From a virus, in the IMG/VR virus record IMGVR_UViG_3300048536_000696, positions 1 to 42,473 of that record: 42,473 bases of DNA; one strand, 5' to 3'. Shown piece by piece: positions 1-42,473 of this stretch. The notes under the pieces were generated by a model that saw only the letters and a program-made list of their open reading frames with translations, ran no database searches and was not told the origin of the DNA. Within the stretch, counting starts at the first letter, position 1, and each line of letters opens with the position of its first letter. The position numbers and the translations under genes are program-made.

Positions 1-68
1 AGTTAAAGCTTGAGGCCGAGGCCATGAATAGAAATATTATTAAGCGTACCACATCCACATTATTTTAA
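1..68 (+). CDS. C-terminal end of an upstream gene (partial)
   Basis: An open frame enters from the left edge and ends at the TAA at 66-68. The last 21 codons read as a charged tail finishing in TTSTLF. Its stop overlaps the next ATG by one base (TAATG), the same coupling used elsewhere in the window, which supports it as a real gene end. In T4 the gene before gp59 is gp33, the late-transcription co-activator, so gp33 is a reasonable guess by synteny. Too little is visible to recognise the family. Confidence 0.4.
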   Translation, partial: LKLEAEAMNRNIIKRTTSTLF

Positions 69-736
69 TGAACGGTCATAAAGCATACTGCATCTATAGG
101 TCTGTAGGATTGCATTTTACTCAAGAAAGTTATGATGCATTTAAATACAACTTTAAAACAAATGTCAAAGCTTCTACCTTTGAAAGAAGGAAAGACCGAT
201 ATTTTTTCGAGAAGATCGCACGCAGATATCCTAACGAAGATGAGTTAAAACTCTTTTTTGTTGACAATATTATGTCAGATAATGTGTGGGTCGGAGACAT
301 GGATGATGCGACTCATGAAAAACGAAACGCACATCGCCAAGCATTGAGCTATAATTTTGAAAAAGAAATTAAGATTATACGCGAAGAAGCATATAAATAT
401 AACCTCGACTTTGACGGAGTTTGTAAACCAAATTCCAACAAAAACGATAACATCTTACTTGATCTCTATATGAGTCAGAAGATATCAGCTGATACCTTCG
501 TGATTATAGATCATTTAGTAAGTTTTATCAAAAGCCTGAGGAGTGAACTCAAAGATCCATTAGGAATCGTAGAGTCTACTCTTCTTACACTAAGCAAATA
601 CCAAAAATTCATTGTTCCACTGATGGTTGCAAACCAAGACAAATATCGCATGAGACTCATTTTGTTGTTTACATCAAGACCTAATCAGTATAATATAGAG
701 TTTGTCGGTATTAATAATAAACCGCAATACAAATAA
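68..736 (+). CDS. gp59: gp59-like DNA helicase loader
   Basis: The 222-residue product matches T4 gp59 (217 residues) in length and position directly before gp32. In T4, gp59 binds forked DNA and gp32 and loads the gp41 replicative helicase. The protein is basic, apparently all-helical, and has the N-terminal pattern of the family: a YDAFKYNFKT segment followed by an aromatic and basic RKDRYFFEKIARRYP stretch. The C-terminal half carries long amphipathic helices. The start overlaps the preceding stop by one base, implying translational coupling. The last six codons form the first copy of an 18-bp repeat that recurs before gp32. Identification rests on recognised sequence pattern plus synteny with gp32. 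Confidence 0.85.
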   Translation: MNGHKAYCIYRSVGLHFTQESYDAFKYNFKTNVKASTFERRKDRYFFEKIARRYPNEDELKLFFVDNIMSDNVWVGDMDDATHEKRNAHRQALSYNFEKEIKIIREEAYKYNLDFDGVCKPNSNKNDNILLDLYMSQKISADTFVIIDHLVSFIKSLRSELKDPLGIVESTLLTLSKYQKFIVPLMVANQDKYRMRLILLFTSRPNQYNIEFVGINNKPQYK

Positions 737-753
737 ATAAACCGCAATATAAA
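716..753 (+). repeat. 18-bp tandem repeat at the gp59/gp32 junction
   Basis: The 18-mer AATAAACCGCAATACAAA at 716-733 recurs at 736-753 with a single C/T difference, period 20 bp. The first copy encodes the end of gp59; the second lies in the gp32 leader. Because the period is not a multiple of three, the second copy is not a simple in-frame coding repeat. It occupies the place where T4 gp32 mRNA carries its autogenous operator. Confidence 0.8.
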
Positions 754-761
754 AAAATAAT
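737..761 (+). promoter_or_regulatory. A-rich gp32 leader, candidate translational operator
   Basis: The 25 bases between gp59 and the gp32 ATG are nearly all A and T, with one ACCGC core and an A7 run, and no recognisable Shine-Dalgarno sequence. T4 gp32 represses its own translation by binding cooperatively to an unstructured A/U-rich leader. An equivalent role here is an inference from composition and position only; no pseudoknot is obvious. Confidence 0.3.
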
Positions 762-1679
762 ATGTCGTTCGCGAACCTAAAACAAAACCGTGCATCAGCA
801 ATCGATAAGCTCATTAATGCAGCTTCTAAAGACACCGAAAAGAAATCATACGGTGATGATCGATTCTGGGCACCAACCGTAGATAAAGCAGGTAATGGTT
901 ATGCCGTTATTCGCTTCTTACCCTCCCCTGAAGGTGAAGACCTCCCGTGGATTAAGTACTGGGATCATGGATTTAAAGGTCCAACTGGTCGCTGGTATAT
1001 CGAAAACTCTCTTACATCGATTGGTCAAACCGATCCTGTAAGTGAAATGAATACACAACTGTGGAACACAGGTCGTGAAGAAGATAAAGAGCTTGCACGT
1101 ATGCGTAAGCGTCGCCTTCATCACGTCTCTAATATCCTCGTTATCTCTGACTCTGCTAACCCACAAAATGAAGGAAAAGTTTTCCTTTACAAGTATGGTA
1201 AGAAGATCATGGATAAGGTAATGGATGTTATGCAGCCACAGTTTCAAGATGAAAAGCCTGTTAACCCATTTGATTTTTGGGGCGGTGCTAACTTCAAGCT
1301 GAAAATTCGTAACTTCGAAGGCTATCGTAATTATGATAAGTCTGAATTCGAAGGTTCTTCTGAACTATTCGAAGGAGACGAAGGTAAGCTCGAGTCTGTA
1401 TATAATACTCTTCATAGCTTGAATGAGTTTGTTAGCCAAGACAACTATAAGTCTTATGCTGACCTAAAGAAGAAATTATATGAGGTCCTCGGTGAAGAAA
1501 CCGTAGCAGATACATTTTCGACAGATACACAAGTCGAGCTTAACGAGACACTTCCACCACGAGTAGATGCGCCTGTTGCTAAAGCAGATGCTCCTCAGGA
1601 AGATACTAATGTAAGCCTAGACTCAGAAGATGATGGTGACACACTTGACTATTTTGCCAAGTTAGCCCAACAAGGCTAA
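762..1679 (+). CDS. gp32: gp32-like single-stranded DNA-binding protein
   Basis: The 305-residue protein aligns by eye along the length of T4 gp32 (301 residues). Visible family signatures are the basic N-terminal segment with FANLKQNRASAIDKLI, the OB-fold core with RWYIEN, and the NEGKVFLYKYGKKIMDK block. The C-terminus is acidic (LDSEDDGDTLDYFAKLAQQG) and corresponds to the T4 tail that recruits gp59 and polymerase. It coats ssDNA during replication, recombination and repair. The whole chain contains no cysteine, so the zinc site of T4 gp32 (His64, Cys77, Cys87, Cys90) cannot form; the positions aligning with the T4 cysteines are Ser, Val and Met. It follows gp59 as in T4 and ends just before a terminator. 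Confidence 0.93.
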   Translation: MSFANLKQNRASAIDKLINAASKDTEKKSYGDDRFWAPTVDKAGNGYAVIRFLPSPEGEDLPWIKYWDHGFKGPTGRWYIENSLTSIGQTDPVSEMNTQLWNTGREEDKELARMRKRRLHHVSNILVISDSANPQNEGKVFLYKYGKKIMDKVMDVMQPQFQDEKPVNPFDFWGGANFKLKIRNFEGYRNYDKSEFEGSSELFEGDEGKLESVYNTLHSLNEFVSQDNYKSYADLKKKLYEVLGEETVADTFSTDTQVELNETLPPRVDAPVAKADAPQEDTNVSLDSEDDGDTLDYFAKLAQQG

Positions 1680-1701
1680 GCATCTCTGAACTAGAATAAG
1701 T

Positions 1702-1737
1702 AGGGGGAAGTGGCTATGCTGCTTCCCTCTTTTTTTG
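1702..1737 (+). terminator. Rho-independent terminator after gp32
   Basis: A 9-bp stem (1702-1710 with 1722-1730, one G-U pair) encloses a short loop that can pair further, and is followed at once by a seven-T run. It sits 22 bases after the gp32 stop and ends right at the stop codon of the convergent minus-strand gene. The T-run is only on the plus strand, so it should mainly stop rightward transcription. Confidence 0.85.
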
Positions 1738-4700
1738 TTACCAATCTAAATTGGTTTTGCTAAACATCTCTCGAGTTTTATCAATATGTTCTAAAGACAT
1801 CGATGAGTTTGTTACAGTATTAGACCGTTGATTATTATTAATAATGGTAGGTGCACTAACTGATGATGCTACTGTATTTGTTAAGTCACTTAATAAATCT
1901 TGATTTTGACTTTGTGTTGCAGCTAGTTGTGATCCAGCAGTTGGAACTGGTGCATTTAAAATTCTCACACCTTGTTGTAATGGACTAAGTTCGCCAAATC
2001 CTTCGACACGATTTTTAGTTCTATCAAATAACTTTTTACCTTCTCCAATAGGATTTCGCGAGGACATTACACGTTTTATTCTCCCTTGAAAATCTGGACC
2101 AGCGATTGCACCAATTGCTCTGCTTGCAAATCCGTTTAGTCCCGTTGATTGTGTCTGTCCAAATACACCAGGCCGTCTTATTGGTTGAGCGGTATTAGTA
2201 AGATTATCTTCTCCGGTATCAGCCATTCTTGCTGCTGACTCTTCCTTGAAATTTGCTGAACGCGCTTGTATTTGTGCTGTTTCATCTGCATCCATACCTG
2301 CAATGCTCTGTCTCATACGTGATTGAAACGACATACCTGGCATAACATTACCTGAAGCCCCCGGAAAAAGAGGATCTAGGGTATTAAAGTCCCGTTGATT
2401 GGCATTAGCACTTAAATCAGGAGCTGTTAAAATAGTATCTGCACCGGTATCTCCCATTATTTTTCCACTAGCAGATACAGAATTTGGATCAAGTTGTTTA
2501 AGTCCCTCTGCGGTATCCAACTGTCTAATCATCTTTTCGTCCAGAGGTATTCCCATTCCATTCTCGAGAGGCTTCACCGATTTTTTAAAATCTTCGTATG
2601 TTGTTGGGTGAACTATATGTTTGCTTGGATCATCATCGAGATTATTAACTCCCTTCTTAATATAAAAAGCAGGTTCTCCTTTGATCTCATGTTCGTAGCC
2701 ATATGCTTTAACTATTCTTGACTCTGTCATCGTCGTTCCATACATATGTGGTATTCCCTCTATTACTGCTACAGGATTTCCATCAATGAATCCAAAACCT
2801 TGTTTGATATCAGGTTTAATCTCTCCTGTTATAGATTCAGTTGGCTTAGCAGCTGCTGCGATTTCAGCATCTTGTTTTTTAACGAAATTTTTATTGTGCT
2901 CCATACGAAGCTTTGTACCTTCAGTCATATCGTCTTCCGCTATCGGCAAGCCTGTGCCAGCAGAGAGAACGCTGTCTTCTAAAAATGGTAGTTGTGTACT
3001 TTTTTCTTCAGCTGGTTCAGTTGGCTTAAAGGTATTATCTTCGCCTAATATGTTTTTTCGTATGGCATTTCTACCACCGTACGAGATATCATCGTTCTGT
3101 GCTCGGTAGTATTCCTGAGAACCTCTTTCTGTACCCGCATAAATGTCAATGTTATTAGCTTTAACATATTTCTTCCGTGCTGAGTTTAGATATTGTCTAA
3201 ATCCAATCTTTCTTCTTCCGTCCTCGCCGCCATATTTTGAGGGCAACATGCCAGCGTCTATTAGCATGTCTACCTCGCCTTGATCCACTTTATTAGCTGC
3301 TGCGATTTCAGCATTTTCTAATTCTATAAATTTCTTTTGTTGAGCTGGATCTTTATATTTCCGTATCTGCATCGGGCCATCATCACCGTCTTCATCGAAA
3401 CCACCGACGCTGTAATAGATACCGCGATATCCCTGTGGTCGGTCAATCATTTCGTAATCTTTTCCTTCGACAGTCTCATCTTCAAAAGAATCTAAATCTT
3501 TTTTAGCACTTATGGCATTCTCCATTACCATTTTATAATTTGCTTCTCCATCGGTTTTCTTACCGGTTATTGTTTCTGTTGGAGAACTGTTTGATGTCGA
3601 CTCTACCTTTTCCTTTTGACCGGTTATGCTTTCGGTTGGAGATACCGGAGCTGGAGATACCGGTGCAACTTTCATCGTTCCATCTTCGTTAATACCATCT
3701 GGCATTTTTAGGTAACCTTCATCTCCTGGCTTAAGTGGTTCCATGCCTTTTGCGATGCGTGAATTGTCTTGCCTTGTCCTAGCAGCTTTTAAATTGTCTG
3801 CCATGTCGCGTGCAATCTCTGGTGTCAGTGGCGCGCGCTCCAATTTTTCATAACCTGTTATTACATTCTTTCGAAATCCATAAATACCCTGTTTTTCATA
3901 AATTGGTTTATTGGCATTTAATCCCTGTCTCTGCAATTCTAGTATCTTTTCTTCAGGAAGAGGACCAGACATATCAACACCTCTCATTTGTGCAAGCTTA
4001 TTTCCCAAAGGCCTGCCCATCATATCGCTGAATCTATCTTCACTTCCAAACAATTTCGGAATATTGTTGATCCCTGTTCCTGTAAGATAACCAGTACCAG
4101 CTGCCGCGGTTATCTGCGCCGTCAGGAGCGCAGCTGGAGACATGAGCAACGCCCTCCCCAAACCAAGTGTGCGACCCCCAAGTCCTCGTACAAGCCCACG
4201 GGCGCGACCAAGACGACCTTTAGGCTTAGGAGTTTTAGGCGTAGGAGTTTTTGGGCCGCCTCTGACGAGGTCTATTGCCTTTTTCCCTAAATAGGTTTCT
4301 CCAGCCACTTCTAGTGCAGTTCCTAAGATGCCACCGCCACCGCCTTCGCCACCACCGCCGCCAGAACCGCCTCCTTTTAAAAAGGCACTGCCACCTTTGG
4401 TAGCATCGAGCATTTCGTCATGTCGTCTTTCGTTGCGAGCTATCTGTTCTCTTTTTTCTTCTCTATCTTTTAATTTATTACTTTTGTCATCTAAAAGATG
4501 GTCATAGATATTATCAATACCAGTACGAATGCCTCGTAATTCTTCTAATGATTCATCAGTAGATAAACCTGAAGCTGAGGCTGGGGATACACCTTCGACT
4601 GAGTCAGCTGAGGAGATACTCGAGTCAATTCCTTCAATTTCATCAGATTTGCTTTCTATTCCTAAAATTCCGTTAAGTGCTGACTCACCATCAAAAGCTT

Positions 4701-5181
4701 TTGCTGCTTTAGAAATCTTTGACAATAACTTTTGACGAATTAAAAAGAATCGTGTCTTCGTTATAAAATCTTGCTCAGGCGAAGAGCCAAGTATATCATT
4801 AACATCTATCTCTTTACCAAACTCAAAGTTTGCACTCTTAGCAGCAGTTCCAACCTTTTTGAGAATTTGATTTTTAACTCTTAACCATTTTAAACTCGTA
4901 AAAAGGCCGAGCTTGGGTGGTTCACCTAGAAGGTCAGATATTTTTATCTCTTTACCAAGTTTAAGACCTCGTAACTTTCCTCCTTGTGTCTTTTTAATAA
5001 GTGCATTAAGAATATTCCTTCTAACTTTAATATATTTTAAAGCCAAGAGATAATTCGTAGTATCTAAATTATCGTTACTACCTAATAATTCAGATAAATC
5101 TAAAGTAGCTTTGATATCCCTATCACCATTGCTTTCTTTATCTTGCTTAATTGCTTTTATTAACTCTTGTAGGTCGGCCAT
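1738..5181 (-). CDS. Putative tail tape measure protein (gp29-like role)
   Basis: This 1147-residue protein directly follows the gp26/gp51 frameshift region, the standard place of a tape measure gene. Residues 25-175 hold three diverged repeats of about 50 residues, each with an LLG or ILG motif followed by a basic helix. Residues 180-270 are acidic and helical, ending in a run of glycines, then a Pro/Lys/Arg linker and a hydrophobic stretch near residue 350 (LLMSPAALLTAQITAAAGTG) that could cross or contact a membrane. The rest is repetitive and polar, with three copies of TESITG or TETITG. The C-terminus has an Asn-rich APTIINNNQ segment like those ending other phage tape measures. T4 gp29 is 590 residues, so this is nearly twice as long. 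Function is inferred from position and composition; another internal virion protein is possible. Confidence 0.55.
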   Translation of the reverse strand: MADLQELIKAIKQDKESNGDRDIKATLDLSELLGSNDNLDTTNYLLALKYIKVRRNILNALIKKTQGGKLRGLKLGKEIKISDLLGEPPKLGLFTSLKWLRVKNQILKKVGTAAKSANFEFGKEIDVNDILGSSPEQDFITKTRFFLIRQKLLSKISKAAKAFDGESALNGILGIESKSDEIEGIDSSISSADSVEGVSPASASGLSTDESLEELRGIRTGIDNIYDHLLDDKSNKLKDREEKREQIARNERRHDEMLDATKGGSAFLKGGGSGGGGGEGGGGGILGTALEVAGETYLGKKAIDLVRGGPKTPTPKTPKPKGRLGRARGLVRGLGGRTLGLGRALLMSPAALLTAQITAAAGTGYLTGTGINNIPKLFGSEDRFSDMMGRPLGNKLAQMRGVDMSGPLPEEKILELQRQGLNANKPIYEKQGIYGFRKNVITGYEKLERAPLTPEIARDMADNLKAARTRQDNSRIAKGMEPLKPGDEGYLKMPDGINEDGTMKVAPVSPAPVSPTESITGQKEKVESTSNSSPTETITGKKTDGEANYKMVMENAISAKKDLDSFEDETVEGKDYEMIDRPQGYRGIYYSVGGFDEDGDDGPMQIRKYKDPAQQKKFIELENAEIAAANKVDQGEVDMLIDAGMLPSKYGGEDGRRKIGFRQYLNSARKKYVKANNIDIYAGTERGSQEYYRAQNDDISYGGRNAIRKNILGEDNTFKPTEPAEEKSTQLPFLEDSVLSAGTGLPIAEDDMTEGTKLRMEHNKNFVKKQDAEIAAAAKPTESITGEIKPDIKQGFGFIDGNPVAVIEGIPHMYGTTMTESRIVKAYGYEHEIKGEPAFYIKKGVNNLDDDPSKHIVHPTTYEDFKKSVKPLENGMGIPLDEKMIRQLDTAEGLKQLDPNSVSASGKIMGDTGADTILTAPDLSANANQRDFNTLDPLFPGASGNVMPGMSFQSRMRQSIAGMDADETAQIQARSANFKEESAARMADTGEDNLTNTAQPIRRPGVFGQTQSTGLNGFASRAIGAIAGPDFQGRIKRVMSSRNPIGEGKKLFDRTKNRVEGFGELSPLQQGVRILNAPVPTAGSQLAATQSQNQDLLSDLTNTVASSVSAPTIINNNQRSNTVTNSSMSLEHIDKTREMFSKTNLDW

Positions 5182-5186
5182 GTATC

Positions 5187-5194
5187 TATTTATT
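5187..5194 (-). promoter_or_regulatory. Late-promoter-like octamer before the tape measure gene
   Basis: The minus strand reads AATAAATA, one base off the T4 late promoter octamer TATAAATA, ending 5 nt before the ATG at 5181. It overlaps the stop codon of the gp51-like frame. The 5-nt spacing is the same as at five other starts in the window. Confidence 0.5.
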
Positions 5195-5375
5195 TGTTTT
5201 GCCGTTTAATTCGCTCATTTTCTTCCTTTATATGCTCCTGAAGAAGAGATACGTATATCTGCCTTTCCCACGGGATCATATTGTCAAGTTCTGTTAAACT
5301 ATATTGATGATGCTGCATCATCGCAAAGTTTGTTTGATAATGATTCCCTAATGAATCATGAGAAAGGCCTATGAG
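5190..5375 (-). CDS. gp51: gp51-like extension of gp26 expressed by -1 frameshift
   Basis: After the T TTT TTC heptamer at the end of gp26, the -1 frame runs 61 sense codons to a TAA at 5190-5192, 8 bases before the tape measure ATG. It encodes a compact helical segment with core SLTELDNMIPWERQIYVSLL and a charged Lys/Glu-rich end. This matches the short second domain of tail assembly chaperones as I know it from T4-like phages, usually labelled gp51 or baseplate hub assembly catalyst. A slip would give a fusion of 232 + 61 = 293 residues. An in-frame ATG pair near the middle could instead start a free protein of about 43 residues. No good Shine-Dalgarno sequence precedes it, which favours frameshifting. 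Confidence 0.75.
   Translation of the reverse strand, partial: LIGLSHDSLGNHYQTNFAMMQHHQYSLTELDNMIPWERQIYVSLLQEHIKEENERIKRQNK
5306..5322 (-). other. Inverted repeat inside the gp51-like frame
   Basis: GATGATGC and GCATCATC flank a single central base, so a 6-bp stem with a 5-base loop can form on either strand. It lies 53 bases past the slippery site, probably too far to stimulate frameshifting by itself, and encodes an ordinary Met-Gln-His-rich stretch. Confidence 0.4.
5340..5359 (-). other. Hairpin downstream of the slippery site
   Basis: A perfect 7-bp stem (ATGATTC with GAATCAT) with a 6-base loop begins 15 bases past the slippery heptamer. There is no U-tract, so it does not look like a terminator. 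Typical stimulatory structures sit 5-9 bases away, so a stimulatory role is possible but unproven. Confidence 0.5.
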
Positions 5376-6070
5376 AAAAAAGAGTCAATTCCTTCTAGTA
5401 AAATCTCATTATCATGACCGCACTCTTTACATTTAAATTTGGCAATATATTGTAGCTTTGGAATATTTTGGATATACTCTTGAATTTTTTCAAGATGTGA
5501 ATGTGATAATGAATCAACAAATTCAATTAATTCTTTTTCAGTTGATTCGCTTGCAGGATATACACTATCTGCATCGTAGATAGATTCGATCGAATATATA
5601 ATTGTTTGATTAAATGCCTTTTCAGGATTTTTATCATCGATTTTTTCTGTATCTTTTAATGATAGCTGCTTAAGTATTACTCCAACTGAATCATTAATTT
5701 CAATTGTGTTACTAACTTTATTGACTTCAGATATTGTAATATCTTCAAGGTTAATTTTAACATTAGCGTATTCGTCACACTTTTCGCATTTAATCCGTAC
5801 ATTCACGGTTTCTCCTACGCTTTTTGCTCGCAGCTTAAGAAAAATATATTCGAGATCTGATGCAGTGCATTCATTTGGATCGAGCTTTTCGAAAGAACAT
5901 GCTTTTACAATATCTTTAATTATTGGTAAGATCTTGCTCTCATCTTCTGTTTCTTGAGCGATCATAAGAACCTTTTCTTCCTTTACAAGGAACGGTCTAA
6001 AATCAACTGTTTTATTAAGAGAAGGTACCTCAAAAGGGTACTTCGGTACATCTAGTTTTGGTAATGCCAT
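5369..6070 (-). CDS. gp26: gp26-like baseplate hub protein / tail assembly chaperone first part
   Basis: The 233-residue product has the gp26 (T4_baseplate family) pattern: an N-terminal RPFLVKEEKVLMIAQE segment, then LEYIFLKLRAKSVGE. Two CxxC pairs follow (Cys95/Cys98 in KCEKCD and Cys214/Cys217 in FKCKECG), which together could bind one zinc. T4 gp26 (208 residues) is a hub assembly factor. Here the gene lies between a tail-tube-like gene and a tape measure and ends in an in-frame slippery heptamer followed by TCA TAG, so I infer a tail assembly chaperone role with a longer frameshifted product. A TATAAATA octamer lies 42 bases upstream of the ATG. Confidence 0.8.
   Translation of the reverse strand: MALPKLDVPKYPFEVPSLNKTVDFRPFLVKEEKVLMIAQETEDESKILPIIKDIVKACSFEKLDPNECTASDLEYIFLKLRAKSVGETVNVRIKCEKCDEYANVKINLEDITISEVNKVSNTIEINDSVGVILKQLSLKDTEKIDDKNPEKAFNQTIIYSIESIYDADSVYPASESTEKELIEFVDSLSHSHLEKIQEYIQNIPKLQYIAKFKCKECGHDNEILLEGIDSFFS
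5375..5381 (-). other. Slippery heptamer T TTT TTC for -1 frameshifting
   Basis: On the minus strand the final codons of gp26 read GAC TCT TTT TTC TCA TAG. The heptamer T TTT TTC is in the exact X XXY YYZ register, so both tRNAs can re-pair one base back. The zero frame stops 6 bases later, while the -1 frame continues for 61 codons. Confidence 0.75.
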
Positions 6071-6112
6071 AATTTTGTTATTTGTTATTCATTCAGTTAT
6101 AATATAAAAATA

Positions 6113-6120
6113 TATTTATA
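6113..6120 (-). promoter_or_regulatory. Late promoter upstream of gp26
   Basis: An exact TATAAATA octamer on the minus strand lies just past the stop of the tube-like gene and 42 bases before the gp26 ATG. Unlike most octamers here, it would give a conventional leader of about 37 bases. Confidence 0.65.
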
Positions 6121-6128
6121 TATTTTAA

Positions 6129-6797
6129 TTAGAAGTCAAATCCAGAAAAAGCGGCCGCAACGCCTCGATCCATGTTATCTCTCACTTGCGCGCGCAATTC
6201 TCGAGGAACCTGATCTATATAATCTCTTGGAGATTTTATTTTTCGTTGAGTAGCATCATCCTGAGGTTGATCAATATATTTTTCCTTAAAGTCCTCATAC
6301 GTAAATTCTACAGTTACTTGTTGTATATCTTCTCCGGCATTACTTGATTCAATTGATTGCACTGATACTGGAAATGCATTCATCAATTCTACTTCAAAAA
6401 CATGTTTATTATTGTTATCATTTTGATATAGATACACGTCTCTTTTATATACGCTATCGTAATTTTTCTTAAACGTATTCCTATTGATAATCATATTAGT
6501 CCACTTATCAAATATTTCTTTAATAAAAAAATCATTAGTAAGATTAAATGTTATTGAAACATCCTCGTTAATAAAAGATTGTGCAACTTTTATTTGTTGA
6601 CGAGTGTAATTCGTCTCAAATGTTTGCATCTGTCTTCCAGGGAAAGAACACTGTTCGCAAAAGATATTAAGATCTCTTGCTTTATCTACGTTACCGCCAA
6701 AAGCAGCAAATGGTGGTATTATTATTGCTTCGAATCGATTAGCGCGAGCAAATCCGTCTCTTCGTGATACAGCTGATTTTAGTTTATCGATTTCCAT
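6129..6797 (-). CDS. Tail-tube-fold protein (gp54/gp19-like)
   Basis: The 222-residue protein shows the tail tube family pattern: ARANRFEAIIIPP near the N-terminus, then an EQCSFPGRQ segment, then alternating beta strands (EDVSITFNLTNDFFIKEIFDKW, in part) ending in VTVEFTYEDF. This fold is shared by the major tube protein gp19 (163 residues) and the tube initiators gp48 and gp54 in T4. Since a gp48-like gene lies just across the divergent promoter and this one neighbours gp26, a gp54-type initiator at the baseplate is the more likely role; a tube subunit is the alternative. Its ATG overlaps the preceding stop (TAATG). The last 40 residues are a charged, Arg-rich tail. Confidence 0.7.
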   Translation of the reverse strand: MEIDKLKSAVSRRDGFARANRFEAIIIPPFAAFGGNVDKARDLNIFCEQCSFPGRQMQTFETNYTRQQIKVAQSFINEDVSITFNLTNDFFIKEIFDKWTNMIINRNTFKKNYDSVYKRDVYLYQNDNNNKHVFEVELMNAFPVSVQSIESSNAGEDIQQVTVEFTYEDFKEKYIDQPQDDATQRKIKSPRDYIDQVPRELRAQVRDNMDRGVAAAFSGFDF

Positions 6798-7381
6798 TAG
6801 AGTTTAGATCTTGAGTCTTTCCATACTGCATCTTTACCTTGCTTAGTGAACTGTTCAGATGGTAAAAAGATTGCAATCTCCCATTCACTGGCAGATATTT
6901 CGGATATTTGTGATTTGATGTGTCTAGTTAAATAGTGTTTATAGCATGGTTTAAATGCAGAAAGTTTTGATGCTCCTTTTAAAAGGTCATACGACATTTT
7001 AAGTCGAGTACTACTATTGTATTTATCATTATTAGAGTACTCGAGAAGCCTATCAAAGAATTTAGCTCTTAATAATGGCGGAAGATAGTGTAAGTTTATT
7101 CCATAAAATCCTCCAGGAGCTTTATCAACCATAATAATAAGAGGAAATTTATCATAAAACGGCAGAGTCTTTTTGTTTTTAGGATCGTAAGAATACATAA
7201 ACATACGACCAATTAATGGCTTTGCTACTGTTTTTGTTGCTTCATCCCTTAAAAGAGCTTTACGATTAACTGTTCTTATCTCAGAAACCTTTTTCCTGAA
7301 CCATTTTAAAGATTCTGTAGTTCCACGTTTGATGTCAGATCTAAATGCTGCTGCCTGTAGTTTATCAAAAAGAGATGCCAT
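6797..7381 (-). CDS. Conserved T4-like phage protein of unknown function
   Basis: I place the start at the ATG at 7381 (194 residues, MASLFDKLQAAAF), not at the ATG 63 bases upstream, which would overlap gp4. A TATAAATA octamer ends 5 nt before the chosen ATG. The product contains SYDPKNKKTLPFYDKFPLI and GINLHYLPPLLRAKFFDRL, blocks I associate with a widely conserved protein of marine T4-like phages without an assigned function. The N-terminal half is basic (GTTESLKWFRKKVSEI). Its place between gp4 and tail-tube genes suggests a structural or assembly role. No catalytic motif is evident. Confidence 0.75.
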   Translation of the reverse strand: MASLFDKLQAAAFRSDIKRGTTESLKWFRKKVSEIRTVNRKALLRDEATKTVAKPLIGRMFMYSYDPKNKKTLPFYDKFPLIIMVDKAPGGFYGINLHYLPPLLRAKFFDRLLEYSNNDKYNSSTRLKMSYDLLKGASKLSAFKPCYKHYLTRHIKSQISEISASEWEIAIFLPSEQFTKQGKDAVWKDSRSKL

Positions 7382-7386
7382 ATCCC

Positions 7387-7394
7387 TATTTATA
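7387..7394 (-). promoter_or_regulatory. Late promoter before the conserved unknown gene
   Basis: An exact TATAAATA on the minus strand sits immediately after the gp4 stop codon and 5 nt before the ATG at 7381. The spacer reads GGGAT. The predicted transcription start falls on the A of the ATG. Confidence 0.7.
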
Positions 7395-7853
7395 CTATTT
7401 CTTTGGTTTCTTTGCACCAAGGAGTTTAATTCCAAGCTTTGCAAGTTCTATTTCTGTCCATATTACAAACTCCCATCCTCTATCAGCACAGTATGCTTCA
7501 GCAGTTTCCCACTTTGAGGTGTTTTTTATATAGGACATTACCTCAGTAATATATCTCTTTGTCTTTCTCTTTGGTTCTTTCGGCGCCTCAGTTTGTTTTT
7601 TTGGCTTAATCTCAATAAGATACGTCTTATCCTTTGTAACCATTTTGACATCCATAAAGTATCGATGAATCTTATTATCAGTCTTACAACGGTATGGAAT
7701 AACGGTTTCTTCTGATTGCCACTTAATTACATCAGGATTTGTATCCATAAATTTGAACACCTGTCTTTCCCACAACGATCTAAATACTACTTTCGTAGGA
7801 TCACCGTCGTATTTGTCCGGATTCTTTACGGTATATCTTCCCTTGTATGTCAT
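7395..7853 (-). CDS. gp4: gp4-like head completion nuclease
   Basis: The 152-residue protein matches T4 gp4 (150 residues) in length and pattern. It has a TnsA/restriction-endonuclease-like core with FRSLWERQ (Glu29), RYFMDVK (Asp68) and YLIEIKPKK (Glu81, Lys83), the E...D...ExK arrangement of this nuclease fold. In T4, gp4 acts late in head completion, before the tail joins. The C-terminus is basic. It is the first gene of the minus-strand cluster and is separated from divergent gp48 by only 26 bases. Confidence 0.88.
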   Translation of the reverse strand: MTYKGRYTVKNPDKYDGDPTKVVFRSLWERQVFKFMDTNPDVIKWQSEETVIPYRCKTDNKIHRYFMDVKMVTKDKTYLIEIKPKKQTEAPKEPKRKTKRYITEVMSYIKNTSKWETAEAYCADRGWEFVIWTEIELAKLGIKLLGAKKPKK

Positions 7854-7861
7854 ATTTTTAT

Positions 7862-7869
7862 TATAAATA
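7862..7869 (+). promoter_or_regulatory. Late promoter before gp48
   Basis: An exact TATAAATA octamer ends 10 nt before the gp48 ATG, inside a 26-bp divergent intergenic region. It partly coincides with the minus-strand promoter candidate for gp4. Confidence 0.7.
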
Positions 7870-7877
7870 GATTTATA
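7870..7877 (-). promoter_or_regulatory. Late-promoter-like octamer before gp4
   Basis: The minus strand reads TATAAATC, 7 of 8 bases of the late octamer, ending 16 nt before the gp4 ATG. It abuts the plus-strand octamer of gp48 back to back. Confidence 0.5.
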
Positions 7878-7879
7878 TT

Positions 7880-8827
7880 ATGCCTTTATTTATTTTTCCA
7901 ACTATTGTCGCGGGTGCTGCTGCAGCTGGCGGGAGAGCTTTATATAATAAGTTAACGTCGAGCGGTTCACCCGCGCCGGATAATCCTCAGAGCATCGCTC
8001 CTCTTATTTATCCTCCAGAAATGAGAGGAGATGTTACTCGTCCATGTATGTTATTTACTGCTCACGAAAGAAAACTTAGCGGGTTAGTACAGCCGCATAG
8101 AATATGGTTTCCTGCTCCACCGAATATAGCATTTGATGACGGAGCAGATTACGGGCCAACTAACTTAGATTTTGGCGCTAATGTAATTGCATCAAAATTT
8201 ACTGGACAAAAGGGCTTTGGTGATCTTTTTAACGAAATAAAAAGCACAAATAAAAGACAAGCAGCAACGATCGCTTCAAAAGCACTGCCGGAAGATTTAC
8301 AAGCAGCTGCTAACTTAACAACGCGGCAAATAAATAATCCAAATACGAATACAACTTTTAACAATAACAATGTAAGAGACTTTGGATTTAGTTTTAAAAT
8401 GGTTGCACGTTCTCCAGCAGAATCAGACCTTATTCGAAGAATACAATCGAAGTTTAGACATTTTATGTATGCTTCTCGCGGTTCTGAAGGAAGTACAGTT
8501 ACACTTGAGTATCCTCCAGTATGGACAATTAAATTTATGAATATGGATTCTGGTACAGAAAATCCATATATTCCTCGCATATATACTTCATATTGTACAA
8601 GCGTTAATACAAATTTTAATTCGACTGGAAATGTTTATTTTACAGACAACGCTCCGCTTGAGGTTGATTTAGAAGTATCATTCCAAGAAACACGTGCATT
8701 AAATAGACACGATATTGAATTTATGCAAAATGATCAACTCGGAACAAGAGGCCTTGATGAAAATGGAATGGGCAGGCTTAATGCCGATTTAGCACAACCA
8801 GACCCTGCACCCACTAAAGGTAGTTAA
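7880..8827 (+). CDS. gp48: gp48-like tail tube cap / baseplate protein
   Basis: The 315-residue product resembles T4 gp48 (364 residues), which caps the central hub and starts tube polymerisation. The C-terminal half (FGFSFKMVARSPAESDLIRRI, in part, then VTLEYPPVWTIKF and DLEVSFQETRAL) has the alternating beta pattern of the tube fold. The N-terminus is hydrophobic (MPLFIFPTIVAGAAAAGG), then Pro/Ser-rich, and a Gln/Asn-rich linker lies near residues 145-165. It opens the rightward baseplate operon and is followed within 3 bases by gp53. Confidence 0.8.
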   Translation: MPLFIFPTIVAGAAAAGGRALYNKLTSSGSPAPDNPQSIAPLIYPPEMRGDVTRPCMLFTAHERKLSGLVQPHRIWFPAPPNIAFDDGADYGPTNLDFGANVIASKFTGQKGFGDLFNEIKSTNKRQAATIASKALPEDLQAAANLTTRQINNPNTNTTFNNNNVRDFGFSFKMVARSPAESDLIRRIQSKFRHFMYASRGSEGSTVTLEYPPVWTIKFMNMDSGTENPYIPRIYTSYCTSVNTNFNSTGNVYFTDNAPLEVDLEVSFQETRALNRHDIEFMQNDQLGTRGLDENGMGRLNADLAQPDPAPTKGS

Positions 8828-8829
8828 TT

Positions 8830-10011
8830 ATGTCATTCTTCTCACAGTTTCCAAAAATAAAATACGATATTAATGCTGATGGTGTTAAAACTGATCTTAC
8901 CGACATGTTTCGACATGTTGATGTAGTAGATGACCTTCTCGATGATGTAATAAATTATACGTGGTATGAAATTATAGAAGGAGAAAGACCAGATATTGTA
9001 TCTACTCGATTATACGGTACACCAGATTATTATTGGACATTCTTTGTTATAAATGAAACTCTTAAACAAGGTTTAAATACTTGGCCAAAATCATATCGTC
9101 AATTCGAGTTAATGCTCGAACAAGATTATGGAGACTATTCTACACTTGTTTTTATTCCTCGTCAGTATCCAGTTGCCCGCAAATACGAAAATAGTTTTGA
9201 AATGTTAAACTATTTTGGAGGATTAGATATAGCAAATGATAATATTCGTATATCATCTTTTGATGATAACCCAGACGGAACTAAAGTTCAAGCTGAAATA
9301 CTAAAATTTGACGATCAACGGTTTCAATTATGGGTTTATAATATTAATAATATAGGAAGATTTTCTAGGAATAGGCGCTGGAATATTGAGTACATTGATA
9401 ATCCATATACAGATGGACAAGAATATTTAGAGTTTGAGGCTGAAAAAACTGAATGGGCAAAATCAGCTCTTGAGTGGACCAGAAAAAATCAAACAACTAT
9501 TTACTATTCATTTTTAAGAGATAGCCAAAGCAGACAGGGTTTAATTACCGGAAGTGATGCATATTACGACTTTTTCTTGACAAAGTATTTAGAAAATATT
9601 CAATTTATTTCTCATCGTTTTTATGAAAGTTCTTATAACTCTCCATCGTATTTCCTTGATAATGAAAACGAAGGTTATAAGGCTACAGCGTTTGATGCGT
9701 ATTCACAGGTATATAGTTTAGAAGATGTTGAGCTCGAATCCGGATATTTTAGAGGAGATATTGATATTAATGTTTCATCAACTCGAGATGACGGATTTGA
9801 TCAAAGCGAAATAGCACAGTACAATTCAATTAGTGCTCAAAGAAAATACATACCAAGTTTTGTTGAATCGTATTATACACAACAAGCAGACTATGTAACA
9901 ATTAAGGATGATCTTTCTGAAAAAGCATTTGAAGCAAGAAAAATTCGAGTAATACGACCAGAACATATTACTGATTTTGCTGAGGCATATCAAAAGTATC
10001 TATTAAAGTAA
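8830..10011 (+). CDS. gp53: gp53-like baseplate wedge protein
   Basis: Residues 1-100 carry the gp53 signature: INYTWYEIIEGERPDIVSTR followed by LYGTPDYYWTFFVINE. T4 gp53 (196 residues) clamps wedge to hub. This version is 393 residues, so about half the protein is an extra acidic and aromatic-rich region without a domain I recognise; its last part (IRVIRPEHITDFAEAYQKYL) closes like gp53 relatives. The start follows the gp48 stop by 2 bases, with a weak AAAGG upstream, and its stop touches the next ATG. Confidence 0.82.
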   Translation: MSFFSQFPKIKYDINADGVKTDLTDMFRHVDVVDDLLDDVINYTWYEIIEGERPDIVSTRLYGTPDYYWTFFVINETLKQGLNTWPKSYRQFELMLEQDYGDYSTLVFIPRQYPVARKYENSFEMLNYFGGLDIANDNIRISSFDDNPDGTKVQAEILKFDDQRFQLWVYNINNIGRFSRNRRWNIEYIDNPYTDGQEYLEFEAEKTEWAKSALEWTRKNQTTIYYSFLRDSQSRQGLITGSDAYYDFFLTKYLENIQFISHRFYESSYNSPSYFLDNENEGYKATAFDAYSQVYSLEDVELESGYFRGDIDINVSSTRDDGFDQSEIAQYNSISAQRKYIPSFVESYYTQQADYVTIKDDLSEKAFEARKIRVIRPEHITDFAEAYQKYLLK

Positions 10012-11397
10012 ATGCCTAGAGGAAAACAACGTACAAATTTTGGGGCGGAGAGTTCTTTAACCCCAGGATCATATAATATTGATAGAATTACTCTGACTAC
10101 TCACGCTGGTGACATTTTCTATATAGAAAACGTTGTGGTTAAAGTGACAATTACCGAGTCTCTTTATTCTCCCAATCTTATTGCACAACTTGACATAAAA
10201 GATACCTCGAATTTCTTTGAGAGCTCACCGCTAATCGGTCAAGAAAAAATAAAAATAGAAATATCATCTAGACCAAAGGGCTGGGACGGAGCAATGACAA
10301 AAGCAGCCGTCAGAAAATCATCTGTAAAAAAAATTGATCTAGATTTTATTGTTACTGAATATCCTCTTTATGGAAGTATCACAGCTGAACACACAAACGT
10401 TTATACTATTGCATGTGTGTCAGATCATGCATACTATTCGCGCCTTTCTAAAATATCACGATCATTTACAAATTTAACCGATGTTGAAATTAAAAAAATT
10501 ATTACTCAAGATCTCGGGTTTGCTAATTTTGAAGTAAATGGAGAAGTAGATTCAAGAATGAAAGGAATTATACGGTGGCAAACACCGCTTGAAGCTGCTG
10601 AATGGTTACGAAAGAAGACATATGACGGTTCCTTTTCTCCATTTTTTCTTTATCATTCTTTAGATAACGTAATTCGACTATCATCTTTGCACGAATTAAT
10701 GGCTGCAGAAAGCTATCACACATATTTTGATGAACGCGAATTTAATTTTCAACCATATAGCGAACAAGATTACAATCAAAGAGCTTCTCGTATTCTTGAT
10801 GTTGCATCAGATTTTAAGTTAGGAAAGGTTTATCAAGGTGCAAATGGAGGATGGGCATCAGAAAATAACTATTTAGATTATTCTTATAAGACATATACGA
10901 AATATGATTATAACTATGAGAATGATTTTAATCAGAGTTTGACATTGAATCAAAAAACTCCGCTATCAACACAGTTCGATGTGAATGGAGAAAAATTAAA
11001 TCTAATGCCAAAGTCGCATCTTGAACATGTTTCAGTTAATAACTTATCATACGGAGAAGAAGATAAAAACTATAATAAACTAAAAGAAAAAACTCAAGGG
11101 AAAATGCAGGCAATTGAAGAAGCCCTTGAAACAGTATCTCATGATATAAAACTTTTTGGTGATCTTGAACTAAACCCTGGAACAGTGATTGAGTTAAAAT
11201 TTCCAAAGGCGGTAGATCCTGCAGTAATGAAAGACTTATTAGCAAATATGAAACACTCTCCGACAGGCTCTAAAGATTTATACGATCAGCACTTATCAGG
11301 AAGACACCTAATTACTTCTACAAATCATATTTTTGAAGGTGGAGAATATTTTTCAGAGGTACGGGTGAAGAAAGACTCATTCTCCTTTGAACTATAA
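10012..11397 (+). CDS. gp27: gp27-like baseplate hub protein
   Basis: The 461-residue protein has the hub pattern seen in marine T4-like phages: N-terminal beta strands (IENVVVKVTITESLYSPNLI), an SSPLIGQEKIKIEI segment, then GIIRWQTPLEAAEWLRKKTY and a loop with SPFFLYHSL. T4 gp27 (391 residues) forms the trimeric ring holding the gp5 spike, and gp5 is indeed the next gene. The ATG follows the gp53 stop with no gap. The stop codon (11395-11397) lies inside the late-promoter octamer of gp5. The assignment rests on pattern and context. Confidence 0.75.
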   Translation: MPRGKQRTNFGAESSLTPGSYNIDRITLTTHAGDIFYIENVVVKVTITESLYSPNLIAQLDIKDTSNFFESSPLIGQEKIKIEISSRPKGWDGAMTKAAVRKSSVKKIDLDFIVTEYPLYGSITAEHTNVYTIACVSDHAYYSRLSKISRSFTNLTDVEIKKIITQDLGFANFEVNGEVDSRMKGIIRWQTPLEAAEWLRKKTYDGSFSPFFLYHSLDNVIRLSSLHELMAAESYHTYFDEREFNFQPYSEQDYNQRASRILDVASDFKLGKVYQGANGGWASENNYLDYSYKTYTKYDYNYENDFNQSLTLNQKTPLSTQFDVNGEKLNLMPKSHLEHVSVNNLSYGEEDKNYNKLKEKTQGKMQAIEEALETVSHDIKLFGDLELNPGTVIELKFPKAVDPAVMKDLLANMKHSPTGSKDLYDQHLSGRHLITSTNHIFEGGEYFSEVRVKKDSFSFEL

Positions 11398-11400
11398 ATA
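11393..11400 (+). promoter_or_regulatory. Late promoter before gp5
   Basis: An exact TATAAATA overlaps the stop codon of the hub gene and ends only 4 nt before the gp5 ATG. Confidence 0.65.
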
Positions 11401-11404
11401 GATC

Positions 11405-12454
11405 ATGAACCCAGAAAATTTTATTAATAATGGCGGTGGATTTGCATGGTTTACCGGCGTGATTGAAGACATTGATGATCCAATGGAAATGGGCAGGTAT
11501 CGTGTAAGATGTTACGGATATCACAATGCAGATAAGTCAGCAGAAAAAGGTATACCAACTGAAGATTTACCATGGGCAATGACAATGTTGCCTGTTACAT
11601 CAGCATCGATGTCAGGTGTGGGTCAATCTGCAACAGGTCTATTACGAGGAACATGGGTTATTGGCTTCTTTCGAGATGGCATTAATGCCCAAGATCCTGT
11701 TATTATGGGATCTATTCCATCTATAACCTCTCGGCCAGGAGATTACAGCAAAGGATTTACTGATTCAACTGAACGATATCCAAGCGAAGAAGCGTTACAT
11801 CTTAATAAACCTGATACTCCAGTCTCTGCACAGGTTATAGAAGAAAAATATAAACAAGGATTTAGTTATACAGAAAAGAAATCTTTAAGAGATATGTATG
11901 ATCCAAAAATAACTATAGCTCAAAAAGTAAGAGCTCCTGAAAAAGCAGGAACTTTACCGGCAGCATGGATATTTCCAGCTATTGATGATGTAATGACTCC
12001 CACATATCCTCAAAATCATGTGACTGCTTATGAACGAGCAGACGATACAGTTGAAGCTGGGCACATTGTTGAGTATGATGTAACTCCAGGAAAAGAAAGA
12101 ATATCTACTATTCACCGCACTGGAACATACACTGAAGTTACTCCAATCGGCGATAAAACAGAAGTAATCGTTGGCAAAAACTATAGGGTTGTTGCGAAAG
12201 GAGAAAATGTTTATATCGAAGGTGGGTGTAATCTTACAATTGATGGAGGATGCAATACTAAAATTATAGGTGACTGGAATGTTCAAGTCACTGGTAATAA
12301 GTTCGAGCATATTGGTGGTAAACATGTCCATAGAGTGCAGTTAGATCAGACTGTTAATATTGGAACAACTATTACCGAGACAAGCGGTGGAACATGTACA
12401 GAAGCATACGGCGGAAATCAGGTAACTACTGCACCGAATATCTTCCTTAATTAG
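11405..12454 (+). CDS. gp5: gp5-like baseplate spike protein without lysozyme domain
   Basis: Residues 1-115 form the gp5/VgrG-like OB-fold: WFTGVIEDIDDPMEMGRYRV, then a GVGQSATGLLRGTWVIGFF block and DPVIMGSIP. Residues from about 225 to the end are short repeats rich in Gly, Val and Ile (VIVGKNYRVVAKGENVYIEG), the needle beta-helix. T4 gp5 is 575 residues with a lysozyme domain between these parts; this protein is 349 residues, and the middle region (about 120-220) is a short linker without lysozyme motifs. It is therefore a puncturing spike only, and peptidoglycan digestion during entry must come from elsewhere or not occur. Confidence 0.88.
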   Translation: MNPENFINNGGGFAWFTGVIEDIDDPMEMGRYRVRCYGYHNADKSAEKGIPTEDLPWAMTMLPVTSASMSGVGQSATGLLRGTWVIGFFRDGINAQDPVIMGSIPSITSRPGDYSKGFTDSTERYPSEEALHLNKPDTPVSAQVIEEKYKQGFSYTEKKSLRDMYDPKITIAQKVRAPEKAGTLPAAWIFPAIDDVMTPTYPQNHVTAYERADDTVEAGHIVEYDVTPGKERISTIHRTGTYTEVTPIGDKTEVIVGKNYRVVAKGENVYIEGGCNLTIDGGCNTKIIGDWNVQVTGNKFEHIGGKHVHRVQLDQTVNIGTTITETSGGTCTEAYGGNQVTTAPNIFLN

Positions 12455-12462
12455 TATAAATA
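12455..12462 (+). promoter_or_regulatory. Late promoter before gp25
   Basis: An exact TATAAATA just after the gp5 stop ends 6 nt before the gp25 ATG, placing the predicted transcription start next to the ATG. Confidence 0.7.
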
Positions 12463-12468
12463 GGTTAC

Positions 12469-12912
12469 ATGTCGATCGCTCTATCAGATAAAAATCCAAT
12501 CTTTGGCAAAAGCTCAAAGGTTGCTCAAAAATACTTGTATAAAGATTTTCCTATGTTTTTTTCTGGTATTCATCCTACCACAAAAGATATATCGGGAGTT
12601 AATGATTTAGAAGCAGTCAAACACGCAGTTAAGAATTTAATTCTAACAAACTTTTATGAAAGACCATTTCATCCAGAAATTGGTTCAAATATAACTGCTT
12701 TACTATTTGAACCAGCCGATAACTTTACTTCAAAGGCAATTGAAGAAGAAATCTTAGCTGTTTTAAAAAGGTTTGAACCTCGTACTAGTAATCATACAGT
12801 TGAGATAATAGATAATTCAGAAAGAAACTCATACGAAATAACAATTGGCTTTAATGTTATATTTTCTTCAAAAAGAGAAGAAATTAATTTTTACTTACAA
12901 CGCTTACGATAA
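12469..12912 (+). CDS. gp25: gp25-like baseplate wedge (sheath initiator) protein
   Basis: The 147-residue product is close to T4 gp25 (132 residues). It shows the family's NLILTNFYERPFHPEIGSNI block, the FEPRT motif with the conserved Glu-Pro-Arg, and a final beta strand GFNVIFSSKREEINFYLQRL. gp25 nucleates the contractile sheath at the wedge. It overlaps gp6 by one base (TAATG), so the two core wedge proteins are translationally coupled. Confidence 0.92.
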   Translation: MSIALSDKNPIFGKSSKVAQKYLYKDFPMFFSGIHPTTKDISGVNDLEAVKHAVKNLILTNFYERPFHPEIGSNITALLFEPADNFTSKAIEEEILAVLKRFEPRTSNHTVEIIDNSERNSYEITIGFNVIFSSKREEINFYLQRLR

Positions 12913-14837
12913 TGAAACAACTTAATGTTACAGAACTAGACTTTGATCAAATCAAAGAAAATCTTAAAAATTATTTTAAAACTAACCCAAATACTGAATA
13001 CAGCGATTGGGATTTTGAAGGTTCCGGTCTTAATCATCTTTTAGACATACTCGCATATAACACACATTATAATGCAGTCGTAGCACATAATGCAATGAAT
13101 GAATCGTTCATTGATTCTGCTCAAATCAGATCAAATGTTGTTTCAAGAGCAAAACTTTTAGGATACACCCCAAGAAGTAAGTCAGCTGCGCAGGCAACAA
13201 TTTCTCTGGTATTTCCTGGATCCGTTAATCGCGAACTTTCTACATATACTCTCTACAAAGGACAGACACTTACCGCTTCAATCGATGGCGTAACATACAC
13301 ATATATAACAGTTGACGATTATACTGCAACCATTGATGAAATTAATGGCCAATATGTATTTGAGGAGGTTGCTATATATCAAGGTAAAATGAAAGAGATC
13401 ACCTTCATTGTTGAATCAGGAGATTTAGAACAGAAATACGTTATTGAAGATTCAAGTGTTGATTTAGAAAGAATGACAGTTGATGTATTTGATAATGCAT
13501 ATTCAACATCTGTTGAAACCTTCTCATTGTTTGAAAGTCTTTCGAATGTTGGTCCATCTACTGCAGCATATTTTATTAATGAAAATTACAATGGTAATTA
13601 CGAAGTTCAGTTTGGCGATAATGTCTTTGGCAAAAAACCGTCATCTCTTAATGTAATTAAAATTAAATATTTAAGCACTGAAGGAAGTAATGGTAATGGA
13701 GCCAATGTGTTCGAGTGGACAAGTCCTGGTTCGGTTTCTCCTAGTATTACAGTTTTATCAAGAGCTTCAAATGGAAGTGAAAAAGAAGATATCGAAAGTA
13801 TTCGTCAGAATGCACCGCTATCTTTTATAAGTCAAAATAGAGCTGTTACTTCAGCAGACTATAAGACATTAATTAATCAGATTCTAAATAATATTGAAAC
13901 CGTATCTGTATGGGGAGGAGAAGATAATGATCCTCCTCAATACGGTAAAGTATATGCATCTATTAAACCGTATGATGCAGAAGCTTTAACCGAGTTAGAT
14001 AAGATATATCTTTTAGAACAACTTGAATCAAAACGCGTTATTGGAATTCAACCAGTTATACTTGACCCTGAATTTACATACATTTATCTTGATGTATTAT
14101 TTAAATACGATTCAAATAGAACGTCTCGATCAAGCGGACAGCTTGGCTCTCTTATAGAAGAATTATTGCTTGACTTTAATACAAACAATTTACAAAAGTT
14201 TGATGGAGTATTTAGATATTCTGAATTACTTGGATTAATAGATAATTTGGACATATCAATTATAAACTCATTTGTTCGAGTATTCGTGTATAAAACAACA
14301 CGGGTTGAATATGGTAAACTTATATCTACTCCTGTTGATTTTGAAATGGGAATATTCTGTGATCCTGGTCAAGATGAACCATGTTTAAGTTCAGATTCAT
14401 GGACATACAACGGTGTAAGCCTTAGCTTAAAAGATTTTCCTATAGTTGGTTCTAATAATGAAAGGCGCGTGGCAGCATTTACAACCGGCTCTGATGGAAT
14501 AGAAAAGATATTATATTTTAACGTAGGAATTCTTAATACCGATACAGGCTTATTATCACTCGATGTATTACCTATTAATAAATCAGAGGATTTAAAGATA
14601 TACGTTTCTCCAGCATCTAATGATATAGTATCAAAAAGAAATAAACTTCTTACAATTGATATAGGAAGAACAAATATTACTCCAGAAGTTGATACAATAG
14701 CAGTATCTGGTTCTTCTGGAGTTAATGATTATACGCCGTTTTCACGAGAAAGAAGAATATCAGCACAAGACAATCCGTCATCGAGTGGTTCTTCAGTAAG
14801 TGGTTCAGCATCGGCAAATGAAAATAGCTCTTATTAG
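12912..14837 (+). CDS. gp6: gp6-like baseplate wedge protein
   Basis: The 641-residue protein matches T4 gp6 (660 residues) in size and in its N-terminal LLDILAYNTHYNAVVAHNAM motif with ARAxLLGY-like VSRAKLLGYTPRSKSAAQA, shared with baseplate J proteins. Two gp6 copies dimerise around gp7 and gp25 in the wedge. The mid-region includes NRAVTSADYKTLINQIL, another J-protein feature. The last 25 residues are Ser-rich (SSSGSSVSGSASANENSSY), and the next gene starts with a longer Ser/Thr run, an unusual pairing. Confidence 0.92.
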   Translation: MKQLNVTELDFDQIKENLKNYFKTNPNTEYSDWDFEGSGLNHLLDILAYNTHYNAVVAHNAMNESFIDSAQIRSNVVSRAKLLGYTPRSKSAAQATISLVFPGSVNRELSTYTLYKGQTLTASIDGVTYTYITVDDYTATIDEINGQYVFEEVAIYQGKMKEITFIVESGDLEQKYVIEDSSVDLERMTVDVFDNAYSTSVETFSLFESLSNVGPSTAAYFINENYNGNYEVQFGDNVFGKKPSSLNVIKIKYLSTEGSNGNGANVFEWTSPGSVSPSITVLSRASNGSEKEDIESIRQNAPLSFISQNRAVTSADYKTLINQILNNIETVSVWGGEDNDPPQYGKVYASIKPYDAEALTELDKIYLLEQLESKRVIGIQPVILDPEFTYIYLDVLFKYDSNRTSRSSGQLGSLIEELLLDFNTNNLQKFDGVFRYSELLGLIDNLDISIINSFVRVFVYKTTRVEYGKLISTPVDFEMGIFCDPGQDEPCLSSDSWTYNGVSLSLKDFPIVGSNNERRVAAFTTGSDGIEKILYFNVGILNTDTGLLSLDVLPINKSEDLKIYVSPASNDIVSKRNKLLTIDIGRTNITPEVDTIAVSGSSGVNDYTPFSRERRISAQDNPSSSGSSVSGSASANENSSY

Positions 14838-14848
14838 AATTAAAAATT

Positions 14849-17800
14849 ATGTCATATCATTATTCCTCAGGTAGTTCTTCATCGACCAGCAGTAGTACTA
14901 GTTCAACGACGTCAACAACAAGTAGTACTAGTTCAACACCGACGACGGCAGGTACTAGCAATTACGTGGCGAATGCGGGTAACACGATTACTACATCACC
15001 TGCATCTTCATCTACTGCCGCTGGTTCAGTTTATTTTTTAGAAGGTCAAAGTAATAGTGGTAATACTGAAGGACTTGTTGGATATTTCTATCCACTTTAC
15101 ACTGACGCATCCTTAATTAACGGATTATGGCATGCACACACATTTGTTGGACTAGATGAAACATTTTATATGCCTGATAGCGAAATGAATCATGCTGTTC
15201 CTAGCCCTCCGGTATCGAATAGTTATGGTGGTTTATCATACGAAAAGTATGCAACGTACAACGTTAATAACACTGTAGTTTCATATACAAACTTTTCGAC
15301 TACGATATCTCAACCAGTTATTTCAGTTGCTTCAAGCAGGAGAGACTTTGATCCATTTGGTAATAACGCAGCAAATACAGAATCTCTTCGTGTTGAAGAA
15401 CTTATTCCTGAACAACTAAGAGCTAGCTCAGAAAATTTTGTATCTTTAATTAAAGATTATTACGAGCATCTCAATACTGTTGGTCTTCCTACATATGAAA
15501 CAAATCGTATTATTGATGAACACGATATTGATAAGGTATCAGAGAAATATTTAGATGGAATTCAAGGAGAAATTGCTAAAAATATTCCTGATTCCGCGGT
15601 GATGGACCGAGTATCTTTGTATAAGAAAATTGTACAATACTATACACTAAAAGGTTCAGAAGAAAGTATTACAACGTTTTTCCGTTTATTCTTTGATGAA
15701 ATTATACAGGTATCTTATCCAAGAGAAAAATTACTTGAGCCTTCTTCAGGAAATTGGGTTAAAAAGAATGATGATTTTACACAAACTATTACAACATCTG
15801 CTTCTCTCGAAAACTTAGGAACAGACTACGAGCGTACATCATTTTCAATAGTAGATGGTAATAACGCAATATTAGGACAGGCAACAATACGCACCATTGA
15901 AACAACAGAACGTTATACAGATTCCCCAAGAATTAACGGATTATCTATTGATTTAGATTCAAAGAAAAGTTTAAATGCCAGTAACGAAACATGGGACTCT
16001 ACTCTATTTAAAAAACCTATTAGAGGAAGGTTTATGCAAGGTACTCGCTTTAACGACCTTCAAAAATTAATAAAACTTGATGGCAAAAGAGCTTACGTAG
16101 ATTTTGGAATTATAGGTAATAATCCAAAACTTTCTCTTGATGGAGAAGAGCACACATTTGTTATTCGTACATTTCCAAAATTTAGTAAAGAAAACACAGA
16201 ACTTCAACCGTTGTTTTCTTTATCAGAAAATTATTCAGATTTAAATTCTCACGAGTTATTTTTTAATAGTACAACAAATAAACTCGGTAGATCATTTGTT
16301 GATACAAAAGAGCCCACGATTACTCTTAACCCGAATGATAGCGAGTCTCTGATATTTTCTAATTTTATTGATGAAACCACTTCTGATTTAACATCAATAT
16401 TAGCAGATGGTTTAGACAAATACAATCATATGGATGATTTCTTATCATCTGTAGGTAGAACATATAATGGAAGGTGGATAAAAAGTCTTATTCCTTTTAA
16501 TAGTATTAATGGCAACAATCTACCAGTTTACTTGCACGAAACCGATCCGGTATTGAGTATTCTTACTCTCGACGATTTAAAATATTATAAAACCGACGGA
16601 ACTACATTTAGCGGTCCAGATAATCTAAAAATTGGTCAAACAATTTACGGAGAATCTATAAATGATTTTAGCGGAGTAAATGCTTTAAGTGAAGATGGCT
16701 TCGTTGTTGCTATTGGTGCATCTGGAAGTGATGATGGTGGAATTAATTCTGGTAGCGTACGAGTATATGAATTAGGCAATGCAAAAGTTGATGGTCTTGT
16801 AAATAATAGCAACGAGATAGAGCTTAAAGACATGCCGCAGGATTTCGTCCTCGAAACTAATATGGTTGTATCTGGAGGAGGATTACCAGAACTTGGTGCA
16901 GCCGACGCAGTTAGAATTAGTTCTATAGTTTCTGGAGGAACAAGTGCAGATACAACCGCTATAATACGAGTTAAAAGTCTAGGCCAAAATATTAATGTTA
17001 CACTAAATGATAATACAAATCTAAGAATCGGTGAAAATGCAAATGTGTGGTATAAGGTTGGTCAAGATATTGATGGCTCTAACCCTGGTGATATTTTAGG
17101 AAGCGCGCTTAGTTTAAACGCTGCTGGAAATATTCTTGCGATCGGCGCTCCAAAACTTAGAGGAGCAAATGTAGTTCATGATAATCTTCCTTATAAAAAT
17201 TACCTTGGAGAGGTAAAAATATATGAGCTAAATTCAAGTGAGCAATGGGTAGCAAAAGGAACCAATATTGTTGGTGTTGATGAAAATAGCAGAATAGGAG
17301 CAAGTGTTAGTTTAAATGGAGTCGGTGATCGTTTAGCATTTGGATCAGGAGCTAATCCAAATATAGATTATGATCTCGGAACTGAAGAGAGTATGGGTCT
17401 TCTTTTAGAAGATTTTAATGGATTTGGTGGAGTCTATGGTCATAGTCATTCAGCTGTTACTAGTTTTGTCTTTGACAATCGTACATATACTAAAACCCTC
17501 GTCTCCACGACTCCGCAGGGATTTGGGCAATACGATTGGCTAAATGATGATGATCTTGGCCACGAAATAATGGTTGAAGGCGATAGTGGCGAGAGCGGTT
17601 CACCTGCATTCTCCGCATGGGTTAATTATGAAACACGGTTGATAACAAGTGGCTCCAACGCAGGCGGTTACAGTAATGTGATAACTCATGAGTTCTCTCG
17701 TGTTACAGACGGTGATACTCATGGATATAGTATTCCAGCTTATCCATGGCTTAACATCGATGGTACTTTTAATTCTGACATCTCAGAATTAAGTCCGAAT

Positions 17801-20800
17801 CCAGTTCCAACACTTGTTGCAAATGGAACAAGTGTCACTATTACCGCAGGAGCAGAAAATGAATTTAACACATCGGCTACTCACGTGCTTGTGAGTGGTG
17901 TATCACATCAGTATGATGGACTATTTGAAATTAGTTCTATTACTTCAACAGCTATTACTTACATAAGAAGTGGACCAACGCTCACTTCAAATTCTTACAG
18001 TTTACAGACTGGCATAAATCCTCAATTTGGAGAAATTGATGGTGGTAAACATATTGGCATTAGAGTTCCTGATAGAATCAAAAATGATACTGAGATTTAT
18101 GAATGGAAAGAAGCTGATGCTATTAATGATCCAGGAGTATATAGTTGGATACAAATAGGAGAAAACATTGTTTCAGAAAATAACGATCCATTAACAGGCA
18201 CAAATGTTAAATTAAGCGATGATGGAAGAACTGCTATGGTTGGAACACATATAATAGATGATTCCGGAATAGCTAATTTATGTGTAAGAATTTATTATAA
18301 CGAAGACAAATCATACACCGCAGAAGAAAAACGATGGAATCAAATCGGCGGTGATCACTTGTTTGCCCCATCTACTGATAAAAGCGAGATAGCAATGAGC
18401 TTAAGCAATGATGGAACAATATTTGCTGTTGGTATTGTTGGAGATGGAACTGATGAAGGCTTTAAAGGACAAGTTGAAACTTATCAACTAAGAACAACTG
18501 TAAATACTCAGGAATATATAAAGTTAGGACAAACAATTGAAGGTGAAGGTGTAGGCGATGAATGTGGTAAAAGCGTTAATTTAAATACAAATGGTAATGT
18601 TCTTGTAATTGGATATCCTGGAAATGAAGATAACGGTAATGATGCAGGACAAGTTCAAGTGTTTGTATACAATAGTTCAATGTCTAGATGGCAAAAGGCT
18701 GGTGCCGCTATCGAAGGTTTTGGTGCTTTAGATAATACCGGTGAAAGTGTAAGTATTAATGGTACCGGTACTCGTGTTACTGTAGCATCTCCAGGAGATG
18801 ACAGTGCTGGACAAAATAGAGGTAAAGTAGAAACATTTCAAATTCCTCTTGATGTTACTATAAACTCGTTTACACTTTCTGAAAAAAATATTACAGATAA
18901 TACATTCAGATGGGCTATTAAATATGAAGATGATATAGTATACTACACCGACTGGTATACAGCAGCAGAATTTGAAAACTTAAATCCGTACGGAGTAAAA
19001 ACAAAGTGGAATATAGGAAATAAACAGGGAGATAAAAGCTTACCAGTTCTTCCTCACTGTGATTATATTAAACGAAATAATAATCATCTTTTTAATTTAC
19101 ATAATAGAGGTTATCTTTCTATATTTTATAAACGTAATGGAAACTATCAACCACTACAAAATATTACAATAGGTGATACTGAAACTTATGATGAAGAAAG
19201 ACTATGGGACATTTTAGATTATGCTGTTGATGGAACACACCTTGTTTTATTAGATCGACCCATAAATGGAGCATCTCGCCTTGTTATATTCAAGTTAGAT
19301 CAATATAATCATTATCAATTTCATCAAACAGTTTCTTTAAATCTTCCAGCTACACACTTAGGATCTGCAGACTTTGCGCATGTTAAAATTAACGCAGAAC
19401 AAATCGTAGTTGGTACTCATACGTTTAATAATATTGATATCGCACAGGTTATTCAAATATACAGTAAGCCAATAGATTATTGGTCAACCGATGAATATAT
19501 AACTTTACCTTCTGTTGTTAATACAGCGGTTGAAGCAGATCTTCTTTTTGATATCAATAAAAACGTAACTGCTTCAAAATGGACATCTACAAATAATTTA
19601 GTAAATTTAGAATCTGATTCTATAGTTGAAAATACATCTAAAGATAGCGGAATTTTAGTAAATGTTCCTAGATCAACGAGTGGATCTGGACTTGGTTTTA
19701 ATATCGAGAATAATTTCTCTTTATCATTAAGATTTAAAACTGGCAATTTGTTTTCAACTATTAATGATATACTAACTATAGGTAATATCACTCTCCGAAT
19801 AGCTGTTGATACACTAAATAATAAGAAATCACTGCAAGTTCTTTCGCATGAATCTGGTAATGTGCGGCCAGTATTTTTGAATAAGATAGATAGTGATATT
19901 ATTTTGGACAATGATGAATTAGAAATATTTAGTGATGAATATTTTGATAGCGAAATAAAACCAGGAGAATGGAATAACTTAATACTTGAGTTTGAATTAG
20001 TAAATGATGTAGTTACAGGTTTACGTTATTCTATCAACGGGTTTAAGAGATCAAAATCAGTTGCTTTAAAATCTAATAGTCCTGTTCATGGAATTACTGC
20101 TGCATCGCAGATTAAGCTTTACAATAATAACGCATTTTCACACATTGCTTTTTATAATAAAAAACTTAGTTACCTTGAATTTAATACAATACAAACAAAT
20201 TTATCGATCGACTATACTGAGACTGTTACAACTGGAATCAATTCTTTACTTGATGGCGGCCGAATTGAATTAAGCGAGACCGGAACGGTTATTATAAAAG
20301 CATCTACATATGGTATTCATATATGGGAAAGATTATCAATAGGTAATTGGAAAAGTTATTATAACACAGCACAATCAATAACATCTGGAGACACCCGTTA
20401 TTTTACACACAACGGATCGCGATCCCACTCATTTAAATTCTTTGGTAATGATTTACTTTTAGTAGGCGGAGGATTAAATAATTCTAAACAGTATGTAGAT
20501 CAATTTAATTTATCTAATGCTTATAATAAAGAACATCATAACTCACGGTCTAAACTGTATTATATTAGAAGCCAGTATTCAACATCTGCAAGCGGATGGA
20601 AAATAATTCCTGGAGGAATACTAAGACCCACAATATCATTCTCTCAATCTAATACAGAAGATTTTAAAGTTGGCTTGAACTATGGAGCAAATATCGCAAT
20701 TGACAACGATACAGATTCATTTGCAATTTCTTTAGAACCAAATAGCGTTAATGCAGTATTAAATGGACCAGATTCTATTTCAAATAGTTCTGCACGTGCT

Positions 20801-23518
20801 ACAACAGTTAAGTACGATATTTGGAGAAAACTTGCAAATAATAGAATACAAGCTTTTCCAGTTAACGAACCTGATAATGGCTTTCCAGTTGTAGAATCAT
20901 ACTTTAGGAGATTGAATAAAAGTGCAGTTGTAAAACTTTTAGATAAGCCGTTATCTTATAACGCAGTTATTTCATATCCAGATATTATACATTCTACATC
21001 TACCGAAAACCCATTAATGGAATACTCGTATGATGCTGAAAGAACTCCTTTAGGCTATCATAAAACTGCTAATGAATATAAGCCAGATTTTGTTATTTCA
21101 ACTGCTCCATCTCCTGAAATATATTTAGATACAAATACAGTTACAATAAATGAATATAACGTAATAGCGGTAAAAGCAAAGGCAGACAGATATAATGGAT
21201 ATGTTAAAATTTCGTGCAATGGTTCTGATTTTGATCAGGGTACAATAATTCAAGGAAATACACTTAATCACTTAACTGTATCTCAAAATTCCAATTTATC
21301 TGTTGGTCGTAAGGGCGGCAATTATTTTAACGGAGATATTAGTCATGCACAATATTATACTAAGGCAATTTCAAATGAATCGAATTCACAAGTTGTAACA
21401 TATTTTGCTAACAATGTTAAAAAGTTTTACAAAATCGTATTCGATGATTTAGTTGGAAAAACTTCAGGTGCTGTTAAAATTACTTCTTTACCAGATGCAT
21501 CAAAACCATTCGTATTTGAAGATTTAGATGGTCATACTTTTAATTCGTTCTTATATTACGATACTCCAGAATATAAACTCGATAGTTATGATGCAGACGG
21601 AAATTTAATTGTAGGCGAAAATACACAGATTCGTATTAAGGCTAATTATGGAAATAATAAAGCTCCAGAAGAAGTTGTTTACTGGGGAGATGGAAGATTA
21701 GACCCAATACACAATAGAAGTAACATTCGTCATACATACACACTTAAATATCTTGGAGAGTATAGCAATAAAAAAGGAAGAGTATCATCGGTTAATCGAT
21801 TACAAGATAGTGAGTATTGGCAGAAATTTTCTTATGTTATTCGTAGTGGATTAAAGATAACAGATTGGGAAAATTCTTTCTTAAGTCTCGTTCATCCGGC
21901 AGGATTAAAATTCTTTGCGAGTGTTATTCTATTGGTTATAAGAGATAATCATTGGTTCGGTCCTAAATCTATAATATTCGACCCAGCCACTCGTCAAAAT
22001 GTAAGTCTTCTTCGTGTAGAAGATCAATTCTTGGCACCATTCAGAACTAACACACCTTTGGAAGATATGCGGTGGCTTGAAGCTCTCACTGCACCAAGCG
22101 AAAGTGGTGGTTATCATATGCCTATGTTCCAACCTGGTTGGTTACAAGGAGATATACGCACGCGAGAATTTATATTTGAAGCTGGTTTATGGACTAGATT
22201 AGCAAGGTCTGTTCCTGGAAATGAAGCTGCAGCTAAGTATACTTTTGAATATTTTGAAGAAGACCAAGATGATGGAGATGTTGATTTTAGAATAATTGGT
22301 AATTATGATAACGGCAGTTGGGAAACAGAAGTGCCGGTTGCTGCTGCTTCTGCGACTACAACAACCACTATTCAAATTAAAGATGTGCCCAGTAGTTTTA
22401 ATTTGGCAGTTGGCATGGTGTTAGAAGGACCAGCGGGATCAGGCATTCCAGCAGGAACAACTATCGCTGCAATAACAACAGAAGGCTCGACTACAGCTAC
22501 TATCGAAGCTTCACAGGCAGTGTCGCTTTCTGAAAATGATGCATTTACAATTTATTCAAACGTAGTAGGAAGTATAGTTCAACAAATAGATGATAACGGT
22601 GTTATTACCGGTAAAGGAATTATTGCTTCATTTGCTCAAGATGGAGATGACTTTACTGGAATAATTAGATTAATTGGAGGTTTACCCGTTCCTGGTAATG
22701 GACAAATGTTTACCGAAGATCGAAATAGCTCAGACACTGGACCGCAGAGAACTGGACAAATCACAACTGTCCCGATAAAAAAGAAGGCAGATATCGTTAA
22801 TGTCTACGGAGACGAGGAACAAGATGCAGCATATCTATTGCAAGATAGATCAACTACGAACTTCAATTCAGAAATGTTTTTGAGAGCGGTTCTTACCACG
22901 TTTAAATATGTTATACCTGCATTAGTACCACAGCGAGAATTTACTAAAAGAGATTACGAACAGAATCTAAAATTTAAAGATCACGATGATATTAGCTCGT
23001 ATCTTCCTGTAACTATTAAAGATGCACTTGCTGAGCGAGATGTCTTTATGAATATTGGTGCTACTATCACGAAGATAAATCAACTTGATACTGAAGGTGG
23101 CGCAGGTTTCTATATTGAAAGTGATACATCGAATCCTCTCAATGATCAATTACTTATCGACGATCATATAACTAATTGGTGGAATAATCCATTAGATGAT
23201 CAAGATGTATCTGCACCAGTTGCATTTTCTATAGATAGTTATAATCAAGGTGGAGAAATTACGACAGGCGATTTCGTTTACCAAGATAAAATAATTTCTG
23301 GAGAAACTGTTAGAATTCAAGGATTAGTAGTTTCCCATGAAGGAGACCTCAGTGATAGAATACTAAATATTGGTTGGAGAGGTGCATATAATATTAGTAC
23401 ATCAACTGTTTTATCATCAAATCCTGAAGCAACGCAGTTATTTGAAACTGGAGTAATATTTACACTTGATGAAAGTAATAACCAAGAAGATATAGCTAAC
23501 GTCACCCTTAATACATAA
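14849..23518 (+). CDS. gp7: Giant gp7-like baseplate wedge protein with propeller
   Basis: This 2889-residue protein follows gp6 and is almost three times T4 gp7 (1032 residues). Residues 4-60 are Ser/Thr-rich. Residues about 178-291 hold the conserved wedge segment (EELIPEQLRASSENFVSLIK, then YTLKGSEESITTFFRLFFDE). Residues about 590-1334 contain seven blade-like repeats with G..I.G....G..VSL...G..LAIG, a probable beta-propeller with an insertion of about 225 residues in the third repeat. Residues about 1548-1785 and 2088-2181 look like LamG/concanavalin-type sandwiches. The conserved C-terminal segment has YWQKFSYVIRSGLKITDW and LVHPAGLKFFASVIL near residues 2324-2355. I infer a wedge scaffold with surface domains inserted for receptor binding or particle stability. 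The ATG is 11 bases after gp6; no octamer precedes it. Confidence 0.75.
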   Translation: MSYHYSSGSSSSTSSSTSSTTSTTSSTSSTPTTAGTSNYVANAGNTITTSPASSSTAAGSVYFLEGQSNSGNTEGLVGYFYPLYTDASLINGLWHAHTFVGLDETFYMPDSEMNHAVPSPPVSNSYGGLSYEKYATYNVNNTVVSYTNFSTTISQPVISVASSRRDFDPFGNNAANTESLRVEELIPEQLRASSENFVSLIKDYYEHLNTVGLPTYETNRIIDEHDIDKVSEKYLDGIQGEIAKNIPDSAVMDRVSLYKKIVQYYTLKGSEESITTFFRLFFDEIIQVSYPREKLLEPSSGNWVKKNDDFTQTITTSASLENLGTDYERTSFSIVDGNNAILGQATIRTIETTERYTDSPRINGLSIDLDSKKSLNASNETWDSTLFKKPIRGRFMQGTRFNDLQKLIKLDGKRAYVDFGIIGNNPKLSLDGEEHTFVIRTFPKFSKENTELQPLFSLSENYSDLNSHELFFNSTTNKLGRSFVDTKEPTITLNPNDSESLIFSNFIDETTSDLTSILADGLDKYNHMDDFLSSVGRTYNGRWIKSLIPFNSINGNNLPVYLHETDPVLSILTLDDLKYYKTDGTTFSGPDNLKIGQTIYGESINDFSGVNALSEDGFVVAIGASGSDDGGINSGSVRVYELGNAKVDGLVNNSNEIELKDMPQDFVLETNMVVSGGGLPELGAADAVRISSIVSGGTSADTTAIIRVKSLGQNINVTLNDNTNLRIGENANVWYKVGQDIDGSNPGDILGSALSLNAAGNILAIGAPKLRGANVVHDNLPYKNYLGEVKIYELNSSEQWVAKGTNIVGVDENSRIGASVSLNGVGDRLAFGSGANPNIDYDLGTEESMGLLLEDFNGFGGVYGHSHSAVTSFVFDNRTYTKTLVSTTPQGFGQYDWLNDDDLGHEIMVEGDSGESGSPAFSAWVNYETRLITSGSNAGGYSNVITHEFSRVTDGDTHGYSIPAYPWLNIDGTFNSDISELSPNPVPTLVANGTSVTITAGAENEFNTSATHVLVSGVSHQYDGLFEISSITSTAITYIRSGPTLTSNSYSLQTGINPQFGEIDGGKHIGIRVPDRIKNDTEIYEWKEADAINDPGVYSWIQIGENIVSENNDPLTGTNVKLSDDGRTAMVGTHIIDDSGIANLCVRIYYNEDKSYTAEEKRWNQIGGDHLFAPSTDKSEIAMSLSNDGTIFAVGIVGDGTDEGFKGQVETYQLRTTVNTQEYIKLGQTIEGEGVGDECGKSVNLNTNGNVLVIGYPGNEDNGNDAGQVQVFVYNSSMSRWQKAGAAIEGFGALDNTGESVSINGTGTRVTVASPGDDSAGQNRGKVETFQIPLDVTINSFTLSEKNITDNTFRWAIKYEDDIVYYTDWYTAAEFENLNPYGVKTKWNIGNKQGDKSLPVLPHCDYIKRNNNHLFNLHNRGYLSIFYKRNGNYQPLQNITIGDTETYDEERLWDILDYAVDGTHLVLLDRPINGASRLVIFKLDQYNHYQFHQTVSLNLPATHLGSADFAHVKINAEQIVVGTHTFNNIDIAQVIQIYSKPIDYWSTDEYITLPSVVNTAVEADLLFDINKNVTASKWTSTNNLVNLESDSIVENTSKDSGILVNVPRSTSGSGLGFNIENNFSLSLRFKTGNLFSTINDILTIGNITLRIAVDTLNNKKSLQVLSHESGNVRPVFLNKIDSDIILDNDELEIFSDEYFDSEIKPGEWNNLILEFELVNDVVTGLRYSINGFKRSKSVALKSNSPVHGITAASQIKLYNNNAFSHIAFYNKKLSYLEFNTIQTNLSIDYTETVTTGINSLLDGGRIELSETGTVIIKASTYGIHIWERLSIGNWKSYYNTAQSITSGDTRYFTHNGSRSHSFKFFGNDLLLVGGGLNNSKQYVDQFNLSNAYNKEHHNSRSKLYYIRSQYSTSASGWKIIPGGILRPTISFSQSNTEDFKVGLNYGANIAIDNDTDSFAISLEPNSVNAVLNGPDSISNSSARATTVKYDIWRKLANNRIQAFPVNEPDNGFPVVESYFRRLNKSAVVKLLDKPLSYNAVISYPDIIHSTSTENPLMEYSYDAERTPLGYHKTANEYKPDFVISTAPSPEIYLDTNTVTINEYNVIAVKAKADRYNGYVKISCNGSDFDQGTIIQGNTLNHLTVSQNSNLSVGRKGGNYFNGDISHAQYYTKAISNESNSQVVTYFANNVKKFYKIVFDDLVGKTSGAVKITSLPDASKPFVFEDLDGHTFNSFLYYDTPEYKLDSYDADGNLIVGENTQIRIKANYGNNKAPEEVVYWGDGRLDPIHNRSNIRHTYTLKYLGEYSNKKGRVSSVNRLQDSEYWQKFSYVIRSGLKITDWENSFLSLVHPAGLKFFASVILLVIRDNHWFGPKSIIFDPATRQNVSLLRVEDQFLAPFRTNTPLEDMRWLEALTAPSESGGYHMPMFQPGWLQGDIRTREFIFEAGLWTRLARSVPGNEAAAKYTFEYFEEDQDDGDVDFRIIGNYDNGSWETEVPVAAASATTTTTIQIKDVPSSFNLAVGMVLEGPAGSGIPAGTTIAAITTEGSTTATIEASQAVSLSENDAFTIYSNVVGSIVQQIDDNGVITGKGIIASFAQDGDDFTGIIRLIGGLPVPGNGQMFTEDRNSSDTGPQRTGQITTVPIKKKADIVNVYGDEEQDAAYLLQDRSTTNFNSEMFLRAVLTTFKYVIPALVPQREFTKRDYEQNLKFKDHDDISSYLPVTIKDALAERDVFMNIGATITKINQLDTEGGAGFYIESDTSNPLNDQLLIDDHITNWWNNPLDDQDVSAPVAFSIDSYNQGGEITTGDFVYQDKIISGETVRIQGLVVSHEGDLSDRILNIGWRGAYNISTSTVLSSNPEATQLFETGVIFTLDESNNQEDIANVTLNT
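14891..14937 (+). repeat. Ser/Thr-coding direct repeat at the start of the gp7-like gene
   Basis: The 17-mer AGTAGTACTAGTTCAAC occurs at 14891-14907 and again at 14921-14937, an exact 30-bp period in frame. It encodes part of the Ser/Thr-rich N-terminal tract and is a likely site of repeat-length change. Confidence 0.75.
16620..18850 (+). repeat. Seven propeller-blade repeats within the gp7-like protein
   Basis: Seven diverged protein repeats begin near 16625, 17048, 17250, 18148, 18334, 18517 and 18691. Each has a W/Y..(I/V)G..I.G opening, a VSLN.(T/G)G..(L/V)A(I/V)G middle and a G.V.(V/I)Y end. The last uninterrupted ones are 58-62 residues apart. Seven is the usual number for a closed propeller ring; the fold is inferred. 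Confidence 0.65.
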
Positions 23519-23523
23519 AAATA

Positions 23524-23531
23524 TATAAATA
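23524..23531 (+). promoter_or_regulatory. Late promoter before the first fibre gene
   Basis: An exact TATAAATA lies between the gp7-like stop and the fibre ATG, ending 6 nt before it. Confidence 0.7.
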
Positions 23532-23537
23532 GAATTA

Positions 23538-26500
23538 ATGAGTACAAAAATTTCAAATTTACCAGAGTTAGGTGTTAATCAAAGCGGTGGGATCGATAGA
23601 AGTATTATCGACGGAAACGAATTTTTTCCGATAATCGACTTTGATGCAAATAGCAATTTACAGACGTTTAAAATTAAATTAGATACACTGTTTTTAAGTG
23701 GTCAAGGATTTGAGAAATTAACAGATGTTAGCGTTGTACAAGGCTCCACATTTAATGATGATGCTAGTATAGATTTTGGTGAGGGTCCTATCGCTCTTGA
23801 CGGAAATAAATTTTTTACATTACAATATACAGATGAAGCTGGTCAGATAACAAAACTTAAAATCCAAAAATATGTAATTGAAAATGGCGATGTAAAATTC
23901 GAGCATATTGATACTACTGATTATTTTACTTCTGATGTAGGAAATCTAATAGAAAGTGATAGTAGTAGTAATGTTAAATTAGCTACAGCTGGTGCAATTG
24001 ATACACACATTACTCACAGATTATATGGTACGAATGAGTATGATGATACAATTAAAGGATATTTTGGTGATAGTACAACTTCACGCACTACTGGTGATCA
24101 CATATTAAAAGATTTTAGACTAAATTCAGAGGTTGCACAGGATTTTCTAGATCTGTTAGATGATGTTAGACCTTCGCTAAATACATTTAAGAAGATCGAA
24201 GAACAGTTTGATACGATTGATTATAGTGATAAAATTGGAACAAGTCAAGTAAACACTGATCAGTTTGTAATTCTTGAACCAGGCGGTGATTTAAGTAGTC
24301 GTTTAAATATTAAACCACTCGGAATTGGCACTGGTCTTCTTAACACCAATGCGGTTATCACTGCTAAGATTAAGGATGCAGCAATCACTACTGCTAAGAT
24401 TGATACTGGTGCAATTACTGCAACTAAACTAAATGTTGATTCGGTTATAACAGTTAAGATTAAAGATGAAGCTGTAACTCCTGCTAAACTTTCTGTTGGT
24501 GCACCTCAATGGAATACTGATAGTGTAAATATTCTTAATGACTTAAATGTTACTCATGATATTAATGTTATTAATAATATTAAATCTTTTGGTACTGATA
24601 TTAGTTTATTCAATTCTAATGTCACAAATAGATCGACTGGTAATGGTAGAGCGATCTCTCACGATCTCGGAGATACACTAGTTATTAATAAATTTAACGA
24701 TTACATTGGAGGTGTACATATTAAGGGATTAATAATGGCACCTGATCAGCATGTAGGTAGAATAGTTGCAAGTACTGATAACACGTTAGTAACAAAGGCA
24801 TATGTAGATCGCGCTGACATTCTTCTTAATCCTATTGCAGAAGATAAAATTCAAGATGATGCGGTTATACACCGTCATATGACTCCTGATTCAGTTGACA
24901 CCGAAGAACTATTTGATTTCTGTGTAACAAGTCCTAAGGTTGAAGCTATCGGCCCACATTGGGATGATACTGGTACAGTTAAAATAAGTAATAAACTAGA
25001 TATTGATGGACATGATCTAACTATTGGTGACATTGGTGGTACATCAACAACTAACGAAACTCGATTAATACTTCGTGGTCCAGAAACTACAGATGATGAT
25101 ATTCGACTACGTAGAGGAATTGCCACTGTTGCCCGAGGAAAGGGTGTTAACGGCAATTTCATTCTTAACAATTCAGGTACTGGAGATCTTATATTTAGTA
25201 GAAGTGGTCAAGAAAGTTTTAGATTAACTCCTACTGCAGCAAAGTTACCTAAGACTCTTCAAATTGCAGGAGGTGCTTCAGCAACTATTAATGGAACAAA
25301 CCTTTCTAACATACCATTACTTATTGGAAATATTAATGCAGGAATTGGAATTGATAACAATGAAATAGTACAAAAGGGAGGAAATCTCCATATCGGTGTT
25401 GCTGATTCAAATCGAAATATCTTTTTCAGGTCCGGCACTCTTTTAAGAGCAACTATTCATGGTGAGAGCGGAGATATTCAAGCTACTGGAGATCTTATCA
25501 CAAATGCAGGTATAGTAAGAGCAGTAAGAGATGATTCAAGACTCAATCTTCGTGGTGGTACAACAAATGCAAATGGAGCGAATATCGATTTGTATGGAGT
25601 TAATAATGGAACTAACTCAAATCAGGCAATTTATGATGCAGATATACACCGCTTTAGGGTATCAAATGGTAGTGTAACTGCCCTTGAAATTGATGCTAAA
25701 ACTAGGAGAATTAAACTATTTGCTGAAGGTACACAACCAAATCATTTGGTTACGAAGAAGTATGTTGATGATGAAGTATTTAAACCTATTCAAAGTTTAG
25801 ATATCATTACTTCGAGAATGGAAAGTGGATTTTACGAGACATCGAATGCAATATTTGGTAATGGATGGCCAGAAACAACTAACGGATATTATCATCTACT
25901 CACAAATACTCATAGTAACACAACAAATTATAATGCTTTACAGTTTGCTGCTTCATATACTAATCAAGAAGTTTACTTTAGATCAACAAATAATAATGGT
26001 AGTCAAGCATGGAGCAAATTGTGGCATACAAACAATCAAGGAGCTGGTTCTGGATTAGATGCTGATTTACTTGATGGAAAAGAAGCAGCTGCCTTTTCTT
26101 TAATTAGTCATCTACACGATGATAGATATAGAAAACTTAATACTTTAATTGGATATAACGATCTTACGCCCGGAGCACCTTCTTGGGACACAACTAATGT
26201 TAATATTCCCAATAATTTAGATGTTTCTTTAAGCGCAACTATAGATGGAAATTTAGCAGTTGGTGGTCAAATAACCCAAACCGGACCTGACTTTAAGATA
26301 TTCAATCAAACCCGTGCCGGAAGCGGTAACACACATGCAGGTAGAGCACTTGTACATGGAGTAAACGATGCATTAAATATTAATTATGCTAAAGATTATA
26401 CTGGTGGTGTACTAATTCACGGAAATATAATTGCTCGTGATCAATCAATGGCGTTTATTAAGGATAATTCCAGAGCGTTAGCCACACAAGAATACGTTTT

Positions 26501-28289
26501 ATCTAAACAGGCAGAAACATTTCCAGATCTTAATTACATACTTAAAGCAGGTGATAATGTTTTCGGAACTTTATCGTGGACAAATGTAAGTGGAGAAGGT
26601 CTAGAATGGTCTAAGGATACTGATAAAGCTTCGATTAAATTTTACAATGAGGGTGACACTGATCCTGATTGTCGATTACAGTTTGAGATTGGTGATAATA
26701 ACACTGAGTATTTTACATTTGTTCTTAATCCAAGTGGATCACGGCCAAATATAACACTTCTAAAAATAGGTCATGACGAGCTTTCTTATAAAGGCTATGA
26801 TGTTTGGCATGACGGTAATACTACTGGTAAAGTTGATGAAGTTCATCTCGCTAAAAATGCTGTAACTAATATTAAGATTTCTGATAATGCAGTTAACGAA
26901 AGAAAACTTGCTTCGAACTCGGTTACTGGAAGTAAGATACCTGATGGCACAATTGTTGCTTCTCATATACAGGATTCATCTATTGGGACTGCTAAGATAG
27001 TTGATGATTCAGTTACTTCTGCTAAGATAGTTGATAATTCAATTATTGCATCGAAGATACCAAATAGTTCAATTGTTACTTCTAAAATATTAGATAAAGC
27101 AATTACTACAATTAAGATTGATAATAATGCAGTTAATAATAGTAAGATAATTGATAACGCAATTACTACTGATAAAATTGCTAATTTCAATGTAACTACG
27201 AATAAAATTGCTAATTTCAATGTAACTTCAGAAAAGATAGCTGATAATGCAATTATTTCAAGTAAGTTACCAAATGCAATAATTACTACTGATAAAATTG
27301 CTAATCAAAATGTTACAAGCGCGAAGATATCAGATCTCTCAATTACTACTGCTAAGATTGCTAATAACAATGTTACTGCTGAAAAAATTCTAAATGGTGT
27401 TATATCTCCTACTAAACTTTCTCCTGGTGGACCTAGTTGGAATGCTAATAATAATTTGTATGTTAAAGGTACACTAGTATTAGGACAACCTGTGGGAGGA
27501 GCAGGACCTTACACCGGAATTACAGCTACTCGAGTAGATACAATTGACACACTATCCTTATATGCAAATGATAGCATAAAGTTTAGTCAAGCAGTTGACG
27601 GCGACGTGACCATGCATATCTACACTCCAGCTGGTTCCGGTACCGACGGAGGTAGAGTAGCTATTGGTGACTATGTTACTGGAGCATATCATTCCAAATT
27701 GTATATTAGTGATAAAGCTGTTCCATTAGCGTTTAAAGAAACTGATCAAGAAGGAGCAGGTTCATTGTGGAGAATGCCGCTTGATGGTAAATCATTAAGG
27801 TTTGATTCTTCAAATAATGGTAACACATTTGGTAGTGATTACACCGACGTACTTGCTTTGTTTAGTGACGGTAAAGTTATTGCTCGTAGTTTAACAAAAA
27901 CACTTATTAATAAACACGATAGATCTCTTGTTACAAAAGAATACGTAGATGATAAAGTTGCTGAAAATACAGTTACTGCGGAATATGTACAAACCGAAAT
28001 TACAAATGCACTTACTTTTAAAAGCATATTACACTATGTTGATATGTATAATTACGGTCGAACACCGCTAAATAGTCACCCTTCGGCTTCTATGATTACT
28101 TGGGCTAAAGGACAGCTTGGCACTACAGTCAAAAGTGGACATCGTGTTATGGTTAGAGTTAAATATTATGAATCATACCGTTGGGGTAATGGAGGTGCAT
28201 ATAGAGATAGAGAAAGAGCCTACATATATAAAGTTTCTGGAACGTATCCTAATTCGAGCTGGTCAATAAACCACGTATGGAATAGTTAA
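23538..28289 (+). CDS. Tail fibre protein (1583 residues)
   Basis: The N-terminus (MSTKISNLPELGVNQSGGID) resembles attachment domains of marine T4-like fibres. The body is built from fibre repeats: an LxxGxPxW module at residues about 321-426, repeated at 880-987 and begun again near 1298; xYVDD junction motifs (VTKKYVDDE, VTKEYVDDK); a GSGLDADLLDG motif like that of T4 long-fibre proteins near residue 838; and runs of about 10-residue repeats of the T(T/S)xKI type at 271-318 and 1100-1294. The C-terminal 60 residues are aromatic and basic (MVRVKYYESYRWGNGGAY) and are probably the exposed tip. Repeats suggest a long trimeric shaft. Whether it is a short, long or side fibre cannot be told. Confidence 0.8.
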   Translation: MSTKISNLPELGVNQSGGIDRSIIDGNEFFPIIDFDANSNLQTFKIKLDTLFLSGQGFEKLTDVSVVQGSTFNDDASIDFGEGPIALDGNKFFTLQYTDEAGQITKLKIQKYVIENGDVKFEHIDTTDYFTSDVGNLIESDSSSNVKLATAGAIDTHITHRLYGTNEYDDTIKGYFGDSTTSRTTGDHILKDFRLNSEVAQDFLDLLDDVRPSLNTFKKIEEQFDTIDYSDKIGTSQVNTDQFVILEPGGDLSSRLNIKPLGIGTGLLNTNAVITAKIKDAAITTAKIDTGAITATKLNVDSVITVKIKDEAVTPAKLSVGAPQWNTDSVNILNDLNVTHDINVINNIKSFGTDISLFNSNVTNRSTGNGRAISHDLGDTLVINKFNDYIGGVHIKGLIMAPDQHVGRIVASTDNTLVTKAYVDRADILLNPIAEDKIQDDAVIHRHMTPDSVDTEELFDFCVTSPKVEAIGPHWDDTGTVKISNKLDIDGHDLTIGDIGGTSTTNETRLILRGPETTDDDIRLRRGIATVARGKGVNGNFILNNSGTGDLIFSRSGQESFRLTPTAAKLPKTLQIAGGASATINGTNLSNIPLLIGNINAGIGIDNNEIVQKGGNLHIGVADSNRNIFFRSGTLLRATIHGESGDIQATGDLITNAGIVRAVRDDSRLNLRGGTTNANGANIDLYGVNNGTNSNQAIYDADIHRFRVSNGSVTALEIDAKTRRIKLFAEGTQPNHLVTKKYVDDEVFKPIQSLDIITSRMESGFYETSNAIFGNGWPETTNGYYHLLTNTHSNTTNYNALQFAASYTNQEVYFRSTNNNGSQAWSKLWHTNNQGAGSGLDADLLDGKEAAAFSLISHLHDDRYRKLNTLIGYNDLTPGAPSWDTTNVNIPNNLDVSLSATIDGNLAVGGQITQTGPDFKIFNQTRAGSGNTHAGRALVHGVNDALNINYAKDYTGGVLIHGNIIARDQSMAFIKDNSRALATQEYVLSKQAETFPDLNYILKAGDNVFGTLSWTNVSGEGLEWSKDTDKASIKFYNEGDTDPDCRLQFEIGDNNTEYFTFVLNPSGSRPNITLLKIGHDELSYKGYDVWHDGNTTGKVDEVHLAKNAVTNIKISDNAVNERKLASNSVTGSKIPDGTIVASHIQDSSIGTAKIVDDSVTSAKIVDNSIIASKIPNSSIVTSKILDKAITTIKIDNNAVNNSKIIDNAITTDKIANFNVTTNKIANFNVTSEKIADNAIISSKLPNAIITTDKIANQNVTSAKISDLSITTAKIANNNVTAEKILNGVISPTKLSPGGPSWNANNNLYVKGTLVLGQPVGGAGPYTGITATRVDTIDTLSLYANDSIKFSQAVDGDVTMHIYTPAGSGTDGGRVAIGDYVTGAYHSKLYISDKAVPLAFKETDQEGAGSLWRMPLDGKSLRFDSSNNGNTFGSDYTDVLALFSDGKVIARSLTKTLINKHDRSLVTKEYVDDKVAENTVTAEYVQTEITNALTFKSILHYVDMYNYGRTPLNSHPSASMITWAKGQLGTTVKSGHRVMVRVKYYESYRWGNGGAYRDRERAYIYKVSGTYPNSSWSINHVWNS
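26836..27420 (+). repeat. Degenerate ~30-bp tandem repeats encoding T-x-K-I units
   Basis: About 18 units of roughly 10 codons encode (V/I)T(T/S)xKIxxxx(A/S/V). Some neighbouring units are near-identical, such as ACTGATAAAATTGCTAAT followed within 30 bases by a close copy. The units stay in frame with the fibre gene, so this is a protein shaft, not a CRISPR array. Confidence 0.8.
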
Positions 28290-28299
28290 ATTTAAAGTC

Positions 28300-28307
28300 T
28301 ATAAATA
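28300..28307 (+). promoter_or_regulatory. Late promoter before the oxygenase gene group
   Basis: An exact TATAAATA ends 19 nt before the ATG at 28327. A second near-match (AATAAATA, 28312-28319) ends 7 nt before it. Either could drive the three overlapping genes that follow. Confidence 0.6.
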
Positions 28308-28326
28308 ATAAAATAAATAAAAAATT

Positions 28327-28959
28327 ATGAGCGAAATAACATTCGAAGACGGCGATAATATTAAAGATAAACTCGCAGAGATATTAAATAGTAGTCAAGA
28401 TAAAATTTTACTATTCAATAAAGCATCTGGTGCGTATATCTCAACGCTCGTTACTACTGACACATCTGGACTAGATAGCACATATTATAAGTGGAAAGTA
28501 ATGAAGTTTGATGCTAACACACATACGTGGCATGGTGACTATGATAATGGTAATCTTATTCCTAAAAGTGATTTGCCTACGATTATTGATGAAGAGTCAG
28601 TAGATGATCAAGCAGGAGCAGTAATAAAGGAATCATATCCATGGTTTTCACAACTCAATATTCTAACAAATGTATTAAAAAAAGTTGTTGCTGATAGCAA
28701 TGTATCTGGAGAAGAAGTTGAAAGGTTTAATGAAATGGTCTCATTTATTGAAGCGCGCCGAGATACTAACCGCCGATATAAAGATGCATATATTGCAGAT
28801 GACAGTTTTGTTTTTAAAACCAGAAGAGATTTGTGGAATGAGGAAGCTGAACGATTGGATGGAGGATTACACGAGTTATTAGGACCGGAAGATAAATTTA
28901 GTTCCTTACCTCACCAAGATCCTAGTAATGATGTAGATCAGCCTGGAGAACATTATTAA
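28327..28959 (+). CDS. Unknown protein between fibre and oxygenase
   Basis: I do not recognise a family for this 210-residue acidic protein. Residues 20-75 look like a small beta domain (KILLFNKASGAYISTL, then YYKWKVMKFDANTHTWHGDY). Residues about 95-140 form a helical segment with WFSQLNILTNVLKKVVAD, and the end is charged (RRDLWNEEAERLDGGLHELL). Its position right after a fibre gene would fit a fibre chaperone or a fibre-tip accessory protein, but that is context only. Its stop overlaps the oxygenase ATG (TAATG), so the two are co-translated. Confidence 0.65.
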   Translation: MSEITFEDGDNIKDKLAEILNSSQDKILLFNKASGAYISTLVTTDTSGLDSTYYKWKVMKFDANTHTWHGDYDNGNLIPKSDLPTIIDEESVDDQAGAVIKESYPWFSQLNILTNVLKKVVADSNVSGEEVERFNEMVSFIEARRDTNRRYKDAYIADDSFVFKTRRDLWNEEAERLDGGLHELLGPEDKFSSLPHQDPSNDVDQPGEHY

Positions 28960-29525
28960 TGGATAAATATGCCAATCATTTAAAAGAAATTGAGCATAAA
29001 TTAACAATTATTGAAGACTTTATTTCTGAAGAGCAATGCGATGATATACTTCGTTTTGTTTCAGACAAATCTTTAAATGATCGTGCAAGCTTTTCACCTA
29101 ATTACGGACTAAAACACGAAGTAGGAAAATATAAGTCAATAGGTATTACACAAAAGACTTATCCTGATTTTTTTAATAAATATTTTAACGATAAGCTTGT
29201 TAATGGATTTTCACCATATGAGATTCAAATTAATAAGTATGAAGCAGGAGAATACATACCACCTCATAAAGATCAGGGTACTTCGCTGTATACTGTAACA
29301 GTTCCTCTTCAAACAAATGAAAAGAATTATTTGGTATTCGGTGATCCTAATTCTTTTTATAATAAAGTTTCAGTAGTAGAATCAGATAATAAAGGAATGA
29401 CAAAATCATTCTCTGATGTAAAAGGTAGAGGTTACATGTTCAATGGCACTAACCCTATTCATTGGGTTCCACCCACAGATTCTCTTAGATACAGCGTAAT
29501 TTTTCTTTATAGTCTACCATTATGA
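28959..29525 (+). CDS. 2OG-Fe(II) oxygenase family protein
   Basis: The 188-residue protein has a complete 2-oxoglutarate/Fe(II) dioxygenase motif set: His103-x-Asp105 in EYIPPHKD, distal His168 in NPIHWV, and Arg177 nine residues later in LRYSVIFLY, which would bind 2-oxoglutarate. Tyr94 and the preceding INKYEAGEY strand fit the double-stranded beta-helix core. Such enzymes hydroxylate proteins, nucleic acids or small molecules; the substrate is unknown. Oxygenase genes of this superfamily are common among tail genes of marine T4-like phages. It overlaps its neighbours by 1 and 4 bases, so it is made together with an unknown protein and an oxygenase-like partner. A role in modifying a fibre or baseplate protein is a guess from location. 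Confidence 0.85.
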   Translation: MDKYANHLKEIEHKLTIIEDFISEEQCDDILRFVSDKSLNDRASFSPNYGLKHEVGKYKSIGITQKTYPDFFNKYFNDKLVNGFSPYEIQINKYEAGEYIPPHKDQGTSLYTVTVPLQTNEKNYLVFGDPNSFYNKVSVVESDNKGMTKSFSDVKGRGYMFNGTNPIHWVPPTDSLRYSVIFLYSLPL

Positions 29526-30061
29526 TACACGATGTCAGTTTTGCTCAGGAAACATTAGACTCTTTTTTAGGAGTCTGTAACAAAATGGGATTTAAAAGAG
29601 CTGCTAATGTAGGTCGTAGAACTGGAAATAGCGCTGCTAGAGATAACTTATCTATGTATGAATACATTCGAACTGCACGGATTTTGAATGATATGCATGC
29701 GTATGAAGCAGTAAAAGATTTGGGAACTAAAATGGGAATTTGGAAATATATTCTTGTACATTATGTTCTACAACTTCAAAAGGGAGATTTCTTAGATATT
29801 CAAGACGATTGGCAAAATTCTATTCATAACAAACCCATTAGTAAATTTTTTTCAATAGCTCTTACAAGTGAAAATAGTATTATTATTGATAATGATAAAT
29901 ACACTGTACCTAAATATAGTGCTATAGAATTTAGTCCTACAAAGATTCATGAAATAAAACCAGTTAAACAAAAAAATACATGGATGGTTTTTATGGTTCC
30001 CCAAAGCGTAAACATGGGGGATGTTATAAATAACAGCATACAACATTACAAACTTATATAA
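29522..30061 (+). CDS. Degenerate oxygenase-like (beta-helix fold) protein
   Basis: This 179-residue protein overlaps the oxygenase by ATGA. Its C-terminal half parallels the core of the upstream enzyme: KGDFLDIQDD aligns with AGEYIPPHKD, and KIHEIKPV aligns with the distal-His strand. The iron-binding pattern would be Gln94, Asp96 and His143, with Asn152 in place of the 2OG-binding Arg. It therefore looks like an inactive relative, or one with altered cofactor use. The N-terminal 75 residues are helical and basic. Possible roles are a regulatory partner of the active enzyme or a ligand-binding subunit. The alignment is by eye and short, so the fold assignment is moderate. Confidence 0.5.
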   Translation: MIHDVSFAQETLDSFLGVCNKMGFKRAANVGRRTGNSAARDNLSMYEYIRTARILNDMHAYEAVKDLGTKMGIWKYILVHYVLQLQKGDFLDIQDDWQNSIHNKPISKFFSIALTSENSIIIDNDKYTVPKYSAIEFSPTKIHEIKPVKQKNTWMVFMVPQSVNMGDVINNSIQHYKLI

Positions 30062-30064
30062 ATA
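30057..30064 (+). promoter_or_regulatory. Late promoter before gp8
   Basis: An exact TATAAATA overlaps the preceding stop codon and ends 5 nt before the gp8 ATG. Confidence 0.7.
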
Positions 30065-30069
30065 AAGAT

Positions 30070-31686
30070 ATGGCAGCAATAATTACAAGCGAATTTAGAA
30101 AAAACTCGAGAGAACTATTCATTAACAGTATTAAGGGTACAAATCCATCAGATGCAACGACTGATGACTATTATGTTGGTCTAGGCAAAACTGATAGTTG
30201 GCCTGATACGACAGATTCTTTGGGTAATCAAGTAACAGAATATAGTAGACAATTTTCTGCTCCTTTACCGGTAGATAATGATATTAACAAGACCGATGTA
30301 TTAAAAAATCTTATGATTTTGGTTTCAACAAAATCTACAGAGGTGTTTAATGTTATTCCACGAAATAATTGGGCATTTGATCGAATTTATAAAACATATG
30401 ATCCAACCGATCCAAAATGTTTTGACTATGAAACAATCGATGGAGTTGCATACTATCCTTGTTATGTTACTTCTAATGATCGTATATATCTTTGTCTTTC
30501 AAATAAAGATGATAATGGAGAAATTGCACTATCATCTACTGCAATTCCTTCTGGGACAGGCTCAGAGAATTCATTTTTATCTTATTCAAAGCCACGAACA
30601 ATTGACGGCGCATCAGGTTATATTTGGGCGTATGTAACATCTTTAGATGAAGATTCTAAATTTTACACTGATCAATTTGTAAATTATACTTATCCTACTA
30701 GCGAGACAGAGTACACTGCAATTAATAACGCTACTGGCGGATTAATTTATGATTTTAAGGTTGTTAATGGAGGCGGAGCTACAGCTCTTCCAGATGTAAC
30801 TGAAATTATAGTAGTTGGTACAATGAGAGATGATAATGGAGGCATTGTGCATGCGGAGAATGCCGTATTATATAAATATGGTGAAACTGCAACGAGTAAT
30901 GATATTTATGACAATTTTGATGTTCTATTTGGAGATAACGGAATTGAGTCTATTCGATATATAAATGATGATAATAAACCAACATGGCTTACTGAATATA
31001 TATCAGCTTCTGTTCAAGTTAAAGTTAATGGAACAATTAGCGAAACAGCTGACATTATTCCATTTAAGTTACCTGAAAATGGATTAGGAAGATATCCGGA
31101 TAACGATCTTCCATCTTATTATGCTGGTATTGCGGTTGATTTTATAGGTTCAGTTGATGAAGAAGCACCAACTGGTTTTGCTGTTGATGTTAGACAGATA
31201 AGTTTAATTAAAAATCCAGTTCGCAGCGCTGCCGGTGAAGGTACAGTTGTTGTCGATGATGACGTAGGAGACTACACTGAGACACAAGCATACGACGCTC
31301 TAAAATATATACAAATTGCTAACGATGGCTCAGGTAACCCATTGAGAAAAGAGTATCTCGGTAGAGACTATATTATTCATCAAGAGTCAACTGGAGCAAA
31401 GGCATGGTTAGATTATACTGATTCTACCGAGAATAGATTCTTTTATCACCAAAATAGTTCTCCGGTAGTTAACTTTAAAAAGTTTCAAGAATCTCCCGAG
31501 AATGCAGCAGATTTAACACTTACATCTATAAGTGGATTTTCTGATGGACTTCTATACCAAATTGAAAGTGTAGGTCAACCCGAATATACGCCCGAAACTG
31601 GTGAAGTCATCTTTTATGAGAATAGAAAGCCTATAAATAGAAATTATAATCAAACCGATGAAGTTAAACTTGTTATACAATTCTAA
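30070..31686 (+). CDS. gp8: gp8-like baseplate wedge protein
   Basis: The 538-residue product begins like gp8 (ITSEFRKNSRELFINSI) and has DDYYVGLGKTDSWPD, VIPRNNWAFDRIYKTYDP and DGASGYIWAYV, each with a counterpart in T4 gp8 (334 residues). It closes with VIFYENRKPINRNYNQTDEV, matching the T4 C-terminal ENRPPI...DQTEE pattern. gp8 dimers join the outer wedge. The extra 200 residues fall mainly in the middle. Its stop overlaps the next ATG (TAATG). Confidence 0.88.
   Translation: MAAIITSEFRKNSRELFINSIKGTNPSDATTDDYYVGLGKTDSWPDTTDSLGNQVTEYSRQFSAPLPVDNDINKTDVLKNLMILVSTKSTEVFNVIPRNNWAFDRIYKTYDPTDPKCFDYETIDGVAYYPCYVTSNDRIYLCLSNKDDNGEIALSSTAIPSGTGSENSFLSYSKPRTIDGASGYIWAYVTSLDEDSKFYTDQFVNYTYPTSETEYTAINNATGGLIYDFKVVNGGGATALPDVTEIIVVGTMRDDNGGIVHAENAVLYKYGETATSNDIYDNFDVLFGDNGIESIRYINDDNKPTWLTEYISASVQVKVNGTISETADIIPFKLPENGLGRYPDNDLPSYYAGIAVDFIGSVDEEAPTGFAVDVRQISLIKNPVRSAAGEGTVVVDDDVGDYTETQAYDALKYIQIANDGSGNPLRKEYLGRDYIIHQESTGAKAWLDYTDSTENRFFYHQNSSPVVNFKKFQESPENAADLTLTSISGFSDGLLYQIESVGQPEYTPETGEVIFYENRKPINRNYNQTDEVKLVIQF
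31632..31639 (+). promoter_or_regulatory. Candidate late promoter inside the end of gp8
   Basis: An exact TATAAATA lies within the last codons of gp8, 46 nt before the ATG of the DUF4815 gene. It could give that gene an independent transcript; being inside coding sequence, it may also be chance. Confidence 0.4.
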
Positions 31687-34600
31687 TGGCTATAAAAACC
31701 TACAATCAGCAACCGTACGTCGATGATTTCGGCGTAGAAGATATAAATTTTCCGAACCGCGGCACGCGGATTAACAAGACTGCTGAAGAAAAGAACTTTC
31801 TTCGGATTCTTTTTAAACCTGGTATTAGCGTACAAGTACGCGAGCTAAACCAAATGCAGTCTATTCTGCAAAATCAGATAGACAAACTAGGTAAAGGAGT
31901 CTTTAAGGAAGGTCCAGTTCCAGGATTAGCTACAGAAACAACTGTAGATCGTTCAGTAAAGTATGTTGACATTCTTATCAATACGACCGGAGTTCCGGAA
32001 TTAAAGAATAATCTTAGTCAACTTAATTCAATTAGATACGAATCTAGCACTGGAGTTTATCTTAATGCAGAAGTCTTACATATTCAAGCTCTTACTGCAG
32101 AAAATACTTATAGGCTTTATATTAAATATCTTGATTCTGTAGTAGTAGCTGGTGAAAATCTTCAAGAGTTTTCTGACGATCGGGGTGGCACGGCCGATAT
32201 AATAAAACTAGGCAATTCAATTCTTAATACAAATAACGAGACCTTGTATGGCGCTAATATTGATATTGGTACAGTAGTTACTGATGGTGTAGGATCAGCT
32301 ATTCATATAAAATCAGAAGAAGGTGTGTTCTTTGTTAAAGGACAATTTGTATATAGTGAAGATCAAGATATTTATGCAAAACTTCCTTCAGAAGATTACC
32401 TTGTTAACGCTAAGGTTGTATTTAAGGTAGTTGAAACGGTTTTAAATTATCAAGATGATGAATCACTGCTTGATAATGCTGCTGGTTATCCAAATCAAAC
32501 TGCACCAGGTGCAGATCGTTATACTATTGATCTTCAGTTAGCAGTGCTAAGTCAGAATTTGCCTAGCCCCTCATTAGATGGACAATTTATTGAGGACAGT
32601 ACAAATATTTTTCCTGATGATGGAACAATTGCAATAGGAAACATATTACAACTTTTAGAACTTGACGATAATGCAATTGTTCAAGTTGCTCGTCCAGAAT
32701 TAAGTTCGGTCGGTGATATATTAGCTGAGCGCACCAGAGAAGAAAGCGGCGACTATGCATTAGAACCTTATATCATCGATATTCAAGGGTTTTATAACGA
32801 TACTACTAAAGATTCTCTATGCGGGCGAGGTGTATACACTACAACTCAAATGAACGATAGCGATATTGTAATTACAGATGAAGATATTTCAGAAGTAGTT
32901 AGTAGCGGTAATCCTTCAGTAACACTCTCTTCAGTTAGCGATCCAAATAAAATAAAATTTGGTAAAACCCGATTCTCTATTGGTATTGAACCATCGATTG
33001 CTTATGTTGATGGATATCGAATTGCTGAGCCTGAAAGAGTTGAAGTGATTGCTGAAAGAGCACGCAAAACTTCGGGATATCAACAATCATATAGTAACGC
33101 CACACAGGGTTCATACATTAAAGGCGAATCTTTTACAGGCGGGGCACCTTCATTCGATGTAGATAGCGTATACAATATTACAGACGGTACCAACACGCTT
33201 GCTACATGTAAAGTACGTTCGTTAGAAAAACAAACGACTTCATCATCTACAACAGGTGAACTTTTTAAGCTATATGTTTACGACATTCAATTTGAACTTG
33301 ATGCAAGTAACAATCCATACACTTCTTTAACAGGAGCAACTGACATTACACTTGTCGGAGGTAGTTTTAACTTTAATATCGATCCAGCTCAAATAGGTTT
33401 ATTCGACACACAATATAATAGACCAATATATCCGCTGCCAGCTAATTTTATTAAACAAATTAAACAAGAAGTTAATGATCAACCTGAGTTTACTCAAAGG
33501 AAGTTGTTTACTGGGACCGTAGTAAGTACTACTGAACTTACTATTGATGCACCTGCTGGTGGAAGATTTGAAGAATTTGGAACTGATTCGTTTATTGTAA
33601 TTGATACAACCGGTAACGAACGCAATGTAACTAATGTATCACGAGAAAACAATAACGCCACAGCGAGGCTTACGACTGAATCAATGAACATTGGTGGATC
33701 AGCTAATACACTTGTTGTTGCTTCGGTTCGGACAAAATTAACTGAAAAAGGAAAAGATAAGCAGACAGTAACAGATGAAATACTTGTAGCTGACGGAACA
33801 ACTGTTAATACAAATTCTACGTATCCTTTAGCTAATCATGATATTATTGCAATAACTTCGGCAGAAGATTATGCAGGAAATGATGTTACAGCTGATTTAG
33901 TTTTAGATAACGGTCAAAGAGATGGTTGTTATAAGCTAGGAAGCATTAAATATACTGGTGCTCAAATAACAGCGAGTGGAAATGGAACTGGTGGTCTTAA
34001 AATATCTTATACATATTTTAGTCATTCTAGCACTGGAGATTATTTTTCAGTTAATTCATACAAGGCAAATCTGTCTACTAGTAATGTAGATTATTCAGAA
34101 ATTCCTAACTATAAAGAATTGCGACTTTCTGATTGTTTAGATTTTAGAGCCAAAGAAGGAGACGGAGATACTGGTACACACTTAGATCCTAATAGCACAA
34201 TTGATTCAAAGATAGATTATTATCTTTCACGCATTGACAAATTAGTTGTTACAAAAGATGGTCAATTTAAACTCATAAACGGAGTTCCAGCTATTGATCC
34301 TATTGCACCAGAAGTTCCTTCGACTGCGATGCATCTTTATACTCTTTTTATCCCAGCATTTACATTCTGCCACACGAATATTACAACAGACTATGTTGAT
34401 AATCGTAGGTATACAATGCGCGATATCGGTGGTATTGAAACACGAGTACAGAATTTAGAATATTATACTTCACTATCTCTCTTAGAACAAGAGGCTGAAG
34501 GAAAACAAATTTTTGATACAGATGCGAACGCGCCGTATGATAGGTTTAAAAATGGAATTATTGTTGACAGCTTTGCTGGACACTTGATTGGATATGTTGA

Positions 34601-36992
34601 TGATGAACATTATAATTGTTCAATGGATCCTGATGACCATCTACTTCGTCCATACTTTGAAACACGAAGTGTTCCATTTACTAAAAGCACTACAGTTAAT
34701 CATATAGATGTTAAAGAAGGACTAGCAACTTTAGCATACAGCGAAGGACCAGCATTTATATCTCAAATGCAAGCAGGTGTGGCGATAAGTGTTAATCCAT
34801 ACGATGTTGCTACATGGTTAGGATCAGTTAAACTTTCCCCATCTTCTGATGAATGGCTCGAAACTCGCCGAGCTCCTGATATTGTCAATAATGTTGGTGG
34901 CAATCTAAATGAAATGCAAGCTGAGGTTAATCGAGTGAATAAACTTGGTACTCAATGGAATTCATGGCAAACAACATGGACTGGAAAACCTAAAACGACG
35001 CGAACCTCTGAATTTAGAGCAAAAGGTTGGGGAAAAATTAGTCCAGGTCGAAGAGGATTTGCACCAGACGGAAGTGGAAGATATAAAGATACTACTTGGA
35101 GAGAAACACAATCAAGACAAACACGAGAAGGTGTTAAAACAACTGCTTCTATTAGGACAGTAAGTCAAGTAAAAGATGATAAAGTTATTTCTGTTAGCTT
35201 TGTACCATTTATTCGTGCTCGTAAAGTTTACTTTAAAGGACAACTCTTTAAACCAAATACAAAGTTAAAAGTTTTCTTTGACGGAGTAGATATTACTAAA
35301 TATTCAACGGGTGTTGCAGCTGCTGATTTTAAAGAATGGTCAAGTAATGCTTCAGTAAGAACTTATCATAATCAACAGGCTGCTAATATTACCGGTACCG
35401 CTGCTCAGGTTACCGCTGCTAATTCAGCCGCTACCTCTGCGGATATTGTTTCAGATGATAGCGGAGAAGTTTATGGTTGGTTTGTAGTTCCAAATAATAG
35501 CGAGCATCAATTTAAAACCGGAGAAAGAAAGTTTATGCTGACTGACGGTGTATCTACAAGTGATCCAAAAGCAACTACAAATGCTGAAGCAGTATATACC
35601 GCAACGGGTAAAATGCAAACGAAGCAACGTACAGTTGTTAATACTCGTACAATAGTTAGACGTACACAAAAAGTTTCACAGTCTCGATTGCAAACTTCGA
35701 AGGTGGCAATTAGAACTGTATATCACGATCCACTCGCACAGTCTTTTGTGATTGGTGAAAATCCAAATGGACTTTATATACATTCACTTGATTTATATTT
35801 TAGTACTGTTCCAACTAAAAACATTCCGCTAAAAATGTATTTAGTTGAAGTAGAGAATGGCTATCCTACACAGCGTGTTGTTCCATTAAGTGAAGTTGTT
35901 AAACAAAAGAGTGAGATCAATGAAACTAAAAGTACTAATGCATCCACACCTACTACATTTACATTTGATGCACCTATATTCTTACAGTTCGGTTCTGAAT
36001 ATGCTATTGTTACAGAATCAAATTCAGCGCAATATCGTCAATGGTTATCTGAAGTAGGTACAGAAGATAGAACTACTGGAGAATTTATCTCGAAGAATCC
36101 TTACTTAGGTGTTTCCTTTAAATCTCAGAATGCTTCTACTTGGACAGCTGATCAAATGAAGGACTTTAAGATGGAACTTCGTAGAGCTGAGTATAAATCT
36201 CAAGGAAGCATTGTATTAGATAGTGTTGGTATTGGTAGTGATACAGAGGCTGCCGGCTCTGACGAGATTGAGGGTCCTCTCGAATACTCTCAGCTTATGC
36301 TAAATACTGATTTTATAAATCATCCAGAAACAGACGTCTTATTTGAAATTTCAACTGAAGGGGGTGGTGTAGGAACGTATTATACAATTATTCCAAATGA
36401 AAACTATTATCTTTCAACTCCACAAGGTACGAAAATTACCTCAAACAGTAAGATAAAGATTAGAGTAACTTTAAAAACAAATGATACAAAGATCACACCG
36501 GTTGTTGACTTAGATCGAATTTCTCTTATTGCTGTTAAGAACATTATTGGACCAGAAGGTAGTGCAACTGATACTTCCTTAGATACCGATGATAGTTTAT
36601 TCCAATCTGGTACAGATTCAGAATTAGCAGCAACTCATGGTAACGCAACTGCGGTCTATATGACAAAAGAGGTTGTTCTAAATAATCCTTCAGATAGATT
36701 AGATTCATATCTAAATATTCATAGACCATATAATGACAGTAATGTATTAGTTTATGCTCGATTTAAAAGATCAGAAGATAATATAGAAGATTTGACTTTT
36801 GAAAGAATTGATCCAGAAACACCAATACCTGTTAAGGATATAGACGACTATGCTGAAATTAAATATACAGAGGATTTCTCTGCAACTGCTCAGCCGCTAT
36901 TCAATTCATTCCAAGTTAAAATCGTATTGACTTCTAATGACCACTCTCTGGTTCCTATGGTAAAAGACTTTAGAGCAATCGCAACTATCTAA
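31686..36992 (+). CDS. Large DUF4815-type virion structural protein (baseplate/fibre, gp10 position)
   Basis: The 1768-residue protein opens with EEKNFLRILFKPGISVQVRE and LNQMQSILQNQIDKLG, the hallmark of DUF4815 structural proteins of marine T4-like phages. The domain continues to a conserved block near residue 900 (YVDNRRYTMRDIGGIETRVQ). The C-terminal third has another conserved block: DPLAQSFVIGENPNGLYIHS and FKSQNASTWTADQMKDFKM. It lies right after gp8, where T4 has gp9 and gp10, so a wedge-to-fibre connector role is likely; homology to gp10 cannot be shown by eye. A basic Arg/Lys/Gly-rich stretch near residues 1095-1165 may be a flexible linker or an anion-binding surface. Confidence 0.8.
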   Translation: MAIKTYNQQPYVDDFGVEDINFPNRGTRINKTAEEKNFLRILFKPGISVQVRELNQMQSILQNQIDKLGKGVFKEGPVPGLATETTVDRSVKYVDILINTTGVPELKNNLSQLNSIRYESSTGVYLNAEVLHIQALTAENTYRLYIKYLDSVVVAGENLQEFSDDRGGTADIIKLGNSILNTNNETLYGANIDIGTVVTDGVGSAIHIKSEEGVFFVKGQFVYSEDQDIYAKLPSEDYLVNAKVVFKVVETVLNYQDDESLLDNAAGYPNQTAPGADRYTIDLQLAVLSQNLPSPSLDGQFIEDSTNIFPDDGTIAIGNILQLLELDDNAIVQVARPELSSVGDILAERTREESGDYALEPYIIDIQGFYNDTTKDSLCGRGVYTTTQMNDSDIVITDEDISEVVSSGNPSVTLSSVSDPNKIKFGKTRFSIGIEPSIAYVDGYRIAEPERVEVIAERARKTSGYQQSYSNATQGSYIKGESFTGGAPSFDVDSVYNITDGTNTLATCKVRSLEKQTTSSSTTGELFKLYVYDIQFELDASNNPYTSLTGATDITLVGGSFNFNIDPAQIGLFDTQYNRPIYPLPANFIKQIKQEVNDQPEFTQRKLFTGTVVSTTELTIDAPAGGRFEEFGTDSFIVIDTTGNERNVTNVSRENNNATARLTTESMNIGGSANTLVVASVRTKLTEKGKDKQTVTDEILVADGTTVNTNSTYPLANHDIIAITSAEDYAGNDVTADLVLDNGQRDGCYKLGSIKYTGAQITASGNGTGGLKISYTYFSHSSTGDYFSVNSYKANLSTSNVDYSEIPNYKELRLSDCLDFRAKEGDGDTGTHLDPNSTIDSKIDYYLSRIDKLVVTKDGQFKLINGVPAIDPIAPEVPSTAMHLYTLFIPAFTFCHTNITTDYVDNRRYTMRDIGGIETRVQNLEYYTSLSLLEQEAEGKQIFDTDANAPYDRFKNGIIVDSFAGHLIGYVDDEHYNCSMDPDDHLLRPYFETRSVPFTKSTTVNHIDVKEGLATLAYSEGPAFISQMQAGVAISVNPYDVATWLGSVKLSPSSDEWLETRRAPDIVNNVGGNLNEMQAEVNRVNKLGTQWNSWQTTWTGKPKTTRTSEFRAKGWGKISPGRRGFAPDGSGRYKDTTWRETQSRQTREGVKTTASIRTVSQVKDDKVISVSFVPFIRARKVYFKGQLFKPNTKLKVFFDGVDITKYSTGVAAADFKEWSSNASVRTYHNQQAANITGTAAQVTAANSAATSADIVSDDSGEVYGWFVVPNNSEHQFKTGERKFMLTDGVSTSDPKATTNAEAVYTATGKMQTKQRTVVNTRTIVRRTQKVSQSRLQTSKVAIRTVYHDPLAQSFVIGENPNGLYIHSLDLYFSTVPTKNIPLKMYLVEVENGYPTQRVVPLSEVVKQKSEINETKSTNASTPTTFTFDAPIFLQFGSEYAIVTESNSAQYRQWLSEVGTEDRTTGEFISKNPYLGVSFKSQNASTWTADQMKDFKMELRRAEYKSQGSIVLDSVGIGSDTEAAGSDEIEGPLEYSQLMLNTDFINHPETDVLFEISTEGGGVGTYYTIIPNENYYLSTPQGTKITSNSKIKIRVTLKTNDTKITPVVDLDRISLIAVKNIIGPEGSATDTSLDTDDSLFQSGTDSELAATHGNATAVYMTKEVVLNNPSDRLDSYLNIHRPYNDSNVLVYARFKRSEDNIEDLTFERIDPETPIPVKDIDDYAEIKYTEDFSATAQPLFNSFQVKIVLTSNDHSLVPMVKDFRAIATI

Positions 36993-36993
36993 A

Positions 36994-37200
36994 ATGCGAT
37001 TAATAGTAAAAGAAAACACTGCACTTGAACGTGATCAAACGACAAATGCAATATTGAGTAATGATTCTGCTGGTTATAATGCAGCATTATTAAGAAAAAA
37101 CCATCATAAGAAATCTGCAGAACAAATTAACGAATTAAAAAACGAAGTATCTGAACTGAAAGATTTAGTTAAAACACTTATCGTTAAAATGAATAAATAG
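36994..37200 (+). CDS. Small coiled-coil protein
   Basis: This 68-residue protein starts 1 base after the preceding stop. Residues about 40-68 show a heptad pattern of Ile, Leu and Val (EQINELKNEVSELKDLVKTL), a clear coiled coil preceded by a His/Lys patch. It is sandwiched between two giant structural genes and probably acts as a virion linker or fibre trimerisation aid. Short coiled-coil genes at this spot occur in related phages as I recall; no function is known to me. Its stop codon lies inside the octamer of the next gene. Confidence 0.8.
   Translation: MRLIVKENTALERDQTTNAILSNDSAGYNAALLRKNHHKKSAEQINELKNEVSELKDLVKTLIVKMNK
37192..37199 (+). promoter_or_regulatory. Late-promoter-like octamer before the second fibre gene
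   Basis: AATAAATA, one base from the T4 octamer, ends 5 nt before the ATG at 37205. Confidence 0.5.
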
Positions 37201-37204
37201 AGCT

Positions 37205-40200
37205 ATGGCACGAAAAGAACTTTTTATAGACGTATTTGAAACTGACACATTTAACGAATGGAGACTTAAGACTAATTCGATTAAGCTTAATCTTCAGGAT
37301 ATATATGACGAGATTGATGCATTTCCAAATATTGCGGTTATGCTCGTTGGAGATCAGACCATCAACGGAGTTAAGTCATTCACTCAAAAATCTAGATGGG
37401 AACAGGAGTATACTGAAAATGAAGTAACTCCTATGTTGGAGCTAAGAGTTACAAATTCAAATCCTCGCGAGACATCGAATCATAAAGGATCTGGTCCTTC
37501 AATCGATTTTTATAATCCAGATACAACTGCTTCAGATCCTGGTGTATATGATGTAGGCAACGCAACTTCGAGCTCGCCGAAAACATGGTTAGCATCGCGT
37601 ATAGCTTCTGTTTCAGAAAGTACTGTTGATCTTAATTCTAATTCTTCATTGATATTTTATACATCTAAAAATGTTAGGCCGCTTACTGAAAAAATGCGGA
37701 TTACTTCTGACGGTGAGGTTGGTATTGGAACTTCAAGTCCTAAAGGTCAATTAAGTGTTCAAACCTCCAATGATAATAGCATTATTTCTATTCAATCGAA
37801 AGATAGTAGGTATGCTGCAGTAACTTTCGGAGATAGTCAAAGCCATAAATCTGGTCAGATTCAATATCATAATGTTGGTAACTCAATGCGATTCTTTACT
37901 GGAGAAGATAGTAATATTACTGCTTCTTCAAATGAAAGATTACGTATTACAAGCGCTGGTAATGTTGGTATAGGAATAACAAACCCAGGAGCAAAACTTG
38001 ATGTAGATGGAAATTTAAGAACTTCTGGTTATGTCGAAGCCTTTCCAAATGAGGGTGGAATAGCTCTTACTTATAACGATGGATATGGTAATGCTAATAT
38101 AGCATTTAATCACACTAAAGCTATACCATCTAAAGGAGGATCATCAGCACGGATTACAGCAGAGGTTGATTCAATTACTGCTGCGATGTCGCTTGAACTT
38201 AAAGACAACGTACAAGCAAATGCCGTACAAGATACTACTAGAATCATATATCTTAAAACTGATTTAATTGATTTATATAAACAAACTCGAATTCGCGGTC
38301 AATTAAATGTTGACAATAGAGTTGGAATCGGCGGAGTAGATTATCCGGATTATGCATTATGTGTTGGAGGTAAATCAACTGAAGCTGGTCACGTAGCTCT
38401 TAATGCACAAGGAGGAGCAATTAGTTTAAGACCGCTTAAAAATAAAACTCACAGATGGTTATTAAACGCACTTGATACTAATGGCGGTAGATTTAATATA
38501 ACAAGCGGAAGGTGGAATGCTTCTAAAAATACTTATGACGAAATACCGGTACTTTCGGTAATGACTGATAAGCAAGTGCGTGTTCCTAGTACGCTATCTG
38601 TTGGACCAAGTACTGGTAGTTCATTACCGTTTGTTGTAAGTGGTGAGGATGCAGGAATTTCAGGACAATTTGCAGGTACTGTTTGGGTTAATCAATTTAG
38701 CGGAAATACTAAAGCGCATGCTTTCCTATCAACTAATGATAATTCTGCCATGGTTGGTGGTAATCTTCGTTTGAATGGAAGTACTGAAGCAAAGGGAACT
38801 AACTTAAGAGGATCGTCAGCTATTAAGTTTAGCCAACCAAATGGTACAGCTGGTGAAATACTTTTCGTACGAGCTGAAGATAGCGATGATGGCGGGTATA
38901 ATGTTATTGAATCTGGTCGATTTGATGAAGCTGGTAGACTCGGTATTGGTGTAACTAATCCAACACAATCACTTGATGTTGATGGAAATATTAAAGGTTC
39001 GAATAAGTTATTATTGATGAATAATAGCTATCCGCAGTTTGTTTTATCTAATGCAGATGGACAAACTAAACGATTCGGTATTTGGAATAGCAGGTCAATA
39101 GACCGAATGGAGCTTGGTCCTCAGACTGCTGTCGGTAATGGAACACCGGCTTTAAGTATTAATCGTAGTTCGATCGTAGAAATTTATAAAGGTGGTAAAT
39201 TACATTTAACAAAGGAGAGAATTGAAAGCGTTGGTGATCCTCTAGCTTTAGTTAATAAAGCATACGTAGATGATAAAGTAGAAACTGGAGGAGCGCTCGT
39301 ATTGAATGCATCTACTGGTTATTATGAAATACCAACTTTAACTGTACAAAGTCAAAATGGTACTGACGAAGGTGGACAGATTGGACTTAATAGATCATCT
39401 GATGATAGTCGCTATTGGAATATTGATGTATATGGTAGTACCGCCACCCCATCTTTAAGATTCTTTCATGAAAATGAGGGTACAAACACCGGCACTGAAG
39501 TAGTAACTATTACCGCAAGTGATAAAGTTGGTATTAATGAAAGTGATCCAGATTATGACTTATGTATTGGAGGTAAATCAACTGAAGCAGGTAGCGTATG
39601 TATAGATGCAGATGGTGGATCAATTCAGTTAAGACCACTTAAAAATACTACTCACGCATGGATGTTTAACGCATTCGATCAGCCGAATGGAGATGCAGCA
39701 ATTGTAAGTCGTTTGCGAAGCGATTCAAGTCCTCGCGGCGGATTTTTTGGTCGTGGTGGGAGCAGAAGTGGTTATAGATCATCAAGCATATTAACATTTA
39801 GTAGTACTGGCACCGTAACAGCGAATAAAGGAAATATCGTTAGTAAGAAAGGTATTGAAGCCGATTCAGACATTGTTGCAGGTGGAGATGTTTACACCGG
39901 TAATAATGTGAAATTCGGTAAGGATTTTAGCCAATGGATTCTACATAGTAGACAAAATAATACTGTTCCAGGAGATTTTATTGAACTTGCAGCCAGAAAT
40001 AATGGAAATACAGATTGGCACTGGAATAATGGTTTTAGACAATATAAAAATGGTAACGCTCAAATTGGGGGAACTGTTGAAAATGTAGATACCGGATATA
40101 AACTTTATGTAGACGGTAGTATTTTGCTTAAAGAAGGTGGAGATATTATACAAAAAGGCAAAATTACTCCAGAAGGCTGGGGAGGAGGATTAACAACCTT

Positions 40201-42364
40201 TGATGTATATGCCGACGGTGGAACAATTGCAGTAGGTAAAGCTGGATCTAAAGTGTGTTACTTTAATCGTGACGGTCTTGGTTTCGTGAAGACTCGATTG
40301 ACACTGGGTTATACTCCTAAACAAGCTACTGATGCAGTTCCCAAATCTTATGTTGATGCTGTAATTGCAGATGTAAGAGCTGGAGCTTCTAATTTTTCAG
40401 GAAGAACACAATATGATTTTGGAGGAACTCAGAATAGTAGAACAACATCTCATGCAGATAGCTTAATACCAAAAACATTGGTTGGTCATAGTACACACGG
40501 TGGTGGATTTGTTTCTAAATTTACTACTACAAGTAACAGCGATGGCGGAGGAATAGCCCTTGAAGTTAGCGATAGCAATAATGATGAACATGCTATAAGT
40601 GCATATAACAGTAATGCTTCTATTAATAAGGAAATCTTCCATGTACGAGCTGCTACTGGTGATCTTTACGCATCTGGAAATATATTCAATAGGGGAAATA
40701 TAGGTACTGAGGGTAATATATCAATTGGTCACAACGCCGATGATTTTTACTCATTCCAACGAGGATATAATAATACAAATTTAAGTTTTATACACCACAC
40801 AAAAACAAAAACGAAGGTACTACTTTCTTTTTCCGAGTCAAGCGGAAATGTGCACCTAACCCAAACTGGTACAGCACCTACAAGTCTTGTTACAAAAGCT
40901 TATGTTGATACTGCAGTAGATAGTGTTAAAGATCTTGGACGAGACTTTGTAGGTAGAACTAATTTTGGTGGAGCGCAAGCAGGACGTTCAATACGAAGCA
41001 CACATATAGGATCAAGAATCGGAGATGGTGCTGGTCACTCTCATGGAGGTCACTTCGTTGCACGATTTAGCAGCACTAGTACTGATTCAGGAGGAATACA
41101 ACTTCACGTTGGTGATACTAATAATGATGAACATGCTATAAGTGCATATAACACCAATAAAGATGTAGAAATCTTTCATGTACGATCTGCTACTGGTGAT
41201 ATGTTTAACGCAGGTAAATTCTATACTTTAGGGAATATAGGTACTGAAGGTAAATTGCACATTGGTAAAACAGGAGATTACCATTACATTTCAAAACACA
41301 GTACTGATGGATTACAAATAGGTTATACCGGCAATGGTAAATCTAAAACAGGTTTACGAGTAAAAGAAAGCGGAGAAGTAGCTTTAGGAAAAAGCGGAAC
41401 TTCAGCTGGAGATCTAGTCAATAAGAAGTACGTTGATGATCGTATAGCTAGTGTCCCAGCCGGAGATATTACTGCAAGCGGACTAACAAATGCTCTTAAA
41501 GGTTATTGGAGTAGTAGTAATGATGGTGCCGCATCTGGATTAGATGCAGATAAGCTTGATGGAAATCATGGTTCATATTATTTAAATGCAGGAAATTTAA
41601 CTGGAATCATTAACGACGCTAGAATTCCTGATATTATTACTCCATTAACTTCTGTTCGAACAAAAGAAATACGAACATCTACTAATCAAGAACTTATTTT
41701 AAATGCCGGTGAATCAAGTGGTAAAATTTCTGGTCAAACTAATGAGTATGTTTATGTAAATGCTGAACAAGGATTGAGTGTAAATACACCACATCCTAGA
41801 AATAGAAATTGGGATGATGGTAGAAGTTTTGAAACCACAGTTATTACGGGTCGAGGAATTAATATTACAGGCAATAAAGTTTGGCACGCTGGAAATGATG
41901 GTGACAAGTCTGGATTAGATGCTGATTTACTTGATGGAAATCATGCAAACGTATTTGCTAAGGTAAACACAAAGGTTGCAGTATCTGCACCAACCTCTAA
42001 TAATCATGCAACAACAAAAGAATACGTAGATAACAAAGTTTCTACAGCTCTAAATTCAGTTACAGGAAATTATAAAATTGTATCTGGTGCATCTTATGTT
42101 ACATCTGGATTTACCAATCAAGTTGGGTCATTTAACGAATCTAGAAACTATTTCGATGTATATCCACCAACTGGTTATACAATGGCTGATTTAGAAGCAT
42201 TTTTACCTTCTATGCATGTTATTCATTTTGCTGGTGGAGTAGATGGCAATGATTCGATTAAGTGCCATCACAAATTATTGTCAAATAGAATTAGAGTTTA
42301 TGTTCAAGGTACTGAACAAAGATCAGCACCAGCTGCTAACTATATAGCTGTGTGGAGGAACTAA
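37205..42364 (+). CDS. Tail fibre protein (1719 residues)
   Basis: The N-terminus (ELFIDVFETDTFNEWRLKTN) matches the attachment region common in marine T4-like fibres. The shaft is a mosaic: repeated GIGxxxPxxxLxVDGN units near residues 170-280 and 575-595; a GGKSTEAG module of about 50 residues at about 380-430 and again at 780-830; a tandem duplication of 181 residues at about 1060-1232 and 1243-1405; and two GLDADxLDG motifs near 1445 and 1570. xYVDD junctions separate modules. The C-terminal 100 residues (SMHVIHFAGGVDGNDSIKCH) are unique and probably form the receptor-binding tip. Related motifs in the fibre encoded at 23538-28289 suggest shared ancestry. Confidence 0.82.
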   Translation: MARKELFIDVFETDTFNEWRLKTNSIKLNLQDIYDEIDAFPNIAVMLVGDQTINGVKSFTQKSRWEQEYTENEVTPMLELRVTNSNPRETSNHKGSGPSIDFYNPDTTASDPGVYDVGNATSSSPKTWLASRIASVSESTVDLNSNSSLIFYTSKNVRPLTEKMRITSDGEVGIGTSSPKGQLSVQTSNDNSIISIQSKDSRYAAVTFGDSQSHKSGQIQYHNVGNSMRFFTGEDSNITASSNERLRITSAGNVGIGITNPGAKLDVDGNLRTSGYVEAFPNEGGIALTYNDGYGNANIAFNHTKAIPSKGGSSARITAEVDSITAAMSLELKDNVQANAVQDTTRIIYLKTDLIDLYKQTRIRGQLNVDNRVGIGGVDYPDYALCVGGKSTEAGHVALNAQGGAISLRPLKNKTHRWLLNALDTNGGRFNITSGRWNASKNTYDEIPVLSVMTDKQVRVPSTLSVGPSTGSSLPFVVSGEDAGISGQFAGTVWVNQFSGNTKAHAFLSTNDNSAMVGGNLRLNGSTEAKGTNLRGSSAIKFSQPNGTAGEILFVRAEDSDDGGYNVIESGRFDEAGRLGIGVTNPTQSLDVDGNIKGSNKLLLMNNSYPQFVLSNADGQTKRFGIWNSRSIDRMELGPQTAVGNGTPALSINRSSIVEIYKGGKLHLTKERIESVGDPLALVNKAYVDDKVETGGALVLNASTGYYEIPTLTVQSQNGTDEGGQIGLNRSSDDSRYWNIDVYGSTATPSLRFFHENEGTNTGTEVVTITASDKVGINESDPDYDLCIGGKSTEAGSVCIDADGGSIQLRPLKNTTHAWMFNAFDQPNGDAAIVSRLRSDSSPRGGFFGRGGSRSGYRSSSILTFSSTGTVTANKGNIVSKKGIEADSDIVAGGDVYTGNNVKFGKDFSQWILHSRQNNTVPGDFIELAARNNGNTDWHWNNGFRQYKNGNAQIGGTVENVDTGYKLYVDGSILLKEGGDIIQKGKITPEGWGGGLTTFDVYADGGTIAVGKAGSKVCYFNRDGLGFVKTRLTLGYTPKQATDAVPKSYVDAVIADVRAGASNFSGRTQYDFGGTQNSRTTSHADSLIPKTLVGHSTHGGGFVSKFTTTSNSDGGGIALEVSDSNNDEHAISAYNSNASINKEIFHVRAATGDLYASGNIFNRGNIGTEGNISIGHNADDFYSFQRGYNNTNLSFIHHTKTKTKVLLSFSESSGNVHLTQTGTAPTSLVTKAYVDTAVDSVKDLGRDFVGRTNFGGAQAGRSIRSTHIGSRIGDGAGHSHGGHFVARFSSTSTDSGGIQLHVGDTNNDEHAISAYNTNKDVEIFHVRSATGDMFNAGKFYTLGNIGTEGKLHIGKTGDYHYISKHSTDGLQIGYTGNGKSKTGLRVKESGEVALGKSGTSAGDLVNKKYVDDRIASVPAGDITASGLTNALKGYWSSSNDGAASGLDADKLDGNHGSYYLNAGNLTGIINDARIPDIITPLTSVRTKEIRTSTNQELILNAGESSGKISGQTNEYVYVNAEQGLSVNTPHPRNRNWDDGRSFETTVITGRGINITGNKVWHAGNDGDKSGLDADLLDGNHANVFAKVNTKVAVSAPTSNNHATTKEYVDNKVSTALNSVTGNYKIVSGASYVTSGFTNQVGSFNESRNYFDVYPPTGYTMADLEAFLPSMHVIHFAGGVDGNDSIKCHHKLLSNRIRVYVQGTEQRSAPAANYIAVWRN
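38366..39588 (+). repeat. Duplicated KSTEAG shaft module in the second fibre
   Basis: GGAGGTAAATCAACTGAAGC occurs exactly at 38366-38385 and 39569-39588. The surrounding 50 residues are also similar (ISLRPLKNKTHRWLLNA versus IQLRPLKNTTHAWMFNA), so about 150 bp were duplicated 1.2 kb apart. Confidence 0.75.
40390..41420 (+). repeat. 543-bp tandem duplication in the second fibre
   Basis: Two units with period 543 bp (181 codons) share protein motifs GRTxxxGG, NNDEHAISAYN, EIFHVRxATGD and NIGTEG. An exact 34-bp match is found at 40577-40610 and 41120-41153. Confidence 0.85.
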
Positions 42365-42370
42365 TAAATA
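42363..42370 (+). promoter_or_regulatory. Late-promoter-like octamer before the last partial gene
   Basis: AATAAATA begins within the fibre stop codon and ends 5 nt before the ATG at 42376, repeating the spacing seen at other late genes. Confidence 0.45.
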
Positions 42371-42375
42371 ATAAT

Positions 42376-42473
42376 ATGTATTACGTTTGTATAGAAGATA
42401 ACCAAGTAACATCAATTGTTGATTATGAACCAAATGTTCCTAATACAGTATCAATTGAAACAATAACTGATGC
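42376..42473 (+). CDS. Start of a further gene (partial)
   Basis: An ATG 11 bases after the fibre stop opens a frame that runs off the window end: 32 complete codons beginning MYYVCIEDNQVTSIVDYEPN. Octamer spacing and position support a real gene. Short proteins starting like this follow fibre genes in related phages as I recall, but I cannot assign a function from this fragment; a fibre accessory or chaperone role is one option. Confidence 0.6.
   Translation, partial: MYYVCIEDNQVTSIVDYEPNVPNTVSIETITD

Follow-up and report, generated by a model that had tools for sequence, protein, structure and literature searches.

A probable -1 programmed frameshift between gp26 and a gp51 domain in a marine T4-like phage

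In the virus record IMGVR_UViG_3300048536_000696, all 42,473 bases of which constitute the window analysed here, gp26 and a gp51 domain very probably form a single gene, expressed through a -1 programmed frameshift as products of 233 and 293 residues. An earlier note had proposed such a junction, and comparison with related phages now strongly supports it. The frameshift itself is a known trick which, according to the papers discussed below, had already been reported for T4-like phages, of which this marine phage is a further member. The analysis nevertheless corrects the annotation of the locus in marine T4-like phages, where gp51 is usually given as a separate gene or omitted, although the data favour its production from gp26 by a frameshift. 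A simple explanation also follows for the presence of both gene 26 and gene 51 in T4.

Organization of the gp26 locus

The gp26 gene (TAC-N; 5369..6070, minus strand) encodes a 0-frame product of 233 aa, not 232 as given in the earlier note. Profile searches assigned it to PF12322 (T4_baseplate, E=1e-54) and to PHROG 150 (E=5e-60). Its 3′ end reads TCT TTT TTC TCA TAG, in which the slippery heptamer T TTT TTC (5375..5381, minus strand) matches the codons of gp26 and thus stands in exact slippery register, as had been noted. The site has the X XXY YYZ form of a -1 frameshift gene, is read in the 0 frame and lies inside the overlap of the two frames. Past the heptamer, the -1 frame reads CTC ATA GGC ... 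AAA TAA, with its stop at 5192-5190. This extension (5190..5375, minus strand), the part specific to the long form TAC-NC, comprises 61 residues and a stop. The description of the frame in the earlier note was accurate: it is open for 61 codons, its stop precedes the ATG of the following gene (5181) by 8 bases, its ATG-started part amounts to 43 codons, and the fusion product would have 293 residues.

The gene upstream of gp26 (6129..6797, minus strand) is tail tube-like (PHROG 45 tail tube, E=3.2e-33). Downstream lies an 1147-aa gene (1738..5181, minus strand), which probably encodes the tape measure protein, judging from its position. Family profile searches in the window gave no significant match for this gene, and its syntenic counterpart in phage phiN3 has weak tape-measure profile matches. 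The tape measure gene that the earlier note placed downstream of gp26/gp51 fits by position, while no profile confirms its identity.

For structure prediction, separate models were made of gp26 and of the gp51 domain, each from its unchanged translation. The AlphaFold model of gp26 has a mean pLDDT of 88.8, and the gp51 domain is predicted to be all-helical with a mean pLDDT of 76. In a fold search, the gp26 model matched models of other phages' proteins named gp26, gp51 or hub assembly catalyst. The same model gave no significant match in a PDB fold search, and searching solved structures by sequence, with gp26 and the gp51 domain as queries, returned chance-level matches only.

Conservation of the slippery heptamer

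The earlier note had suggested comparing related phages for an in-frame heptamer and an open -1 frame. Relatives were collected via gp26 and via the gp51 domain, which gave 159 analysable sequences and 110 once near-duplicates were removed. T TTT TTN is found in register in 110/110 of these non-redundant relatives, whose gp26 identities reach as low as about 40%, a proportion that applies to relatives in which the gp51 domain was found and is not a frequency among all gp26 genes. Elsewhere in gp26, an in-frame TTTTTT occurs at only 17 of 23,453 other codon positions. The first Phe codon of the heptamer is TTT in all 110 sequences, while Phe codons elsewhere in gp26 are TTT in 72% and TTC in 28% of cases. 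The base preceding it is always T, though the codon to which that base belongs encodes Ser, Asp, Asn or Ala. The second codon of the heptamer is TTC in 54 sequences, TTT in 45 and TTA in 11. One codon separates the heptamer from the stop in 96 relatives, none in 11 and three to nine in the remaining 3. Because the relatives share descent, a simple probability for this pattern should not be taken literally, but the pattern is clear.

A heptamer of the same type is present in the cyanophages S-WAM1, P-SSM2, S-CAM4, S-CRM01, MA01 and S-SKS1, in Pelagibacter phage Mosig and Methylophilales phage Melnitz-3, and in phiN3, pf16, nt-1, D486, RHph_I1_9, ORM_20 and Vibrio phage 2.275.O. In the last of these, a 349-kb phage, T TTT TTC stands at the end of a strongly diverged gp26, together with an open -1 frame (~2600-2860). 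The gp51 frame is unannotated in the public records of S-WAM1, S-CAM4 and ORM_20.

Coding in the -1 frame and alternative explanations

From the slip site onward, the -1 frame is under coding constraint. In 94 sequences in register, the codon phase with the most variation moves by -1 at the heptamer, and all six of its Ts are invariant. Downstream, the amino acids of the gp51 domain are conserved in the -1 frame, with variation at third positions. In addition, a profile search gave PHROG 634, 'baseplate hub assembly catalyst', for the extension (E=5.8e-28).

These conservation data already contradict the reading of the -1 open frame as a chance or decayed frame without product, to which we attach a negligible probability. 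Its length of only 61 codons and the missing annotation in the three records named above would suit such a frame. However, neither the strong family match nor the amino-acid conservation with third-position variation would be expected of it, and the domain is homologous to the C-terminus of T4 gp51, an essential protein (PMC3004832). It is also very unlikely that gp51 is a separately started gene, translated by ribosomes that end gp26 and re-initiate at an internal start of the -1 frame. This arrangement would agree with the own CDS that gp51 is given in many phages, with the TAATG overlaps, lacking the heptamer, of Ackermannviridae and of Vibrio K364, and with an ATG ATG at 5321/5318 in the window. 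However, in 108/110 relatives no ATG stands ahead of the conserved L-S-H block in the -1 frame, and in 103/110 none of the three start codons considered (ATG, GTG, TTG) does, which makes a separate initiation of gp51 implausible. Furthermore, initiation at 5321 would cut away most of the domain's first predicted helix, a conserved one, the internal ATGs lack Shine-Dalgarno pairing (but so does gp26), and the invariant heptamer would be left unexplained.

A fused mRNA could alternatively come from transcriptional slippage at the run of T, in place of ribosomal frameshifting. An invariant run of 6-8 T is present in the relatives, and a polymerase slip of suitable length would give access to the -1 frame as well. 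Yet 65/110 runs have just 6 T, which is shorter than usual for polymerase slippage, and the run stands in exact X XXY YYZ register and is often ended by C or A, so that we consider this origin extremely improbable. Three observations count against ribosomal frameshifting itself, namely the lack of a conserved downstream RNA structure, the many records that annotate a separate gp51, and the Ackermannviridae and Vibrio K364 relatives without a canonical heptamer.

Relation to T4 genes 26 and 51

Both T4 proteins, gp26 and gp51, figure in a published list as hub assembly chaperones (PMC3004832). The short (gp26) and long (gp51) chaperones of T4-like phages belong to the same two protein families as those of this phage, with the difference that T4 has two separate paralogous genes where this phage has one gene and a frameshift site. 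In the T4 relatives RB14, phiAS4 and KpV477, gp26 and gp51 are likewise two separate genes, and the in-register heptamer is absent from the last 90 bases of RB14 gp26 and of phiAS4 gp51. Profile comparisons paired the T4-type gp51 with the conceptual fusion (242 columns, E=1.5e-19) and the T4-type gp26 with its short form (E=3.6e-19), indicating that what is encoded by two genes in T4 is encoded by one here. T4-type gp26 and gp51 also match each other (E=2.6e-10), and RB14 gp51 additionally matches PHROG 150, the gp26 family.

Other arrangements are found among more distant phages. Campylobacter phage CJLB-14 carries a gp26-gp51 fusion in a single frame. Relatives in the Ackermannviridae have a gp51-like extension in the -1 frame and no canonical heptamer; the two frames overlap by TAATG in Kamild and CECAV050, and Marshall has ATT in place of the ATG. 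Vibrio K364 similarly combines a TAATG overlap with the absence of a canonical heptamer. It is possible, and we put it forward with some reserve, that the gp26 frameshift is ancestral across the T4-like superfamily and stimulated by an upstream Shine-Dalgarno-like element and not by a downstream fold, and that it disappeared from T4 and the phages closest to T4 when the gene was duplicated, one copy being short (26) and the other long and fused (51).

The earlier note had implied that a frameshift in gp26/gp51 would be new. Two later papers (PMC10885494, PMC12846349) credit Vladimirov, Gautam and Davidson 2022 (Virology 566:9-15) with the identification of the tail assembly chaperones of T4-like phages, and the second of these, from 2025, also attributes to them poly-T slippery sequences in the TAC-N genes of such phages (PMC12846349), so that the implied novelty is not supported. 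According to the PRFect paper, which cites the same study, some T4-like phages carry the short chaperone and the fused long one as distinct genes (PMC10885494). A literature search found no direct report of a cyanophage gp26 frameshift. A frameshift in a tail assembly chaperone is also described for phage Adele and for Vandenendeviridae/Andersonviridae (PMC12846349). Those systems resemble the present one in their contractile tails, in a T-rich -1 motif (GTTTTT there) that ends TAC-N and in an overlooked -1 frame. They belong to other phage families, and the likeness drawn here is one of features.

Proposed mechanism

Close parallels are lambda gpG/gpGT and the conserved frameshift in tail genes reportedly described by Xu, Hendrix and Duda in 2004, a paper cited in PMC10885494. 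Like gpG/gpGT, the gp26 locus would lie between a tail tube-like gene and a presumed tape measure gene, and would make a short and a long product by a -1 slip shortly before the short frame ends. Unlike in lambda, the heptamer is T TTT TTC instead of G GGA AAG and the short form is larger.

On this model, most ribosomes would end at the gp26 stop and release the 233-aa short chaperone, while a minority would move back by one base at T TTT TTC and translate 61 further codons, producing the 293-aa gp26-gp51 fusion. By analogy with gpG/gpGT, both forms may cover the tape measure protein as a coat, and the helical domain at the C-terminus of the fusion may recruit tail tube subunits. That slippage occurs, its rate and the chaperone function are suggested by homology, by position and by what is known of lambda gpG/gpGT.

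Candidate stimulators and a short internal frame

A 7-bp hairpin, ATGATTC..GAATCAT (5340..5359, minus strand), lies 15 bases past the heptamer, as the earlier note had observed, and is the minimum-energy fold of the strand (z -1.6). As a functional element it did not hold up. It shows no covariation and is not conserved, since its pairing across relatives (68%) equals that of a control in which the positions were shifted by one codon (66%). RNAalifold likewise found no consensus pairs downstream in 39 sequences, in a search for conserved structure other than pseudoknots. The hairpin was hence rejected as a frameshift stimulator.

An alternative, tentative stimulator is the Shine-Dalgarno-like AGAAGGA (5390..5396, minus strand), located 8 bases upstream of the heptamer. 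Pairing of the upstream 20 nt with the anti-Shine-Dalgarno reaches -6.1 kcal/mol, which is stronger than in the gp26 background (-2.1 kcal/mol) and in synonymous shuffles (-5.2 kcal/mol), although the z of -7 overstates the significance because the sequences are related. Most of the pairing is due to conserved amino acids, above all an invariant Gly, and for this reason the element is proposed only tentatively.

Shine-Dalgarno pairing is little or none at the starts of gp26, of the tube-like gene and of the downstream gene. Inside the gp51 frame, a mini-ORF of 10 codons, MSELNGKTNK (5186-5218, minus strand), is associated with a strong Shine-Dalgarno-like sequence. Its stop lies 4 bases before the downstream ATG at 5181, and it might play a role in re-initiation.
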